Below, piece after piece: positions 1 to 64,000 of a stretch of 64,000 bases of DNA (positions within the stretch are counted from its first letter, which is position 1; every line of letters starts with the position of its first letter). The position numbers and the translations under genes are program-made. The notes below the pieces were generated by a model, which was not told the DNA's origin, made no database searches, and worked only from the letters and a program-made list of their open reading frames with translations. The DNA lies in contig NZ_VFOK01000001.1 of assembly GCF_006716095.1 (NCBI RefSeq), forward strand, positions 1,581,375-1,645,374, in the 5' to 3' direction. Origin of the DNA: Barrientosiimonas humi (GTDB taxonomy: Bacteria; Actinomycetota; Actinomycetes; Actinomycetales; Dermatophilaceae).

Positions 1-1359
1 GTTCGCGAGCAGCGTGTCGTCGAACAGGAAGCCTTCCTGCGGCACCATCACGACCCGGGCGCGCAGCGAGGAGAAACGCACGTCGCGCAGGTCCACCCCG
101 TCCAGCAGCACGCGGCCGGCGGTGGGGTCCATCAACCGGGTCAGCAGCTTCGCGAGCGTGGTCTTGCCGGAGCCGGTCTCGCCGACGACCGCGATGCGGC
201 TGCTGGGTTCGATGGTCAGGTCGACGTCGTGCAGCACGGTGCCGCCGCCGGGGTAGGCGAACGACACGTCCTCGAAGTCGACGGTGATCGGTCCGCGGGG
301 CAGCACGACCCCGTCGTCGCCGGGGTCGCTGACGTCGGCGGGGGTGTCGAGGATGCCGATGACGCGGCGCCAGCCGGCGACGGCGTTCTGCATCTCGTTG
401 AGGATCTCGGTGGCCGCCTGCACCGGCTGGGTGAACAGGTTGACCAGGAACAGGAACGCCACGAGCTGGCCGAGGGTCAGCTCGCCCCCGGCCGCCAGCC
501 AGGCGCCCACGGCGAGCACGACCGTGGTCGTCAGCCCGGCGACGAGCTGGCCGGTGCTGAACGCGGCGACCGCGCGCAGCTGAGCGCCGATCGCCGAGCG
601 GCGGTGAGCGTCGATGGCCCCGTCGATGCGTTCGCCGGTGCGCTCCTGGACCCCGTAGGCCCGGATCGTCTCGGCGCCGACCACCGACTCCGAGACGGCG
701 GCCAGCATGTCGCCGACCCGCTCGCGCACGCGGGTGTACGCCCGCCCCACGATCACCTGGAAGCGCCGGATCACGAGGAACAGCGGCACGAAGCACAGCC
801 AGACCACCGCTGTCAGTGGCGGGCTGTAGACCAGCATCAGCACGGTCGCGACCAGCACCTGCCCCACCGACAGGATGAGGATGAGCCCGCCGAACTGCAC
901 GAACTGGCTGATCGTGTCGACGTCGCTCGTCACCCGCGAGACCAGCGCGCCGCGGCGCTCGCTGCTCTGGGTGAGCACCGACAGGTCGTGCACGTGGCGG
1001 AAGGCCTTGGTGCGCAGCGTCGCGAGACCCGACTCCGAGGCGGTCACCAGCCGCACGTTGACGAAGTACGTCGCGACGGCCGTGCCGAGCACCGCCAGCG
1101 CGGCGAGCAGCACCAGCCGGGTCACCAGGCCCGTGTCGGGTCCGCCGGGCGCGAGGATCCCGCGGTCGAGGGTCTGCTGCACGGCCAGCGGGATCAGCAC
1201 CCGCCCGGCGGTCGCCACGAGGGCGAGCGCCAGGGTGAGCACGAGTCCCTGGCGCAGCTGGGGCGACAGCGCGAACCCCCGCTTGAGGGTCTGCACCGTC
1301 CCGAGGTCGCGGCCGTGGCCGATCGCGCTGGCGTCGGGCGCCACCTGCTCGGCGCTCAC
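1..1359 (-). CDS. ABC exporter half-transporter (permease + ATPase), 3' end outside window
   Basis: One subunit of a type IV (ABCB-like) exporter, probably pumping a drug, lipid or peptide out of the cell as a heterodimer with the neighbour at 1356-3368. It starts with GTG at 1359, overlapping that gene's stop by 4 nt (GTGA), which argues for a coupled pair. The first ~340 codons encode the hydrophobic six-helix membrane domain. The ATPase domain follows, with Walker A (GETGSGKTT) at about residue 393 and the Q-loop (MVPQEGFLFDD) near residue 440. The window ends there, so the signature, Walker B and H-loop motifs are not visible. Because the partner has degenerate catalytic residues, this subunit probably supplies the partner residues of the working ATP site (inference). 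Confidence 0.9.
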   Translation of the reverse strand, partial: MSAEQVAPDASAIGHGRDLGTVQTLKRGFALSPQLRQGLVLTLALALVATAGRVLIPLAVQQTLDRGILAPGGPDTGLVTRLVLLAALAVLGTAVATYFVNVRLVTASESGLATLRTKAFRHVHDLSVLTQSSERRGALVSRVTSDVDTISQFVQFGGLILILSVGQVLVATVLMLVYSPPLTAVVWLCFVPLFLVIRRFQVIVGRAYTRVRERVGDMLAAVSESVVGAETIRAYGVQERTGERIDGAIDAHRRSAIGAQLRAVAAFSTGQLVAGLTTTVVLAVGAWLAAGGELTLGQLVAFLFLVNLFTQPVQAATEILNEMQNAVAGWRRVIGILDTPADVSDPGDDGVVLPRGPITVDFEDVSFAYPGGGTVLHDVDLTIEPSSRIAVVGETGSGKTTLAKLLTRLMDPTAGRVLLDGVDLRDVRFSSLRARVVMVPQEGFLFDDTLLAN

Positions 1360-3368
1360 CGCTGCACCTCCTGGCGGTCGGGCGCCACCGGCTCCTCGGT
1401 CGCGGCGACGGCGGCGCGCTCGGCCGCCTCCCGGGCGTACGCCGTCACCAGCCGCTGGTAGCCGGCGCACCGGCCCATCAGCTCCTCGTGCGTGCCTCGG
1501 TCGAGCACTCGGCCGTGCTCGAGGTAGATCACGTGGTCGGCCATGCCGATCGTCGACATCCGGTAGGCGACGACGAGCACCGTGATGCCTTCGCTGCGCT
1601 CGCGCAGGCCGTCGAGGATCGCGGTCTCGACGGCCGGGTCGACTGCCGAGGTGGCGTCGTCGAGCACCAGGAGCGCCGGGTCACGAACGACGGCGCGGGC
1701 CAGCGCGATGCGCTGCCGCTGGCCGCCGGAGAGGCTCGCGCCGCGCTCCCCCACGTGGGTCTGCGCGCCGTCGGGCAGCCGGTCGACGAAGCCGCTCGCC
1801 TGCGCCACGTCGAGGGCTCTGCGCACCTGCTCGTCAGTGACGTCGCGCCCCAGGGTGACGTTGCCCTCGACGGTGTCGTCGAACAGGAACGGCGTCTGGG
1901 CCACGAGCGTGGCCACCTCCGGAATGCCGCCGCGCCGGATCTGCCGCAGGTCGACCCCGTCGAGCACGATCTCACCGGTGTCGGGGTCCATCAGCCGCAG
2001 CACGAGTCCGCTCAGCGTGCTCTTGCCGGCGCCGGTCGGGCCGGCCACCGCGGTCGTCGCGCCCGCGGGCAGCGCCAGGTCGACCTCGCGCAGCGCGACG
2101 ACGCGCTCGAGCGGCGGGGTGGTCGCCGGTGGCGGACCCGCCTGGTCGCTGCTCGCGCCCGTGCGCGTGAGCCGGCGATCGCGTCGCCCTCCCTTGCCGG
2201 TGGCTTGGTCATGACCGCCCTTGCCCGTGGGCTGGTGGGCGCCGAGCACGGCTCGGCCGCCGACCTCGTACGCATAGCTCACCCCGGTGACCCGCTCGGC
2301 GCCGCGCGCGGGGGTGGCCGGGTCGCGGTCGCCGTACGCCATCTCGCCCTGCTCGTCGAGCACCGAGGAGATCCGGTCCCAGCCGACGACGGTGCGCGGG
2401 AGCTCCGACAGCACCCAGCCGAACGCGCGCACGGGGAAGGCCAGCACGGAGAACAGGTAGGCGATCTGCACCACGTCGGCCGCCTCGATCGCCCCGCTGC
2501 CGACCCGGCTGGTGCCGACGGCGAGGACGGCGAGCGTGCCGAGCGTCGGGATGGCCTCGATCACCGGGTCGAACGTCCCGCGCGTGCGGCCGACGCGGAT
2601 CGCCGCGTCGCGCAGCTGGTCGGTGCGCTCGGCGAAGCGCTGGGTCTCCTGGTCCTCGCGGCCCATCGCCTTGACGAGCAGCCCGGCCTCGACGCTCTCG
2701 TGCGCCACCTCGCTGACCTCGGCGCGCAGCTGCTGCGCCCGCGTGACGCGCGGCGACATGCGCGACTGGAAAACAAGGTTGGCGACGAAAAGCGCTGGGA
2801 ACACAAGGAATCCGATGAGCGCGAGCGGGATGTCGACGCGCAGCATCTCGGCTCCGGCGACCACCAGCATCACGAGCACGCCGATGGCCATCGGAAGCGG
2901 CTGGAAGACGTTCCAGGTGGCTTCGACGTCGGCGTTGGCGTTGCTCAGCAGCTGCCCCGAGGGGTGCCGGTGGTGCCACGACAGCGGCAGCCGGAGGTAC
3001 TGCCCCGTCACGCGGCGCCGATAGATCGCCTGCAGGTTGAAGAACGCGAAGCCGGCACCGGCGCGGCGCAGCACCACCCCGACGACGGTGAGCAGCACGA
3101 CGAGCCCGAGCTGCCACACGATCGTCCAGATCTGCGCGCCGCTGATCTCCCCGGCTCGCACCGCGGGCTCCACGACGTTGCCGGTCAGGCTGCCGATGAC
3201 CCGGGCGGTGAGCACGGTCATGACGCCATAGATGGCCGACCCGACGACGGCCACGAACAGGGCCTTCGGCTGCTGCCGGAAGCCGCGCCCCACCACCCGC
3301 AGACCCCGTCGCAGCGTGCGGTTCGACGCCCTGGGCGAGGGCGTCGAGGCAGAAGTCACGCCGGACAC
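1356..3368 (-). CDS. ABC exporter half-transporter with degenerate ATPase site
   Basis: Permease-ATPase fusion of about 670 residues. The membrane domain fills roughly residues 1-330; the ATPase domain has Walker A (GPTGAGKS, ~443-450) and signature LSGGQ (~546-550). Two catalytic positions are changed: the Glu after Walker B is Asp (LLVLDDATS, ~571), and the H-loop His is Tyr (VVAYRMSTI, ~602). This pattern is known from one subunit of heterodimeric exporters, which keep one hydrolytic and one degenerate site. About 45 hydrophilic residues (~375-420) interrupt the start of the ATPase domain. GTG at 3368 is the likely start because it gives a normal cytoplasmic N-terminus; an in-frame ATG lies at 3428. 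Confidence 0.9.
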   Translation of the reverse strand: MSGVTSASTPSPRASNRTLRRGLRVVGRGFRQQPKALFVAVVGSAIYGVMTVLTARVIGSLTGNVVEPAVRAGEISGAQIWTIVWQLGLVVLLTVVGVVLRRAGAGFAFFNLQAIYRRRVTGQYLRLPLSWHHRHPSGQLLSNANADVEATWNVFQPLPMAIGVLVMLVVAGAEMLRVDIPLALIGFLVFPALFVANLVFQSRMSPRVTRAQQLRAEVSEVAHESVEAGLLVKAMGREDQETQRFAERTDQLRDAAIRVGRTRGTFDPVIEAIPTLGTLAVLAVGTSRVGSGAIEAADVVQIAYLFSVLAFPVRAFGWVLSELPRTVVGWDRISSVLDEQGEMAYGDRDPATPARGAERVTGVSYAYEVGGRAVLGAHQPTGKGGHDQATGKGGRRDRRLTRTGASSDQAGPPPATTPPLERVVALREVDLALPAGATTAVAGPTGAGKSTLSGLVLRLMDPDTGEIVLDGVDLRQIRRGGIPEVATLVAQTPFLFDDTVEGNVTLGRDVTDEQVRRALDVAQASGFVDRLPDGAQTHVGERGASLSGGQRQRIALARAVVRDPALLVLDDATSAVDPAVETAILDGLRERSEGITVLVVAYRMSTIGMADHVIYLEHGRVLDRGTHEELMGRCAGYQRLVTAYAREAAERAAVAATEEPVAPDRQEVQR

Positions 3369-3460
3369 CTTCTCATGCCACGGACGTACGCCTTCCGCGG
3401 CATGCCGGTGCCCGGGGCGGCAGGTCATGCGCGCGATCCAGCCCGTGCCACGATGTCGGC

Positions 3461-4114
3461 ATGAGCGATCTCGCCAAGCAGGAGCGCGCCCAGCTGAGCG
3501 ACGCGTTCGACCGGTTCGGCCCGGACAGCCCGACCCTCAGCGGCGACTGGACCACGCGCGACCTCGCGGCCCACCTGGTGCTGCGCGAGCGCCGCCCCGA
3601 CGCGGCCGGCGGGATCCTGCTGCCGCTGCTGGCGAGCCGCACCGAGTCGGTGCAGCAGCAGATCGCGGCGCAGCCCTGGCCGCAGCTGGTCGAGCAGTTC
3701 CGCTCGGGCCCACCGGCGTGGTCGCCGATGCGTGTCGGCGCGGTCGACGAGGTCGCGAACCTGGCGGAGTTCTACGTCCACCACGAGGACGTGCTGCGCG
3801 GCGCCGACGCTTCCGCGCGCCGGGCTCGCAGCGAGCAGCTTGAGAACGCCCTGTGGGGAGTGCTCGGACGCATGGGCCGGTTCCTGCTGCGCAAGAGCCC
3901 GGTCGGGGTCGACGTGCGCGCCGAGGGTCACCGGGAGCGTCCGCTGACCAAGGCGGGTCAGGGCGACGGCCGCGTCACGCTCGTCGGAGCCCCCGGCGAG
4001 GTCGTGCTGCGGGTGTTCGGTCGGGGCATCGCCGACCCGGCCGTCACCGACGTCGTCATCGAGGGCGACGACGCCGCCGTGGCGAAGTTCGCAGGGTTCA
4101 AACCGAGCTTCTAG
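3461..4114 (+). CDS. TIGR03085-family protein (maleylpyruvate-isomerase/DinB-like fold)
   Basis: A 217-residue protein resembling the actinobacterial TIGR03085 family, a branch of the DinB/mycothiol-dependent maleylpyruvate isomerase N-terminal superfamily of presumed metal-binding four-helix bundles. Visible hallmarks are the opening WTTRDLAAHLVLRERRPDA block (residues ~28-48) and an EFYVHHEDVLR segment (~103-113) with histidines fitting a metal site. The substrate is unknown; a mycothiol-linked detoxification role is only suggested by the superfamily. It is transcribed divergently from the ABC exporter. A near-consensus -10 (CACGAT) ends 6 nt before the ATG, so the mRNA may be leaderless. 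Confidence 0.75.
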   Translation: MSDLAKQERAQLSDAFDRFGPDSPTLSGDWTTRDLAAHLVLRERRPDAAGGILLPLLASRTESVQQQIAAQPWPQLVEQFRSGPPAWSPMRVGAVDEVANLAEFYVHHEDVLRGADASARRARSEQLENALWGVLGRMGRFLLRKSPVGVDVRAEGHRERPLTKAGQGDGRVTLVGAPGEVVLRVFGRGIADPAVTDVVIEGDDAAVAKFAGFKPSF

Positions 4115-4122
4115 CACTCGCG

Positions 4123-4226
4123 GCCCGAGGCAGCGCGACCGCGCGTCATTTGCCCCGATATCGGCCCCAGCGACGCCCGAGCCAGCGCCAACGCACGTCA
4201 TTTCCCCCGATATCGGCCCCAGCGAC
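4123..4226. repeat. 52-bp tandem duplication with CCGATATCGG palindrome
   Basis: Two exactly phased 52-bp copies (4123-4174 and 4175-4226) differ at about five positions. Each contains the perfect 10-bp palindrome CCGATATCGG inside a shared 3' half (CGTCATTT, then ccccGATATCGGcccc). They fill the gap between the convergent genes 3461-4114 and hisF. There is no T-run, so this is not a classical terminator. It could be a paired protein-binding site or a small extragenic repeat. Confidence 0.8.
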
Positions 4227-4251
4227 CGCGTCGGTGTCGAGGCGGGATGGC

Positions 4252-5004
<753 letters not shown>

Positions 5005-5011
5005 GCCAACC

Positions 5012-5017
5012 AGGGTA
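5012..5017 (-). promoter_or_regulatory. -10 box of leaderless hisF promoter
   Basis: TACCCT on the minus strand matches TANNNT and ends 7 nt before the hisF GTG. That spacing puts the transcription start at or next to the start codon. No Shine-Dalgarno sequence is visible. Confidence 0.55.
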
Positions 5018-5161
5018 GGTGCTGCTCCGCGCCGGTTCCGCACGACGAGACGGCCGGAACGGGCGCGGCGCGCGGCGCGGCGCGTGCGGCGCGGCACGCG
5101 GGGCGCGTGGGGCGCCACGGCTACCCCGGCGCGACCTCGTGTCCAGCCAGTACGCCAACGG

Positions 5162-7366
5162 TCAGGGGCACGCGAGGTCGAGCAGCGCCTCGGGCAGGCC
5201 GGGGTCGGTGACGTAGACCCGGCCCGTCGGGCTGGTCCAGGTGCACCGCCCAGCGACGGTCATGGTGACCCGCCACCCACCCTCGTGCTTGGCCCGGTGG
5301 TGGTGCCGGCACAGGCACTGCAGGTTGCGCTCCTCGGTCGGGCCGCGCGGCCACGGGTCGACGTGGTCGAGGTCGGTGTAGCGCCCGCGGCGGTCGCACC
5401 CCGGGAACCGGCAACGCTGGTCGCGACGGATCACCCGGCGGCGCAGGCGCGCACCCGGCCGGTAGCCGCCGGTTTCCTGATCTGGGCCGGGCTGTTCCGC
5501 CGCCTGCGCGACGTGGGCTCGGGTGACTCCACCGGTGGTCGGCGCCGGAGCGGCCCAGGCCATGCTCGCCACGTCGTGCGGCGGGTCGATCGGCAGCTGG
5601 ACCCACTCCGCCGTGGTCCGGGCGGCGCGGCCGGTGAGCAGCTCGAAGACGTCGGCTGTCGGCACCGGGCCGGCGCGCTCGTGGAGCAGGACCGGCACGT
5701 CCGCCAACAGCTGCCGCACCTGCCCCGGTGTCACCAGGGTCCGGCTGCCCGGCGGCTTCGGGGAATCGGTGACCGAGGGCGGCCCCTGCGACGGCGCAGC
5801 CTGAGTCGACGGCGACGGCGGCCCCGACGACTCCGGCGGCGGCTCTTGCGACGAGGACGGACCAGGCGGCTCTGGCGACGGGGACGGGGACGGGCCAGGC
5901 GGCTCTGGCGACGGGGACGGGGACGGGCCAGGCGGCTGGGCCGACGGGGACGGGCCAGGCGGTTGAGGCGGCTCGGGTGACGGCGGCTGCGGGACGATGA
6001 GCTCGAGGTGGGCGGTGAGGTCGACGTTGCCCATGGCGAGGTCGTACAGGGCCTCGGCGCGGTGCTCCCCCAGCAGCATCGCTGCGCGCGCCACGTCCTC
6101 GCTCGTCCTGTTGCCGTCGTTGGTCGCGCCGGCCGCGCCGGCCGCGCTCTCCGGCGGCTGCTCGCCGTGCGCGGTTGCGGAGCCGGTGCGGGCGGCCTGC
6201 TGCGCCTGGTGGGCGCGCTGGTCGACAGCGTCCATCAACGCCACGGCCTTGCCGGTGGGCATGACCGCGCTGAACGCCGACAGCCCCGGAGTCGTGTGCG
6301 AGTCGAGCCAGACCCCGGTCTGCTGAGCCTTGGTGCGCTTCGCCGATCGCCGGGCGGCCTCCGACTCGTGACGGCCGACGAGGGTCCGTGTCGAGCGCTG
6401 CGCCTGAGTGCGCTGGCGCTGATGGACCCGGCGCCTCAGCACCGCCTCCTCGACCAGCTCGCAGGTCTCGGGCCGCGCCTCCTGCACCTCGCGGGCGATC
6501 GCGGCCGCGGTCTCGATGTTGACCTCGCCGCGGCCGACGGCGGCGAGCACGCCGGGCACCCGCGTGGTCAGCCAGACGGAGTCGTCGACGAGGGAGTCGG
6601 CGGCGTAGGGCCCGAGGCGCAGCGCCGGCCCGAGCAGGTCGCCGGCGAACTCGGCACGGTGGCCGGGCTGGTGCTCGACCACGTCGAAGGGTCGAGGCTG
6701 CTCGCCCGCCAGACACTCCTGCGCCGAGAAGAACGCGCTGTCGGGGACCCGGTCGAACCTCGCCAGCCCCGCCGTGGCGTGCGCCCGCACCGCCGCCGCC
6801 TGGTTCATCGCCGCGTGCGCGAGCACCGCGGTCAGCTCGAACTGCGCCTGCCGCTCGGCGGCACGGTCGGCCTCGCGCCACGCAGCCTCCGACTGCAGCT
6901 CGCGCTCGACCTCGCCACGCGCGGCAGGCGACCGTGTCTCGGGGACAGGCAACGGCGTCCGGGGCAGGCCCTCACCACCCGCACCACCCTCACTGCCCGC
7001 ACCGCCCGCTCCGCTCGGACCGTTCATGCCGCCCGCACCGCCAGACGCCACAGCATCACCGGCACCCACCGACGCCGGCCCGAGATCCGCCGGCACCAGC
7101 CACTGCTCCTGCTCGCTCAGCGCGAACGGGTCGGTGCGCTGCATCCGGTCGATCAGGTCGGCGGTCAGCACCTGGATCGCGCCCATCAGCAGGACCACCG
7201 GGTCGTGCGTCTGCGGCTCCGCGGCACCGTGCGGACCCGAGCGCGCCACGGGACCGAACGTGCCCTCGACGGCCCCGACGAGGCCGTCCTCGTAGAGCAA
7301 CGACTCGAACAGCGCACGCGCCGCGGCGACCGGGTCGCCGGGAGTCGGTGCGGTGCTCGGGGTCAT
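5162..7366 (-). CDS. DUF222-HNH endonuclease-like protein (13E12 type), proline-rich
   Basis: A 734-residue member of the actinobacterial DUF222-HNH (13E12-repeat) family. The helical DUF222 domain covers most of the first ~440 residues. The C-terminal HNH module (~652-700) has paired Cys (CRFPGC), the DLDHVDPW core and CRHHHRAKH. Between them lies a Pro/Ser-rich segment (~455-540) encoded by 33-bp repeats, and a Gly-rich stretch lies near residue 120. HNH proteins cut DNA; the role of this family is not established. The ATG at 7366 sits 7 nt after TACGAT, a leaderless promoter overlapped by a LexA-type box (7375-7390). DNA-damage induction is therefore likely. Confidence 0.85.
5862..5962. 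repeat. 33-bp minisatellite inside the HNH gene
   Basis: Three head-to-tail copies start at 5862, 5895 and 5928, the last shortened by 6 bp, followed by a partial fourth. The unit is a multiple of three, so copy-number changes would only lengthen or shorten the proline-rich linker of the encoded protein. Confidence 0.85.
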
Positions 7367-7374
7367 ATGCGATA

Positions 7375-7390
7375 TCGTACACCTGTTCGA
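7375..7390. promoter_or_regulatory. LexA/SOS-type box over the HNH gene promoter
   Basis: TCGTACACCTGTTCGA matches the mycobacterial/actinobacterial SOS palindrome TCGAAC-N4-GTTCGA with one mismatch, at position 4. It overlaps the TACGAT -10 box (7374-7379, minus strand) of the HNH gene and ends 8 nt upstream of its ATG. A bound repressor would block transcription directly. Confidence 0.65.
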
Positions 7391-7549
7391 ACACGAGCGG
7401 AAGGGGTCAGAACCCCTGTGGACACGACGGATCTCGTTGACCTGCCTGTGGATCCAGGCGCAGCAGCCCGGTCAGCCACGCATGCCCCGTGTTGCCTCAC
7501 CCCGTGCCCCCGCGCGGTATCCCTGCCCCCGCTCCCTAGGGTCGGCCCC

Positions 7550-8170
7550 ATGCCGCAGGAGACCCAGGAGGACCACCACGTCTGGGGCGAGAACCTCGCC
7601 GATCCCGCGCACGCCGACCAGGTGGTGGAGCTGGCCCGGCGCGCCCGCGGCGACGCAGCGCCGCCCTCCCCTCGCCCCACGGTCGTCACGTTCGACGGCC
7701 CCGCCGGCTCGGGCAAGTCCTCCCTCGCCCGCCTGGTCGCCGACCGGCTCGACGCGCCCGTCGTGCACCTGGACGACCTGCTGCCCGGCTGGGACGGCCT
7801 GCCCGCCGCACCGGCTCTGCTCACCACCCAGGTGCTCGTCCCGCTCGCGCGCGGGGAGCAGGCCGCGTTCCGCCGGTTCGACTGGCACGCGGGCGAGTTC
7901 GCCGAGCTGGTGCCGGTGCCGACCGCCGACTTCCTGGTCGTCGAGGGTGTCGCGAGCAGCGTGGGAGTGGCCCGGGCGTACGCCGACGTCCGGGTCTGGC
8001 TCGAGGCGGCCCACGACGTGCGCATGCAGCGCGGCCTCGCGCGCGACGGCGACGGGTTCGCCGGGCACTGGGAGGCCTGGGCCGCGCAGGAGGCACGGAT
8101 CTTCGAGGCCGACGGCACCGCCGCGCATGCGCACCTTCGGCTGCAGACCGACGGGCCTGCGCTTCCCTAG
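7550..8170 (+). CDS. P-loop ATPase/kinase, uridine-kinase-like
   Basis: A 206-residue soluble P-loop protein with Walker A GPAGSGKSS at about residues 50-58 and a second acidic strand (VVHLDDLLPGW) typical of nucleoside/nucleotide kinases of the uridine kinase type. The C-terminal half holds DFLVVEGVASS and an Arg-rich lid-like segment (RMQRGLARDGDG). The phosphorylated substrate cannot be read from the sequence. ATG at 7550 follows the -10 box TAGGGT (7537-7542) by 7 nt, so the mRNA is probably leaderless. Its stop codon forms part of the -10 box of the following FUSC gene. Confidence 0.75.
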   Translation: MPQETQEDHHVWGENLADPAHADQVVELARRARGDAAPPSPRPTVVTFDGPAGSGKSSLARLVADRLDAPVVHLDDLLPGWDGLPAAPALLTTQVLVPLARGEQAAFRRFDWHAGEFAELVPVPTADFLVVEGVASSVGVARAYADVRVWLEAAHDVRMQRGLARDGDGFAGHWEAWAAQEARIFEADGTAAHAHLRLQTDGPALP

Positions 8171-8173
8171 GCT
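8168..8173 (+). promoter_or_regulatory. -10 box of leaderless FUSC-gene promoter
   Basis: TAGGCT, 6 nt before the ATG at 8180. Its first three bases are the TAG stop codon of the preceding gene, so this promoter is embedded in a gene end. Confidence 0.5.
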
Positions 8174-8179
8174 GGGCCC

Positions 8180-9325
8180 ATGAGCAGCGAGGTGGCCGGC
8201 GAGTGGGGTCGGCGACTCGACCCTCGCCCACGACTCACCAAGCGCTCCTTCGCCCAGCGCGTCGAGCGGCTGCGCGACCGCGCCTTCCTCATCGTGCAGT
8301 GCGCGGTCGGCGGCGCGATCGCGTGGAGCCTGGCCCGCTACCTGCTCGGCCACCCGCAGCCGTTCTTCGCCCCGGTGACGGTGCTGGTCGCGCTGGGACT
8401 GACGTACGGCCAACGGTTGCGTCGCGTGGTCGAGCTCACCGTCGGCGTGGCGATCGGTGTGCTCGTCGGCGACGTGTTCGTGCACTTCTTCGGCACGGGT
8501 CCGGTGCAGCTGGCGGTCGTGGTGCTGTGCGCCATGTCGATCGCGGTGCTCGCGGGCGCCGGCGGGCTGATGATGATCCAGGCCGGCGTGCAGTCGATGA
8601 TCGTGACGACGCTCGTCGCCGACTCGGAGTACGCCTTCAGCCGCTGGCTCGACGCCGTGGTCGGCGGGTGCGTGGCGCTGCTCGCGGCCACCATCACCCC
8701 CACCTCACCCGTGCGCCGTCCCCGCGTGGAGGCCGCGCGGGTGCTGACCGAGCTGGCAGAGGTGCTGCGCGCCACGGCCACCGCCGGTCGCCGCCGTGAC
8801 CAGCAGCGCGCCGACGACGCCCTCGCCCGGGCGCGCGCCAGCGAGGGCCATCTCGCCGACCTGCGCGAGGCCGTCGACGAGGGCATCGCGGTCACCCGTC
8901 AGTCGCCGTTCCGGCGCCGGCACAACGCCTCGGTGGTGGCGATCGCCGACCTGACCGAGCCGCTGGACCGCGCGATCCGCAACATCCGGGTGCTCGTGCG
9001 CCGGGTGTCGGTCGCGGTGCTCGAGGGCGAGCCGATCCCGCCCGCCTACCTCACCGCCGTCGACGACCTCGCCCAGGTCATGGACCAGATGGCCGACGAG
9101 CTGTCCGAGCGGCGCGTCCCGCAGAACGTGCGCCCCGCGCTGCTGCTGCTCGCCGACGACACGGCGACGCGCAGCATCGCCGGCACCGGGCGTACGTCGT
9201 TGTCGGGTGAGGTGATCCGCGCTCAGCTGCGCTCGATCGTGGTCGACCTGCTCATGCTGACCGGGTGGAGCTACGAGAAGGTGCGCGAGGAGGTCCCGAC
9301 CCGCCACGACGAGCTCGACGAGTAG
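8180..9325 (+). CDS. FUSC-family membrane protein (aromatic acid exporter-like)
   Basis: A 381-residue protein whose N-terminal ~180 residues hold about five to six transmembrane segments (for example ~35-52, 58-75, 80-100, 105-130, 150-168). A cytoplasmic helical part of ~200 residues rich in Arg, Ala and Glu follows. This layout and the LxxxVxLGLTYGQRLRRVVELTVGVAIG-like pattern (residues ~70-100) fit the FUSC/DUF939 family, which includes the efflux proteins AaeB and YeeA. Substrate unknown. It ends 14 nt before the convergent PH-domain gene. Confidence 0.8.
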   Translation: MSSEVAGEWGRRLDPRPRLTKRSFAQRVERLRDRAFLIVQCAVGGAIAWSLARYLLGHPQPFFAPVTVLVALGLTYGQRLRRVVELTVGVAIGVLVGDVFVHFFGTGPVQLAVVVLCAMSIAVLAGAGGLMMIQAGVQSMIVTTLVADSEYAFSRWLDAVVGGCVALLAATITPTSPVRRPRVEAARVLTELAEVLRATATAGRRRDQQRADDALARARASEGHLADLREAVDEGIAVTRQSPFRRRHNASVVAIADLTEPLDRAIRNIRVLVRRVSVAVLEGEPIPPAYLTAVDDLAQVMDQMADELSERRVPQNVRPALLLLADDTATRSIAGTGRTSLSGEVIRAQLRSIVVDLLMLTGWSYEKVREEVPTRHDELDE

Positions 9326-9339
9326 GGACCGCCGGACCG

Positions 9340-9801
9340 CTAGATCTCCGCCGCCGGGCCGCGGCGGGTGTGCGCTTCGACCAGCGCGGCCAGCCGCTGG
9401 GCCTCGGCCGTGGCGCGCGGGCCGTCGCTGCGCTGGATGCCCATGACGGGCAGCGTGTCGAAGTCGTCGAGCTCGAGCACCGCCCAGGCCTGACCGCCGC
9501 CGAACTGCACCTCGACGATCTGCGACCACGCCACCTGACGGGTCACGACGAGGTTGTGCACCTCGATGCCCTCCTGCGTCGGGATCGCGCGCACCTGCGC
9601 GAACCGCCACAGCACCAGGGCGAACCCGACGCCGATCATCCAGATGAACGTCTTGTCGCCCACGGAGAACGACGGCTTGCCCTCGCTCGGCAGCGCGATC
9701 GCCACCACCGTGAAGATCATGACGCACAGGCCCGCCACGACCAGCGGCACGATGCGGCCGCCGACCGGACGGAACGTCGCGTAGGGATCGTCCTTGGCCA
9801 T
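9340..9801 (-). CDS. PH-domain membrane protein
   Basis: A 153-residue protein with two transmembrane helices (~18-36 and ~48-66). A bacterial PH domain follows, recognisable from the VRAIPTQEGIEVHNLV strand and the RQVAWSQIVEVQF strand. Such proteins occur widely in actinobacteria directly after hisG; their role is unknown. It is the last gene of the rib-his operon, 9 nt after the hisG stop. Confidence 0.8.
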   Translation of the reverse strand: MAKDDPYATFRPVGGRIVPLVVAGLCVMIFTVVAIALPSEGKPSFSVGDKTFIWMIGVGFALVLWRFAQVRAIPTQEGIEVHNLVVTRQVAWSQIVEVQFGGGQAWAVLELDDFDTLPVMGIQRSDGPRATAEAQRLAALVEAHTRRGPAAEI

Positions 9802-9810
9802 CCTCGCCCC

Positions 9811-10659
9811 CTAGATGCGGCAGGCCGCGATGTCGGTGACGAGGATCGCGCGGGCGCCGACCTCGTACAGGTCGTCCATCACCTGGTTGGTGCGGCGCCG
9901 CGGCACCATCGCGCGCACGGCCACGTAGCCGCGATCGTGCAGCGGCGAGACCGTCGGCGACTCCAGCCCGGGCGTGAGCGCGCACGCCTGCTCGACCAGC
10001 TCCACGCGGATGTCGTAGTCCATCATCACGTAGTGGCGAGCGGTGAGGACGCCCTGCAACCGGCGTACGAGCACGTCGACCTGGCCGCTGCTCTCACCCT
10101 CGGCGGCCGGCCGGATCAGCACCGCCTCGCTGGTGAGGATCGGGTCGCCGAAGACCTCCAGCCCGGCGTTGCGCAGGGTGGTGCCGGTCTCGACGACGTC
10201 GGCGATGACGTCGGCCACGCCCAGCGTGATGGCGGTCTCGACGGCACCGTCGAGCCGGACCACCTCGCCGTCGATGCCGCGCTTGGCGAGGTCGGCGCGC
10301 ACCAGCCCCGGGAAGCTGGTGGCGACCCGGCGTCCGGCCAGCTCGTCGATGCCTGCGGCGGCGCCCGGTCGCGCGGCGTAGCGGAAGGTGGACTGACCGA
10401 AGCCCAGCGGCAGGACCTCGGTGGCGGGGCTGCCGGAGTCCAGCAGCAGGTCGCGCCCGGTGATGCCTGCCTCGAGCGTGCCGGAGCCGACGTAGACGGC
10501 GATGTCGCGCGGGCGCAGGAAGTACAGCTCGACCCCGTTGTCGGGGTCGGCCACCACCAGCTCCTTGCTGTCGCGGCGGCCGCGGTATCCGGCCTCGCGC
10601 AGCATCTCGGCGGCGGACTCGGCGAGCGCCCCCTTGTTGGGGACGGCGAGCTTGAGCAT
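9811..10659 (-). CDS. hisG: ATP phosphoribosyltransferase (long form)
   Basis: HisG catalyses the first step of histidine synthesis, joining ATP and PRPP. At 282 residues it is the long form: catalytic domains up to ~205 (PNKGALAES start; GITGRDLLLDSG; EVVRLDGAVETAITLGVADVI-like PRPP region) plus a C-terminal ACT-like domain (RHYVMMDYDIRVE and following) that binds histidine for feedback control and removes the need for HisZ. The ATG at 10659 is preceded by AAAGGA, and the gene starts 9 nt after the hisE stop. Confidence 0.97.
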   Translation of the reverse strand: MLKLAVPNKGALAESAAEMLREAGYRGRRDSKELVVADPDNGVELYFLRPRDIAVYVGSGTLEAGITGRDLLLDSGSPATEVLPLGFGQSTFRYAARPGAAAGIDELAGRRVATSFPGLVRADLAKRGIDGEVVRLDGAVETAITLGVADVIADVVETGTTLRNAGLEVFGDPILTSEAVLIRPAAEGESSGQVDVLVRRLQGVLTARHYVMMDYDIRVELVEQACALTPGLESPTVSPLHDRGYVAVRAMVPRRRTNQVMDDLYEVGARAILVTDIAACRI

Positions 10660-10668
10660 GAGGGTCCT

Positions 10669-10932
10669 TTACAGGTTCGTGTAGACGTCTTCGGGCGTGA
10701 GGCCGGTCGCGAGCATCAGCACCTGCAGGTGGTAGATCAGCTGGCTGATCTCCTCGGCGGTGCGCTCGCGGCCCTCATGCTCGGCCGCCATCCACACCTC
10801 GGCCGCCTCTTCCACGATCTTCTTGCCGATGCTGTGCACGCCGGCGTCGAGCGCCGCGACAGTGCCGGAGCCTGCGGGGCGCTCGCTCGCCTTGACGGAC
10901 AGCTCTGCCCACAGCTGGTCGAACGTCTTCAC
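10669..10932 (-). CDS. hisE: Phosphoribosyl-ATP pyrophosphatase
   Basis: HisE hydrolyses PR-ATP to PR-AMP, the second step of histidine synthesis. The 87-residue all-alpha protein belongs to the MazG superfamily and shows [14 protein letters not shown] plus [13 protein letters not shown], the two acidic helices that hold Mg2+. GTG at 10932 is chosen because it gives the usual start (VKTFDQLW) and follows the ribH stop by 11 nt. It is encoded separately from hisI, as usual in actinobacteria. Confidence 0.95.
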
Positions 10933-10943
10933 GAGGGACCAGG

Positions 10944-11447
10944 CTAGTCGCGGGTGCCGGACGCCCCGCGCGGGTGTCCGGCCTCGCGCAGCGCGAGGAC
11001 CGTCGCGAGGGCCGCGGTGGTCGCCTCGTGCCCCTTGTCCTCGGCCGACCCGGGCAGCCCGGCGCGGTCGAGCGCCTGCTCCTCGGTGTCGCAGGTGAGC
11101 AGCCCGAACCCGACCGGCGTGCCGGTCGCCACGGCGATGCCCGACAGCGCGTCGGTGGCGGCCGAGCAGACGTAGTCGAAGTGCGGCGTGCCGCCCCGGA
11201 TCACGACACCGAGGGCCACGACCGCGTCGTACGCCGGCGCCACCCGGGCGCACGCGACGCCCAGCTCGAAGGAGCCCGGGACGCGGATCTCGGTCACCGA
11301 CTCCGGCCGTACGCCCGCGTCGGCGAGCGCGCGCCGCGCACCGCCGAGCAGCCCCGCCATCACGACCTCGTGCCACGACGCGGCGACGACCGCGACGCGC
11401 ACGTCGGGCGCGTGCACCTGCAGCGCCGGCGAGCCCGCCCCGCTCAC
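10944..11447 (-). CDS. ribH: 6,7-dimethyl-8-ribityllumazine synthase
   Basis: RibH condenses 3,4-dihydroxy-2-butanone-4-phosphate with the ribitylamino-pyrimidinedione to give lumazine, the penultimate riboflavin step, in a 5- or 60-mer shell. Of 167 residues, the diagnostic motifs are VPGSFELG (~58-65), [14 protein letters not shown] (~80-93, with the catalytic His) and the [14 protein letters not shown] strand. GTG at 11447 overlaps the ribBA stop by 4 nt. Confidence 0.96.
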
Positions 11448-12736
11448 GACGCCGCCCCGGTGATCGTCGCGGGCAGCCGATGGCCCAGCCGGTCTCGCTT
11501 GGCCCGCAGGTAGGGCTCGTTGCTGGGGTTGGCCCCCACGCTCAGCGGTTGCACTTCGGTCACCTCCAGGCCGGCCTCGACCAGCGCGTCGATCTTGGCG
11601 GGGTTGTTGGTCAGCAGGGTGAGTCGGCGCACGCCGAGGTCGCGCAGGACGGCGGCGGCGCCGGCGAAGTCGCGGGCGTCGACCGGCAGGCCGAGGCGCA
11701 CCTGCGCGTCGACCGTGTCGTGCCCGGCGTCCTGCAGCTCGTAGGCGCGCAGCTTGTCGAGCAGCCCGACGCCGCGGCCCTCGTGGCCGCGCACGTAGAC
11801 CACGACGCCGCCCTCGCGCGCCACCAGCTCCAGCGACGCGTCCAGCTGCGGGCCGCAGTCGCAGCGCAGCGACCCCAGCGCGTCACCGGTGAGGCACTCG
11901 GAGTGCACCCGCACCAGCGCCGGGTCGGTGACCCCGCGCGGCGAGACCAGCGCGACCAGCTCGGTGCCGGTGCGCCGGTCGCGGTAGCCGTGCACCGCGA
12001 ACCGGCCGTGCGCGGTCGGCAGCGTCGTCTGCGCGACCGGCTCGACCAGGTCGTGCCGCAGCCGCCAGCGCACCAGCTCGGCGATGGTGATGACCGGCAG
12101 GTCGTGCTGCTCGCCCAGCGCCAGCACCGCGTCGGTGCGCATCATCGACCCGTCGTCGTGCACCAGCTCGACGATGCCGGCGGCCTGCGGCAGCCCGGCG
12201 AGCCGGCACAGGTCGACCGCCGCCTCGGTGTGGCCGACCCGCTCGAGCACCCCGCCGGGCTTGGCGCGCAGCGGCAGCACGTGCCCGGGGCGGATCAGGT
12301 CGGTCTCGGTGCTGCCGGGGTCGGCGAGCACCCGCAGCGTCGTCGCGCGGTCCGCGGCGCTGATGCCGGTCGAGACGCCCTGGGCCGCGTCGACCGTCAC
12401 GGTGTACGCCGTCCGCAGCGGGTCCTGGTTGGCGCCGACCATCAGGGGCAGGCCGAGCCGGTCGGCCGTGGCGGGGTCGACGGGCGCGCAGACCAGACCC
12501 GACCCATGGCGTACGGCGAACCCGAGCCACTGCGGCGTCGCGCTCGCCGCGGCCAGCACCAGGTCACCCTCGTTCTCGCGGTCCTCGTCGTCGAGGACCA
12601 GCACCGGGCGCCCCTCGCGCAGCGCGGCGACCGCGTCCTCGACGGTGGACATCCGGGAGGCGGCTCGCTCGTGCGCGGGGTTGTGGGTGCCGGGGTCGGC
12701 GGGTCGGGGGTCGATCGGATTCTCGAGACGGGTCAT
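11444..12736 (-). CDS. ribBA: Bifunctional DHBP synthase / GTP cyclohydrolase II
   Basis: This enzyme makes both riboflavin precursors. The N-terminal half (about residues 30-225) is 3,4-dihydroxy-2-butanone-4-phosphate synthase with the acidic loop [11 protein letters not shown]. The C-terminal half (~235-430) is GTP cyclohydrolase II with the zinc cysteines in [20 protein letters not shown] and the GHEGRGVGL loop. At 430 residues it is slightly longer than usual because of a ~28-residue N-terminal lead; Met29 ([10 protein letters not shown]) is an alternative start. ATG at 12736 overlaps the ribM stop by 4 nt. Confidence 0.97.
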
Positions 12737-13431
12737 GCCAGCTGCTCCTCGGTGATCGGGTCGGGGCGTTCGGCGCGCGAGGCACGCAGCCACACGACGA
12801 AGCCGTAGATGACCAGGAAGGAATAGACGACGTACAGGACGGCGGAGGGGTAGAACTTCGAGTGCAGCAGCAGCGGCACCCCGACGAGGTCGACGCCGAT
12901 CCAGGCCAGCCAGAAGTCGTTCCAGCCGCGGGCCATCGCGAACGTCGCGACGATCGAGCCCACGAAGATCCAGGCGTCGGCCCAGTAGTACCAGCGCGGC
13001 GCGGGCCAGCCGGCGCCGACCGCGGCGAAGACCCACTGGAAGACCAGTACGCCCGCGGCCCACGCGAGCAGGTAGCCCAGGCGCTCGCCCCGGGTCGCCC
13101 AGCGCGGGCTGATCGCGGGCGCGTCGGCACCGCGCAGCCGGCGGCTCTGCTGCCAGCGCCACCAGCCGTAGACCGAGGTGATGATGAAGAAGATCTGCCG
13201 CGCGGCCTGACCGAACAGCGTCTCCTGCTGCGGGTTGGAGAAGGCGACGCCGAAGAACACCGTGAACAGCAGGGCGTTGCCGACGATGCCGACCGGCCAG
13301 GCCCACACCCGGCGACGCAGCCCGCCGACGGCGGAGGCGAACCCGAACAGGTTGCCGATCAGCTCGCGCCACAGGATGTGCTGCCCGAAGACGGTCAGCT
13401 GGGCGTCGAACAGGGTCTCGAGCAGGTTCAT
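12733..13431 (-). CDS. ribM: RibM-type riboflavin transporter (PnuC family)
   Basis: A 232-residue membrane protein of the PnuC fold with about seven hydrophobic segments and the family features GNLFGFASAVGG, WAWPVGIVGNALLF and YYWADAWIFVGSIVATF. PnuC proteins generally carry nicotinamide riboside, but PnuC-family members inside FMN-controlled rib operons (RibM of Corynebacterium and Streptomyces) facilitate riboflavin uptake. Here it lies between ribE and ribBA, the same order as in the Streptomyces rib cluster, so riboflavin is the likely substrate (inference from position). ATG at 13431 overlaps the ribE stop by 4 nt. Confidence 0.85.
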   Translation of the reverse strand: MNLLETLFDAQLTVFGQHILWRELIGNLFGFASAVGGLRRRVWAWPVGIVGNALLFTVFFGVAFSNPQQETLFGQAARQIFFIITSVYGWWRWQQSRRLRGADAPAISPRWATRGERLGYLLAWAAGVLVFQWVFAAVGAGWPAPRWYYWADAWIFVGSIVATFAMARGWNDFWLAWIGVDLVGVPLLLHSKFYPSAVLYVVYSFLVIYGFVVWLRASRAERPDPITEEQLA

Positions 13432-14039
13432 GCGCTGGCCTCCTGGGCGGCGGGGTGCGCCACGAGGCGCTCGACGTACTTGGCCAGCACGTCGACCTCG
13501 ACGTTGACCGGGTCACCGACCTGCGCGCGGCCGAGCGTGGTCAGCTCGAGCGTGGTCGGGATGAGCGACACCGCGAACGTGTCGTCGCCGAGGTGGGCGA
13601 CGGTGAGCGAGACGCCGTCCAGGGTGATCGACCCCTGGGCGACGACGTAGCGCGCCAGGTGCGGCGGCAGCGTGAGCGTCACCACCTCCCAGTGCTCCCC
13701 CGGCTCACGGGCGACGACGGTCGCGGTGCCGTCGACGTGCCCCTGCACCACGTGGCCGCCGAACCGGCCGTTCGCCGGCATGGCGCGCTCGAGGTTGACG
13801 CGCGCGCCGGGCGCGAGCGTGGCGAGCGAGGTCAGCTCGAGGGTCTGGTTCATCACGTCGACGGTGAACCGGCCCTGCTCGGCCCCGGTCACGGTGAGAC
13901 AGACGCCGTTGACCGCGATCGAGTCGCCGTGCCGCGCGTCGGTGGTCACGAGCGGGCCCTCCACCGTCAGCACGGCAGAGGTGTCGCGCCGCTCCAGCGC
14001 GGTGACGGTGCCGAGCTCCTCGACGATGCCGGTGAACAT
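13428..14039 (-). CDS. ribE: Riboflavin synthase, alpha subunit
   Basis: It dismutates two lumazine molecules into riboflavin plus the pyrimidinedione. The 203 residues contain the expected two tandem lumazine-binding domains: the first opens with MFTGIVEELG and includes VNGVCLTVT; the second begins near residue 98 and includes ITLDGVSLTV. The ATG at 14039 shares one base with the ribD stop (TGATG), indicating translational coupling. Confidence 0.97.
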   Translation of the reverse strand: MFTGIVEELGTVTALERRDTSAVLTVEGPLVTTDARHGDSIAVNGVCLTVTGAEQGRFTVDVMNQTLELTSLATLAPGARVNLERAMPANGRFGGHVVQGHVDGTATVVAREPGEHWEVVTLTLPPHLARYVVAQGSITLDGVSLTVAHLGDDTFAVSLIPTTLELTTLGRAQVGDPVNVEVDVLAKYVERLVAHPAAQEASA

Positions 14040-15109
14040 CAGTCCTCCTCGGGGACGGGGGTGGTGGGGTTCGTGCGGGCGGGCGCCGGACGCAGGGTGA
14101 GGCGTACGTCCTCGCCCAGCCGGGCGACGTCGGCCAGCTCGAGCCGCACGGCCTCGGCGATGGTCGCGACGCCGAGGTCGCCGACGAGCGCGGGGCCGGC
14201 GCCGAGCAGGGTGGGGGCGACGTAGGCGCGGACCTCGTCGATCGCCCCGGCCTGCAGCCACGCGGCCGCGAGGGTCGGACCACCTTCGAGCAGCACATGC
14301 CGAATCTGCTTGTCGTGCAACGGTTTCAGCGTGTCGAACGGATCCGGTGAGTCGACCTGCAGCCAGTGGTCGTCGGCGCGCACAGCCGCCCCGGCCGGCA
14401 CCTCGCGGCGACCGACGACGACCCGCAGCGGCTGCCGCCCGACCGGTTCCCCGGCCTCGTCGCGCACGGTGAGCGCAGGATCGTCGGCCAGCGCGGTGCC
14501 GGTGCCGACGACGATCGCGCCGACCTCGGCGCGCAGCCGGTGCACGTCGCGCCGGGCCTGCGGGCCGGTGATCCAGCGGCTGGTGCCGTCGGCGGCCGCG
14601 ACGCGCCCGTCGAGGGTCGCCCCGACCTTCCAGGTGACGAACGGCCGGCCGCTCGTCACGGCGGCGGTCCAGCGGCGGTTGAGCTCCTCGGCCGCTGTCA
14701 GCGGGTGGTGCTGCACGCGCACGCCGGCCGCGCGGAGCCGCTCGGCGCCGCCTGCGGCCTCGACCGTAGGGTCCGCGCCGGCGTAGACCACCCGGGCGAC
14801 GCCGGCCGCGAGCAGCGCGTCCGCGCACGGCCCGGTGCGGCCGGTGTGCGCGCAGGGCTCGAGCGAGACGTACGCCGTCGTCCCCTCGGCGCGCCCGCCC
14901 GCCTCCCGCAGGGCGACGACCTCGGCGTGCGGGGTGCCGGCCCCGGCGTGGAACCCCTCGCCGACGACGACCCCGCCGGCATCGACCAGCAGCGCGCCGA
15001 CGCGGGGGTTCGGATCGGCGCCGTCCGGACGGCCCTGCCGCGCGAGGTCGACGGCACGGCGCAGCCACGCCTCGTCGGCCGCGTGGAGGTCAACCGGCCC
15101 GCCGGTCAT
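14039..15109 (-). CDS. ribD: Bifunctional riboflavin deaminase/reductase
   Basis: RibD performs the second and third steps of riboflavin synthesis. The N-terminal deaminase domain (~1-150) has the zinc motif HAEVVAL and PCAHTGRTGPC; the reductase domain (~155-356) has TWKVGATLDGRVA and LLEGGPTLAAAW. The predicted length of 356 residues is typical. ATG at 15109 is preferred over in-frame upstream codons because those would lie inside the riboswitch expression platform. It is the first gene of the operon and sits 136 nt after the FMN aptamer. Confidence 0.96.
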   Translation of the reverse strand: MTGGPVDLHAADEAWLRRAVDLARQGRPDGADPNPRVGALLVDAGGVVVGEGFHAGAGTPHAEVVALREAGGRAEGTTAYVSLEPCAHTGRTGPCADALLAAGVARVVYAGADPTVEAAGGAERLRAAGVRVQHHPLTAAEELNRRWTAAVTSGRPFVTWKVGATLDGRVAAADGTSRWITGPQARRDVHRLRAEVGAIVVGTGTALADDPALTVRDEAGEPVGRQPLRVVVGRREVPAGAAVRADDHWLQVDSPDPFDTLKPLHDKQIRHVLLEGGPTLAAAWLQAGAIDEVRAYVAPTLLGAGPALVGDLGVATIAEAVRLELADVARLGEDVRLTLRPAPARTNPTTPVPEED

Positions 15110-15168
15110 CTGGTCCGCTCCCTCGTGCTCGTCTCTCACGAGCTCCGGGGCGGTGGGTGAGCGAAGAA

Positions 15169-15187
15169 CCGGCGACACGGTCGCCGG
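15169..15187 (-). terminator. Hairpin in the riboswitch expression platform
   Basis: CCGGCGAC-cgt-GTCGCCGG forms a perfect 8-bp stem with a 3-nt loop between the FMN aptamer and ribD, followed by TTCTTCGC on the mRNA. The weak U-content makes it either an attenuator or part of a structural switch rather than a canonical terminator. Confidence 0.45.
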
Positions 15188-15245
15188 CGGTGCGACCGCG
15201 AAGGCGGACGTCACCACTCACCGGGTCGCCGACGTACGGCCACCC

Positions 15246-15370
15246 ACGTGCGCCTCCCATCCGGACTTTCACCGTCGGTCCTGGAGTTCCACCAGGTCAA
15301 CCGACCGCCGAGGCGATCGGGTCGCGGACTGTCACCGCCGGCTCAGAGTTTCACTGACCCCGGAGCACGT
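15246..15370 (-). promoter_or_regulatory. FMN riboswitch (RFN element)
   Basis: On the minus strand this region carries the conserved RFN blocks in order: GGGGTCAGTGAAACTC, GCCGGCGGTGACAGTCCGCGA, GGTGGAACTCCAGGACCGAC and GGTGAAAGTCCGGATGGGAG. The outer P1 helix is formed by ACGTGC (15370-15365) and GCACGT (15251-15246). Binding of FMN should lower expression of the rib operon. A likely -10 (CATACT, 15383-15388) lies just upstream, placing the transcription start a few bases before P1. Confidence 0.95.
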
Positions 15371-15438
15371 TCTTGCCCCAGCAGTATGCACGACGCCGCG
15401 GGGCGCGCGACACGGCGGCCCGGCTGCTGGAACGTGGA

Positions 15439-15652
15439 TGCTGCAGCGTTGGTGCTGCAGCGTTGGCGCCTTGGTGCCGGGCGGGGGTACGCCCTACGCG
15501 CCAACCATCCGGCCTCGCAAGCTCGGCCTCCCGCCAGACCCATCCACGGCGCTACGGGCGCACCCCCACCCGGCCCGCACAGCCCGGCCACCCGCCAGAC
15601 CCATCCACGGCGCTACGGGCGTACCCCCACCCGGCTCGCACAGCCCGGCCCC
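15439..15652. repeat. Short tandem repeats in the 15371-15700 gap
   Basis: The gap between the riboswitch and rpe holds no convincing gene. It contains a 14-bp doublet (TGCTGCAGCGTTGG at 15439-15452 and 15453-15466) and two ~61-bp direct copies (15531-15591 and 15592-15652) that differ at a few positions. The latter contain the short mirror-like segment ACGGCGCTACGGGCG. Confidence 0.75.
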
Positions 15653-15700
15653 GCCCGGCCCGAACAGATCGGCTCGGGAAGGACCTGCGGCGCGGCCCGC

Positions 15701-16357
15701 TCAGTGCGCGCAGGCGTCGGCCAGCGCGCGCAGCTCGTCGATGGCCGCGGCGGCGTCGTCGGCGCCGTAGACCGCGGACCCGGCGACGAACACGTCGGCC
15801 CCGGCCTCGGCGCACTGCTCGATGGTGCGGGCGGAGACTCCCCCGTCGACCTGCACCCAGACCTCGCCGCCGCTGCGCCGCACGGCCTCGCGCACCTGCT
15901 GCACCTTGGGCAGCTGGTCGGCCATGAACGCCTGCCCGCCGAAGCCGGGCTCGACGGTCATCACGAGCACCATGTCCAGCTCGGGCAGCAGCTGCTCGTA
16001 CGGCGCGAACGGCGTCGCCGGCTTCAGCGCCATCGCGGCGCGGGCGCCGTGGGCGCGCAGCTCGCGGGCCAGGCGCACCGGGTCGCGGGCCGCCTCGATG
16101 TGGAACGTCACCGACTGTGCCCCGGCCTCGGCGTAGGCGGGCGCCCAGCGGTCGGGGTCGTCGATCATCAGGTGGCAGTCCAGCGGCACCGGCGACACCC
16201 TCAGCAGGCTCTCCACGACCGGCAGCCCGAGCGTGAGGTTGGGCACGAAGTGGGCGTCCATCACGTCCACGTGCGCCCAGTCGGCGTTGCTGATGCGGTC
16301 GAGCTCGGCCGCCAGGTCGGCGAAGTCGGCCGACAGGATGCTCGGCGAGATCTGCAT
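15701..16357 (-). CDS. rpe: Ribulose-phosphate 3-epimerase
   Basis: Rpe interconverts ribulose-5-phosphate and xylulose-5-phosphate in the pentose phosphate pathway, using a metal-bound TIM barrel. The 218 residues show the metal and catalytic sites in order: [42 protein letters not shown] and [11 protein letters not shown] at 16357 follows the rsmB stop by 4 nt, so it is the last gene of the def-fmt-rsmB-rpe operon, a common actinobacterial order. Confidence 0.97.
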
Positions 16358-16361
16358 CGGG

Positions 16362-17966
16362 TCAGGAGTCCTCGGAGGTCGGGGCGTCGGGGCCGGTGGG
16401 CGGGGTCTTGCGCAGCAGCGCGAGGAACATGCTGTCGGTGCCGTGCAGGTGGGTCCACAGCTGCACGGTGGGTCCGTCGCCGAGGCCGTCGACCTGCCGG
16501 CCCTCGGCGTCGCGGAAGTACGTCCGCGCATCCACGAGCTCCACGTCGCCACGGCGCACCGCGTCGTCGACCACGACGCGGGTCTCGGCGGCGTGCGGGC
16601 TGCAGGTGGTGTACGCGATCAGCCCGCCCGGCCGCGTCGCGGCCACGGCGGAGGCGAGCAGCTCGCCCTGCAGCCGGGTCAGGTCGGGGACGTCGCCCAG
16701 CTGGCGGCGCCAGCGCGCGTCGGGCCGGCGGCGCAGCGCCCCCAGGCCGGTGCACGGCGCGTCGACCAGCACCCGGTCGAAGGCCTGCGGCTCCTCCTCG
16801 CCCAGGTCGCGCCCGTCGCCCACGCCCACCATGACCTCGATGCCGGCGTCGGTCGCGGCGCGCAGCGTCTGCTCGATCAGGTCGGCGCGGTGCTCGCTGA
16901 TCTCGTTGGCGAACACGACCGCCCCCTGCTGGGCGCCGAGCGCGGCCAGCAGCGCGGTCTTGCCGCCGGGCCCGGCGCACAGGTCGAGCCAGCGCTCCTC
17001 GGAGCCGTCCGTGTCGAGGTCGCCGCCGGCGGCGCCGACCGCGGGCGAGGCGTCGTCCGCCGGGTCGACCGGCGCGGCGGCCAGCGCCAGGGCGAGCAGC
17101 TGCGAGCCCTCGTCCTGCACGGCGGCCCGGGTCTGGCGCACCGCCGGGATCGCGCCCGGGTCGCCGCTCTCCAGCCGCGCCCCCACGGGCGACAGCGCCG
17201 ACGCCTCGGCGCCCGCCTCGACCAGCTCGGCCACGTCGCTGAGCCCGGGCCGGGCGACCAGCGCGACGGCGGCGGGGTCGTTGTGGGCGGCGAGCAGACG
17301 CACGAGATCGCCGTCGACCGACTCCTCGGTGCTCGCTCCGTGCGCGAGCAGGGCGGTGCGCAGCGCCCGGACCTCCCACGCGGGGTGGGAGAACTCCACG
17401 GCCAGCGCCTCGTCGCGGTCGCGCCCGGCGGTGACCTCGGCGACCCAGCTCTCGCGCGGGCGCTCGCTCACCCGGCGCAGCACCGCGTTGACGAAGCCCG
17501 CCGCGCCCGCGCCGTTGACCGAGCGGGCCAGCGCCACGGTCTCGGACGCGGCGGCGTGCGAGGCCACCCGCATGCCGAGCAGCTGGTGCACCCCGAGCCG
17601 CAGCGTGTCGAGCACGGGAGGGTCGATCTCGGTGGCGGGCCGGCCGGCCGCGATCTCGATGATCGGGTCGTAGAGCCCGCGCATGCGCACGGTGCCGTAG
17701 GCCAGCTCGGTCGCGAACGCCGCGTCGCGGCCGTGCACGCCCGCGCTGCGCAGGATGCGGGGCAGCTCGAGGTTGGCGTAGGCGCCCCGGTCGACCGCGC
17801 GCAGCACGTCGTACGCCGCCCGCCGGGCCGGGTCGGCCGCGCGCCGGCGGTCGGCCGGCCGCAGCGCGGAACGCTGCCGCCTCGGGTCGCGCCGCGACTG
17901 CGGACGCTGCCGCCCCTTGTCGTCGCGGTAGGAGTTGTCGCGACGGGAATCGCGCTCGTCAGCCAC
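16362..17966 (-). CDS. rsmB: 16S rRNA m5C967 methyltransferase
   Basis: RsmB methylates C967 of 16S rRNA using SAM. The 534-residue protein has an N-terminal NusB-like domain (~50-190, [15 protein letters not shown]) and a Rossmann methyltransferase domain with the SAM loop [17 protein letters not shown]. Two catalytic cysteine motifs follow, [16 protein letters not shown] and [11 protein letters not shown]. The first ~40 residues are basic and disordered. GTG at 17966 overlaps the fmt stop by 8 nt; upstream in-frame codons lie deep inside fmt and are rejected. A stretch around residues 300-320 ([18 protein letters not shown]) looks like a surface-loop insertion. Confidence 0.95.
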
Positions 17967-18891
17967 CCAGCACCTCACCCTCGTCGACGCGCACGCCGCG
18001 CGCCCAGTCCGCGGCCGCCATGGCCTTCTTGCCCTGCGGCTGAACCGTGCCCAGGCGCAGGTCGCCCGCGCCAGACCCGACCAGCACCTCACGCTTGCCG
18101 GCGCGCAGCCGGCCCGGTCGCAGCTCGCTGGTGCCGGCGACCTCGACCGGCTGCAGCTTCAGCCGCTCGCCGCGGAACGTGGTCCACGCGCCCGGCGCGG
18201 GCGTGCACGCACGAACTCGACGGTCGATCGCGAATCCTGGCTGTTTCCAGTCGATCTCGCCGTCCGACGTGACGAGCTTGGGAGCCTCGCTCACCCCGTC
18301 GGCCGGCTGCGGCACGGGGATCACGGTGCCGTCGTCGAGGGCATCGAGGGTCGCCACGAGCAGACCTGCGCCCGCCGTCGAGAGCCGCCCGAGCAGGTCG
18401 CCGCTGGTGTCGCGCGGGCGCACCTGCTCGGTCATCGTGCCGAGCACCGGGCCGGTGTCGAGGCCCTCCTCCAGCAGGAAGGTGGTGGCCCCGGTGACCT
18501 CGTCACCGTGCAGCACCGCGTGCTGCACCGGGGCGGCGCCGCGCCAGGCCGGAAGCAGCGAGAAGTGCAGGTTGACCCAGCCCAGGCGCGGCAGGTCGAG
18601 CGCGGCCCGCGGCACCAGCGCGCCGTAGGCCACGACCGGGCACACGTCGGGGGCGATGTGTCCGAGCGCCTCGAGGAACTCCGGCTCGGACGGGCGGCGC
18701 GGCGTCAGCACGGGCAGCCCCCGCTCCTCGGCGAGCGCGCGCACCGGCGACACGGACGTACGTCTGCCGCGCCCCGCGCGCGCGTCGGGCCGGGTGACCA
18801 CGGCCGCGACCTCGTGCCGCGAGGCGAGCAGCGCCTCGAGCGCCGGGACCGCGACCTGGGGCGTGCCGGCGAAGACCAGCCGCAGGCTCAC
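17959..18891 (-). CDS. fmt: Methionyl-tRNA formyltransferase
   Basis: Fmt formylates initiator Met-tRNA with 10-formyl-THF. The 310 residues include [19 protein letters not shown] at the N-terminus, the catalytic block [19 protein letters not shown] (Asn/His plus the formyl-donor loop), and a C-terminal OB-fold that binds tRNA. GTG at 18891 overlaps the def stop by 4 nt, coupling the two enzymes that add and remove the formyl group. Confidence 0.97.
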
Positions 18892-19433
18892 ATCGCCCTC
18901 CCGTAGGTCGGGTGCGGGCTCTGCCGCACGATCGGACCGGGCTGGCCGGCCCACTCGGCGAACCGGATCTCCTTCAGCGCCAGGCGGCGCTGCTCGGGGT
19001 CGAGGCGGTCGATGAACAGGATCCCGTCGAGATGGTCGGTCTCGTGCTGCAGGCAGCGCGCCAGCCGGTCGGTGCCCTCGATGGTGACCGGCTCGCCGTA
19101 CATGGAAAAGCCGCGCGCGACGGTGCGGAACGGGCGCGGGGTGTCGATGACCACGTCAGGGATCGACAGGCATCCCTCGGGGCCGCAGATCTGCTCGCCG
19201 CTGAGCTCCAGCCGCGGGTTGACCAGGTGACCGACGCCGTCGGGGCCGAGATAGGTGAACACCCGCAGCCCCACCCCCAGCTGCGGCGCGGCGAGGCCGA
19301 CGCCGGGCGCGTCGAGCATGGTGTCCTCGAGGTCGCGCACCAGCTGGCGCAGCTCGCGGTCGAACGTCGTGACCTCCACGGCGGGCGTGCGCAGCACGGG
19401 GTCACCGAGGAGGCGGATGGGCTGGATCGGCAC
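18888..19433 (-). CDS. def: Peptide deformylase
   Basis: Def removes the N-formyl group from nascent proteins and is a metalloenzyme. The three family motifs are intact in the 181 residues: [10 protein letters not shown] (~46-55), EGCLSIP (metal Cys, ~90) and HETDHLDG (HExxH metal site, ~134). GTG at 19433 is chosen because it gives the usual [12 protein letters not shown] start and is preceded by GAGGAC. It heads the def-fmt-rsmB-rpe operon. Confidence 0.96.
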
Positions 19434-19570
19434 GGAGTCCTCACGGTGCTGACGATGCGGTGACCACACCCTAGTGCTGCCCTGTTCGGCCAATCCGGTC
19501 ACGTCGCGCCCCGCCCCGTCCTACTTTCTTCAAGGGGCTCGGTGAGGGATGCCGGGCTGAGGGAGGATCT

Positions 19571-21076
19571 ATGGCGCCCGCAGCGGGACGGCCGACGCGG
19601 ATCACGACCGATCGGGGCGGGGTGACAGGCGGTCGGCTCGACCTGCGCGCACGCATGGCGTGGCTGGCCCGCACCGTCCGGTGCGCGTCCGGCGACCCGG
19701 GCAACCAGCGGCAGGTCGACTTCGCGCGCCGGCTCACCGAGCGCGGCGTCAACGCCAGCAACTCCCGGATCTCGATGTGGGAGAACGGCCACCAGGCGAT
19801 GTCGCTGGAGGTCATGGGCGGCTACGAGCGGGTGCTCGACCTGACCCCCGCGCTGCTGCAGGCCACCGCGACCGCCCTGTCCCGGGGCGTACGTCGGCGC
19901 GGGCGGCTGCCCATCGCCGAGCCGCGCGGCGAGATCTCCCAGCTCGAGGGGCAGCGCCGCCTCGACGCGGTCTACGACGCGGCGATGCGCGGCACCTGCG
20001 TCGGCTCCGACTGGTTCGCGCTGGCGGCCTACTGGAACCGGGTCCCGACCGCGATGACGCCGGTGGCCATCGTGCGCCAGCTGATGCTCGTGCTCGTCGA
20101 CGAGGTCGCCCGCGCCGTCGGGCCGGCGTACACCACGCGCTACCAGGCGCTCGGCATGGTCATCGACCACCCGGTCTACTCCCCCATCGCCGTCGAGACG
20201 ATCCACGACTACGCCGTCGAGACCGGTGTCGACTCGGTGATGGACGTGCTCGGCGCGTTGGGCGAGTGCCAACCCAACATCGCCGTCACCCGCGAGCTCA
20301 TCTCGCTGGCCCGCACCGGGAACGGCCGGGTGCGCGCCGGCGCCGTCTACGCGCTCGAGACGTCGATGCTGCTGCGGGTGCTGCCGCAGGAGGCGCTCCC
20401 GCACGTGCAGCGGCTGACCCAGATGCTGCGCGCCGGCTCGGTGCAGGACCTGCGGCTGGCCGAGCGGCTGGTGCGTCAGCTGATCGAGCTGGGCGTGGTC
20501 GAGCGGCCCTCGCGGGTGCCACGCCCGGCTCCCGACCGGCGCGCCACCTCGAAGGTCGTGGCGCAGTACGTCACCCGCGCCCGCGAGGCCACCGGACTCC
20601 CGCAGGACCCGGTGCTGGTCAACCTGCTGGAGGAGGCGCACGGCCACGACCACCACCAGTACCGCCACCACGTCGCGCTGCTGCTCATGGCCTCGCCCTA
20701 CCGCCCCGCGCTCGCCGACCACGCCCTCACCGTCGCGCTCTCCGGGCCGACCGGGCACGAGGCCTACTGCGCCGCCTGGCTGCTCACCTACCTCGCGCAC
20801 CCCGAGCAGGACGCCGCCCTGCTCGCCGCGATCGCGAACGGCCCCGAGTCGCTGCGCTCGACCCTGCTCATGGCACGCACCCACGCGAGCCCCCTCCCGC
20901 CCGAGGTCGACCTGGTCGCGCTGCAGCCCGACACCTCCTCGGAGAGCCCGCTGGTCTACGCCGCCGGCATGTCGCAGCACCCGCTGCTCGCCACCTGGGC
21001 CGGCCAGAACAAGAACCCCTCGCTGCGCGAGCGCGCCCAGTGGTGGCAACGGCACGGCGGCGCCGTGCGCGAGTGA
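19571..21076 (+). CDS. Long XRE-type HTH protein with helical-repeat C-terminus
   Basis: A 501-residue protein of unknown role. Residues ~25-92 form an XRE/Cro-type helix-turn-helix domain; the recognition helix ends in NSRISMWENGHQAMS. The remaining ~400 residues are almost entirely helical, with regularly spaced Leu/Ala patterns resembling HEAT or TPR repeats. There is no kinase, nuclease or membrane signature. The ATG at 19571 has a strong GGAGG Shine-Dalgarno, unlike many leaderless neighbours, and a possible -10 (TACTTT, 19522-19527). It stands alone on the plus strand, convergent with the HAD gene across repeat array A. It may be a ligand-sensing regulator or a peptide-responsive sensor; neither is shown. 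Confidence 0.75.
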   Translation: MAPAAGRPTRITTDRGGVTGGRLDLRARMAWLARTVRCASGDPGNQRQVDFARRLTERGVNASNSRISMWENGHQAMSLEVMGGYERVLDLTPALLQATATALSRGVRRRGRLPIAEPRGEISQLEGQRRLDAVYDAAMRGTCVGSDWFALAAYWNRVPTAMTPVAIVRQLMLVLVDEVARAVGPAYTTRYQALGMVIDHPVYSPIAVETIHDYAVETGVDSVMDVLGALGECQPNIAVTRELISLARTGNGRVRAGAVYALETSMLLRVLPQEALPHVQRLTQMLRAGSVQDLRLAERLVRQLIELGVVERPSRVPRPAPDRRATSKVVAQYVTRAREATGLPQDPVLVNLLEEAHGHDHHQYRHHVALLLMASPYRPALADHALTVALSGPTGHEAYCAAWLLTYLAHPEQDAALLAAIANGPESLRSTLLMARTHASPLPPEVDLVALQPDTSSESPLVYAAGMSQHPLLATWAGQNKNPSLRERAQWWQRHGGAVRE

Positions 21077-21085
21077 GCGGCGCAC

Positions 21086-21375
21086 GCGCAGGCGGACCTC
21101 CGCGAGAACGTACGAGCGCCGCACCAGCGCACCCACCGCACCCTCCGGCGGACCACCGCCGAACCGTGCGCCCCACCGCACCCTCCGGCGGACCACCGCG
21201 ACAACGTACGACCGCCGCACCAGCGCACCCACCGCACCCTCAGGCGGACCTCCGCCGAACCGTGCGCCCCACCGCACCCTCCGGCGGACCTCCGCGAGAA
21301 CGTACGAGCGCCGCACCAGCGCACCTTCCGGCGGACCTCCGCCCCACCGCACCCCTCGGCGGACCACCGCGGGGG
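21086..21375. repeat. Hairpin-repeat array A
   Basis: About three and a half tandem units of ~96 bp between the convergent HTH and HAD genes. Each unit has two halves: one with GGCGGACCWCCGCG, then ACGTACGA; the other with CGGCGGACCACCGCCG, then AACCGTGCGCCCC. The second half is a near-perfect hairpin (CGGCGG/CCGCCG, 4-nt loop; first copy 21146-21161). The same family recurs at 28502-28820 and 30212-30540. No open reading frame here has normal protein character. Confidence 0.85.
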
Positions 21376-21384
21376 CGTGCGCGG

Positions 21385-22173
21385 CTACTGCGGGAGGTCG
21401 AGGCCGCGGGCGCGCAGGTCCTCGCGCAGGTGGCCGGGCCCGGTGAACAGGATGGCGTCCAGGCCGGCCTCCTCGGCGGCCTGCACGTTGGCCGGGGAGT
21501 CGTCGACGAAGATCGCGTCGTCGAGGCTGCCGAGGTGGCGCATCCGCTCGCCGAGGATCTGGAAGATCTCGGCGTCGGGCTTGGCTACGCCCTCCTCGCC
21601 GGAGACGACGATGTCCTCGAACAGGTCGAGGAAGTCGAAGCGGTCGAGCGCCGCCGGGAACAGCTCGGCCGACCAGTTCGTCAGGGCGACGACCGGTACG
21701 CCCGAGGCGTGCACGTCGCGCAGCACCGCCACGGTGTCGTCGATGGCGCTGACCAGGGAGGCGTCGAAGTTGGCGCGGTAGCCCGCGATCTCCTCGGCGA
21801 GCTCGGGGTGGCGCTCGATGGCGGCCGCCTCGGCCTCGGCCCAGGGGCGGCCGGCGTCCTGCTCGTGGTTCCACCGGGCGAAGTCGAACTCCGGGTTCGC
21901 CAGGAACGCCGCAGCCCGCTCCTCCCCGACAGCCGCGGCGACGGCGGCCATCGGGTCCCAGCGGATCAGCACGTTGCCGAGGTCGAACACCACCGCGTCG
22001 ACCGCGCTCGGCGCCAGTCGCGGGTCCTGCAGCAGCTCGTCGCCCGTCGGGTCGTTCGAGGTGGGGTTGTACGTCGTCGGCTCGGGCGTCGAGGTGTCGT
22101 CCTGCGCAGCGTCGGTGCTCGTGCTGCGCAGGTGGTCGCTGTGCTGGCGGTCAGCGGGCATGGCCCCACCCAA
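21385..22173 (-). CDS. HAD-superfamily phosphatase (YihX-like)
   Basis: A 262-residue HAD hydrolase. Motif I is VVFDLGNVLIRWD, where the nucleophile Asp is followed by Gly-Asn as in YihX-type sugar-phosphate phosphatases. Motif II is VVALTNWS, motif III is the AKPDAEIF lysine, and motif IV is IFVDDSPAN. The cap is small and helical (subfamily IA). The first ~57 residues are Ser/Thr/Asp-rich and not part of the fold, so Met5 or a later start is possible. The substrate is unknown. It is convergent with the HTH gene and separated from priA by 166 bp. Confidence 0.85.
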   Translation of the reverse strand: MGGAMPADRQHSDHLRSTSTDAAQDDTSTPEPTTYNPTSNDPTGDELLQDPRLAPSAVDAVVFDLGNVLIRWDPMAAVAAAVGEERAAAFLANPEFDFARWNHEQDAGRPWAEAEAAAIERHPELAEEIAGYRANFDASLVSAIDDTVAVLRDVHASGVPVVALTNWSAELFPAALDRFDFLDLFEDIVVSGEEGVAKPDAEIFQILGERMRHLGSLDDAIFVDDSPANVQAAEEAGLDAILFTGPGHLREDLRARGLDLPQ

Positions 22174-22252
22174 TCAGGCGGGTCGACCCCGGCCTGGCTC
22201 GCCCCCGTCCCGCGCCCGGCACCCACACGCCCCGTCCCGCTCGTGCCGGACC

Positions 22253-22312
22253 ACCCGTGCCGCGCCACCCCTGCCGCGCCACCCCTGCCGCGCCACCCGT
22301 GCCGCGGCGTCC
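22253..22312. repeat. 15-bp tandem repeat upstream of the HAD gene
   Basis: Four degenerate copies of a 15-bp unit (CGCGCCACCCCTGC plus one base) between the priA stop and the HAD gene start. They would sit in the promoter or leader region of the HAD gene. Confidence 0.7.
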
Positions 22313-22339
22313 CGTTGTCGCGTCGGGCGCGGCCGCACC

Positions 22340-24619
22340 TCACAGCCACTTCGGGTCCGGGTCCACCCGGATCTGCAGGCTCCCCGACTCCTTGCGGGCG
22401 CTACGGGTCGCGCGCAGCTCGCGCAGCAACCGGGCTGCGGCGGCACCACTCGCCGGATCGGTGCGCAGCAGCGCACGGACGGCCGCACCGCCACCACCGC
22501 CACCACCAACACCAGCACCACCACCGGCGCCGACAGCACTGCCAGCAGCACCACCGGCCGCGTCATCGCCCCCGGCCCGCTCGACGTCACCACCAGCGCC
22601 ACCACCGCTGCCACCGGGTGCACCGCCGCCACCAGCCGCACCGCCGCCACCCGCCGTACCGCCGTCACCCCGCACCCCCGGCAGCTCCAGCGGACCGATC
22701 ACCTCCAGCTCGATCTCGGCACGCTCGCGCGCCCCCTGCTGCAGCGACTCCAACGCCGCCTGCACGACCCTGCGGGGGCCGGACAGCATGGCCATCCAGA
22801 CCGCCGGGGGTTGCTGCAGCGCGCGGCGGTCGGCCAGCTCGCGCTCGGCGAGCCACGCCGGGGCGCTGCGCACCAGCGCCTCGACCGCGGGGACCGTCGC
22901 GTGCGCGGGGGCGCCGGCCAGCACCACCGCTCCCCCGCGGTCACGGGGGCGGGTCAGCGCGGCGGCCGACGTCCAGCGCCGGAACGCCTCGCTGGAGGCG
23001 TCGAGCGCCGGACGGTCCAGCAGCGCCCAGGCGTCGAGCAGCAGCGTCGCGGCATAGCCGGACGCCGCCACCGGCTCGGCGCCCGGGGTGCTGACCACGA
23101 GCGCGGGACGTTCGCCGACCTCGGGCGACTCGACGTCGCCTCCGGCCCGCAGCACCGGGACGCCGGGGAAGGCCCGGCCCAGCTCCTCGGCGGTGCGCGC
23201 GGACCCGACGACGGTCGAGCGCAGCGCGGTGTCGCCGCAGGTCGGGCACTCGCGCCGGCCGGGGTTGCGACCGCACCAGCGGCAGTGCGGCTGCTCGTCG
23301 GTGGCCGACAGCACGAGCGGGCCGCCGCACGTGGGGCAGCGCGCCGGGCGGCGGCAGGTGCGGCAGGCCAGCGCCGGCAGATATCCCCGCCGCGGCACCT
23401 GCACCAGCACCGGCCCGTGCTCGAGCGCCCGCTTGGCGGTCTGCCAGGCGGCGGTCGGCAGATGCGCGCGCGCCGCCGGACCGTGCCGCTCGACGTCGAG
23501 ATCTTCGCCTGCGACCCGCACCGGTGGCCCGAGGCGACTGCCCCGCGGCGGCTCGACGGCCCGCACCGAGCCCGCCTCGAGCCACGCCTGCACCGGCACC
23601 GAGCGGCTGTGCCCGCCCAGCACCAGCGCGGCCCCGGACTGCTCGGCCCGCAGCCGCAGCACCTCGCGGGCGTGCGGGTAGGGGGCGCGCGGCTCGTCGA
23701 ACGCGTCGTCACCGTCGTCCCAGCAGGCCACCAGCCCCAGGTCGTGCACCGGCGCGAACGCCGCGGCCCGGGTGCCGATCACGCAGCGCACGTGGCCGCG
23801 CAGCACCTTGAGCCAGGCGGTGTAGCGCGCCTGGGCGCCCTGGTCGGCGGTGAGCGCGACGTGCTGCCCCGCGCCCAGCTGCGCCCGCAGCGCCGCGTCG
23901 AGCCGCGCCACGTCGCGCCCGTCGGGCACCAGCACCAGCACGCCCCGGCCGGCGGCCAGCGCGGCGTGCGCCAGCTCGGCCAGGCAGGCCGGCCAGTCGC
24001 GTGGGTCGGCGGGGTCCTCCGGGTCGGGCGCCCCCGGGGCGCAGGTCCAGCTCGCCGCCGGCGCGCCGCCCTCGGCGACCCGCCGCAGCAGCGCCGGACC
24101 CGCGGGATAACCGGCCCAGCGCACCGGCTCGGACGGCTCCAGCGCCGGTGGCTCACCCTCCGCAGCGAGCGCCTGCTCGGCGCGCGCGTGCCGCGGCGGC
24201 ACGGCGAGGCGCAGCACATCCCCCACCGTGCCGGCGTAGCGCTCGGCCACCGCGGTGGCCAGCCGCAGCAGCTGCGGGGTGAGCACCGGCTCGGGGCTGA
24301 CCACCCGCCGCAGCGGCGCGAGCCGGCCCTCGTGCTCGGCGTCGGACCGCCGCTCCACGACGAAGCCCCCGACGTCCTGCCCGGCGAAGCGGACCTTGAC
24401 CCGGGCCCCGGGCACGGCGACGTCGCTCAGGTCGGCGAGGACGGCGTACTCGAACGGGCGGTCGAGGTGCGCGAGCCCGGTGTCGACGAGCACGGCGGCC
24501 ACCGGGTCGACCTCGGCGAGCGTCACGCCGGACGTGGGCCGCGGCGGTCGGCGCGGGGCAGACGCGACCGGCAGGGCCAGCTGCTGCTGACCCTGCCGGT
24601 CGTCGTCGTTCGTGCTCAC
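22340..24619 (-). CDS. priA: Primosomal protein PriA, helicase motifs degenerate
   Basis: PriA restarts stalled replication forks. The 759 residues keep the 3'-DNA-binding domain (~30-135), the zinc-binding region with eight cysteines (CRTCRRPARCPTC, CRWCGRNPGRRECPTC) and the C-terminal domain (ELEVIGPLELP). The Walker A Gly-Lys-Thr is absent: CAPGAPDP occupies its place. The DEAH box reads DDGDD. Loss of helicase motifs is common in actinobacterial PriA, which probably acts as a structural restart factor. A Gly-rich insert (residues ~649-713, 22481-22675) separates the last conserved strands. The gene lies 71 nt after the metK stop. Confidence 0.93.
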   Translation of the reverse strand: MSTNDDDRQGQQQLALPVASAPRRPPRPTSGVTLAEVDPVAAVLVDTGLAHLDRPFEYAVLADLSDVAVPGARVKVRFAGQDVGGFVVERRSDAEHEGRLAPLRRVVSPEPVLTPQLLRLATAVAERYAGTVGDVLRLAVPPRHARAEQALAAEGEPPALEPSEPVRWAGYPAGPALLRRVAEGGAPAASWTCAPGAPDPEDPADPRDWPACLAELAHAALAAGRGVLVLVPDGRDVARLDAALRAQLGAGQHVALTADQGAQARYTAWLKVLRGHVRCVIGTRAAAFAPVHDLGLVACWDDGDDAFDEPRAPYPHAREVLRLRAEQSGAALVLGGHSRSVPVQAWLEAGSVRAVEPPRGSRLGPPVRVAGEDLDVERHGPAARAHLPTAAWQTAKRALEHGPVLVQVPRRGYLPALACRTCRRPARCPTCGGPLVLSATDEQPHCRWCGRNPGRRECPTCGDTALRSTVVGSARTAEELGRAFPGVPVLRAGGDVESPEVGERPALVVSTPGAEPVAASGYAATLLLDAWALLDRPALDASSEAFRRWTSAAALTRPRDRGGAVVLAGAPAHATVPAVEALVRSAPAWLAERELADRRALQQPPAVWMAMLSGPRRVVQAALESLQQGARERAEIELEVIGPLELPGVRGDGGTAGGGGAAGGGGAPGGSGGGAGGDVERAGGDDAAGGAAGSAVGAGGGAGVGGGGGGGAAVRALLRTDPASGAAAARLLRELRATRSARKESGSLQIRVDPDPKWL

Positions 24620-24690
24620 CCGGACGTTCTACCGCCTGCCACCGACAGGGCCCGTCAGGGGTGGTGCCTCGGGGGCGCCGTCGGGCTCGG

Positions 24691-25911
24691 TCAGCCCTTG
24701 ACGGCCTTCTGCAGCGCCTCGACCTTGTCGGTGCGCTCCCACGGGAAGGCGCCCTCGACGCCCTCGGCGCTGGTGCGCCCGAAGTGGCCGTACGCCGCCG
24801 TCGGCTTGTAGATCGGGCGCAGCAGGTCCAGCTCGTGGATCAGCGCGGCCGGCCGCAGGTCGAACACCGACGTGATGGCCTGCTGGATCTTCTCCAGCGG
24901 GGCGGTCTCGGTGCCGAAGCACTCGACGTACAGACCCACCGGCTGCGCCTTGCCGATGGCATAGGCGACCTGCACCTCGCAGCGGCGCGCGAGGCCGGCC
25001 GCGACGACGTTCTTGGCGACCCAGCGCATGGTGTACGCCGCGGACCGGTCGACCTTCGAGGGGTCCTTGCCCGAGAACGCACCGCCGCCGTGACGGGCCA
25101 TGCCGCCGTAGGTGTCGACGATGATCTTGCGGCCGGTGAGGCCGGCGTCGCCCATCGGGCCACCGATCACGAACTTGCCGGTGGGGTTGATGAACTTGTT
25201 GTAGTCGCTGGTGTCCAGCTCGACACCGCTGGAGGCGAGCTCCTCCAGCACCGGCGAGAACACGTGCTTCTCGATGTCGGGGGCGAGCATCGAGTCCAGG
25301 TTGATGTCCTCGGCGTGCTGGGTCGAGAGCACCACGGCGTCCAGCTTGACCGCCTTGTCACCTTCGTACGCGATCGTCACCTGGGTCTTCCCGTCCGGAC
25401 GCAGGTAGGGCAGCGTGCCGTCGTTGCGCACCTGGGTGAGCCGCTCGGACAGGCGGTGCGCCAGGTGGATCGGCAGCGGCATCAGCTCGGCGGTGTCGTC
25501 GCAGGCGTAGCCGAACATCAGGCCCTGGTCGCCGGCGCCCTGGGCGTCCAGCGGGTCCTCGTTGGACCCGGTGCGGTGCTCGTGGGCGGTGTTCACGCCC
25601 TGGGCGATGTCGGGCGACTGCTGCCCGATGGAGATCGACACGCCGCAGGAGTGGCCGTCGTAGCCCTTGGCCGAGGAGTCGTAGCCGATGCCCACGATCG
25701 TGTCGCGCACGATCTGCGCGATCGGCACGTAGCCGGTGGTGCTGACCTCGCCGGCCACGTGGGCCAGGCCGGTGGTGACCATGGTCTCCACCGCCACCCG
25801 AGCCGTGGGGTCCTGGACGAGCATCGCGTCGAGGATCGAGTCGCTGATCTGGTCGCAGATCTTGTCGGGGTGGCCCTCGGTGACGGACTCGGACGTGAAG
25901 AGACGTGCCAC
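24691..25911 (-). CDS. metK: S-adenosylmethionine synthetase
   Basis: MetK makes SAM from methionine and ATP in the cytosol. The 406 residues are very well conserved: [17 protein letters not shown] (ATP/Mg site, ~8-24), [12 protein letters not shown] (~125-136), the [20 protein letters not shown] block and the P-loop-like [22 protein letters not shown] at 25911 gives the family N-terminus ([13 protein letters not shown]) and has GGAG 5 nt upstream. It lies 89 nt after coaBC; no known SAM riboswitch motif was recognised in that gap. Confidence 0.98.
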
Positions 25912-26000
25912 GGAAACTCCTGTTCGGTGTGCAGCGGCTGCTGGCTTCAGGGCGTGCCCGGGCGCGGTCGAACCGCCGCCGGGCGCGTTGGCTCGTGAGT

Positions 26001-27236
26001 CTAGGGCGCGGCGCGCATCGCCACGACGGCGTCCCACACCGCGGCGGCGACGGCCGACTTGTCGGCCGGACCGACGGTGCGTACGTCCTCGCTGCCTCGG
26101 CGCAGCAGGTGCACCGTGCTGATGTCCTGGCCGAACGTCACCCCCTCGCCGACCTCGTTGGCGACGAGCAGGTCGCAGCCCTTGCGCTCGAGCTTCTCGC
26201 GGGCGTAGCTGAGCAGGTCGCCGTGCTCGTCGCCCGTCTCGGCGGCGAACCCGACGATGACCGGCGCGCTCGCCGGCCCGCGCTGCTGCACCAGCTCGAC
26301 GAGGATGTCGGGGTTGCGCACCAGCTCGATGGTCGGGGCGGCGTCGGGGTCGGCCGGGTCGTGGGTCTTCTTGATCTTCGACGTCGCGCGCTCCGCCGGC
26401 CGGAAGTCGGCCACGGCGGCCGCCATCACGACCGCGTCGGCGCCCGCGGCCCGGGCGAGCATCGCGTCGCGCAGCTCCAGGGCCGACTCGACCGTGACCA
26501 CCTCGACCCCGGGGGGCGCGGGGCGCTCGGTGGTCGAGACCAGGGTCACCCGGGCGCCGCGCGCGGCGGCGTCGGCGGCGAGGGCGTACCCCTGCTTGCC
26601 GCTGGAGCGGTTGCCGAGGTAACGCACCGGATCGAGCGCCTCGCGGGTGCCTCCCGCCGAGATCAGCACGTGGCAGCCGGACAGGTCGCCGGTCGCGCCC
26701 GGCCGCGCCTGGTCGCCGACGGCCGCGAGGGCGTACGCCGCGATCTCGTCGGGCTCGGCCAGGCGCCCGGGACCGGAGTCGGCGCCGGTGAGGCGGCCGC
26801 TCGCGGGGTCCATCACGTGCACGCCGCGCTCGCGCAGCGTCGCCACGTTGGCCTGGGTGGCCGGGTGCAGCCACATCTCGGTGTGCATCGCCGGGGCGAG
26901 CACGACCGGGCAGCGCGCCGTCAGCAGGGTGTTGGTGAGCAGGTCGTCGGCCATGCCGTGCGCGGCCTTGGCGAGGACGTCGGCGGTGGCCGGGGCCACC
27001 ACGACGAGGTCGGCCGACTGGCCGAGCCGCACGTGCGGCACCTCGTGGACCTGCTCGAACACCTCGTGCTGCGCGGGCCGGCCGGACAGCGCCGCCCAGG
27101 TGGCCTCGCCGACGAAGTTCAGCGACGCCGCCGTGGGAACGACGGTGACGTCGTGCCCGGACTCGGTGAACCGGCGCAGCAGCGAGCAGGCCTTGTAGGC
27201 AGCGATGCCGCCGCTGACGCCGAGGACGATGCGCAT
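26001..27236 (-). CDS. coaBC: Bifunctional PPC decarboxylase / PPC synthetase
   Basis: CoaBC carries out two steps of coenzyme A synthesis: CoaB joins cysteine to phosphopantothenate and CoaC decarboxylates the product. The N-terminal flavoprotein domain (~1-180) shows [14 protein letters not shown], the active-site His in EVPHVRLGQ and PAMHTEMW. The C-terminal ligase (~185-411) shows [30 protein letters not shown] and KIKK. Length (411 residues) is normal. ATG at 27236, 23 nt after rpoZ. Confidence 0.97.
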
Positions 27237-27259
27237 GGGGTGGCAGGCCGAGCCGAGGC

Positions 27260-27523
27260 TCAGGCTTCCTGGCGCTCCATGGTCAGCAGGCGGTCGTTGA
27301 TCTCGCGCAGCGCGACCGACAGCGGCTTGTCGTTGACCTGGGAGTCGACCAGCGGGCCGACGTACTCCAGCAGCCCCTCGGACAGCTGGGAGTAGTAGGC
27401 GTTGATCTGCCGCGCGCGCTTGGCGGAGTAGATGACCAGGGCGTACTTGCTGTCGGCGACCTCGAGCAGGTCGTCGATCGGCGGGTTGGTGATGCCCTCG
27501 GGGGCGGCCTTCGTTCCAGACAC
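27260..27523 (-). CDS. rpoZ: RNA polymerase omega subunit
   Basis: Omega helps assemble RNA polymerase by clamping the beta-prime subunit. The 87-residue protein has the conserved core [31 protein letters not shown] (residues ~14-44). GTG at 27523 is the start. Its position between gmk and coaBC is conserved across bacteria. Confidence 0.97.
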
Positions 27524-27531
27524 AGGCGTGC

Positions 27532-28107
27532 TCAGCTCTCGTTGATCGCGGGGTTTCGCATCAATGATACGAGTTCTTCGGCTGCGCGCCGAACGTCGTC
27601 GTTGACGATGGTGGTGTCGAACTCCGGCTGGGCCGCCAGCTCCTCGCGCGCGGTGCGCAGCCGCACCTCGCGCTCCTCGGCGCTCTCGGTGCCGCGGCCG
27701 ACGAGCCGGCGCACCAGCTCCTCCCAGCTGGGCGGGGCCAGGAAGACGAGGTACGCCTCGGGCATCCGGGCGCGCACCTGCCGCGCCCCCTGCAGGTCGA
27801 TCTCCAGCAACGGCAGCCGGCCGGAGGCGATGGCGTCGAGGACGGGCTGGCGCGGCGTGCCGTACGACGCGCGGCCGTGCACGACCGCCGACTCCAGCAG
27901 CTGCCCCTCCCGGTCGAGGCGCTCGAACTCGGCGTCGGTGACGAAGTGGTAGTGGACGCCGTCGACCTCACCGGGGCGTGGCCGGCGGGTGGTCAGCGAC
28001 ACCGACAGCCAGACCTCGGGGAAGTTGTCGCGGATGTAGGCGGCGACGGTGCCCTTGCCCACCGCGGTCGGGCCGGCGAGCACGACGAGGGGATGACGCG
28101 CGTTCAC
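27532..28107 (-). CDS. gmk: Guanylate kinase
   Basis: Gmk phosphorylates GMP to GDP. The 191 residues show the P-loop [10 protein letters not shown] (~12-21), the GMP-binding segment [22 protein letters not shown] (~36-57) and the [12 protein letters not shown] strand. GTG at 28107 lies 3 nt after the mihF stop; the mihF-gmk pair is typical of actinobacteria. Confidence 0.97.
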
Positions 28108-28110
28108 GGG

Positions 28111-28428
28111 TCAGTTCTGCTCGAACCGCTCGATGAGCGCCGCGGCCTGGTTGGCGCCGATGCCGCGCACGCGCCGGGACTCCGAGATGCCGATGTCGGC
28201 CATGATCTGGCGCGCCCGCACCCGACCCACGCCGGGCATCGACTCCAGCAGCGCCGACACCTTCATCTTGCCGATGACCTCGTCGGTCTTGCCGGCCTCG
28301 ATGACCTCGCGCAGCGAACCCTGGGCGTACTTCAGCCGGTTCTTGACCGCCGCGCGCTCCCGCCGCACCCGAGCCGCCTTGGCCAGCGCCTCCGCGCGTT
28401 GCTCGGGGGTGAGCGGAGGTAGGGCCAC
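28111..28428 (-). CDS. mihF: Actinobacterial integration host factor
   Basis: MihF is a small nucleoid-associated DNA-binding protein of actinobacteria, unrelated in fold to IHF of proteobacteria. The 105 residues carry the helix-rich N-terminus (LTPEQRAEALAKAARVRRERA) and the S13/H2TH-like DNA-binding region ESMPGVGRVRARQIMADIGI. GTG at 28428 is preferred over the in-frame ATG at 28458 because GAGGAG precedes it by 6 nt and homologues start with ALPPLTPEQR. It is the first gene of the mihF-gmk-rpoZ-coaBC-metK-priA run. Confidence 0.95.
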   Translation of the reverse strand: MALPPLTPEQRAEALAKAARVRRERAAVKNRLKYAQGSLREVIEAGKTDEVIGKMKVSALLESMPGVGRVRARQIMADIGISESRRVRGIGANQAAALIERFEQN

Positions 28429-28491
28429 GGGATCTCCTCGGTCGGGCACGGCTGCCACCCCGGCAGACGGGTGGGCGGGCGGTTCTGAGTG

Positions 28492-28521
28492 AACCTAGCG
28501 AGTCGCCGGGGCGGTCGGCAA
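28492..28521 (-). promoter_or_regulatory. Probable promoter of mihF-gmk-rpoZ
   Basis: Minus-strand TTGCCG (28521-28516), an 18-nt spacer and TAGGTT (28497-28492) form a plausible housekeeping-sigma promoter. It ends about 64 nt upstream of the mihF GTG and abuts repeat array B. Confidence 0.5.
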
Positions 28522-28820
28522 CGCGGGGAGCGCACGCTGCGGCGGAGGACCGCGAAGGCGTGGGAGCCCGGCGCCCGCACCCTCCGGCGGACCACCGCCG
28601 AACCGTGCGCCCTGGCGCACCATGCAGCGGAGGACCGCGAAGGCGTACGAGCCCCGCGCACGCACCCTCCGGCGGACCACCGCCGAACCGTGCGCCCTGC
28701 CGCACCATGCAGCGGAGGACCGCGAGACCGTACGCCTGCCGCACCCCCTTGCGGTCCACCGCCGACCCGTGCGCCCTGGCGCACCCTCTATCGGAGGACC
28801 GCGAAGGCGTACGGCCCGTC
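28502..28820. repeat. Hairpin-repeat array B
   Basis: About four alternating half-units. One is GCACCCTCCGGCGGACCACC followed by GCCGAACCGTGCGCCCT; it folds as CGGCGG/CCGCCG (28585-28600 and 28670-28685). The other is GCAGCGGAGGACCGCGAAGG followed by CGTACGAG, folding as GCGG/CCGC. The array fills the space between the stop of the DUF559-like gene and the mihF promoter. No credible protein is encoded. Confidence 0.85.
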
Positions 28821-29735
28821 TCAGCCGGCCCTGGTCGCCCGCCGCTCGAACAGCCAGTACGCCTCGCGCACCTGCGCCATCAGCTCCGCCTCGTGCAGTC
28901 GCAGGCCGAGCACCGGCAGCCGCAGCGTCGAGTCACCACCGATGAGCAGGGCGTTCTGCCGCAGTGCGTCGTCGACCGGCCCGAGACCCAGGTGGTGCTG
29001 CACCCCGTCGATCTCGACGCCGAGCCCGTTGTCCCAGTGCGCATCCCGCACGGCGCGGCCGCCCGGCAGCTCGCGCACGACCTGCAGGCTCGGTGGCGGG
29101 ATCCGATAGCGCTCGCACAGCCGCGCGAAGTCCAGCTCCCCCAGGGCCTGCACCCCACGGGCGACGTCTCCCACCACGGTCGCGATGAACGCCCGACGCC
29201 AGTGCGGCTTCATCTCGGCCACCAACGCCGGAAGCTCCTCCACCCGAACCAGCCGCTGCTGGGCGGTCATGACGAGCAGCAGTGCAGCCTGCCGGTCCGA
29301 CGCCGCCCACTCCGCGGCGCGGATCAGCGCGACGTCGGGTCGCACGCGGGGCAACCCCTCGAGCAGCTCCCCGGCGCGCCGCGACGCGATGCCCCGGATG
29401 TCGACCTGCGGCACCTCGGGTCGGTGGTAGTGACCGGGCAGCGAAACCGTGGGCCGGCGGCCGGCGTCGAACCCCGTCAGGCCCGCGTGCACCAACGCGG
29501 TGACCCCGTCGATCGCCGCGCCGGCGCCGCACTCGAACACCGCGGTCCACCGCTCCCCCAGCGCGCCGATGGCGCCGTTCGTGGTCGCGACGGTGTGCCG
29601 CCCTCGGGTGCTCCACCGGCCCGCCGTCACCTGGTTGCGCACCCGCCAACGGTCCGCCCCGAGACTGCGCAGCTGACGCCGGTGCAGCACGTCGCCCTGC
29701 TGCGCAGCCAGAGCGGCGATCGCCTCCATGTCCAT
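28821..29735 (-). CDS. AbiEi-like / DUF559-type protein
   Basis: A 304-residue protein of a family common in actinobacteria but uncharacterised. The N-terminal ~70 residues resemble the winged-helix of AbiEi antitoxins (GDVLHRRQLRSLGADRWRVRNQVTAGRW). The middle is helical. The C-terminal ~100 residues look like the DUF559/Vsr-like PD-(D/E)XK nuclease fold: the D-(12)-EIDGVQHH pattern is visible in DAHWDNGLGVEIDGVQHH. A canonical catalytic Lys is not obvious, so nuclease activity is uncertain. ATG at 29735 is preferred; an in-frame upstream codon at 29822 would cross the neighbour's promoter region. It sits with the MazG gene between two arrays of the same repeat. Confidence 0.7.
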   Translation of the reverse strand: MDMEAIAALAAQQGDVLHRRQLRSLGADRWRVRNQVTAGRWSTRGRHTVATTNGAIGALGERWTAVFECGAGAAIDGVTALVHAGLTGFDAGRRPTVSLPGHYHRPEVPQVDIRGIASRRAGELLEGLPRVRPDVALIRAAEWAASDRQAALLLVMTAQQRLVRVEELPALVAEMKPHWRRAFIATVVGDVARGVQALGELDFARLCERYRIPPPSLQVVRELPGGRAVRDAHWDNGLGVEIDGVQHHLGLGPVDDALRQNALLIGGDSTLRLPVLGLRLHEAELMAQVREAYWLFERRATRAG

Positions 29736-29865
29736 GCCGGCACGCTGCCCGCGCAGCTCGAACCCGGGAAGCCCAGGCCGCAGCCTGTGGACACCGCAGC
29801 TCGTCACGACAGGGTTGTGCACGACCAGCCCGAACCGGCACGTACGTCCGCGCGACCCCGGTCGC

Positions 29866-29871
29866 TACCGT
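29866..29871 (+). promoter_or_regulatory. -10 box of leaderless MazG-gene promoter
   Basis: TACCGT, 6 nt before the GTG at 29878. No Shine-Dalgarno is present. Confidence 0.5.
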
Positions 29872-29877
29872 CGCCGC

Positions 29878-30207
29878 GTGCAGATGGACGAGTACCAGCA
29901 GGCTGCCTTGCGCACCGCCGCGCCGAAGGACAAGAAGAACGAGCTGCTCCACCTCGTACTGGGGCTGGTCGGCGAGAGCGGAGAGATCGCCGAGAAGTTC
30001 AAGAAGTGGGTCCGTGACCTCGACAGCGACGAGGCCGCCATCGACCGCGACGACATCAAGCAGGAGCTCGGCGACGTGCTGTGGTACACCGCCGTGCTCG
30101 CCGACTACCTCGGCCTGCGCCTCGAGGACGTGGCGCAGGCCAACGTCGACAAGCTCGCCAGTAGGCAGGCGCGCGGGGTGCTCGGCGGCAGCGGGGACCA
30201 GCGCTAG
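29878..30207 (+). CDS. MazG-like nucleotide pyrophosphohydrolase
   Basis: A 109-residue single-domain MazG-fold protein. The metal-binding motif is complete: ESGEIAEKFKKWV (ExxE helix, ~31-43) followed about 20 residues later by ELGDVLWYTAVLADYL (ExxD helix). Such enzymes cleave NTPs to NMP and PPi, either cleaning the pool or responding to stress or phage; the substrate is not predictable here. GTG at 29878 is chosen for its leaderless promoter spacing; the next Met is two codons in. It is divergent from the DUF559-like gene and runs into repeat array C. Confidence 0.88.
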   Translation: MQMDEYQQAALRTAAPKDKKNELLHLVLGLVGESGEIAEKFKKWVRDLDSDEAAIDRDDIKQELGDVLWYTAVLADYLGLRLEDVAQANVDKLASRQARGVLGGSGDQR

Positions 30208-30211
30208 GCCG

Positions 30212-30540
30212 CACCCGGCGCACCCTCCAGCGGAGGACCGCGAAGGCGTACCAGCCCCGCGCCGCACCCTCTGGCGGACCACCGCCGACCCGTGCGCCCT
30301 GCCGCACCCTGTAGCGGAGGACCGCGAAGGCGTACGAGCCCCGCGCAGCAGCCCCTCACCCCCTGGCGGACCACCGCCGACCCGTGCGCCCTGCCGCACC
30401 CTGTAGCGGAGGACCGCGAGGGCGTACGCCCGCCGCACCCCCTCACCCCCCGGCGGACCACCGCCGACCCGTGCGCCCTGCCGCACCCTGTAGCGGAGGA
30501 CCGCGAGACCGTACGCCCGCCGCACCCCCGCACCCCCGGC
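30212..30540. repeat. Hairpin-repeat array C
   Basis: Four copies of GCGGAGGACCGCGA (each followed by a GTACG-type segment) alternate with three copies of GGCGGACCACCGCCGACCCG, with a period of about 80-92 bp. The array lies between the convergent MazG-like gene and pyrF. Several half-units are identical over more than 40 bp to one another, so the array has been recently homogenised. Confidence 0.85.
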
Positions 30541-30543
30541 GCC

Positions 30544-31416
30544 TCAGCCCCCCGCGAGCTCGGCGGCCTGCTGGCGCACCGCCGCGCGCAGGCCCGCGGG
30601 TGCCGGGCCGGCGGCGAGGATGCCCCGCGACGACGACGGCAGCACCAGCGGGAGGGCCGGGCCGAAGCCGCGCGCGATGTCGCCCGCGTCAGCGCCCTGC
30701 GCGCCCAGCCCCGGAGCCAGCAGCGGCGCTCGCGAGTCGGCCAGCGCCTGGGCGAGCCCCAGGTCGGCGATGTCCTTGCCGACGGTCGCGCCGACGACCA
30801 TGCCGGTGCTCCCGAACCGGCCGGAGCCGCCGCCCTCGGCGTTGCGCTCGGCCACGGCCGACACGATCTCCTCGGCCACGGTCACGCCGCCCTCCCCTGC
30901 GGCATCCGCCGCGACCCGCGCGTGCTGCACCTGCGCGCCCTCGGGGTTCGACGTCATCGCGAGCACGAACACGCCTCGCCCAGTTGCGTCCGCGAGCTCG
31001 AAAGCCGGTGCGAGAGAACCGAATCCGAGGAACGGGCTGACGGTGATGGCGTCGGCGGCGAGCGGCGACCCGTCGGACAGGTACGCCTCGGCGTAGGCCG
31101 CCATCGTCGACCCCACGTCGCCGCGCTTCACGTCCAGCAGGCTCAGCACCCCGACCTCGCGCAGCATCGCCAGCACGTGCTCGAGCACCGCGACGCCGGC
31201 CGAGCCGTGCCGCTCGAAGAACGCCGACTGCGGCTTCGCGATCGCGACCTGCCCGGCCAGCGCCTCGACCACCGTGTCGCCGAACCGCCGCAACCCCTCG
31301 ACGTCGTCGTCCAGCCCCCACCGGTGCAGCAGCTGCGGGTGCGGGTCGATGCCGACGCACAGCGGACCGTACGCCGTCACGGCCTCCTCGAGTCGGTCGC
31401 CGAACGTGGTGCTCAT
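30544..31416 (-). CDS. pyrF: Orotidine 5'-phosphate decarboxylase (type 2)
   Basis: PyrF makes UMP from OMP, the last step of the pathway. The 290-residue length and the LLDVKRGDVGSTMAAYAEAY active-site helix (DxKxxD charge network, ~94-113) mark the type-2 family usual in actinobacteria. VGIDPHPQLL near the N-terminus and PLVLPSSSRGI near the C-terminus bind the ring and phosphate. It is the last gene of the pyr operon, 62 nt after pyrD. Confidence 0.97.
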   Translation of the reverse strand: MSTTFGDRLEEAVTAYGPLCVGIDPHPQLLHRWGLDDDVEGLRRFGDTVVEALAGQVAIAKPQSAFFERHGSAGVAVLEHVLAMLREVGVLSLLDVKRGDVGSTMAAYAEAYLSDGSPLAADAITVSPFLGFGSLAPAFELADATGRGVFVLAMTSNPEGAQVQHARVAADAAGEGGVTVAEEIVSAVAERNAEGGGSGRFGSTGMVVGATVGKDIADLGLAQALADSRAPLLAPGLGAQGADAGDIARGFGPALPLVLPSSSRGILAAGPAPAGLRAAVRQQAAELAGG

Positions 31417-31478
31417 CTCGTGCCTCTCGTCATTCGTCGTGCGTCAAGCGTGCGTCGGTCGACGGTCGTCGCGGGCGG

Positions 31479-32420
31479 TCACCGGTGCACCAGGCCCACC
31501 AGCTGCTGCACGTCGTGCAGCCCCAGCGCCTGCAGGTCGGCGACCAGCTCGTCCCGGAACGTGCGCAGCGCCCCCGGGTCGTGAATCAGCGCCGTCCCGA
31601 GCTGCACCGCGCTGGCGCCCGCCGCCATCGCCTGCGCCGCGTCGTGCCCGTTCGAGATCCCGCCGACCGCCACGATCGCCACCGGCGGCAGCCGTCCGTC
31701 GCGGATCGCGGCCGCGAGGTCGTGCACCGCGCGCAGCGTGACCGGCAGCAGCGCCGGTCCCGACAGGCCCGCGGAGCGCGCGGGCAGCGACAGGCGTACG
31801 CCGGTCATCGACAGCGCCCGCAGCGGGCTCGTGACCACGACGGCCTCGGCGCCGGACTTCACGCAGCCGCGCGCGATCTCGACGACGTCGCTCACGTCGG
31901 CGCTGAGCTTGGCCAGCACCGGCACGTTGCGCGGCAGCTCCTCACGCACCCTCGCGATGACCTTCGTCGCGGCAAAGTCGGCGTAGGAGAACGGGATTCC
32001 CTTGTTGCCCGCGTCGGGGCAGGCCAGGTTGACCTCGACTCCGCCCACCCCGCGCAGCAGCGTGCGCCGCCGCAGCCCCGCGGCCGCCTGCGCGAACTCA
32101 CCGCTGGTCGACCCGACGAGCGACGCGACGACCGGTACGCCCTGCTCGCCCTCCCACGGCACCCGCGTCGGCTGCATCGTGTCGGTGCCGATGGTCGGCC
32201 AATCCGTCGGCAGCACAAGGGAGCTCGGCGCTTCGGTCAGCCGGACGCGGTGCTGCGTCGGGTGCGACGACGCGCTGATCGACGGCGTCACGAGCGCGCC
32301 GAGGTGCTCCAGCACCCCGAGCCTGGCGAGCTCGTGACCGAACCCGCCGCACCCCGCCGCGGCCATCACCGGCGACGTCAGGCGCAGCCCACCGACCGAC
32401 ACCCGCAGGTTCACGCTCAC
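31479..32420 (-). CDS. pyrD: Dihydroorotate dehydrogenase, class 1B catalytic subunit
   Basis: A cytosolic FMN enzyme that oxidises dihydroorotate, using PyrK to pass electrons to NAD+. The 313-residue TIM barrel shows VMAAAGCGGFG at the N-terminus, the active-site loop VEVNLACPDAGNKG (catalytic Cys present; the usual Asn after CP is Asp), VLAKLSADV and the FMN phosphate loop IVAVGGISNG. The adjacent pyrK argues for class 1B rather than the membrane-bound class 2 enzyme found in many actinobacteria. GTG at 32420 overlaps the pyrK stop by 4 nt. Confidence 0.9.
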   Translation of the reverse strand: MSVNLRVSVGGLRLTSPVMAAAGCGGFGHELARLGVLEHLGALVTPSISASSHPTQHRVRLTEAPSSLVLPTDWPTIGTDTMQPTRVPWEGEQGVPVVASLVGSTSGEFAQAAAGLRRRTLLRGVGGVEVNLACPDAGNKGIPFSYADFAATKVIARVREELPRNVPVLAKLSADVSDVVEIARGCVKSGAEAVVVTSPLRALSMTGVRLSLPARSAGLSGPALLPVTLRAVHDLAAAIRDGRLPPVAIVAVGGISNGHDAAQAMAAGASAVQLGTALIHDPGALRTFRDELVADLQALGLHDVQQLVGLVHR

Positions 32421-33255
32421 GCGCGCGCCTCCAGCTCACCCGCGAGGCCGGCCAGGTACTGGTCCCACACCACCCGCGCGCCCCGCACGATCGGCCCGTC
32501 GCTGCACGCCCGGATGCTGTGCACCCGGTCGTCGCGGCCGCGCACCGGCAGCGTGCACGCCGAGCACAGCCCGGTCCCGCACGGCATGTCCTCGTGGATG
32601 GCCACCTGCGTCACCGCGCCCAGCGACTCCGCGAGCGGCGTGACGACGGCCAGCTCCTGGGCCCGGGCCGCGGCGTAGACGATCGCCGCGTCCTGCCGGC
32701 GCACGCCCGCGCGCACCGCCGCGCGCAGCGGCTCGTGCAGCCCGGTCTCCCCCGGCGTCACGACCGTCACGTTGCCGATGGTCCGCCGCGCCTCGACGAC
32801 ACCGAACAGGTGCCGGTCGTCCGACCCGGCCACCACCAGCTCGACCGGGCAGCCGCGGTCGCGCAGGGCGCGCGCCTGCCAGGCCAGCGGCGCGGCCGCC
32901 GTGTCGACGCCGACGACGAGGCACGGCAGCGGCTCCTGCGGCAGCGGGAACGCCCGCCCCAGCGGAGCGATCAGCGCCACCTCGTCGTGCACCCGACGGT
33001 CGGCCAGCCAGCGCATCCCCGGGTCGCGGTCGCCGTCGACGACGATGTCCACCGTCCCGCCGTACGTCCCGCTCGGCGTCACCGCGTGCAGCGGCACCGT
33101 GCGTCTCGCCACGAGCGCCGACACCGCGTCGCCCACGGCGACCGACACCAGGTGCCCCGGCCGCGCGATCTCCCCGACACCGGGCGCGACGAACGTCAGG
33201 TGCGTGAACGCCCCGACCTTGCGCGTCGCGATCAGCTCCCCGGTGACGGCGACGG

Positions 33256-33259
<4 letters not shown>
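32417..33259 (-). CDS. pyrK: Dihydroorotate dehydrogenase electron-transfer subunit
   Basis: PyrK is an FAD and 2Fe-2S protein that couples PyrD to NAD+. The 280 residues contain an N-terminal FAD-binding beta-barrel (~5-100), a nucleotide-binding domain with [13 protein letters not shown] where NAD would bind, and the C-terminal cluster motif [13 protein letters not shown] plus a fourth Cys in IRACSDGP. The usual RP-x-S FAD motif is altered (RRTVPLHAV). ATG at 33259 overlaps the carB stop by 4 nt. Confidence 0.9.
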
Positions 33260-36614
<3,355 letters not shown>

Positions 36615-36615
<1 letters not shown>

Positions 36616-37811
36616 CAGGCGCGCACTCCCTCGTTTTCGCTCATCAGATCCACGAACCGGTCGAACAGATACCCCGCGTCGTGCGGACCGGCCGCCGCCT
36701 CGGGGTGGTACTGCACCGAGAACGCAGGCAGGTCAAGGCATTCCAGCCCCTCGACCACGTCGTCGTTGAGGCAGACGTGGCTCACCCGCACCCGGCCGTA
36801 CGCCGTCCCCGCCTGCGCGTCGGACGGCGCCTGCACCTCGCCCTCGGTCGGCGCGTCCACGGCGAACCCGTGGTTGTGCGCGGTCACCTCGACCTTCCCG
36901 GTCGAGCGGTCCAGCACCGGCTGGTTGATGCCGCGGTGGCCGTACTTCAGCTTGAACGTGCCGAAGCCGAGCGCCCGCCCGAGGATCTGGTTGCCGAAGC
37001 AGATGCCGAAGAACGGGATCCGCGCGTCGAGCACCTCGCGCAGCAGGTCGACCTGCGGGGCGGACGACGGGTCGCCGGGCCCGTTGGAGAAGAACACTCC
37101 GTCGGGCGCGACCTCGCGGATCTGCTCGATCGTCGAGTCGGCCGGCAGCACGTGCACCTCGATGCCGCGCTCGCTCATCAGCTGCGGAGTCATCGCCTTG
37201 ATGCCGAGGTCGACCGCGGCGACGGTGAACCGCTTCTCCCCCACCGCCGGCACGACGTACGCCTCGTCGGTCGAGACCTCCGAGGCCAGCTCGGAGCCGG
37301 CCATGGCCGGCTGCTCGCACACGTCGGCCACCAGGTCGCGGCGCGGCCGCTCGGCGTCCTCGCCGCTGAAGATGCCCACGCGCATCGCGCCGCGCTCGCG
37401 CAGGTGGCGGGTCAGCGCGCGGGTGTCGATCTCGCAGATGCCGACCACGCCCTGGTCGGCCAGGTCGTCCTCCAGGGTGCGCGTCGCGCGCCAGCTGGAC
37501 GGGCGTACGGCCGGGTCGCGCACGACGTATCCGGACACCCAGATGCGCCGCGACTCGGCGTCCTCGTCGTTGACGCCGGTGTTGCCGACGTGCGGCGCGG
37601 TCATGACGACGACCTGCTGGTGGTAGCTGGGGTCGGTCAGCGTCTCCTGGTAGCCGGTCATGCCGGTGGAGAAGACCGCCTCGCCGGTCGTGGTGCCGAC
37701 CGCGCCGTAGGAGCGGCCCTCGAACGTGCGCCCGTCCTCCAGCACCAGCACCGCCGGCCCGCGCTCGGCGTAGCGGCCCCGTGCGGGTCCGGTTGTCAGC
37801 TCGTCGGTCAC
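36615..37811 (-). CDS. carA: Carbamoyl-phosphate synthase small chain
   Basis: CarA is the glutaminase subunit that feeds ammonia to CarB. The 398 residues have an N-terminal CPSase domain ([36 protein letters not shown]) and a C-terminal class I amidotransferase domain with the nucleophile in [16 protein letters not shown] and the partner residues in [11 protein letters not shown]. The GICFGNQ variant is normal for actinobacteria. GTG at 37811 overlaps the pyrC stop by 4 nt. Confidence 0.98.
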
Positions 37812-39145
37812 GCCGATTCTCCTTGCTGCTGGGTCTGTCCGTGCTCATGCGTCTGCGTGCCCCGCAGGTAGGTCGCGCGCACCTGGCCGGTGAGCTCGCG
37901 TCCGTGCCAGGGGTTGTTGCGCGACAGCGACCTGCTGTCGGCCCGGTCGACGGTCGCGGTGGCCGCGGGGTCGACCAGGACCAGGTTGGCCGGCTCGCCC
38001 GGCTCCAGCGGGCGGCCCTGCCCGGTGAGCCCGGCGATGCGCGCCGGGCGGGTCGACATCGCGGCGGCCACGTCGGCCCAGGTCATCAGCCCGGGCTGCA
38101 CCATCACCGTCGCGACGACCGACAGGGCCTGCTCGAGGCCGAGCATCCCGAACGCGGCCTCGGCGAACGCGTGCTCCTTGTCGTGCCGCGCGTGCGGAGC
38201 GTGGTCGGTGGCGACCGCGTCGACGGTGCCGTCGGCGAGGGCGGCGCGCAGGGCCTCGACGTCCTCCTGCGGCCGCAGCGGCGGGTTGACCTTGAACACC
38301 GGGTCGTAGTCGGTGAGCAGGTCGGTGGTGAGCATCAGGTGGTGCGGGGTGACCTCGGCGGTGACCGAGATCCCTTGTGCTTTGGCCCATCTCACGACCT
38401 CGACCGACCCGGCGGTCGACACGTGGGCGACGTGCACCCGCGACCCGGTGTGCCGCGCGAGCATCACGTCGCGCGCGACGATCGTCTCCTCGGCGACGCC
38501 GGGCCAGCCGGGCAGCCCCAGCCGGCCGGACAGCTCGCCCTCGTGGCAGCAGGCCTGCCCGTCGGCGAGCCGCGGGTCCTGCGCGTGCTGCGAGACGACC
38601 CCGTCGAACGCCTTGACGTACTCCAGCGCGCGGCGCATCAGCCGGGCGTCGTGCACGCACTTGCCGTCGTCGCTGAACACCCGCACGGCTGCTCGCGACC
38701 GGGCCATCAGCCCGAGCTCGGCGAGCTCCTCGCCCGCGAGCCCCTTGGTCACCGCACCCACCGGCTGCACGTCGACCAGGCCGGCCGCACGCCCGAGGTC
38801 GAGCACCCGCTCGGCGGCCTCGGCGGTGTCGGTCACGGGGGAGGTGTTGGCCATCGCCAGCACCGCGGTGAAGCCGCCGGCGGCAGCGGCCGCGGAGCCG
38901 CTGCGCACCGTCTCGGCGTCCTCGCGGCCGGGCTCGCGCAGGTGGGTGTGCAGGTCGACCAGGCCGGGCAGCGCCACGAGCCCGTCGGCGTCGACGACGG
39001 CGGCGCCCTTCGGCGCGCGCACCGAACCGACCTCGGCGACCAGCCCGTCGCGCAGCAGCAGGTCGCCCCGTCCGGCCCCGGCGAGGTCGGCCCCGCGGAT
39101 CACGGTCACCTGACCGGCGTCCGCTCCAGTCACGTTGTCTCCCAT
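37808..39145 (-). CDS. pyrC: Dihydroorotase
   Basis: PyrC cyclises carbamoyl aspartate to dihydroorotate. The 445-residue amidohydrolase shows the metal motif [13 protein letters not shown] (HxH), further ligands in VVSQHAQD and [11 protein letters not shown], and the catalytic Asp in VATDHAPH. This is the long type I dihydroorotase found in pyr operons. ATG at 39145 shares one base with the pyrB stop. Confidence 0.97.
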
Positions 39146-40083
39146 CAGGATTCGGCCCCCTCGGCCGAGCCGGCCAGCAGGTGGTAGAGCACGCTCATCC
39201 GCACCGCGACCCCGGCCGACACCTGGTCGAGGATCACCGACCGGGCCTCGTCGGCGGCGTCGGCAGCGATCTCCAGACCGCGGTTCATCGGCCCGGGGTG
39301 GGCGATGACGGCGTGCTCGGGCAGCAGCCGCAGCCGGTCGCGGGTGAGGCCGTAGCCCACGGTGTACTCGCGGGGCGTCGGGAAGTAGCCGCCCGACATC
39401 CGCTCGCGCTGCACGCGCAGCATCATCACCGCGTCGACGTCGGGCAGGACGGCGTCGAGGTCGTACGTCGTCGCGAAGCCGTCGTGCTTCGACCAGGCCC
39501 CGATGCCGCTCGGCATCAGGGTGGGCGGCGCGACCAGGGTGACCCGGGCGCCGAGCGTGCGCAGCAGGATCAGGTTCGAGCGCACGACCCGCGAGTGGGT
39601 GAGGTCGCCGACGATCGCGACGTGCCGGCCCTCGAGGTCGCCGAGCCGGCTGCGCATCGTGTACGCGTCGAGCAGCGCCTGCGTGGGGTGCTCGTGCGTG
39701 CCGTCGCCGGCGTTGACCACCGAGGCGTCGACCCAGTCGGCGACCTGGCGCGGCGCGCCGCTCGCGTGGTGCCGGATCACCAGGGCGTCGACCCCCATCG
39801 AGCCGACGGTGAGCACCGTGTCGCGCAGCGACTCCCCCTTGCTCACCGACGACCCCTTGGCCGAGACGTTGATGACGTCGGCCGAGAGCCACTTGCCGGC
39901 GATCTCGAAGGAGCTGCGGGTGCGGGTGGAGTCCTCGAAGAACAGGTTGACGACGGTGCGCCCGCGCAGGGCGGGCAGCTTCTTGACGTCGCGGCGCTGC
40001 ACGTCGTGCATCTGCTCTGCGGTGTCGAGGATCTGGGTGACGTCCGCGCGGCTCAGGTCGGCGGCGGACAGCAGGTGCTTCAT
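39145..40083 (-). CDS. pyrB: Aspartate carbamoyltransferase catalytic chain
   Basis: PyrB joins carbamoyl phosphate and aspartate. The 312 residues include the carbamoyl-phosphate loop [16 protein letters not shown] (~49-64), [24 protein letters not shown] and [11 protein letters not shown]. No pyrI regulatory chain is present in the operon, so control is expected at the level of expression. ATG at 40083 overlaps the pyrR stop by 4 nt. Confidence 0.98.
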
Positions 40084-40673
40084 CGCGGGTCTCCGTCGAC
40101 GATCTGGACCGCGTCGTCGCCACCGTCGTGCTCGGCGAGCCGCACGGTCACGCGCTCGGACTTGGCGGTCGGGAGGTTCTTGCCCACGTGGTCGGCCCGG
40201 ATGGGCAGCTCGCGGTGACCGCGGTCGACCAGCACGGCCAGGCGTACGGCGCGGGGTCGGCCCAGGTCGCCGAGCGCGTCGAGCGCGGCGCGCACCGTGC
40301 GCCCGGAGAACAGCACGTCGTCGACGAGCACCACGACCTTGTCGTCGATGCCGCCCTCGGGGATCGCGGTGCTGTGCGCCTGGCGCACCGGCTGACGGCG
40401 CAGGTCGTCGCGATACATCGTCACGTCGAGCGCACCGACCGGCACCGGCCCGCCCTCGACGTCCTCCAGGGCGGCGGCCAGCCGCTCGGCGAGCGCCACA
40501 CCGCGGCTCGGGATGCCGAGCACGACGAGGTCGTCGGTGCCCTTGTTGTGCTCGATCACCTCGTGCGCGATGCGCCGGAGGGCCCGGGAGATGTCACCGG
40601 GACTGAGAACGGTGCGGCCGGGCTGGGACGGATCACCAGCGGCCGCGGGTACGTCTGCGTCGGGACGCGCCAC
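40080..40673 (-). CDS. pyrR: PyrR regulator / uracil phosphoribosyltransferase
   Basis: PyrR binds pyr mRNA when UMP is abundant and has minor UPRTase activity. The 197 residues contain the PRPP motif [14 protein letters not shown] (~113-126), [12 protein letters not shown] and the RNA-binding basic segment around [13 protein letters not shown]. Start GTG at 40673 has a perfect AAGGAGGT 7 nt upstream. A PyrR-binding loop lies just before that Shine-Dalgarno (40694-40703). First gene of the pyr operon; the N-terminal ~20 residues are non-conserved. Confidence 0.97.
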
Positions 40674-40693
40674 AGCGCGGACCTCCTTCGCCG

Positions 40694-40703
40694 CCTCACG
40701 GGA
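40694..40703 (-). promoter_or_regulatory. PyrR-binding loop in the pyr leader
   Basis: Minus-strand TCCCGTGAGG matches the PyrR-binding consensus UCCNGNGAGG exactly, flanked by CCG and CGG that can close a stem. The pyrR Shine-Dalgarno (40681-40688) begins 5 nt downstream, and there is no T-run. This suggests translational repression, the mechanism described for mycobacterial pyr mRNA. A likely -10 (TACGAT, 40735-40740) lies upstream. Confidence 0.8.
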
Positions 40704-40815
40704 CGGAATCGTTAAAGGATGTCGTTCGCCGACGATCGTACCGCCTGCCCCGCCCTGCCCCGGACGCCCGTCTCAGAGTTGCTCGAGACCCACTTTCGAG
40801 ACCTCAGCCGAGACC

Positions 40816-41613
40816 TCAGCGCCGCAGCCAGACCCACGCGTTCAGCAGCCCCAGCAGGATCGGCTGGTGCAGCAGGTAGATCACCAGGGTGTGCCGCCCG
40901 ACGAAGGCCAGCCACCCGAGCGGCCCACGGTCGGTGCGCACCCGCGCCAGGCGTACGTCGTCGCCCCGCTCGCGCAGCGTGCGCATCAGCACGATCCCGA
41001 GCAGGGTCAGCCCGAACAGCGGCAGCAGCGGGGCGTGGTCGATGGTCGGCTGCACACCCTCGGTGAGTCCGGTCCAGGACAGCCAGCGCGAGTCGCCGGG
41101 GATCGTGACCAGCCCGGGCAGCGCGAACGCCAGCACCGCGGCGCCGACCGCGAGCAGCCGCGAGGCCCGCAGGAACGGCAGCGCCAGCACGCTCGCGACC
41201 GCGAGGCACTGCAGGATGCCGAAGCTGACCCACTGGCTCGGGAAGATCAGCAGCGTCACCACGCTGACCAGCAGGGCGTAGCCGACCAGCTCGGCCAGCC
41301 GGCGCAGGAACTTGCGCGGCCGGAACCGGTCGCCGTGCGCCAGCACCAGGCTCACGCCGACCAGGAAGATGAACGACCCGGCGATGCCGTGCGCGACGTT
41401 CTTGCCGGTCTCGCCCTGGGCCGGGGTGCTGTCGATCAGCCCGAGGTCACCCAGGTCCCACACCAGGTGGTAGACCACGACCGCGACGATCGCGACACCG
41501 CGGGCCACGTCGATCAGGCCGATGCGGCCGGCCCCCTGGCCGGTCCGCTCGTGCTCGGGGGCCACACGGGTGGCCGGGCTGGTGCTCATGCCCGGTCCGA
41601 CGTCGTACGCCAT
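40816..41613 (-). CDS. DUF1624 / HGSNAT-like membrane protein
   Basis: A 265-residue integral membrane protein with about seven hydrophobic helices. It opens with GLIDVARGVAIVAVVVYHLVWDL, the diagnostic first helix of the DUF1624 (heparan-alpha-glucosaminide N-acetyltransferase-like catalytic) family, and ends with FVGRHTLVIYLLHQPI. The family may transfer acyl groups across the membrane; the substrate is unknown. It starts 28 nt after nusB and may be cotranscribed with efp-nusB. An in-frame ATG at 41589 is an alternative start that would remove a non-conserved lead. Confidence 0.8.
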   Translation of the reverse strand: MAYDVGPGMSTSPATRVAPEHERTGQGAGRIGLIDVARGVAIVAVVVYHLVWDLGDLGLIDSTPAQGETGKNVAHGIAGSFIFLVGVSLVLAHGDRFRPRKFLRRLAELVGYALLVSVVTLLIFPSQWVSFGILQCLAVASVLALPFLRASRLLAVGAAVLAFALPGLVTIPGDSRWLSWTGLTEGVQPTIDHAPLLPLFGLTLLGIVLMRTLRERGDDVRLARVRTDRGPLGWLAFVGRHTLVIYLLHQPILLGLLNAWVWLRR

Positions 41614-41641
41614 CGGCTGGCTCCCTCCCCCTCGTCGCCGC

Positions 41642-42064
41642 TCAGACCAGGGTGGCCTTCACGTCGGCGATGCGCGAGAGCAACCCGTTGATGAAGGCGG
41701 GCGACTCGTCGGTGGACAGCTCGGTCGCGAGCGCCACCGCCTCGCTGATGGCGACGCCGTCGGGCACGTCGTCGAGGTAGAGCACCTCGAACGTCGCGAC
41801 CCGCAGCAGCGCACGGTCCACGGCGGGCATCCGCTCCAGCGGCCAGCCCTGGCTGTAGGTCGTCAGCGCCTCGTTGATCGGGTGCCAGCGCGAGACGACG
41901 CCGCGCACCAGGGTGTCGGTGTGCTCGCGCGGCGGGATGTCACCGCTGGGCTCGGCGATCCGCTGCTCCAGCAGGTCGACGGCGTTGACCCCGCGCTGCT
42001 CGGCCTCGAACAGCAGGTCCAGCGCGGCCCTGCGGGCCTTGGTGCGCGCGGTCGGCCTGCTCAC
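41642..42064 (-). CDS. nusB: Transcription antitermination factor NusB
   Basis: NusB pairs with NusE/S10 to bind boxA RNA and prevent premature termination of rRNA transcripts. The 140-residue helical protein shows TKARRAALDLLFEAEQRG near the N-terminus and DRALLRVATFEVLYLDDVPDGVAISEAVALA, both typical. GTG at 42064 immediately abuts the efp stop. Confidence 0.96.
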   Translation of the reverse strand: MSRPTARTKARRAALDLLFEAEQRGVNAVDLLEQRIAEPSGDIPPREHTDTLVRGVVSRWHPINEALTTYSQGWPLERMPAVDRALLRVATFEVLYLDDVPDGVAISEAVALATELSTDESPAFINGLLSRIADVKATLV

Positions 42065-42625
42065 TCAGCTGACCCGGCCGAGGTAGGAACCGTCGCGGGT
42101 GTCGACCTTGACCCTGGTGCCCTGCTCCAGGAACAGCGGCACCTGGATCACGGCGCCGGTCTCCAGCGTCGCGGGCTTGGTGCCCCCGGTGGAGCGGTCG
42201 CCCTGCAGGCCCGGCTCGGTGTGCGCGATCTCGAGCACGACCGAGGCCGGCAGCTCGATGTAGAGCACGGTGCCGTCGTGCTGGGCGACGATCGCCTCCT
42301 GGTTCTCCAGCAGGAAGCCGGCGGCCTTGCCGACGGTCGTGGCCGGCACGTGGATCTGGTCATAGGTCTTGGAGTCCATGAACACGAAGTCCTCACCGTC
42401 GCGGTAGAGGTACTGCATGTCCGAGCGGTCGACGTTCGCGGTGTCGACCTTGACGCCCGCGTTGAACGTCTTGTCGACGACCTTGCCGGAGAGCACGTTC
42501 TTGAGCTTGGTGCGCACGAAGGCCGGACCCTTGCCGGGCTTGACGTGCTGGAACTCCACCACGGACCACAGCTGGCCCTCCAGGTTGAGCACCATGCCGT
42601 TCTTCAGATCGTTCGTGCTGGCCAT
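42065..42625 (-). CDS. efp: Elongation factor P
   Basis: EF-P rescues ribosomes stalled at polyproline, which matters here because several proteins in the window are proline-rich. The 186 residues comprise the KOW-like domain I with the loop [20 protein letters not shown] (modified Lys at PGK), and two OB domains ending in the signature region [15 protein letters not shown] at 42625 is the family start ([10 protein letters not shown]). Confidence 0.97.
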
Positions 42626-42778
42626 CGTTCTCTTTCGCTCGGGACGGTCCCCGCTGGGCACGCGTGAGCGCCCGGGGATCGGGGTTTCGCCCAGTCTACC
42701 GGGCTGCGCCGCCCCCGCCGTACGCCTCACCCGGCTCGGTGGTTGGCCGCGGCCCCGCGGAGGGACAGACTGCGAGGC

Positions 42779-44350
42779 ATGAGCTGGACCCGAGCCGCCG
42801 GCGTCGCCGCGATCGCGACCCTCGGTGTCGCCGCGCGCGACCTGACCCAGAAGAAGCACGCGCTGCTGCGCAACTACCCCGTGCTCGGCCACGGCAGATA
42901 CCTGCTGGAGACCATCGGGCCGGAGCTGCGGCAGTACATCGTGACGAGCAACGACCAGGAGCGGCCGTTCAGCCGCGACCAGCGCTCCTGGATCTACGCC
43001 TCGGCCAAGCACGAGAACAACTACATCGGGTTCGGCACCGACGACGACGTCGAGAACGGCGTGGGCTACCCCATCATCAAGCACCGCACGTTCAGCGCCG
43101 CCGTGCCGGCGGGCGGGGTGCACGCCGGGGAGGACGAGGCGCTGCCCTCGGCCAAGGTCCTCGGCGCCGCGCGCGGCCGGGCGCAGGCGTTCCGGCCGTG
43201 CTCGGTGGTCAACGTCTCGGCGATGAGCTTCGGGTCGCTGTCCGGTCCCGCGATCGAGGCGATCAACCGGGGCGTGGCGATGGCCGGGGCGCTGCACAAC
43301 ACCGGCGAGGGCGGGCTGTCCTCCCACCACCGGCAGGGCGGCGACCTGATCCTGCAGATCGGCACCGGCTACTTCGGCTGCCGCGACGAGCAGGGCCGCT
43401 TCGACCTGGCCCGGCTGAAGGACGTCGTCGCGAGCGCGCCCGTGCGGGCCATCGAGATCAAGCTCAGCCAGGGGGCCAAGCCGGGCCTCGGCGGGGTGCT
43501 GCCGGCGGCCAAGGTCACCCCGGAGATCGCCGAGATCCGCGGCGTCCCGCTCGGCCAGGACGTCATCAGCCCCAGCCGGCACGCGGAGTTCCACGACGTC
43601 GACTCGATGCTCGACTGGGTCGAGCTCGTCGCCGCCGAGACCGGTCTGCCGGTCGGTGTGAAGTCGGCCGTCGGCGACCTGCTGTTCTGGGAGCGGCTCA
43701 CCGAGCAGATGGCCCGGGGCGACCGCGGCGTCGACTTCGTCACCATCGACGGCGGCGAGGGCGGCACGGGCGCGGCGCCGCAGGTGTTCAGCGACGCGGT
43801 GGCGCTGCCCTTCTTCGTGGCGTTCACCCGGGTCTACCGGATGTTCGCGGCGGCCGGCCTCACCGACGACGTCACCTTCGTCGGCTCCGGCAAGCTCGGC
43901 CTGCCCAAGAACGCCATCACCGCGATGGCGCTCGGCGTGGACCTGCTGCACGTCGCGCGCGAGGCGATGCTCGCCGTCGGGTGCATCCAGTCGCAGAAGT
44001 GCCACACCGACAAGTGCCCCACCGGCGTCGCCACGCAGAGCCCGTGGCTGGCGCGCGGCCTGGACCCGACGGACAAGGCGGTGCGGCTGGCGTCCTACGT
44101 CAAGACGCTGCGCCGCGACCTGCTCAAGGTCAGCGAGGCCGTCGGCGTGCTGCACCCGGGACTGATCACGCCCGACGACATCGAGCTGATGGAGGGCCAG
44201 CGGCACGGCCGGACGCTGCGCGAGATCTACGACTACGAGCCCGGCTGGGGCACGCTCGGCCGCTCGCTCGACGACGAGATCTGCCGGATCATGCTGGACA
44301 TCGCCCCGCAGGGCGGCTCGGCCCCACCGAGCGGCACGGCCGAGCACTGA
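42779..44350 (+). CDS. FMN-binding glutamate-synthase-family protein
   Basis: A 523-residue stand-alone relative of the FMN domain of glutamate synthase (GltB type), probably membrane-tethered by an N-terminal hydrophobic segment (~6-20). It shows [19 protein letters not shown] (FMN site), [13 protein letters not shown] and a 3Fe-4S cysteine motif in [16 protein letters not shown]. It lacks the amidotransferase and GXGXG domains, so it is not a complete glutamate synthase; the reaction is unknown. It is alone on the plus strand between efp and aroB. A near-consensus -10 (CAGACT) 7 nt before the ATG suggests a leaderless transcript. Confidence 0.88.
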
Positions 44351-44381
44351 GCCGCACGGTCCGAACGCTCAGCGGCGCTGC

Positions 44382-46281
<1,900 letters not shown>

Positions 46282-46288
<7 letters not shown>

Positions 46289-47499
46289 GACCGCATGACC
46301 TCCGGGATCGCCGCGAGGTAACCCTCCAGGTTGCGCCGGGTCTCGGCCACCGAGTCGCCGCCGAACTTCTCCAGGCACGCCTCGGCCAGCACCAGCGCGA
46401 CCATCGCCTCGGCCACCACCCCCGCCGCCGGGACCGCGCACACGTCGGAGCGCTGGTGGATGGCCGTGGCGGCCTCGCCCGTCGCGACGTCGACCGTGCG
46501 CAGCGCCCGCGGCACGGTGCTGATCGGCTTCATCGCGGCGCGCACCCGCAGCGGGTCGCCGGTGGACATGCCCCCCTCGGTGCCGCCGGCGCGGTCGGTC
46601 ACCCGGTGGATCACGTCGTGATCGCGCACGATCTCGTCGTGCGCCCGCGAGCCTCGGCGCGCGGCGGTGCGGAAGCCGTCGCCGACCTCGACACCCTTGA
46701 TGGCCTGGATGCTCATCAGCGCCCCGGCGAGGCGGCCGTCGAGGCGCCGGTCCCAGTGCACGTGCGACCCGAGGCCCGGCGGCAGGCCGTAGGCCAGCAC
46801 CTCGACCACGCCGCCCAGGGTGTCGCCGTCCTTCTTGGCCGCGTCGATCTCGGCGACCATCGCGGCCGAGCCGTCGGTGTCGAGCGTGCGCACCGGGTCG
46901 GCGTCGAGCCGGTCGACGTCGTCGGGCTGCGGCGCGGCGTCGTCGCTCGCGCCGGCCTCACCGATCGCGACGGTGTGCGAGACCAGCCGGATGCCGTACG
47001 CCTGCTCCAGGAACGAGGCCGCCACCTGACCGAGCGCCACCCGCGCCGCGGTCTCGCGGGCGGAGGCGCGCTCGAGCACCGGGCGGGCCTCGGTGAAGGC
47101 ATATTTCTGCATGCCGACCAGGTCGGCGTGCCCCGGGCGGGGGCGGGTGAGCGGCCGGTTGCGGGCCAGCTCCTTCTCGGCGCCGACGTCGTCGGCCGCC
47201 GCGAGCGCGGCGGACTCGACCGGGCCGGGGCTCATCACGGTCTCCCACTTGGGCCACTCGGTGTTGGCGATGTGGATCGCGACGGGCGAGCCGAGCGAGA
47301 GCCCGTGCCGGAAGCCGCCGAGGATGCTCACCTGGTCCTTCTCGAACGACATCCGCGCCCCGCGGCCGTAACCCAGCCGTCGACGGGCCAGGGCCGCCTG
47401 CAGGTCGGCGACCGTGACCTCGACCCCGGCCGGCAGACCCTCGAGCATGGCGACCAGGGCAGGGCCGTGGGACTCCCCGGCAGTCATCCAGCGCAGCAT
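46282..47499 (-). CDS. aroC: Chorismate synthase
   Basis: AroC makes chorismate from EPSP using reduced FMN. The 405 residues include [20 protein letters not shown] (~5-24), [25 protein letters not shown] and the C-terminal [23 protein letters not shown] at 47499 gives the conserved [12 protein letters not shown] start; an in-frame codon 21 nt earlier is rejected as non-conserved. Confidence 0.97.
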
Positions 47500-47560
47500 G
47501 GCGCCGATCCTCCCACGCACCCCCGACAGCCCCGCCGGCGCTCCCGCAGGACAAGAAGCC

Positions 47561-48406
47561 TCAGCTGGCCGCCGGCTCCAGCGCCGCGCGCCCGGCCTCG
47601 GTCATCGCCTCCAGCGGCGGCTCGACGCCGGTCATCATCCGGAACTGCGCGGCCGCCTGGTGCACGAGCATCTCCACGCCGCTCAGCACCCGCGCGCCCC
47701 GCTGCTCGCTGATCGTCGCGAGCGAGGTCGGCCAGTCGGCGTAGACGCAGTCGAGCACGACCTGCCCCGGCGGCGCCGGGCGCTGCGCCAGGGCGATGGC
47801 GACGGTGTCGGCCGCGCCCGGCGGGGTCGTACTGACCATCAGCTGGGCGTCGGCCCAGTCGGCCACGGGGTCGCTGAACCGCCGCGTCGAGACGGTCATG
47901 CCGTGGTCGTGCGCCTGAGCCAGGGTGCTCTCGCGCACCTGGTCGCGCACGACGAACGTCACCTCGGTGATCCCGATCTGGTCGAGCGCGGCGAGCACCG
48001 CCCGGGCGGTCGCACCCGAGCCGATGATCGTGGCGCGGGCGGGGTGCTCGCCGCCCTCGTGCGCGGCGCACAGCGCCCCGCGCACCCCGGCGACGTCGGT
48101 GTTGTCCGCGAGCCAGCCGCCGTCGGGCCGGCGCACCAGCGTGTTGCCGGCGCCGACCTGCAGCGCGAGCGGAGTGCACTCGGTGGCCAGCAGCAGCGAC
48201 TCCTCCTTGAGCGGCATCGTCAGCGACAGACCCCGCCACTGCGGCCCCAGCCCGACCAGGAAGTCGGCGAGTCCCCCGGCGCGCACCTCGTGCGCGTCGT
48301 AGGTCCAGTCGTGCAGCCCGGTCGCGGCATACCCCGTGCGGTGCAGCAGCGGCGACAGGCTGTGCGCCACCGGCGAGCCGAGGACCGCTGCCCGGTGGGT
48401 CGCCAT
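47561..48406 (-). CDS. aroE: Shikimate dehydrogenase
   Basis: AroE reduces 3-dehydroshikimate with NADPH. The 281 residues show the shikimate-binding [17 protein letters not shown], the catalytic Lys in TMPLKEE, DNTDVAG and the NADP loop [18 protein letters not shown] at 48406 shares one base with the mltG stop, so the upstream codon at 48433 inside mltG is rejected. Confidence 0.95.
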
Positions 48407-49707
48407 CAGCACTTCCCCGGATTGTCGCGGCACCAGGTGCGGAACTCGCGCACGTTCTTGTCGTGCTCGGGCTTGGTCTCGGCGAACTTGGTCTCGCCCG
48501 TCTCCTGGTTCACGGTGACGAAGTAGAGCCAGTTGCCCTCGGCCGGCGCGGCGGCCGCCTTGATCGCGGCGACGCCCGGGTTGTTGATCGGCCCCGGCGG
48601 CAGCCCCTGGTTGCGGTAGGTGTTGTACGGGCTGTCGGTCTCCCGCTGCTGGGCGGTGGTGGTCACGGTGCCGCGCTTCTTGATGGCGTAGTGCACCGTG
48701 GAGTCCATCTGCAGCCGGCCCGCGGTCTCACCGCCGGGCTTGAGCCGGTTCTCGACCACGCGCGCCACCTTCGGCCCGTCGGCCCCGGCACGCGACTCAC
48801 CCTGCACGATGCTCGCGACCGTCATCACCCGGTTGAGGTTGTCGGCCCGGATGCCGAGCGGACGCACCTGTCGCTTGAACTCGGCGACCATCCGCTTGAG
48901 CTGGTCGGTCGCGCTGGTCTTGGGGTCGAACTCGTAGGTCGAGGGGAACAGATATCCCTCGACGCGGTTGCTCGCCCCGGGCGGCAGGCCCAGCTGCTTG
49001 GGGTCGACCTCGGTGTAGTCGCCGATCGGGGTGTTCGTCGCCTTGGCGAGGCGGGCGTAGATCTCCGAGGCCCACAGCCCCTCGGGGATGGTGACGGCCT
49101 GGCCGGTGCGCGAGCCCGGCGTGAGCATCAGGGTGAGCGCCGAGCTGGAGCTCATCTCCTTGCGCAGCCGGTACGTACCGGGCTGGATCTTCGAGGCGTC
49201 GGGGTTGGTGGCGAACACCTGGGCGAACGTGCTGCCCGACTTGACCACGCCGGCCTCCTGCAGCCGCGCGCCGATCGCCGACCCGCTGTCGCCCTGCTCG
49301 ACCTTGACGTCGACCTGGCCGCTGCCCTCGCCCTCGTAGTCGCCGCCGGCCTGGGAGCTGCCGAACCCGAGCGAGGGCATCCCGACCCCGAGCGTGCGGA
49401 CGGCCACGAAACCACCGCCCACCACGAGCGCGAGCGCCAGTAGCAGCGGGATCCACGGGCGGCGGCCACGCGCCGGGCGGTCGTCGTAGTCGTCGTCGCC
49501 GCCCCGCTCGTCGACGTACGCCAACTCGGCGTCGTGCTCGGCCCGCGCCTCTGCGCGACGCCGGGCTGCGGCCCGGGTCGCCGGTGGGCGTTCGGCCGGG
49601 AGGCGGTGCCGCTCGGCAGGGACCTCCTCGCCCTCCGGTCGCGCGCCCGCGGGGTTGTCCCCGTCGTCGCGTCCGAACAGGGAGTTCCCGAGGTGGGAGT
49701 CGTTCAT
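48406..49707 (-). CDS. mltG: Endolytic murein transglycosylase
   Basis: MltG cuts nascent glycan strands and sets their length in the cell wall. The 433 residues start with an ~84-residue acidic/Arg-rich cytoplasmic tail, a single transmembrane helix (~85-106), a LysM-like region and the YceG catalytic domain with the Glu in NRVEGYLFPSTYEF and the PINNPGVAAIKAA segment. It lies between ruvX and aroE, a standard gram-positive arrangement. ATG at 49707 overlaps the ruvX stop by 4 nt. Confidence 0.95.
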   Translation of the reverse strand: MNDSHLGNSLFGRDDGDNPAGARPEGEEVPAERHRLPAERPPATRAAARRRAEARAEHDAELAYVDERGGDDDYDDRPARGRRPWIPLLLALALVVGGGFVAVRTLGVGMPSLGFGSSQAGGDYEGEGSGQVDVKVEQGDSGSAIGARLQEAGVVKSGSTFAQVFATNPDASKIQPGTYRLRKEMSSSSALTLMLTPGSRTGQAVTIPEGLWASEIYARLAKATNTPIGDYTEVDPKQLGLPPGASNRVEGYLFPSTYEFDPKTSATDQLKRMVAEFKRQVRPLGIRADNLNRVMTVASIVQGESRAGADGPKVARVVENRLKPGGETAGRLQMDSTVHYAIKKRGTVTTTAQQRETDSPYNTYRNQGLPPGPINNPGVAAIKAAAAPAEGNWLYFVTVNQETGETKFAETKPEHDKNVREFRTWCRDNPGKC

Positions 49708-50210
49708 CCTCCGCCTTCCTGGCGTGCGGTGCGGCGCGCTCTCGGCTTTCGTCCCCCCACTGATTCTCCCGCAGGCTGTCCCGTCCGCCGCTCGGAGTCA
49801 AGCGCGACTTGCAGGATCAGCACAGCTGCTACCTGATCCACGTGCTTGCGGTGCTGCCGGCCGGCCACCCCGCCCTCGTGCAGCGCCCGGTGCGCGTCGA
49901 CCGTCGTGAGCCGCTCGTCGACCAGCCGCACCGAGGTGCGCGGCAGCTGCTTCTTGAGCTCGCGCGCCCAGGTGCGGGCGTCCTGCGCGGCCGCCCCCTC
50001 GCTGCCGGAGAGCCCGACGGGCAGGCCCACGACGACCTCGATCGCCTCCCGCTCGGTCGCCTCCTGCGCGACCCGGCGCACGTCCCCGAGGGCCGCGGGC
50101 TCGCGGGTGAGCGTCTCGACCGGGGTCGCGAGGATCCCGTCGGCGTCGCTCGCGGACAGCCCGACCCGGGCCTTGCCCACGTCGACGCCGAGCCGGACGC
50201 CCCGCCGCAC
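49704..50210 (-). CDS. ruvX: Pre-16S rRNA nuclease / Holliday junction resolvase-like
   Basis: RuvX (YqgF) is an RNase H-fold nuclease, involved in 16S rRNA 5'-end maturation and perhaps recombination. The 168 residues contain the catalytic VRLGVDVGKARVGLS (Asp, ~7-21), VVVGLPVGLSGSEG and VRLVDERLTTVDAHR. The last ~30 residues are a basic tail. GTG at 50210 lies 2 nt after the alaS stop. Confidence 0.93.
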   Translation of the reverse strand: MRRGVRLGVDVGKARVGLSASDADGILATPVETLTREPAALGDVRRVAQEATEREAIEVVVGLPVGLSGSEGAAAQDARTWARELKKQLPRTSVRLVDERLTTVDAHRALHEGGVAGRQHRKHVDQVAAVLILQVALDSERRTGQPAGESVGGRKPRARRTARQEGGG

Positions 50211-50212
50211 GC

Positions 50213-52924
<2,712 letters not shown>

Positions 52925-52955
52925 GGGTGTCCTTCGAGGTGGTGCAACGAGCGCG

Positions 52956-52995
52956 AAAAGTCGCGCCCGACCCTATCGCGAGGGTCGGGCGCGAC
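52956..52995 (-). terminator. Intrinsic terminator upstream of alaS
   Basis: A perfect 15-bp inverted repeat (GTCGCGCCCGACCCT and its complement, 6-nt loop) is followed on the minus strand by TTTT. It lies 3' of the oligopeptide-transport ATPase gene ending at 53012, so it should end that operon and insulate alaS. Confidence 0.85.
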
Positions 52996-53011
52996 GACGA
53001 GCGGATATTCG

Positions 53012-54127
53012 CTACGCGGGAATGTCCTCGGTGCTGACCACCAGGTCGCTGCGCTTCTCGGCGAAGTGGCAGGCGATCAGGTGCTCGGGACCGCTGGTGG
53101 GCTTGGACTCCAGCGCCGGCTCCTGCTCGGCGCAGATGTCCTGCGCCTTCCAGCAGCGGGTGCGGAAGCGGCAGCCGCTCGGCGGGTCGATCGGGCTCGG
53201 CACGTCACCCTCGAGCCGGATGCGCTCCGGCGGGGTGGCGCCGCGCACGACGTTGAGGTCGGGCGCCGCCGACAGCAGCGCCTGGGTGTAGGGGTGCTCG
53301 GGCGCCTGGTAGATGTCCTCGCGGTCGCCGATCTCCATGATCTTGCCGAGGTACATCACGGCCACGCGGTCGCAGAAGTGCCGGACGACGCCGAGGTCGT
53401 GCGCGACGAAGATGAACGCCAGGTTCAGCTCCTTGCGCAGCTTCTCCAGCAGGTTCATCACCTGCGCCTGGATCGACACGTCCAGCGCCGACACCGGCTC
53501 GTCGGCCACGATCAGCCGCGGCTCGACCGCGAGCGCCCGGGCGATGCCGATGCGCTGGCGCTGACCACCGGAGAACTCGTTGGGGTAGCGGTTGACGTGC
53601 TCGGGGTTGAGCCCGACCAGCTCCAGCAGCTCCTGGACCCGCGCCTTGCGCTTGTTCTTCGGGACCAGGTTGTGGATCTCCAGCGGCGTGCCGACGATCG
53701 TGTTGACCGTCTGCCGCGGGTTCAGCGACTGGTAAGGGTCCTGGAAGATCAGCTGGATGTCGCGCCGCATGGGGCGCAGCTCGCTCTCCTTGGCGTGCGC
53801 GATCTCCTTGCCCTCGAACCGGATCGACCCCGACGTCGGCTCGAGCAGCCGGGTCACGAGGCGACCGGTCGTGGTCTTGCCACAACCCGACTCCCCCACC
53901 AGGCCCAGCGTCTCGCCGGGCGCGACGTCGAAGGAGACGCCGTCGACCGCCCGCAGGTTCAGCTTGGTGGGCAGCACCCCGGTGTACTCCTTGATCGGGA
54001 AGTGCTTCACCAGGTCGGTGACCTCGAGCATGGGCTTACGGCTCTGGTCACGACGCGGGTGCACGATCGGCTCGTCGGTCGTCGACATCGCGCCCATCGC
54101 CGTCGCGCCGGTGCCCCGCTCGGTCAT
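53012..54127 (-). CDS. Di/oligopeptide ABC importer, ATP-binding protein (DppF-like)
   Basis: One of two ATPases powering peptide import. The 371 residues show Walker [23 protein letters not shown] (Q-loop), signature FSGGQRQR, Walker [13 protein letters not shown] and the H-loop FVAHDLGV. The C-terminal oligopeptide-transport extension carries cysteines ([14 protein letters not shown]) that may hold an Fe-S cluster. The start is uncertain: ATG 54127, GTG 54142 and TTG 54154 are all in frame. The first is given, though GAGGAG lies too close to it to decide. Confidence 0.92.
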
Positions 54128-54146
54128 CTGCTCCTCGTTCACGTTG

Positions 54147-55232
54147 TCACTCAAGGGTCGCCGCCACCTCGGTCTCGAAGATCTCCGCCGGATTCTGCAG
54201 GTGGCACCTGGACGTGCGCGTGGTGTCACCCTCGCGCACCGCCAGCTCCGGCAACGTCGTCACGCACGCCTCGCCGACCCGGTCCCGGAAGTCGCACCGG
54301 GGGTGGAACGAGCACCCGGTCGGCAGGTTGATCAGCGACGGCGGCAGGCCGCGGATGGTGCGCAGGTTGCCGCCCTGCGACGACAGCTTGGGCACCGAGC
54401 CCAGCAGACCCCAGGTGTAGGGGTGACGCGGGTTGGCCAGCACCTCGTGCGCCGTGCCGTGCTCGACGGCGCGGCCGCCGTACATCACCATCACGTCGTC
54501 GGCCACCTCGGCGACCACGGCGAGGTCGTGGGTGATCAGCACGATCGCCGAGCCGAACTCCTTCTGCAGGTCTCCCAGCAGGTCCAGGATCTGCGCCTGA
54601 ACCGTGACGTCGAGCGCGGTGGTCGGCTCGTCGGCGATCAACAGCTTGGGGTCGTTGACCAGCCCGAGCGCGATCATCGCGCGCTGGCGCATACCGCCGG
54701 AGAACTCGTGCGGGTACTGCTTGGCGCGCCGGCCCGGGTTGGGGATGCCGACCCGGTCGAGCATCTCGACCGAGCGATTCATCGCCACCTGCTTGGACAC
54801 CTTGTGGTGCGCGAGGTAGGCCTCGGCGATCTGCGGCCCGATCTTCTTGAACGGGTGGAACGAGCTCTGCGGGTCCTGGAAGATCATCGACGCCGTGGAG
54901 CTGCGCACCCGTCGCAGCAGCGACGGGGAAGCGCCCACCAGCTCGGTGCCGTCCAGCTCGATCGAGCCGCTGATCCTGGTCCGCTGCGGGTCGTGCAGGC
55001 CCATCACGGCCATGCTCGACACGCTCTTGCCGGAGCCGGACTCACCGACGATCGCCAGCGTCTTGCCCATGTCCAGCGAGTAGCTCAGGCCGTTCACGGC
55101 GTTGACCAGGCCGTCGGCGGTCGGGAACTGCACCGTGAGGTCCTTGACCGTCAGGATGCGCTCGCCGCGCTGGCCCAGGTGGCCCTCGTCGGCCGGGACG
55201 CCGGCCGTCTCGGTGGTGTTGGTCTCGGTCAT
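54147..55232 (-). CDS. Di/oligopeptide ABC importer, ATP-binding protein (DppD-like)
   Basis: The second ATPase of the importer. The 361 residues include Walker [28 protein letters not shown], signature FSGGMRQR, Walker [13 protein letters not shown], the H-loop LITHDLAVV, and the C-terminal cysteine extension ([17 protein letters not shown]). ATG at 55232 overlaps the permease stop by 4 nt. Confidence 0.94.
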
Positions 55233-56218
55233 GACAGCTTCACGCGGGGGTCCACCACTCCATACAGCAGGTCGACGATGATGTTGGCCACCACCAGCAG
55301 GACCGAGCTCACGATCACGATGCCCGCGATGACCGGGAGGTCACCCTGGGAGTAGGCGAGGATGGTCCGGGTGCCCATCCCAGGCAGGTTGAACACGCGC
55401 TCGGTGAAGATCGCACCGGTCAGCTCGGCCGCGACACCGAGGCCGAGCAGGGTCACGAACGGCGCGATGGCCGCGCGCAGGGCGTGCTTGAAGGTGACGT
55501 CGAACTCCGAGATGCCCTTGGACCGGGCGGTGCGCACGTAGTCCTGCGCCTGGGTGTCGATCATCGAGGCTCGGATGTATCGGATGTAACCGGTCGAGGT
55601 GATCGCGCCGTAGAACAACCAGACGCCGAGGAGCCCGACGAACCAGCCCCACGGGCTTTGCGTCAGCGGGGTCCACGTCGCTTCAGGGACCAGACCGGTG
55701 TACTTCATACCGTAGAGATAGAAGATCACGGCGAGGATGTAGTACGGGATCGCCGAGATGAACTGCGAGCTGCCGACGATCAGCTTGTCGACCCATTTTC
55801 CTCTCTTGCGCGCACAGAGCACGCCGAGCGAGATGCCCATGATCGAGTACACGACCATGCCGCCGGCAACGACGGAGACCGTCACGGGGAAGGCTTGCTT
55901 CACGATGTCGGTGACCGACCGGTTCTGCACGTAGGACCAGCCGAGGCAGGGCGCCTCACAGTCCCGGGCGCCGCCACCGTCGCTCTCCTTGGTGCCGACG
56001 ACCAGACCCTTGACGTAGCGGGTGAACTGCTCGGTCTTGGGCTTGTCCAGCCCCAGGTTCTGCTCGATCTGAGCCGCGCGCTCAGGGGTGCACTGGCGTC
56101 CGCACAGCGCCGTCGTCGGGTCGTTCGGCCCGACGAAGAAGAGGATGAACGTCGCGACGATGGCCGCGAGCACCACGCTCAGGCCGAGCAGGACGCGTCG
56201 CGTCAGATAGATGAGCAC
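55229..56218 (-). CDS. Di/oligopeptide ABC importer permease (DppB-like)
   Basis: An inner-membrane permease of 329 residues with an N-terminal helix (~8-29), an external loop with two Cys pairs (CGRQC; DCEAPC) and five further helices. The coupling motif that contacts the ATPases is visible in [22 protein letters not shown]. The external cysteines are usual for actinobacterial members. GTG at 56218. Confidence 0.93.
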
Positions 56219-56281
56219 CGCAGATCACACACTTCCTCGTGCGAGAAGGACGAAACGACGATAGTTCGAATCTTGGGCTCA

Positions 56282-56317
56282 CGTCGGGGGCAGGACGTGG
56301 AAATCCTGCCCCCGACG
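56282..56317 (-). promoter_or_regulatory. Intercistronic stem-loop after the substrate-binding gene
   Basis: A perfect 14-bp inverted repeat (CGTCGGGGGCAGGA and its complement, 8-nt loop) just after the binding-protein stop. No T-run follows, so read-through to the permease is likely. It probably protects the upstream mRNA or partly terminates. Confidence 0.7.
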
Positions 56318-56335
56318 CGAGCGATCAGGTCAGCG

Positions 56336-58093
56336 TCAGCCGACCCAGATCAGAGTCAGGTCCGGGAAGCCCTGGTTCGGGTCGATCTGGACGTTGTTGA
56401 CCTTCGAGCCGAAGATCGCCGAGCCCTTGCTGTAGTTCGTCGGCAGGGCCGGCAGGACCGTGTCGCGCAGCTTCTTGTCCAGCGCACTCCACTTCGGGCC
56501 CTGCTGCTCGAGCGGCAGCTGGGAGATGTCGCTCATCTCCTTGTCGAGGGCCTTGTCCTTGATGTTGCCGACGCCACCGTTGATGGGCAGCGTGCTGGCG
56601 AACAGCGGCGGGTAGATCGAGTCACCGGCCGGCCAGTCGTAGCACCAGCCGCGCGTGCCCTGCATCAGGTTCACGTTGTGGTTGGTCTCGATGCGCTTCT
56701 TACGACCCTCGGTGCTTGCGATCGGGATCGACTTGACCTTGAAGCCGGCAGCCTCGAGCAGCGGCTTGCGCACGGCCTCGACCTTCTTGGCCGTGTCGTC
56801 GTCGCTGGAGTAGTAGTACGACAGCTCGAAGCCGCTCTTGCCCGCCTGCTGCAGCATCTGCTTCGCCTTGGCCGGGTCACCCTTGCCCTGACCGGTGAGG
56901 CCGGGAGTCTCGGTGTAGTTGAAGCCGGGCACCTGCGGGGAGCCGTAGCTCTTGGCCGGGGCGTAGTCGAACGTGGTCTCGCCACCCGCGATGCGGATCT
57001 GGTCGTACGGCCAGGCAGTCATGATCGCCTTGCGCACCTCGAGCGGGATGGTGACCGTGTCCATCGTGATGTAGCTGACACAGTTCGACGGGCCGGTCGC
57101 GACCTGGTTCTTCTTCGGGCCGAGCACCTGCTGCAGGATCGAGGCGTCCACACCGTCGTACGACGCGGTCGTCTGGTCACTGCCGTTGTCGGCCATGATC
57201 GCCTTGGCGGTGGTCGGGATGTCCCGGTTGAAGTTGAAGACGATCCGGTCGGGGTACTGCGTGCGCGACGGGTCGGACTTCGCGTCCCAGTTGGTGTTCT
57301 TGACCAGGGTCAGCTTCGAACCCTTGCTGTAGGACTCGATCTTGTAGGGGCCGGTGGCCACCCACTTCAGCTGGTAGTTGGTCTTGGTGTCCTTGGCCTT
57401 CGGCACCGGGCTGAACATGGTGAACGCCGCGAAGTAGGGCAGCGTCTGCATCGGCTTCGACAGGTTGAAGGTGATCGTGCCGGCCGCGTCGTCGGCGGTC
57501 ACGCCGGCGTAGTTCTCACCGGACTTCCACGGACCCTTGTACTTGTCGCCGTCCTTGAAGTACTCGTTCTGGAAGGTCGGCCCGCCGGGCATCTCCTCCT
57601 GGGCGAACGAGCGCTTCACCGAGTAGGCGATGTCGGACGCCTTGATCGGCGTGCCGTCCTCGTACTTGATGCCCTTCTTCAGCGTGAACTTCCAGGACAG
57701 CTTGTCCGAGGAAACCTGGCCGAGGTCGGTCGCGAGGTCGGGCACCAGCACCGACTTGTCGCCGCGCATGGCGTACGAGGTCAGCGTGCGGGTGGTGAGC
57801 TTGTGGATGCCCGCGACGTCCTGGTAGTACTGCGTCGACGGGTCGGTGTTCTCCGGGATGGCGTTGACGTTCCACGTCAGCGTGCCGCCCGACTTCGCAC
57901 CCTGGACCGTCACCGGACCCTTGGCGTTGGGCTCGAAGCCGGCGCTCGCCGGGACCTTGGTGAAGTCCTGGTTGTTGGCGGCGTTGGGGTCGGCGGTGGT
58001 GCTCGAGGAGCTGCCGCCCTCGGACCCGCCGCTGCACGCGGCGAGAGAGAGCGAACCCGCTGCCGCGAGGGCGACAACCTTGGTCCAGCGCAT
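56336..58093 (-). CDS. Di/oligopeptide-binding lipoprotein (DppA-like)
   Basis: The extracellular solute receptor of the importer. The 585 residues begin with a lipoprotein signal (Lys, hydrophobic stretch, lipobox LAAC with Cys20) and a Ser/Gly-rich linker. The SBP family 5 fold follows, with KFTLKKGIKYEDGTPIKASD near residue 130 and KPMQTLPYFAAFTMFSPVP. Peptides are the likely ligand, but SBP5 proteins also bind nickel or sugars. ATG at 58093 has a strong AGAAGGAG Shine-Dalgarno. Confidence 0.93.
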   Translation of the reverse strand: MRWTKVVALAAAGSLSLAACSGGSEGGSSSSTTADPNAANNQDFTKVPASAGFEPNAKGPVTVQGAKSGGTLTWNVNAIPENTDPSTQYYQDVAGIHKLTTRTLTSYAMRGDKSVLVPDLATDLGQVSSDKLSWKFTLKKGIKYEDGTPIKASDIAYSVKRSFAQEEMPGGPTFQNEYFKDGDKYKGPWKSGENYAGVTADDAAGTITFNLSKPMQTLPYFAAFTMFSPVPKAKDTKTNYQLKWVATGPYKIESYSKGSKLTLVKNTNWDAKSDPSRTQYPDRIVFNFNRDIPTTAKAIMADNGSDQTTASYDGVDASILQQVLGPKKNQVATGPSNCVSYITMDTVTIPLEVRKAIMTAWPYDQIRIAGGETTFDYAPAKSYGSPQVPGFNYTETPGLTGQGKGDPAKAKQMLQQAGKSGFELSYYYSSDDDTAKKVEAVRKPLLEAAGFKVKSIPIASTEGRKKRIETNHNVNLMQGTRGWCYDWPAGDSIYPPLFASTLPINGGVGNIKDKALDKEMSDISQLPLEQQGPKWSALDKKLRDTVLPALPTNYSKGSAIFGSKVNNVQIDPNQGFPDLTLIWVG

Positions 58094-58114
58094 GGATTTC
58101 TCCTTCTGAGATCC

Positions 58115-58138
58115 CTCCCGGTCTTGTGCTGCCGGGAG
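58115..58138 (-). promoter_or_regulatory. Stem-loop in the leader of the binding-protein gene
   Basis: CTCCCGG and CCGGGAG separated by 10 nt, between the preceding permease stop and the binding-protein start. With the stem-loop at 56282-56317, it brackets this cistron. Confidence 0.55.
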
Positions 58139-58209
58139 TGGTGTGTGGGATGTGTTTTCAGTTGTGTCGAGCAGAGACTGCGGCGCGGCCCCGTCCGCGC
58201 GTGCCGCGG

Positions 58210-59220
58210 CTAGCGGCGGGTCTGCGGGTTGAACGCGTCGGAGACGGCGTCACCGAACAGGCTCAGGGCGAGCACCAGCAACGCGATGCTCAGAGTCGGC
58301 ACCCACATGTAGATCGGATAGGTCTCGAACGAGGACTGCGCGCTCGCGATCGTCTGGCCCCAGGAGATGGTCGGCGGCTGCAGCCCGATGCCGAGGAACG
58401 ACAGGCCGGCCTCGATGGAGATGAACGCGGGGATCATCACGGTGTAGTTGACGATGATCGGGCCGAGCAGGTTGGGCAGCATCTCCTTGAACAGCACCCG
58501 CCGTGACGGGGCGCCGAGCGCACGCGAGGCCTGGACGAACTCCCGCTCGCGCAGCGACAGCACCTCACCGCGGATGAGTCGGCACAGGCTCGGCCAGCCG
58601 AAGACGACCAGGATCGTGACGAGCGAGGCCATACCGATGAGCGCCCGTTTGTCGTCCTCGATGAAGCCACTGGCGTCGGGGCTGCCGAAGCGCGCCATGG
58701 CGATCGGGACGATGGCGAACGCCATGATCAGGAACGGCAGGGAGAGCAGGAAGTCCACCCACCAGGAGATGACGCGGTCGACCCAGCCGCCGAGGAAGCC
58801 GGCGAGCAGGCCCATGGTGATGCCGATGAGCAGCGTCATCGTCGCGGCAAAGATGCCGACCAGGAGGCTGGGACGAGCTCCGTGCACCCAGCGGTAGAAC
58901 AGGTCGCGGCCGGTCTGCGGCTCGACGCCCAGCGGGTGGTCGGGGGTCGAGGTGATGGTCGGGAGCGTCGTCGTCGGGTCGATCAGCAGCACGTCCGGCT
59001 GGTCGTTGACCCCGACGATGTTGGTGATCTGGGTCTGGAAGATCGCCATCAGGACGAACAGCGTGATCACCACGAGGCAGACGATGGCGATCTTGTCCTT
59101 GCGCAGCCGCTCCAGCGCGATCTGCGTCGGCGACTTACCCTCCCGCGGCGCAGGCCCTTCAAGGGCGACGTCTTCGCCTTCTGCGACAGCGGTTTGCTCC
59201 GCTCCCGGCGGGATGCTCAT
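58210..59220 (-). CDS. Di/oligopeptide ABC importer permease (DppC-like)
   Basis: The second permease, 336 residues, with a cytoplasmic N-terminal tail (~1-44), a first helix (IAIVCLVVITLFVLMAIF), a periplasmic loop and five more helices. The OppC-type coupling region is LSLREREFVQASRALGAPSRRVLFKE. It is the first gene of the importer operon, giving the unusual order C-A-B-D-F. A GGAGG lies 3 nt before the ATG at 59220. The promoter should lie in 59221-59366. Confidence 0.94.
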   Translation of the reverse strand: MSIPPGAEQTAVAEGEDVALEGPAPREGKSPTQIALERLRKDKIAIVCLVVITLFVLMAIFQTQITNIVGVNDQPDVLLIDPTTTLPTITSTPDHPLGVEPQTGRDLFYRWVHGARPSLLVGIFAATMTLLIGITMGLLAGFLGGWVDRVISWWVDFLLSLPFLIMAFAIVPIAMARFGSPDASGFIEDDKRALIGMASLVTILVVFGWPSLCRLIRGEVLSLREREFVQASRALGAPSRRVLFKEMLPNLLGPIIVNYTVMIPAFISIEAGLSFLGIGLQPPTISWGQTIASAQSSFETYPIYMWVPTLSIALLVLALSLFGDAVSDAFNPQTRR

Positions 59221-59366
59221 GCGGCCTCCGTGACCTCACTCGGACAGCCGTTGTAGGCCATCCGTTCACCTCTGGACAGTGACGCCGCCCGTCCCCCGTG
59301 GTTCGACGCCGGGTTCACAGTGCCACAGCGTGAGACGGCTCACTCCGAGGGAGCGATCAGGGTCAC

Positions 59367-60926
59367 TCAATCGTTATCTTGCGGTCGCCCCTGGGTCTCG
59401 CCGCGAATCGTCCGGCGCAGCGTCGTCCAGCGCGGACCGATGCGCTCCTCCCACCCGCGATCGGTCGGGTGGTAGTAGTCCGCCACCTCGGCGAGGTCGT
59501 CGGGGAGGAACTGCTGCGGCCCCACGCCACCCGGCTCGTCGTGGCTGTAGCGGTACCCCTTGCCGTGGCCGAGCTGTTCGGCGCCGGAGTAGCTCGAGCC
59601 GCGCAGGTGCACCGGGACGGCACCGCCCTTGCCGGCCCGCACGTCCGCGATCGCGGCGTTGATGCCGCTGTAGCTGGCGTTGGACTTCGGCGCCAAGGCG
59701 TTGTGAACCACGGCCTGGGCCAACACGATTCGCGCCTCGGGCATCCCGATCTGCGCCACCGCGTGCATCGCGGCGACGGCGGTCTGCAGCGCCGTGGGAT
59801 CGGCCATGCCGACGTCCTCGCTGGCCGCGATCACGATGCGCCGCGCGATGAATCGCGGGTCCTCGCCCGCCTCGAGCATGCGCGCGAGGTAGTGCAGCGC
59901 CGCGTCCACGTCGCTCCCCCGCATCGACTTGATGAGCGCGCTCGCGACGTCGTAGTGCTGGTCGCCGGCCCGGTCGTAACGCACAGCCGCCACCGCCAGC
60001 GCCTGCTCGAGAGTCTCCAGCGAGATCGGGACGGGCGAGCCGTAACCGCCCGAACCTCCACTGCCAGAACCGGCCGAACCTCCTTGTCGCGCAACGTCTT
60101 CCGCGACTCCCGCGGCCGCCTCGAGCGCGGTCAGCGCCGCCCGCGCGTCACCGCCGGACAGCCGCACCAGCTGCGCCTTCGCGTCGTCCGCGAGGGCGAA
60201 TCTGCCTGCCAGGCCTCGTGATTCGGTGAGTGCGGCATCGATCAGGGCGGCGACGTCGTCGTCGCTCAGCGACTGCAGCCGCACCAGGATCGAGCGCGAC
60301 ATCAGCGGCGAGATGACGCTGAACGAGGGGTTCTCCGTCGTGGCGGCGACCAGCACCACCAGCCGGTTCTCGACCCCTGGCAGCAACGCGTCCTGCTGCG
60401 CCTTGCTGAACCGATGGATCTCGTCGAGGAACAGCACGGTCTGCCGGCCGTACAGGTCTCGATCACGTGCCGCCTGATCCATCACGGCGCGCACGTCCTT
60501 CACGCCTGCGTTGATCGCCGACAGCTCCACGAACGCCCGACGAGGCGTCGCCCGGCCAGCCTCGCGACCTGCGCCCCCCGGCTCCCCCGCAAGGTCCTGT
60601 TCTCCCGCGCGGTTCTGTTCCCGCGCACGGTCCTGTTCCCCACCAGAGGTCCGTTCTCCCGCACGGTCGTGCTCCCCCGCACGCGCCACGAGGTGCGCCA
60701 GGGTCGTCTTCCCGGTGCCGGGCGGGCCCCACAGGATCGCCGACACCGGCCCGGCGGCGCCCTGCACGCCCTCGACCAACCGGCGCAGCGGACTTCCCTG
60801 CCGCAGCACGTCGCCCTGCCCGCGCACCTCGTCCAACGACCGCGGCCGCATCCGCACCGCGAGCGGCGCCGACGCCTGCGCCGCCCCGGACTCCGTCGCC
60901 GCACTCGAGAACAGGTCATCGCTCAC
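59367..60926 (-). CDS. rarA: Replication-associated recombination protein A (AAA+ ATPase)
   Basis: RarA (MgsA) acts at stalled replication forks. The 519 residues contain [16 protein letters not shown], Walker [19 protein letters not shown] (~66-83), Walker [20 protein letters not shown], the sensor region [10 protein letters not shown] and the C-terminal tetramerisation domain. Residues ~84-127 (60546-60677) are a charged, repetitive insert (RAGEQD-like) in the first AAA helix-to-strand connection, not found in typical RarA. GTG at 60926 stands 6 nt after TAGCGT, a leaderless promoter. Upstream gene order is not conserved with the rest of the window. Confidence 0.95.
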
Positions 60927-60932
60927 GCCGAC

Positions 60933-60938
60933 ACGCTA
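60933..60938 (-). promoter_or_regulatory. -10 box of leaderless rarA promoter
   Basis: TAGCGT on the minus strand, 6 nt before the rarA GTG. Confidence 0.5.
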
Positions 60939-60970
60939 ATGACCAGCACACACAACCCCACCGACGCCCC

Positions 60971-61065
60971 GGCGCCCACCGCGCGCTGCGTAGCGCGTGC
61001 TGCGACACGGGCACACACACGGGCCCCGACGGCCCACCACGCGCTGCACGCTGCGGCACGGGCAC
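60971..61065. repeat. Imperfect direct repeat between rarA and GNAT gene
   Basis: Two diverged copies (60971-61014 and 61028-61065) share CCACCGCGCGCTGC-like and TGCGACACGGGCAC-like blocks. The first can fold as CGCGCT-GCGT-AGCGCG. It lies between divergent promoters and has no T-run. Confidence 0.55.
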
Positions 61066-61096
61066 CCCACGGACGTCCCGGCGACTCCCGCGTGCT

Positions 61097-61909
61097 GTGA
61101 TCTGCCTCGTGCAGCACGTGGACGTCGAACCGCTGGAAGTCGCGCCGGAGCCGATCACCACCCAGCGGGCGCTCGAGAAAGCCAGCCAGCACGACCCGTA
61201 CGTGCTCTACGACGGGGCGCTGGCCTCCGGTGACACGGGCTACCGCTGGGGCAGCGCCTACGCCCTGCGCACCATGCCGCACTCCCCGCGGCGACGCGGG
61301 CCCCGCGGCACCGTGCTCGGCCCCGACGATGCCGACGCCGCCGAGCTGCTGGCGTGGATCGCCCGCACGCGTCCGTGGGGCGACCTCGCAGGCATCTCGG
61401 TCGAACGACACCGCGAACCCACGCTGCACGAGCACTTCGTCGTCGGTGACGGCGGCAACTGGGACTGGTGGTGGAGCACGGTCGCGCCGCCACGGACCCC
61501 CGGCCAGGACCTGGTGGTCCCGCTCGACGACACCGCCGACGCCCAGGCCATCACGGCGCTCAACGAGATCGGCAACCCGACCGCCGAGTCGGAGCCGGGC
61601 ACGGGACGCACCGAGCTGTGGGCCGGCATCCGCGACGAGCTGGACCCGTCCCGCGTCATCGCCGCGGCGGCGCTGCACCGCTCGCGGACCGGCCACGGAG
61701 TGCTGACCGGCATCGTCGTCGACCCGGCCCACCGAGGCCGGGGCCTCGGCCGCGCCGTCACCGCCGCGCTGACCCGCGGCTGCATCGAGGCGGACGGCGT
61801 GGCGACGCTCGGGATGTACGCCGACAACGACACGGCCCGCAGCCTCTACAGCAGCCTCGGCTACCGCGTGGCCCACGAGTTCGCGAGCCGCGCCATCACC
61901 CCGCGCTGA
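61097..61909 (+). CDS. GNAT-family N-acetyltransferase
   Basis: A 270-residue protein with a C-terminal GNAT domain. The acetyl-CoA-binding loop is visible as VVDPAHRGRGLGRAVTAAL (~212-230), followed by LGMYADNDTARSLYSSLGYR. The N-terminal ~130 residues are a second, less conserved GNAT-like half. The acceptor is unknown; mycothiol synthase was considered but the match is weak. GTG at 61097 is the longest start; the family core would tolerate a start a few codons later. Monocistronic and convergent with the HNH gene. Confidence 0.82.
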   Translation: MICLVQHVDVEPLEVAPEPITTQRALEKASQHDPYVLYDGALASGDTGYRWGSAYALRTMPHSPRRRGPRGTVLGPDDADAAELLAWIARTRPWGDLAGISVERHREPTLHEHFVVGDGGNWDWWWSTVAPPRTPGQDLVVPLDDTADAQAITALNEIGNPTAESEPGTGRTELWAGIRDELDPSRVIAAAALHRSRTGHGVLTGIVVDPAHRGRGLGRAVTAALTRGCIEADGVATLGMYADNDTARSLYSSLGYRVAHEFASRAITPR

Positions 61910-62028
61910 CCAGTGCCCTCCGCGCTCGCTGCCGGCAATCGGGCAGCGGCCACCCGCCAGGGTCCGTGGGCGCACCTGAACCCGGGTCGGCACCGCAGCG
62001 CTCACCGTCGTCACCATCTCGCTCTCCC

Positions 62029-63462
62029 CTACTCGCGTCGGTGGATCTGGACGGTCTTGCGGCCGTCGGGGCCGGTGGTGATGGTGGCCCGGGTGCCGGG
62101 TTTGTGGATGTCGCGGTGGTCTCGCCCGCACAACGGGACCGCGTGCTCCAGGTCGGTGGCCCCGCCCCTGGACCAGGGATGCTCGTGGTGCAGCTCGGTC
62201 CAGGCGAACGGGCTGTCACACCCCAGCACCGCGCACTGGTCATACCTCGTAGCCAGCGCGGTCCGTTGCGCCTCGCTGAAGAACCGTTTCGCCCGACCCA
62301 GGTCCAACGGCTGCGACGCCCCGCCCAGCACCACCGGCACGATCCCGGCGTTGCACGCCAACCGGCGCGCGTCCCCCGCGGAGATGTCGTGCCCGGTGTC
62401 CAGATGCGCCGCGGCCAGATCCGCCACCAGCTGCTCCCGGGTCATCGTCACCACCACGGTCGCGGCGACCTTGCCGGGCAACCGATCGGTCGGCAGATGC
62501 TCCAACAGCTCCACCAACGCCAGGCCGTACCGGTGCGGCCAGTCCACCCCCACCCACGACCCCCGCCCAGCGCGGCCGTCCGCGGCAGCCGCGGCGCCGG
62601 CCGAGGCCGTGCCGCTGGCCGGGGCCGGTGCGCTCCTCGCAGCGCCGGTGGCCGTGGCCCCGGCGCGGGTAACCCCGTCGCCGGTCGCGCCCGCGGCGCC
62701 GGTGCCGGTGGTGCTGCCGCGGCGGGGCGCGGCGAGCTGTTGCACGGCCTTGCGCAAGATGTCCCCGGCCAGGCGGGGCAGCACGAACGACCCGGACACC
62801 GTGCCGTCGCTGTTGTCATGCATGCTCAACCGGCACCGGCCCAACGCCGAGGCTTCCTCCCCGCGCAGGACCTGGTCCTCGTGCTCATCGACCGCCTGCT
62901 GATCGGGCTCGACCACGGCCAGCGCCCGCCGGGCCGCACCCCGCAACCGGGCCGGGCTCATCCGGGCCGCGTCAGCGACCAGTGACGCCTCGACCCGCGC
63001 CACCTGCTCCGCGGTCAAACCTTCGGGCAGCTGCTTGATCGCCCACGCGATCACTGCCGCGTGCTCCGGCGACACCGCCCCCTCGGCCAGGGCCTGCCCG
63101 GTCACCGGCAGCACCGACTCCAACGTCTCAGCCAGGTCGGCCTCCCGGGTCGCGGCACCACCGGTGGTGTGCGTCCGGCTCGCCAACCACGCCCCGGTCG
63201 TGGAGAACCCCGACCGGCGCGCGACCTGAGACCGGTTCGCGCACGCCACCAACCGCAGCCGCAACGAGGCCACCCGCCGGGACAGACGCTCCACCTCCGA
63301 GACCGCCCGCCCGACCGCGTCCGCCTCGGCGACCACCGTCGCGTCCGGCTGATCACCCAGGGCGTCCAACGTCGCGTGCAGCTGCGCCAACGCCGCCGCC
63401 ACCGTCAAACGCTCCGGGACAACACCCCCGGTCGCCGGTTCCACCGTCGTGGTCGCGGTCAT
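62029..63462 (-). CDS. DUF222-HNH endonuclease-like protein (13E12 type)
   Basis: A 477-residue DUF222-HNH protein, the second of this family here. DUF222 spans ~15-375, interrupted by an Ala/Gly/Thr-rich linker (~240-300). The HNH module is at the C-terminus: CAVLGCDSPFAWTELHHEHP, WSRGGATDLEHAVPLCGRDH. The HHEHPW core and the paired Cys are intact, so DNA cleavage is plausible, but no function is established. ATG at 63462 has AGGGGGGTGA upstream; the in-frame GTG at 63489 lies inside a LexA-type box and is rejected. It differs clearly in sequence from the gene at 5162-7366. Confidence 0.87.
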   Translation of the reverse strand: MTATTTVEPATGGVVPERLTVAAALAQLHATLDALGDQPDATVVAEADAVGRAVSEVERLSRRVASLRLRLVACANRSQVARRSGFSTTGAWLASRTHTTGGAATREADLAETLESVLPVTGQALAEGAVSPEHAAVIAWAIKQLPEGLTAEQVARVEASLVADAARMSPARLRGAARRALAVVEPDQQAVDEHEDQVLRGEEASALGRCRLSMHDNSDGTVSGSFVLPRLAGDILRKAVQQLAAPRRGSTTGTGAAGATGDGVTRAGATATGAARSAPAPASGTASAGAAAAADGRAGRGSWVGVDWPHRYGLALVELLEHLPTDRLPGKVAATVVVTMTREQLVADLAAAHLDTGHDISAGDARRLACNAGIVPVVLGGASQPLDLGRAKRFFSEAQRTALATRYDQCAVLGCDSPFAWTELHHEHPWSRGGATDLEHAVPLCGRDHRDIHKPGTRATITTGPDGRKTVQIHRRE

Positions 63463-63483
63463 GGCCTTCACCCCCCTGGTGAA

Positions 63484-63499
63484 TCGCACTGATGTTCGA
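63484..63499. promoter_or_regulatory. LexA/SOS-type box upstream of the second HNH gene
   Basis: TCGCACTGATGTTCGA matches TCGAAC-N4-GTTCGA with one mismatch, at the same position (4) as the box at 7375-7390. It ends 21 nt upstream of the ATG at 63462. Confidence 0.65.
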
Positions 63500-63574
63500 T
63501 ACCAGGAACACTAGACCCGGCCACCGACAAGCCCCCCGAACCCGCGCCATACCGGGGAAATCTCGGTGAACCAG

Positions 63575-63613
63575 GGTCTCGATACGGCCTCGCCCCTCGG
63601 CCTACTCGACCGC
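63575..63613. repeat. Extragenic palindrome of the GGTCTCGATACG type
   Basis: GGTCTCGATACGGCCTCG, then CTCGGCCTACTCGACC after a 4-nt gap, resembles a repeat seen in many actinobacterial genomes beside genes. It lies 3' of the HAD gene and can fold on GGCCTCG/CTCGGCC. Family recognition is from memory. Confidence 0.5.
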
Positions 63614-63648
63614 CGTGTTGTCGGCCTGCTCGACCGGCTTGAGCCGGC

Positions 63649-64000
63649 CTACGTGCGTATGCCTGCCTCGCGCAGGATGCGGCGCAGGCCGGCCACCCCA
63701 GCTGCGGGATCGTGGCGGTAGGCGCGGATGCCGAGCGTGCTCGCGGTCTCGACGTTCGCCGCGGAGTCGTCGATGAAAACCGTTGCGGCAGCGTCGATCC
63801 CGAGCTTGTCGAGCACGATCTCGAAGTATGCCGGCGAAGGCTTCATCGCCCCCAGCTCGCTGGAGTAGAACACCCCGTCGAAATGCTCGTCGTAACCCAG
63901 CGTCTCGCGCATGAACCGTACGCGGTGGTCCTGCTGGTTGGTGGCCAGGTAGCACGGCGTCCCCGCGGCGCGCACCTGCGCAATCAGCTCGAACGCCGCA
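63649..64000 (-). CDS. HAD-superfamily hydrolase, N-terminus outside window
   Basis: The last ~117 residues of a HAD phosphatase. Motif II (CYLATNQQDHR), motif III (GAMKPSPAYFEIVLDKL) and motif IV (VFIDDSAANVETA) are visible; the nucleophile-bearing motif I lies beyond position 64000. It resembles the gene at 21385-22173 in this region but is a different paralogue. The stop is TAG at 63649-63651. Confidence 0.88.
   Translation of the reverse strand, partial: AAFELIAQVRAAGTPCYLATNQQDHRVRFMRETLGYDEHFDGVFYSSELGAMKPSPAYFEIVLDKLGIDAAATVFIDDSAANVETASTLGIRAYRHDPAAGVAGLRRILREAGIRT

Follow-up and report, generated by a model that had tools for sequence, protein, structure and literature searches.

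Arrays B and C, the two repeat arrays on either side of a nuclease-like gene and a MazG-like gene, are likely members of a lineage-specific, REP-like repeat family that is distributed over the whole genome; they would be two of about 41 such arrays. The frame that they form around the gene pair is probably a by-product of the repeat gathering at gene ends, and not the border of a defence cassette. The window, by which we mean the whole 64,000-nt stretch analysed, corresponds to C1:1581375-1645374 of a 3.65 Mb genome in two contigs. Coordinates given below are window positions unless they are preceded by C1.

Two arrays flank an accessory gene pair

The first-pass annotation described two arrays of one repeat on either side of a divergent nuclease-like/MazG-like pair and placed the pair between pyrF and mihF. 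Both arrays are indeed present there, each with seven 34-nt units, and NCBIfam models identified pyrF and mihF as the genes between which the pair lies. The features of this locus, together with a third array of the same repeat, are as follows.

21081..21381, + strand: array A, seven units of the same repeat as in B and C, lying between the genes at 19655-21076 (+) and 21385-22161 (-), whose 3′ ends converge
28111..28458, - strand: mihF, actinobacterial integration host factor (NCBIfam NF041260, 140 bits)
28491..28524, - strand: candidate mihF promoter, consisting of GCGTTGC, a spacer and TCGCTAGGTTC, intact directly beside array B
28531..28813, + strand: array B, seven units, with 7 bp between its end and the stop codon of the nuclease-like gene
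28821..29822, - strand: nuclease-like gene, AbiEi-type winged-helix plus DUF559-type, 333 codons, with an uncertain start (29735-29822)
29884..30207, + strand: gene for a MazG-type NTP pyrophosphohydrolase, 107 aa (Pfam MazG, PF03819, 45.3 bits)
30219..30515, + strand: array C, seven units, lying between the mazG-like gene and pyrF, whose 3′ ends converge
30544..31416, - strand: pyrF, orotidine-5′-phosphate decarboxylase (TIGR02127, 262 bits)

The conserved protein start of mihF is probably the GTG at 28425, which we chose by eye. The element at 28491-28524 on the minus strand is likely the mihF promoter. In 24 of 35 relatives, the 190 nt that precede mihF contain a -10-like motif resembling that of the candidate, as compared with 1.4% of random stretches taken from the same loci. 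Array B had been annotated as starting at 28502, a position that falls within this likely promoter; the units proper begin only at 28531. A search for consensus terminators or promoters between 28000 and 31000 returned none. Elsewhere in the window, an FMN riboswitch (15245-15371, minus strand, 95 bits) was the only RNA family found.

For comparison we used 35 relatives, 31 from the family and 4 from the order, which represent 35 of the 53 others with a mihF match. At first pass, pyrF and mihF were described as usually adjacent in actinobacteria. In 32 of the 35, pyrF precedes mihF on one and the same strand; in the other three it was not upstream within about 5 kb. In the 32 relatives the gap between the two genes measures 69-3887 bp and exceeds 500 bp in nine. 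A scored ORF lies in six of these nine gaps, and a VOC-type ORF, recognized by eye, in a seventh, that of the genome designated G019 (L072 4423-5000). Neither gene of the pair was found in any of the 35 mihF neighbourhoods, and none of the relatives examined carries arrays or the pair between pyrF and mihF. Both genes are accessory at this locus.

The 34-nt repeat unit

The unit comprises 34 nt of the form CGYAC(S)-N5-GCGG-WSSW-CCGC-N5-(S)GTRCG, in which the loop is mostly W-SS-W (TGGT/ACCA, TCCT/AGGA and others). Successive units are most commonly 40 bp apart, exactly this distance being seen in 74 cases, and arrays B and C each show two unit types in alternation. Other tandem repeats of the window differ in consensus from this hairpin repeat: one at 46092-46277 repeats 2.1 times with a period of 87 bp and a 100% match, and those at 15505-15650 and 5838-5962, with periods of 61 bp and 33/60 bp, have a different consensus.

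The label "hairpin" applies to part of the unit. Its inner (GCGG/CCGC) and outer (CGYAC/GTRCG) arms are complementary and able to pair, but the middle arms are not: at pairs 6/29 to 10/25, Watson-Crick combinations were rarer than in shuffled columns, and no pair of unit columns showed covariation above its shuffles. Because these middle pairs are less complementary than shuffled columns and no pair covaries, the unit seems to be held by its sequence rather than by pairing alone. The low self-complementarity and the absence of covariation speak against a simple selection for hairpin formation in RNA. When the arrays were folded as RNA, the minus strand of array B, the only strand of that array folded, did better than its shuffles (z -4.84), and array C did so only slightly, with z -2.65 for one strand and -1.81 for the other.

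A repeat family nearly confined to one lineage

We surveyed the genome in 59 merged stretches (1.05 Mb, window included), laid out partly as a grid and partly around matches, using a 34-position score that was trained on 107 close matches from the same sequence and applied with a threshold of 14. The survey yielded 178 units above the threshold, as against none when the same sequence was read backwards; the repeats are far beyond chance. These 178 units form 35 arrays, 32 of which contain at least two units. Seven arrays fell within 31 roughly evenly spaced 20-kb samples (620 kb), a density that corresponds to about 41 arrays per genome.

Among the genomes examined, the repeat is nearly confined to this lineage. 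The unit pattern, with at most one mismatch allowed, matched this genome 168 times, in 89 cases forward and in 79 reverse, and gave 0 matches in a control reading. The 296 other genomes of the order had four matches each at most, and the matches listed include no second genome of the genus. A DNA search with array C in 186 family genomes, considering the best three candidates for each, gave short matches in 31 others, the best with an E-value of 1.9e-6. Many of the short family matches pile up on positions ~128-173 of the query (window 30339-30384), at about 78-85% identity. Scanning the genome_contigs collection, which may omit near relatives of the window, gave two single pattern matches, both in Streptomyces, which we have taken as chance. 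Array C had no match in the plasmid and phage collections.

Arrays gather at the 3′ ends of genes

A gene caller based on codon usage predicted 939 genes, with 88% of the sequence coding; those of the region were recovered, some of them with other starts. No array has its midpoint inside a called gene (0/35); in five cases, an array reaches into the called end of a neighbour, by at most about 26 bp. Arrays are present in 16 of 133 convergent gaps, 16 of 612 tandem gaps and 3 of 135 divergent gaps, and these overall rates are inflated by the selection of some stretches for having arrays. Convergent gaps are enriched in arrays relative to the rest (p = 1e-5); the depletion in divergent gaps is not significant (p = 0.34). 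Gaps of 100 bp or more that contain no array numbered 45 (convergent), 151 (tandem) and 97 (divergent). Altogether 29 of the 35 arrays lie nearer to a 3′ end than to a 5′ end, the median distances being 19 and 218 bp, and for 24 the distance to a 3′ end is no more than 50 bp.

The neighbours of the arrays are diverse. Pfam was run on 20 of the 70 flanking proteins and matched 16, and the proteins beside arrays include EF-Tu, PNPase, sigma-70, a class II ribonucleotide reductase, catalase, a UvrD-type helicase, a DinB-type polymerase and an SRP54-type GTPase. Thirty-three of the 35 arrays adjoin genes other than the nuclease-like/MazG-like pair, housekeeping genes among them.

The arrays perhaps contribute to transcript ends, where they would act by hairpin-cluster termination or by end protection. 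None of the 35 arrays has a T5 tract within 40 nt, and it has been argued in a survey that hairpin clusters terminate transcription without a T-tract (PMC8355165). The placement of the arrays would be shaped by selection against those that insert into promoters and genes, so that arrays would persist where they are least harmful, behind stop codons.

Origin of the frame around the gene pair

At first pass, the locus was read as a small accessory cassette that had entered between core operons at repeat arrays. The accessory nature of the pair agrees with our comparison, in which the pair was absent from the mihF neighbourhoods of all 35 relatives, but a role of the arrays as its borders is not supported, since nearly all of them (33/35) lie beside other genes. 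Because of their genome-wide occurrence at unrelated genes, we rejected cassette borders as the main reading. In the account that we prefer, the repeat would collect behind stop codons, at gene ends, and the nuclease-like and MazG-like genes would be accessory genes that arrived between pyrF and mihF in this lineage. Being divergent, the two genes have both 3′ ends pointing outward, and arrays sit at those 3′ ends; the pair would look bracketed because its genes diverge and arrays favour 3′ ends.

We consider it unlikely that the pair moved in together with arrays B and C, or by recombination between them, as a composite, direct-repeat-flanked cassette. The absence of the pair from the relatives is consistent with such an event, as is the kinship of the two arrays, which are colinear direct repeats that run in one orientation and share 84.8% identity across 302 bp. 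Their mean unit similarity of 0.924 is the highest among the seven array pairs closer than 25 kb; distant pairs have a mean of 0.788 and a 95th percentile of 0.881. When array pairs are ranked by BLAST score, however, B and C come second, behind two arrays that lie 408 kb apart (L221 at C1:519964 and L225 at C1:927661) and align over 369 bp at 81%. This alignment suggests copying of whole arrays. Compared with themselves after a shift of one doublet, B and C gave 84.9 and 88.8%, a similarity close to that between the two arrays. Whole-array relatedness at a distance therefore exists without the gene pair. Against the cassette stand also the 33 arrays that lack such a gene pair, and the presence of two nuclease copies but one mazG in the genome; the nuclease paralogue has no array in the surrounding 12 kb examined. 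Moreover, chance alone would give about 0.8 array pairs per genome with a separation as small as that of B and C, on an estimate that assumes uniform placement. We do not favour B and C as the halves of one split array either, as they align end to end and in register. B or C may have been copied when the gene pair arrived, in which case the array would have a historical link to the insertion.

The two genes as a possible defence module

AbiEi/DUF559- and MazG-type domains occur in defence contexts, and the pair had accordingly been seen as hinting at a stress or phage-defence role. The MazG-like identity was borne out by the Pfam match given above, and in PDB sequences the protein matched MazG (E 1e-4) and dCTP pyrophosphatase (E 3e-4). 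The AbiEi/DUF559-like label suits the family of its neighbour better than the window protein itself. The latter scores 14.8 bits with AbiEi_4, below the cut-off of 25, and does not match DUF559, whereas AbiEi_4 was found in 8 and DUF559 in 6 of 16 aligned members of the family (E up to 0.1). In this alignment, whose homologues are 44-56% identical, D260, E270, H276 and D285 are invariant; these residues may be part of a DUF559-type active site. Homologues of the nuclease-like protein occur in 88 of 119 family genomes, its own included, and a paralogue with 56% identity is encoded elsewhere in this genome; a search of the genome_contigs collection gave no relative. Of 118 other family genomes, 6 have a close MazG orthologue (66-75%).

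It is highly improbable that the two proteins form a module in which they jointly counter phage or nucleotide stress. The patchy distribution of the MazG gene would suit such a module, but in none of the neighbourhoods fetched from other loci do the two genes occur together. The first-pass annotation had proposed looking for the same pair at other sites; outside the window locus, we found a MazG match in 0 of 29 neighbourhoods of nuclease homologues (±1.5 kb, best homologue per genome) and a nuclease match in 0 of 22 neighbourhoods with a MazG match (best loci per search), so that among these only the window locus has both. A conserved nuclease-MazG pair is not supported by these neighbourhoods. 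Furthermore, PADLOC reported AbiEi alone, with a non-significant E-value of 0.07, the nuclease homologues are common in the family, and no AbiEii-type toxin partner was seen here. The suggestion of a defence role thus found no backing.

Array orientation and spread

The direction of an array was defined by one arm type, GAGGGCGTACG (the c arm). A sharp switch of orientation near 1.65 Mb was discarded as a candidate; it assumed an origin at the contig start, and with dnaA, which lies at C1:3194885, it weakened to a difference between chromosome halves of 11 c+/5 c- versus 3 c+/11 c-, with 3 ties (Fisher p = 0.014), in a test that was chosen post hoc, was confined to contig C1 and let the terminus lie anywhere within 1.2-1.5 Mb. 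The strand of the nearest gene end had no effect as a predictor of orientation (p = 0.72), and GC skew was uninformative for the position of the terminus. We regard replication-linked orientation as a lead only.

As a polar motif of the chromosome, or as an element whose copying passes through single-stranded DNA at the replication fork, the repeat would take an orientation that follows replication. The difference between the halves, together with the failure of gene-end strand to predict orientation, speaks for this, but the terminus position was assumed, with no help from GC skew, and the test was picked after the data had been inspected. In addition, arrays A, B and C, which may not be independent, contradict the rule at the dnaA-based midpoint. 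We therefore judge this explanation very unlikely.

The Y1 (RAYT) transposase domain PF01797 had no match in this genome (99.97% complete), whereas 5 of 14 controls matched, and we rejected a RAYT-driven REP on the absence of this domain. The HUH Y2 transposase domain PF04986 also had no match in the genome, but neither did it in any of the 14 controls. One could picture a mobile or convertible element, namely a lineage-restricted REP-like family with no Y1 transposase or REP tag, whose whole arrays are copied over hundreds of kb, come to lie mostly behind stops and are oriented by replication; this we find doubtful. A lineage-specific REP-like repeat that gathers at gene ends is the reading that we carry forward.

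Discussion

The tempting reading of the locus as a defence cassette gives way to one that can be tested, namely an orphan family of REP-like repeats behind core genes of one actinobacterium. Should the arrays terminate transcripts or protect the ends of mRNA, this genome would provide a natural experiment in the acquisition of 3′ ends in high-GC bacteria. A literature search of limited coverage gave no such repeat family in actinobacteria.

The gene pair differs from the AbiE toxin-antitoxin system, which pairs AbiEi with the nucleotidyltransferase AbiEii; here, the neighbours of the nuclease-like gene are the mazG-like gene, pyrF and mihF. The window protein resembles actinobacterial proteins that combine AbiEi_4 and DUF559, in that the conserved residues are common to it and its 44-56% identical homologues.

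The arrays share with hairpin-cluster intrinsic terminators the presence of several hairpins within tens of bases 3′ of stop codons, as these terminators are described in the survey (PMC8355165). They differ in that they consist of one repeated sequence family that is nearly lineage-confined.

With REP/BIME elements there are several points of likeness and some of difference. RAYT-associated REPs come with a Y1 transposase, which this genome lacks, and the GTAG and CGTC super-families carry tags that are not enriched in the units here: among the 178 units, GTAG occurred in 0, GGAG in 8 and CGTC in 5, compared with 0, 11 and 6 for the reversed-tag control. The host is a high-GC actinobacterium, and the main text of PMC3733652 mentions neither actinobacteria nor Streptomyces or Mycobacterium. 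On the other hand, CGTC REPs are described as likewise having no dedicated transposase, and some REP families as species-specific. REPs of other phyla are extragenic and situated near 3′ ends, between convergent and unidirectional genes (PMC3733652), and the arrays here are likewise extragenic, at 3′ ends and in convergent and tandem gaps, although their depletion in divergent gaps falls short of significance. A REP is an imperfect palindrome of 20-40 nt (PMC3733652, PMC2817692), as compared with 34 nt and complementary inner and outer arms in the present unit. REPs exist in more than 100 dispersed copies, and the present family numbers 178 units in 1.05 of 3.65 Mb. REPs also form doublets and larger clusters, with regular spacing and alternating orientation as a further trait; the present units are likewise clustered, most often 40 bp apart, and two unit types alternate in B and C. 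Thus, although REP tags are not enriched and no Y1 transposase was found, the arrays are REP-like in size, copy number and placement.
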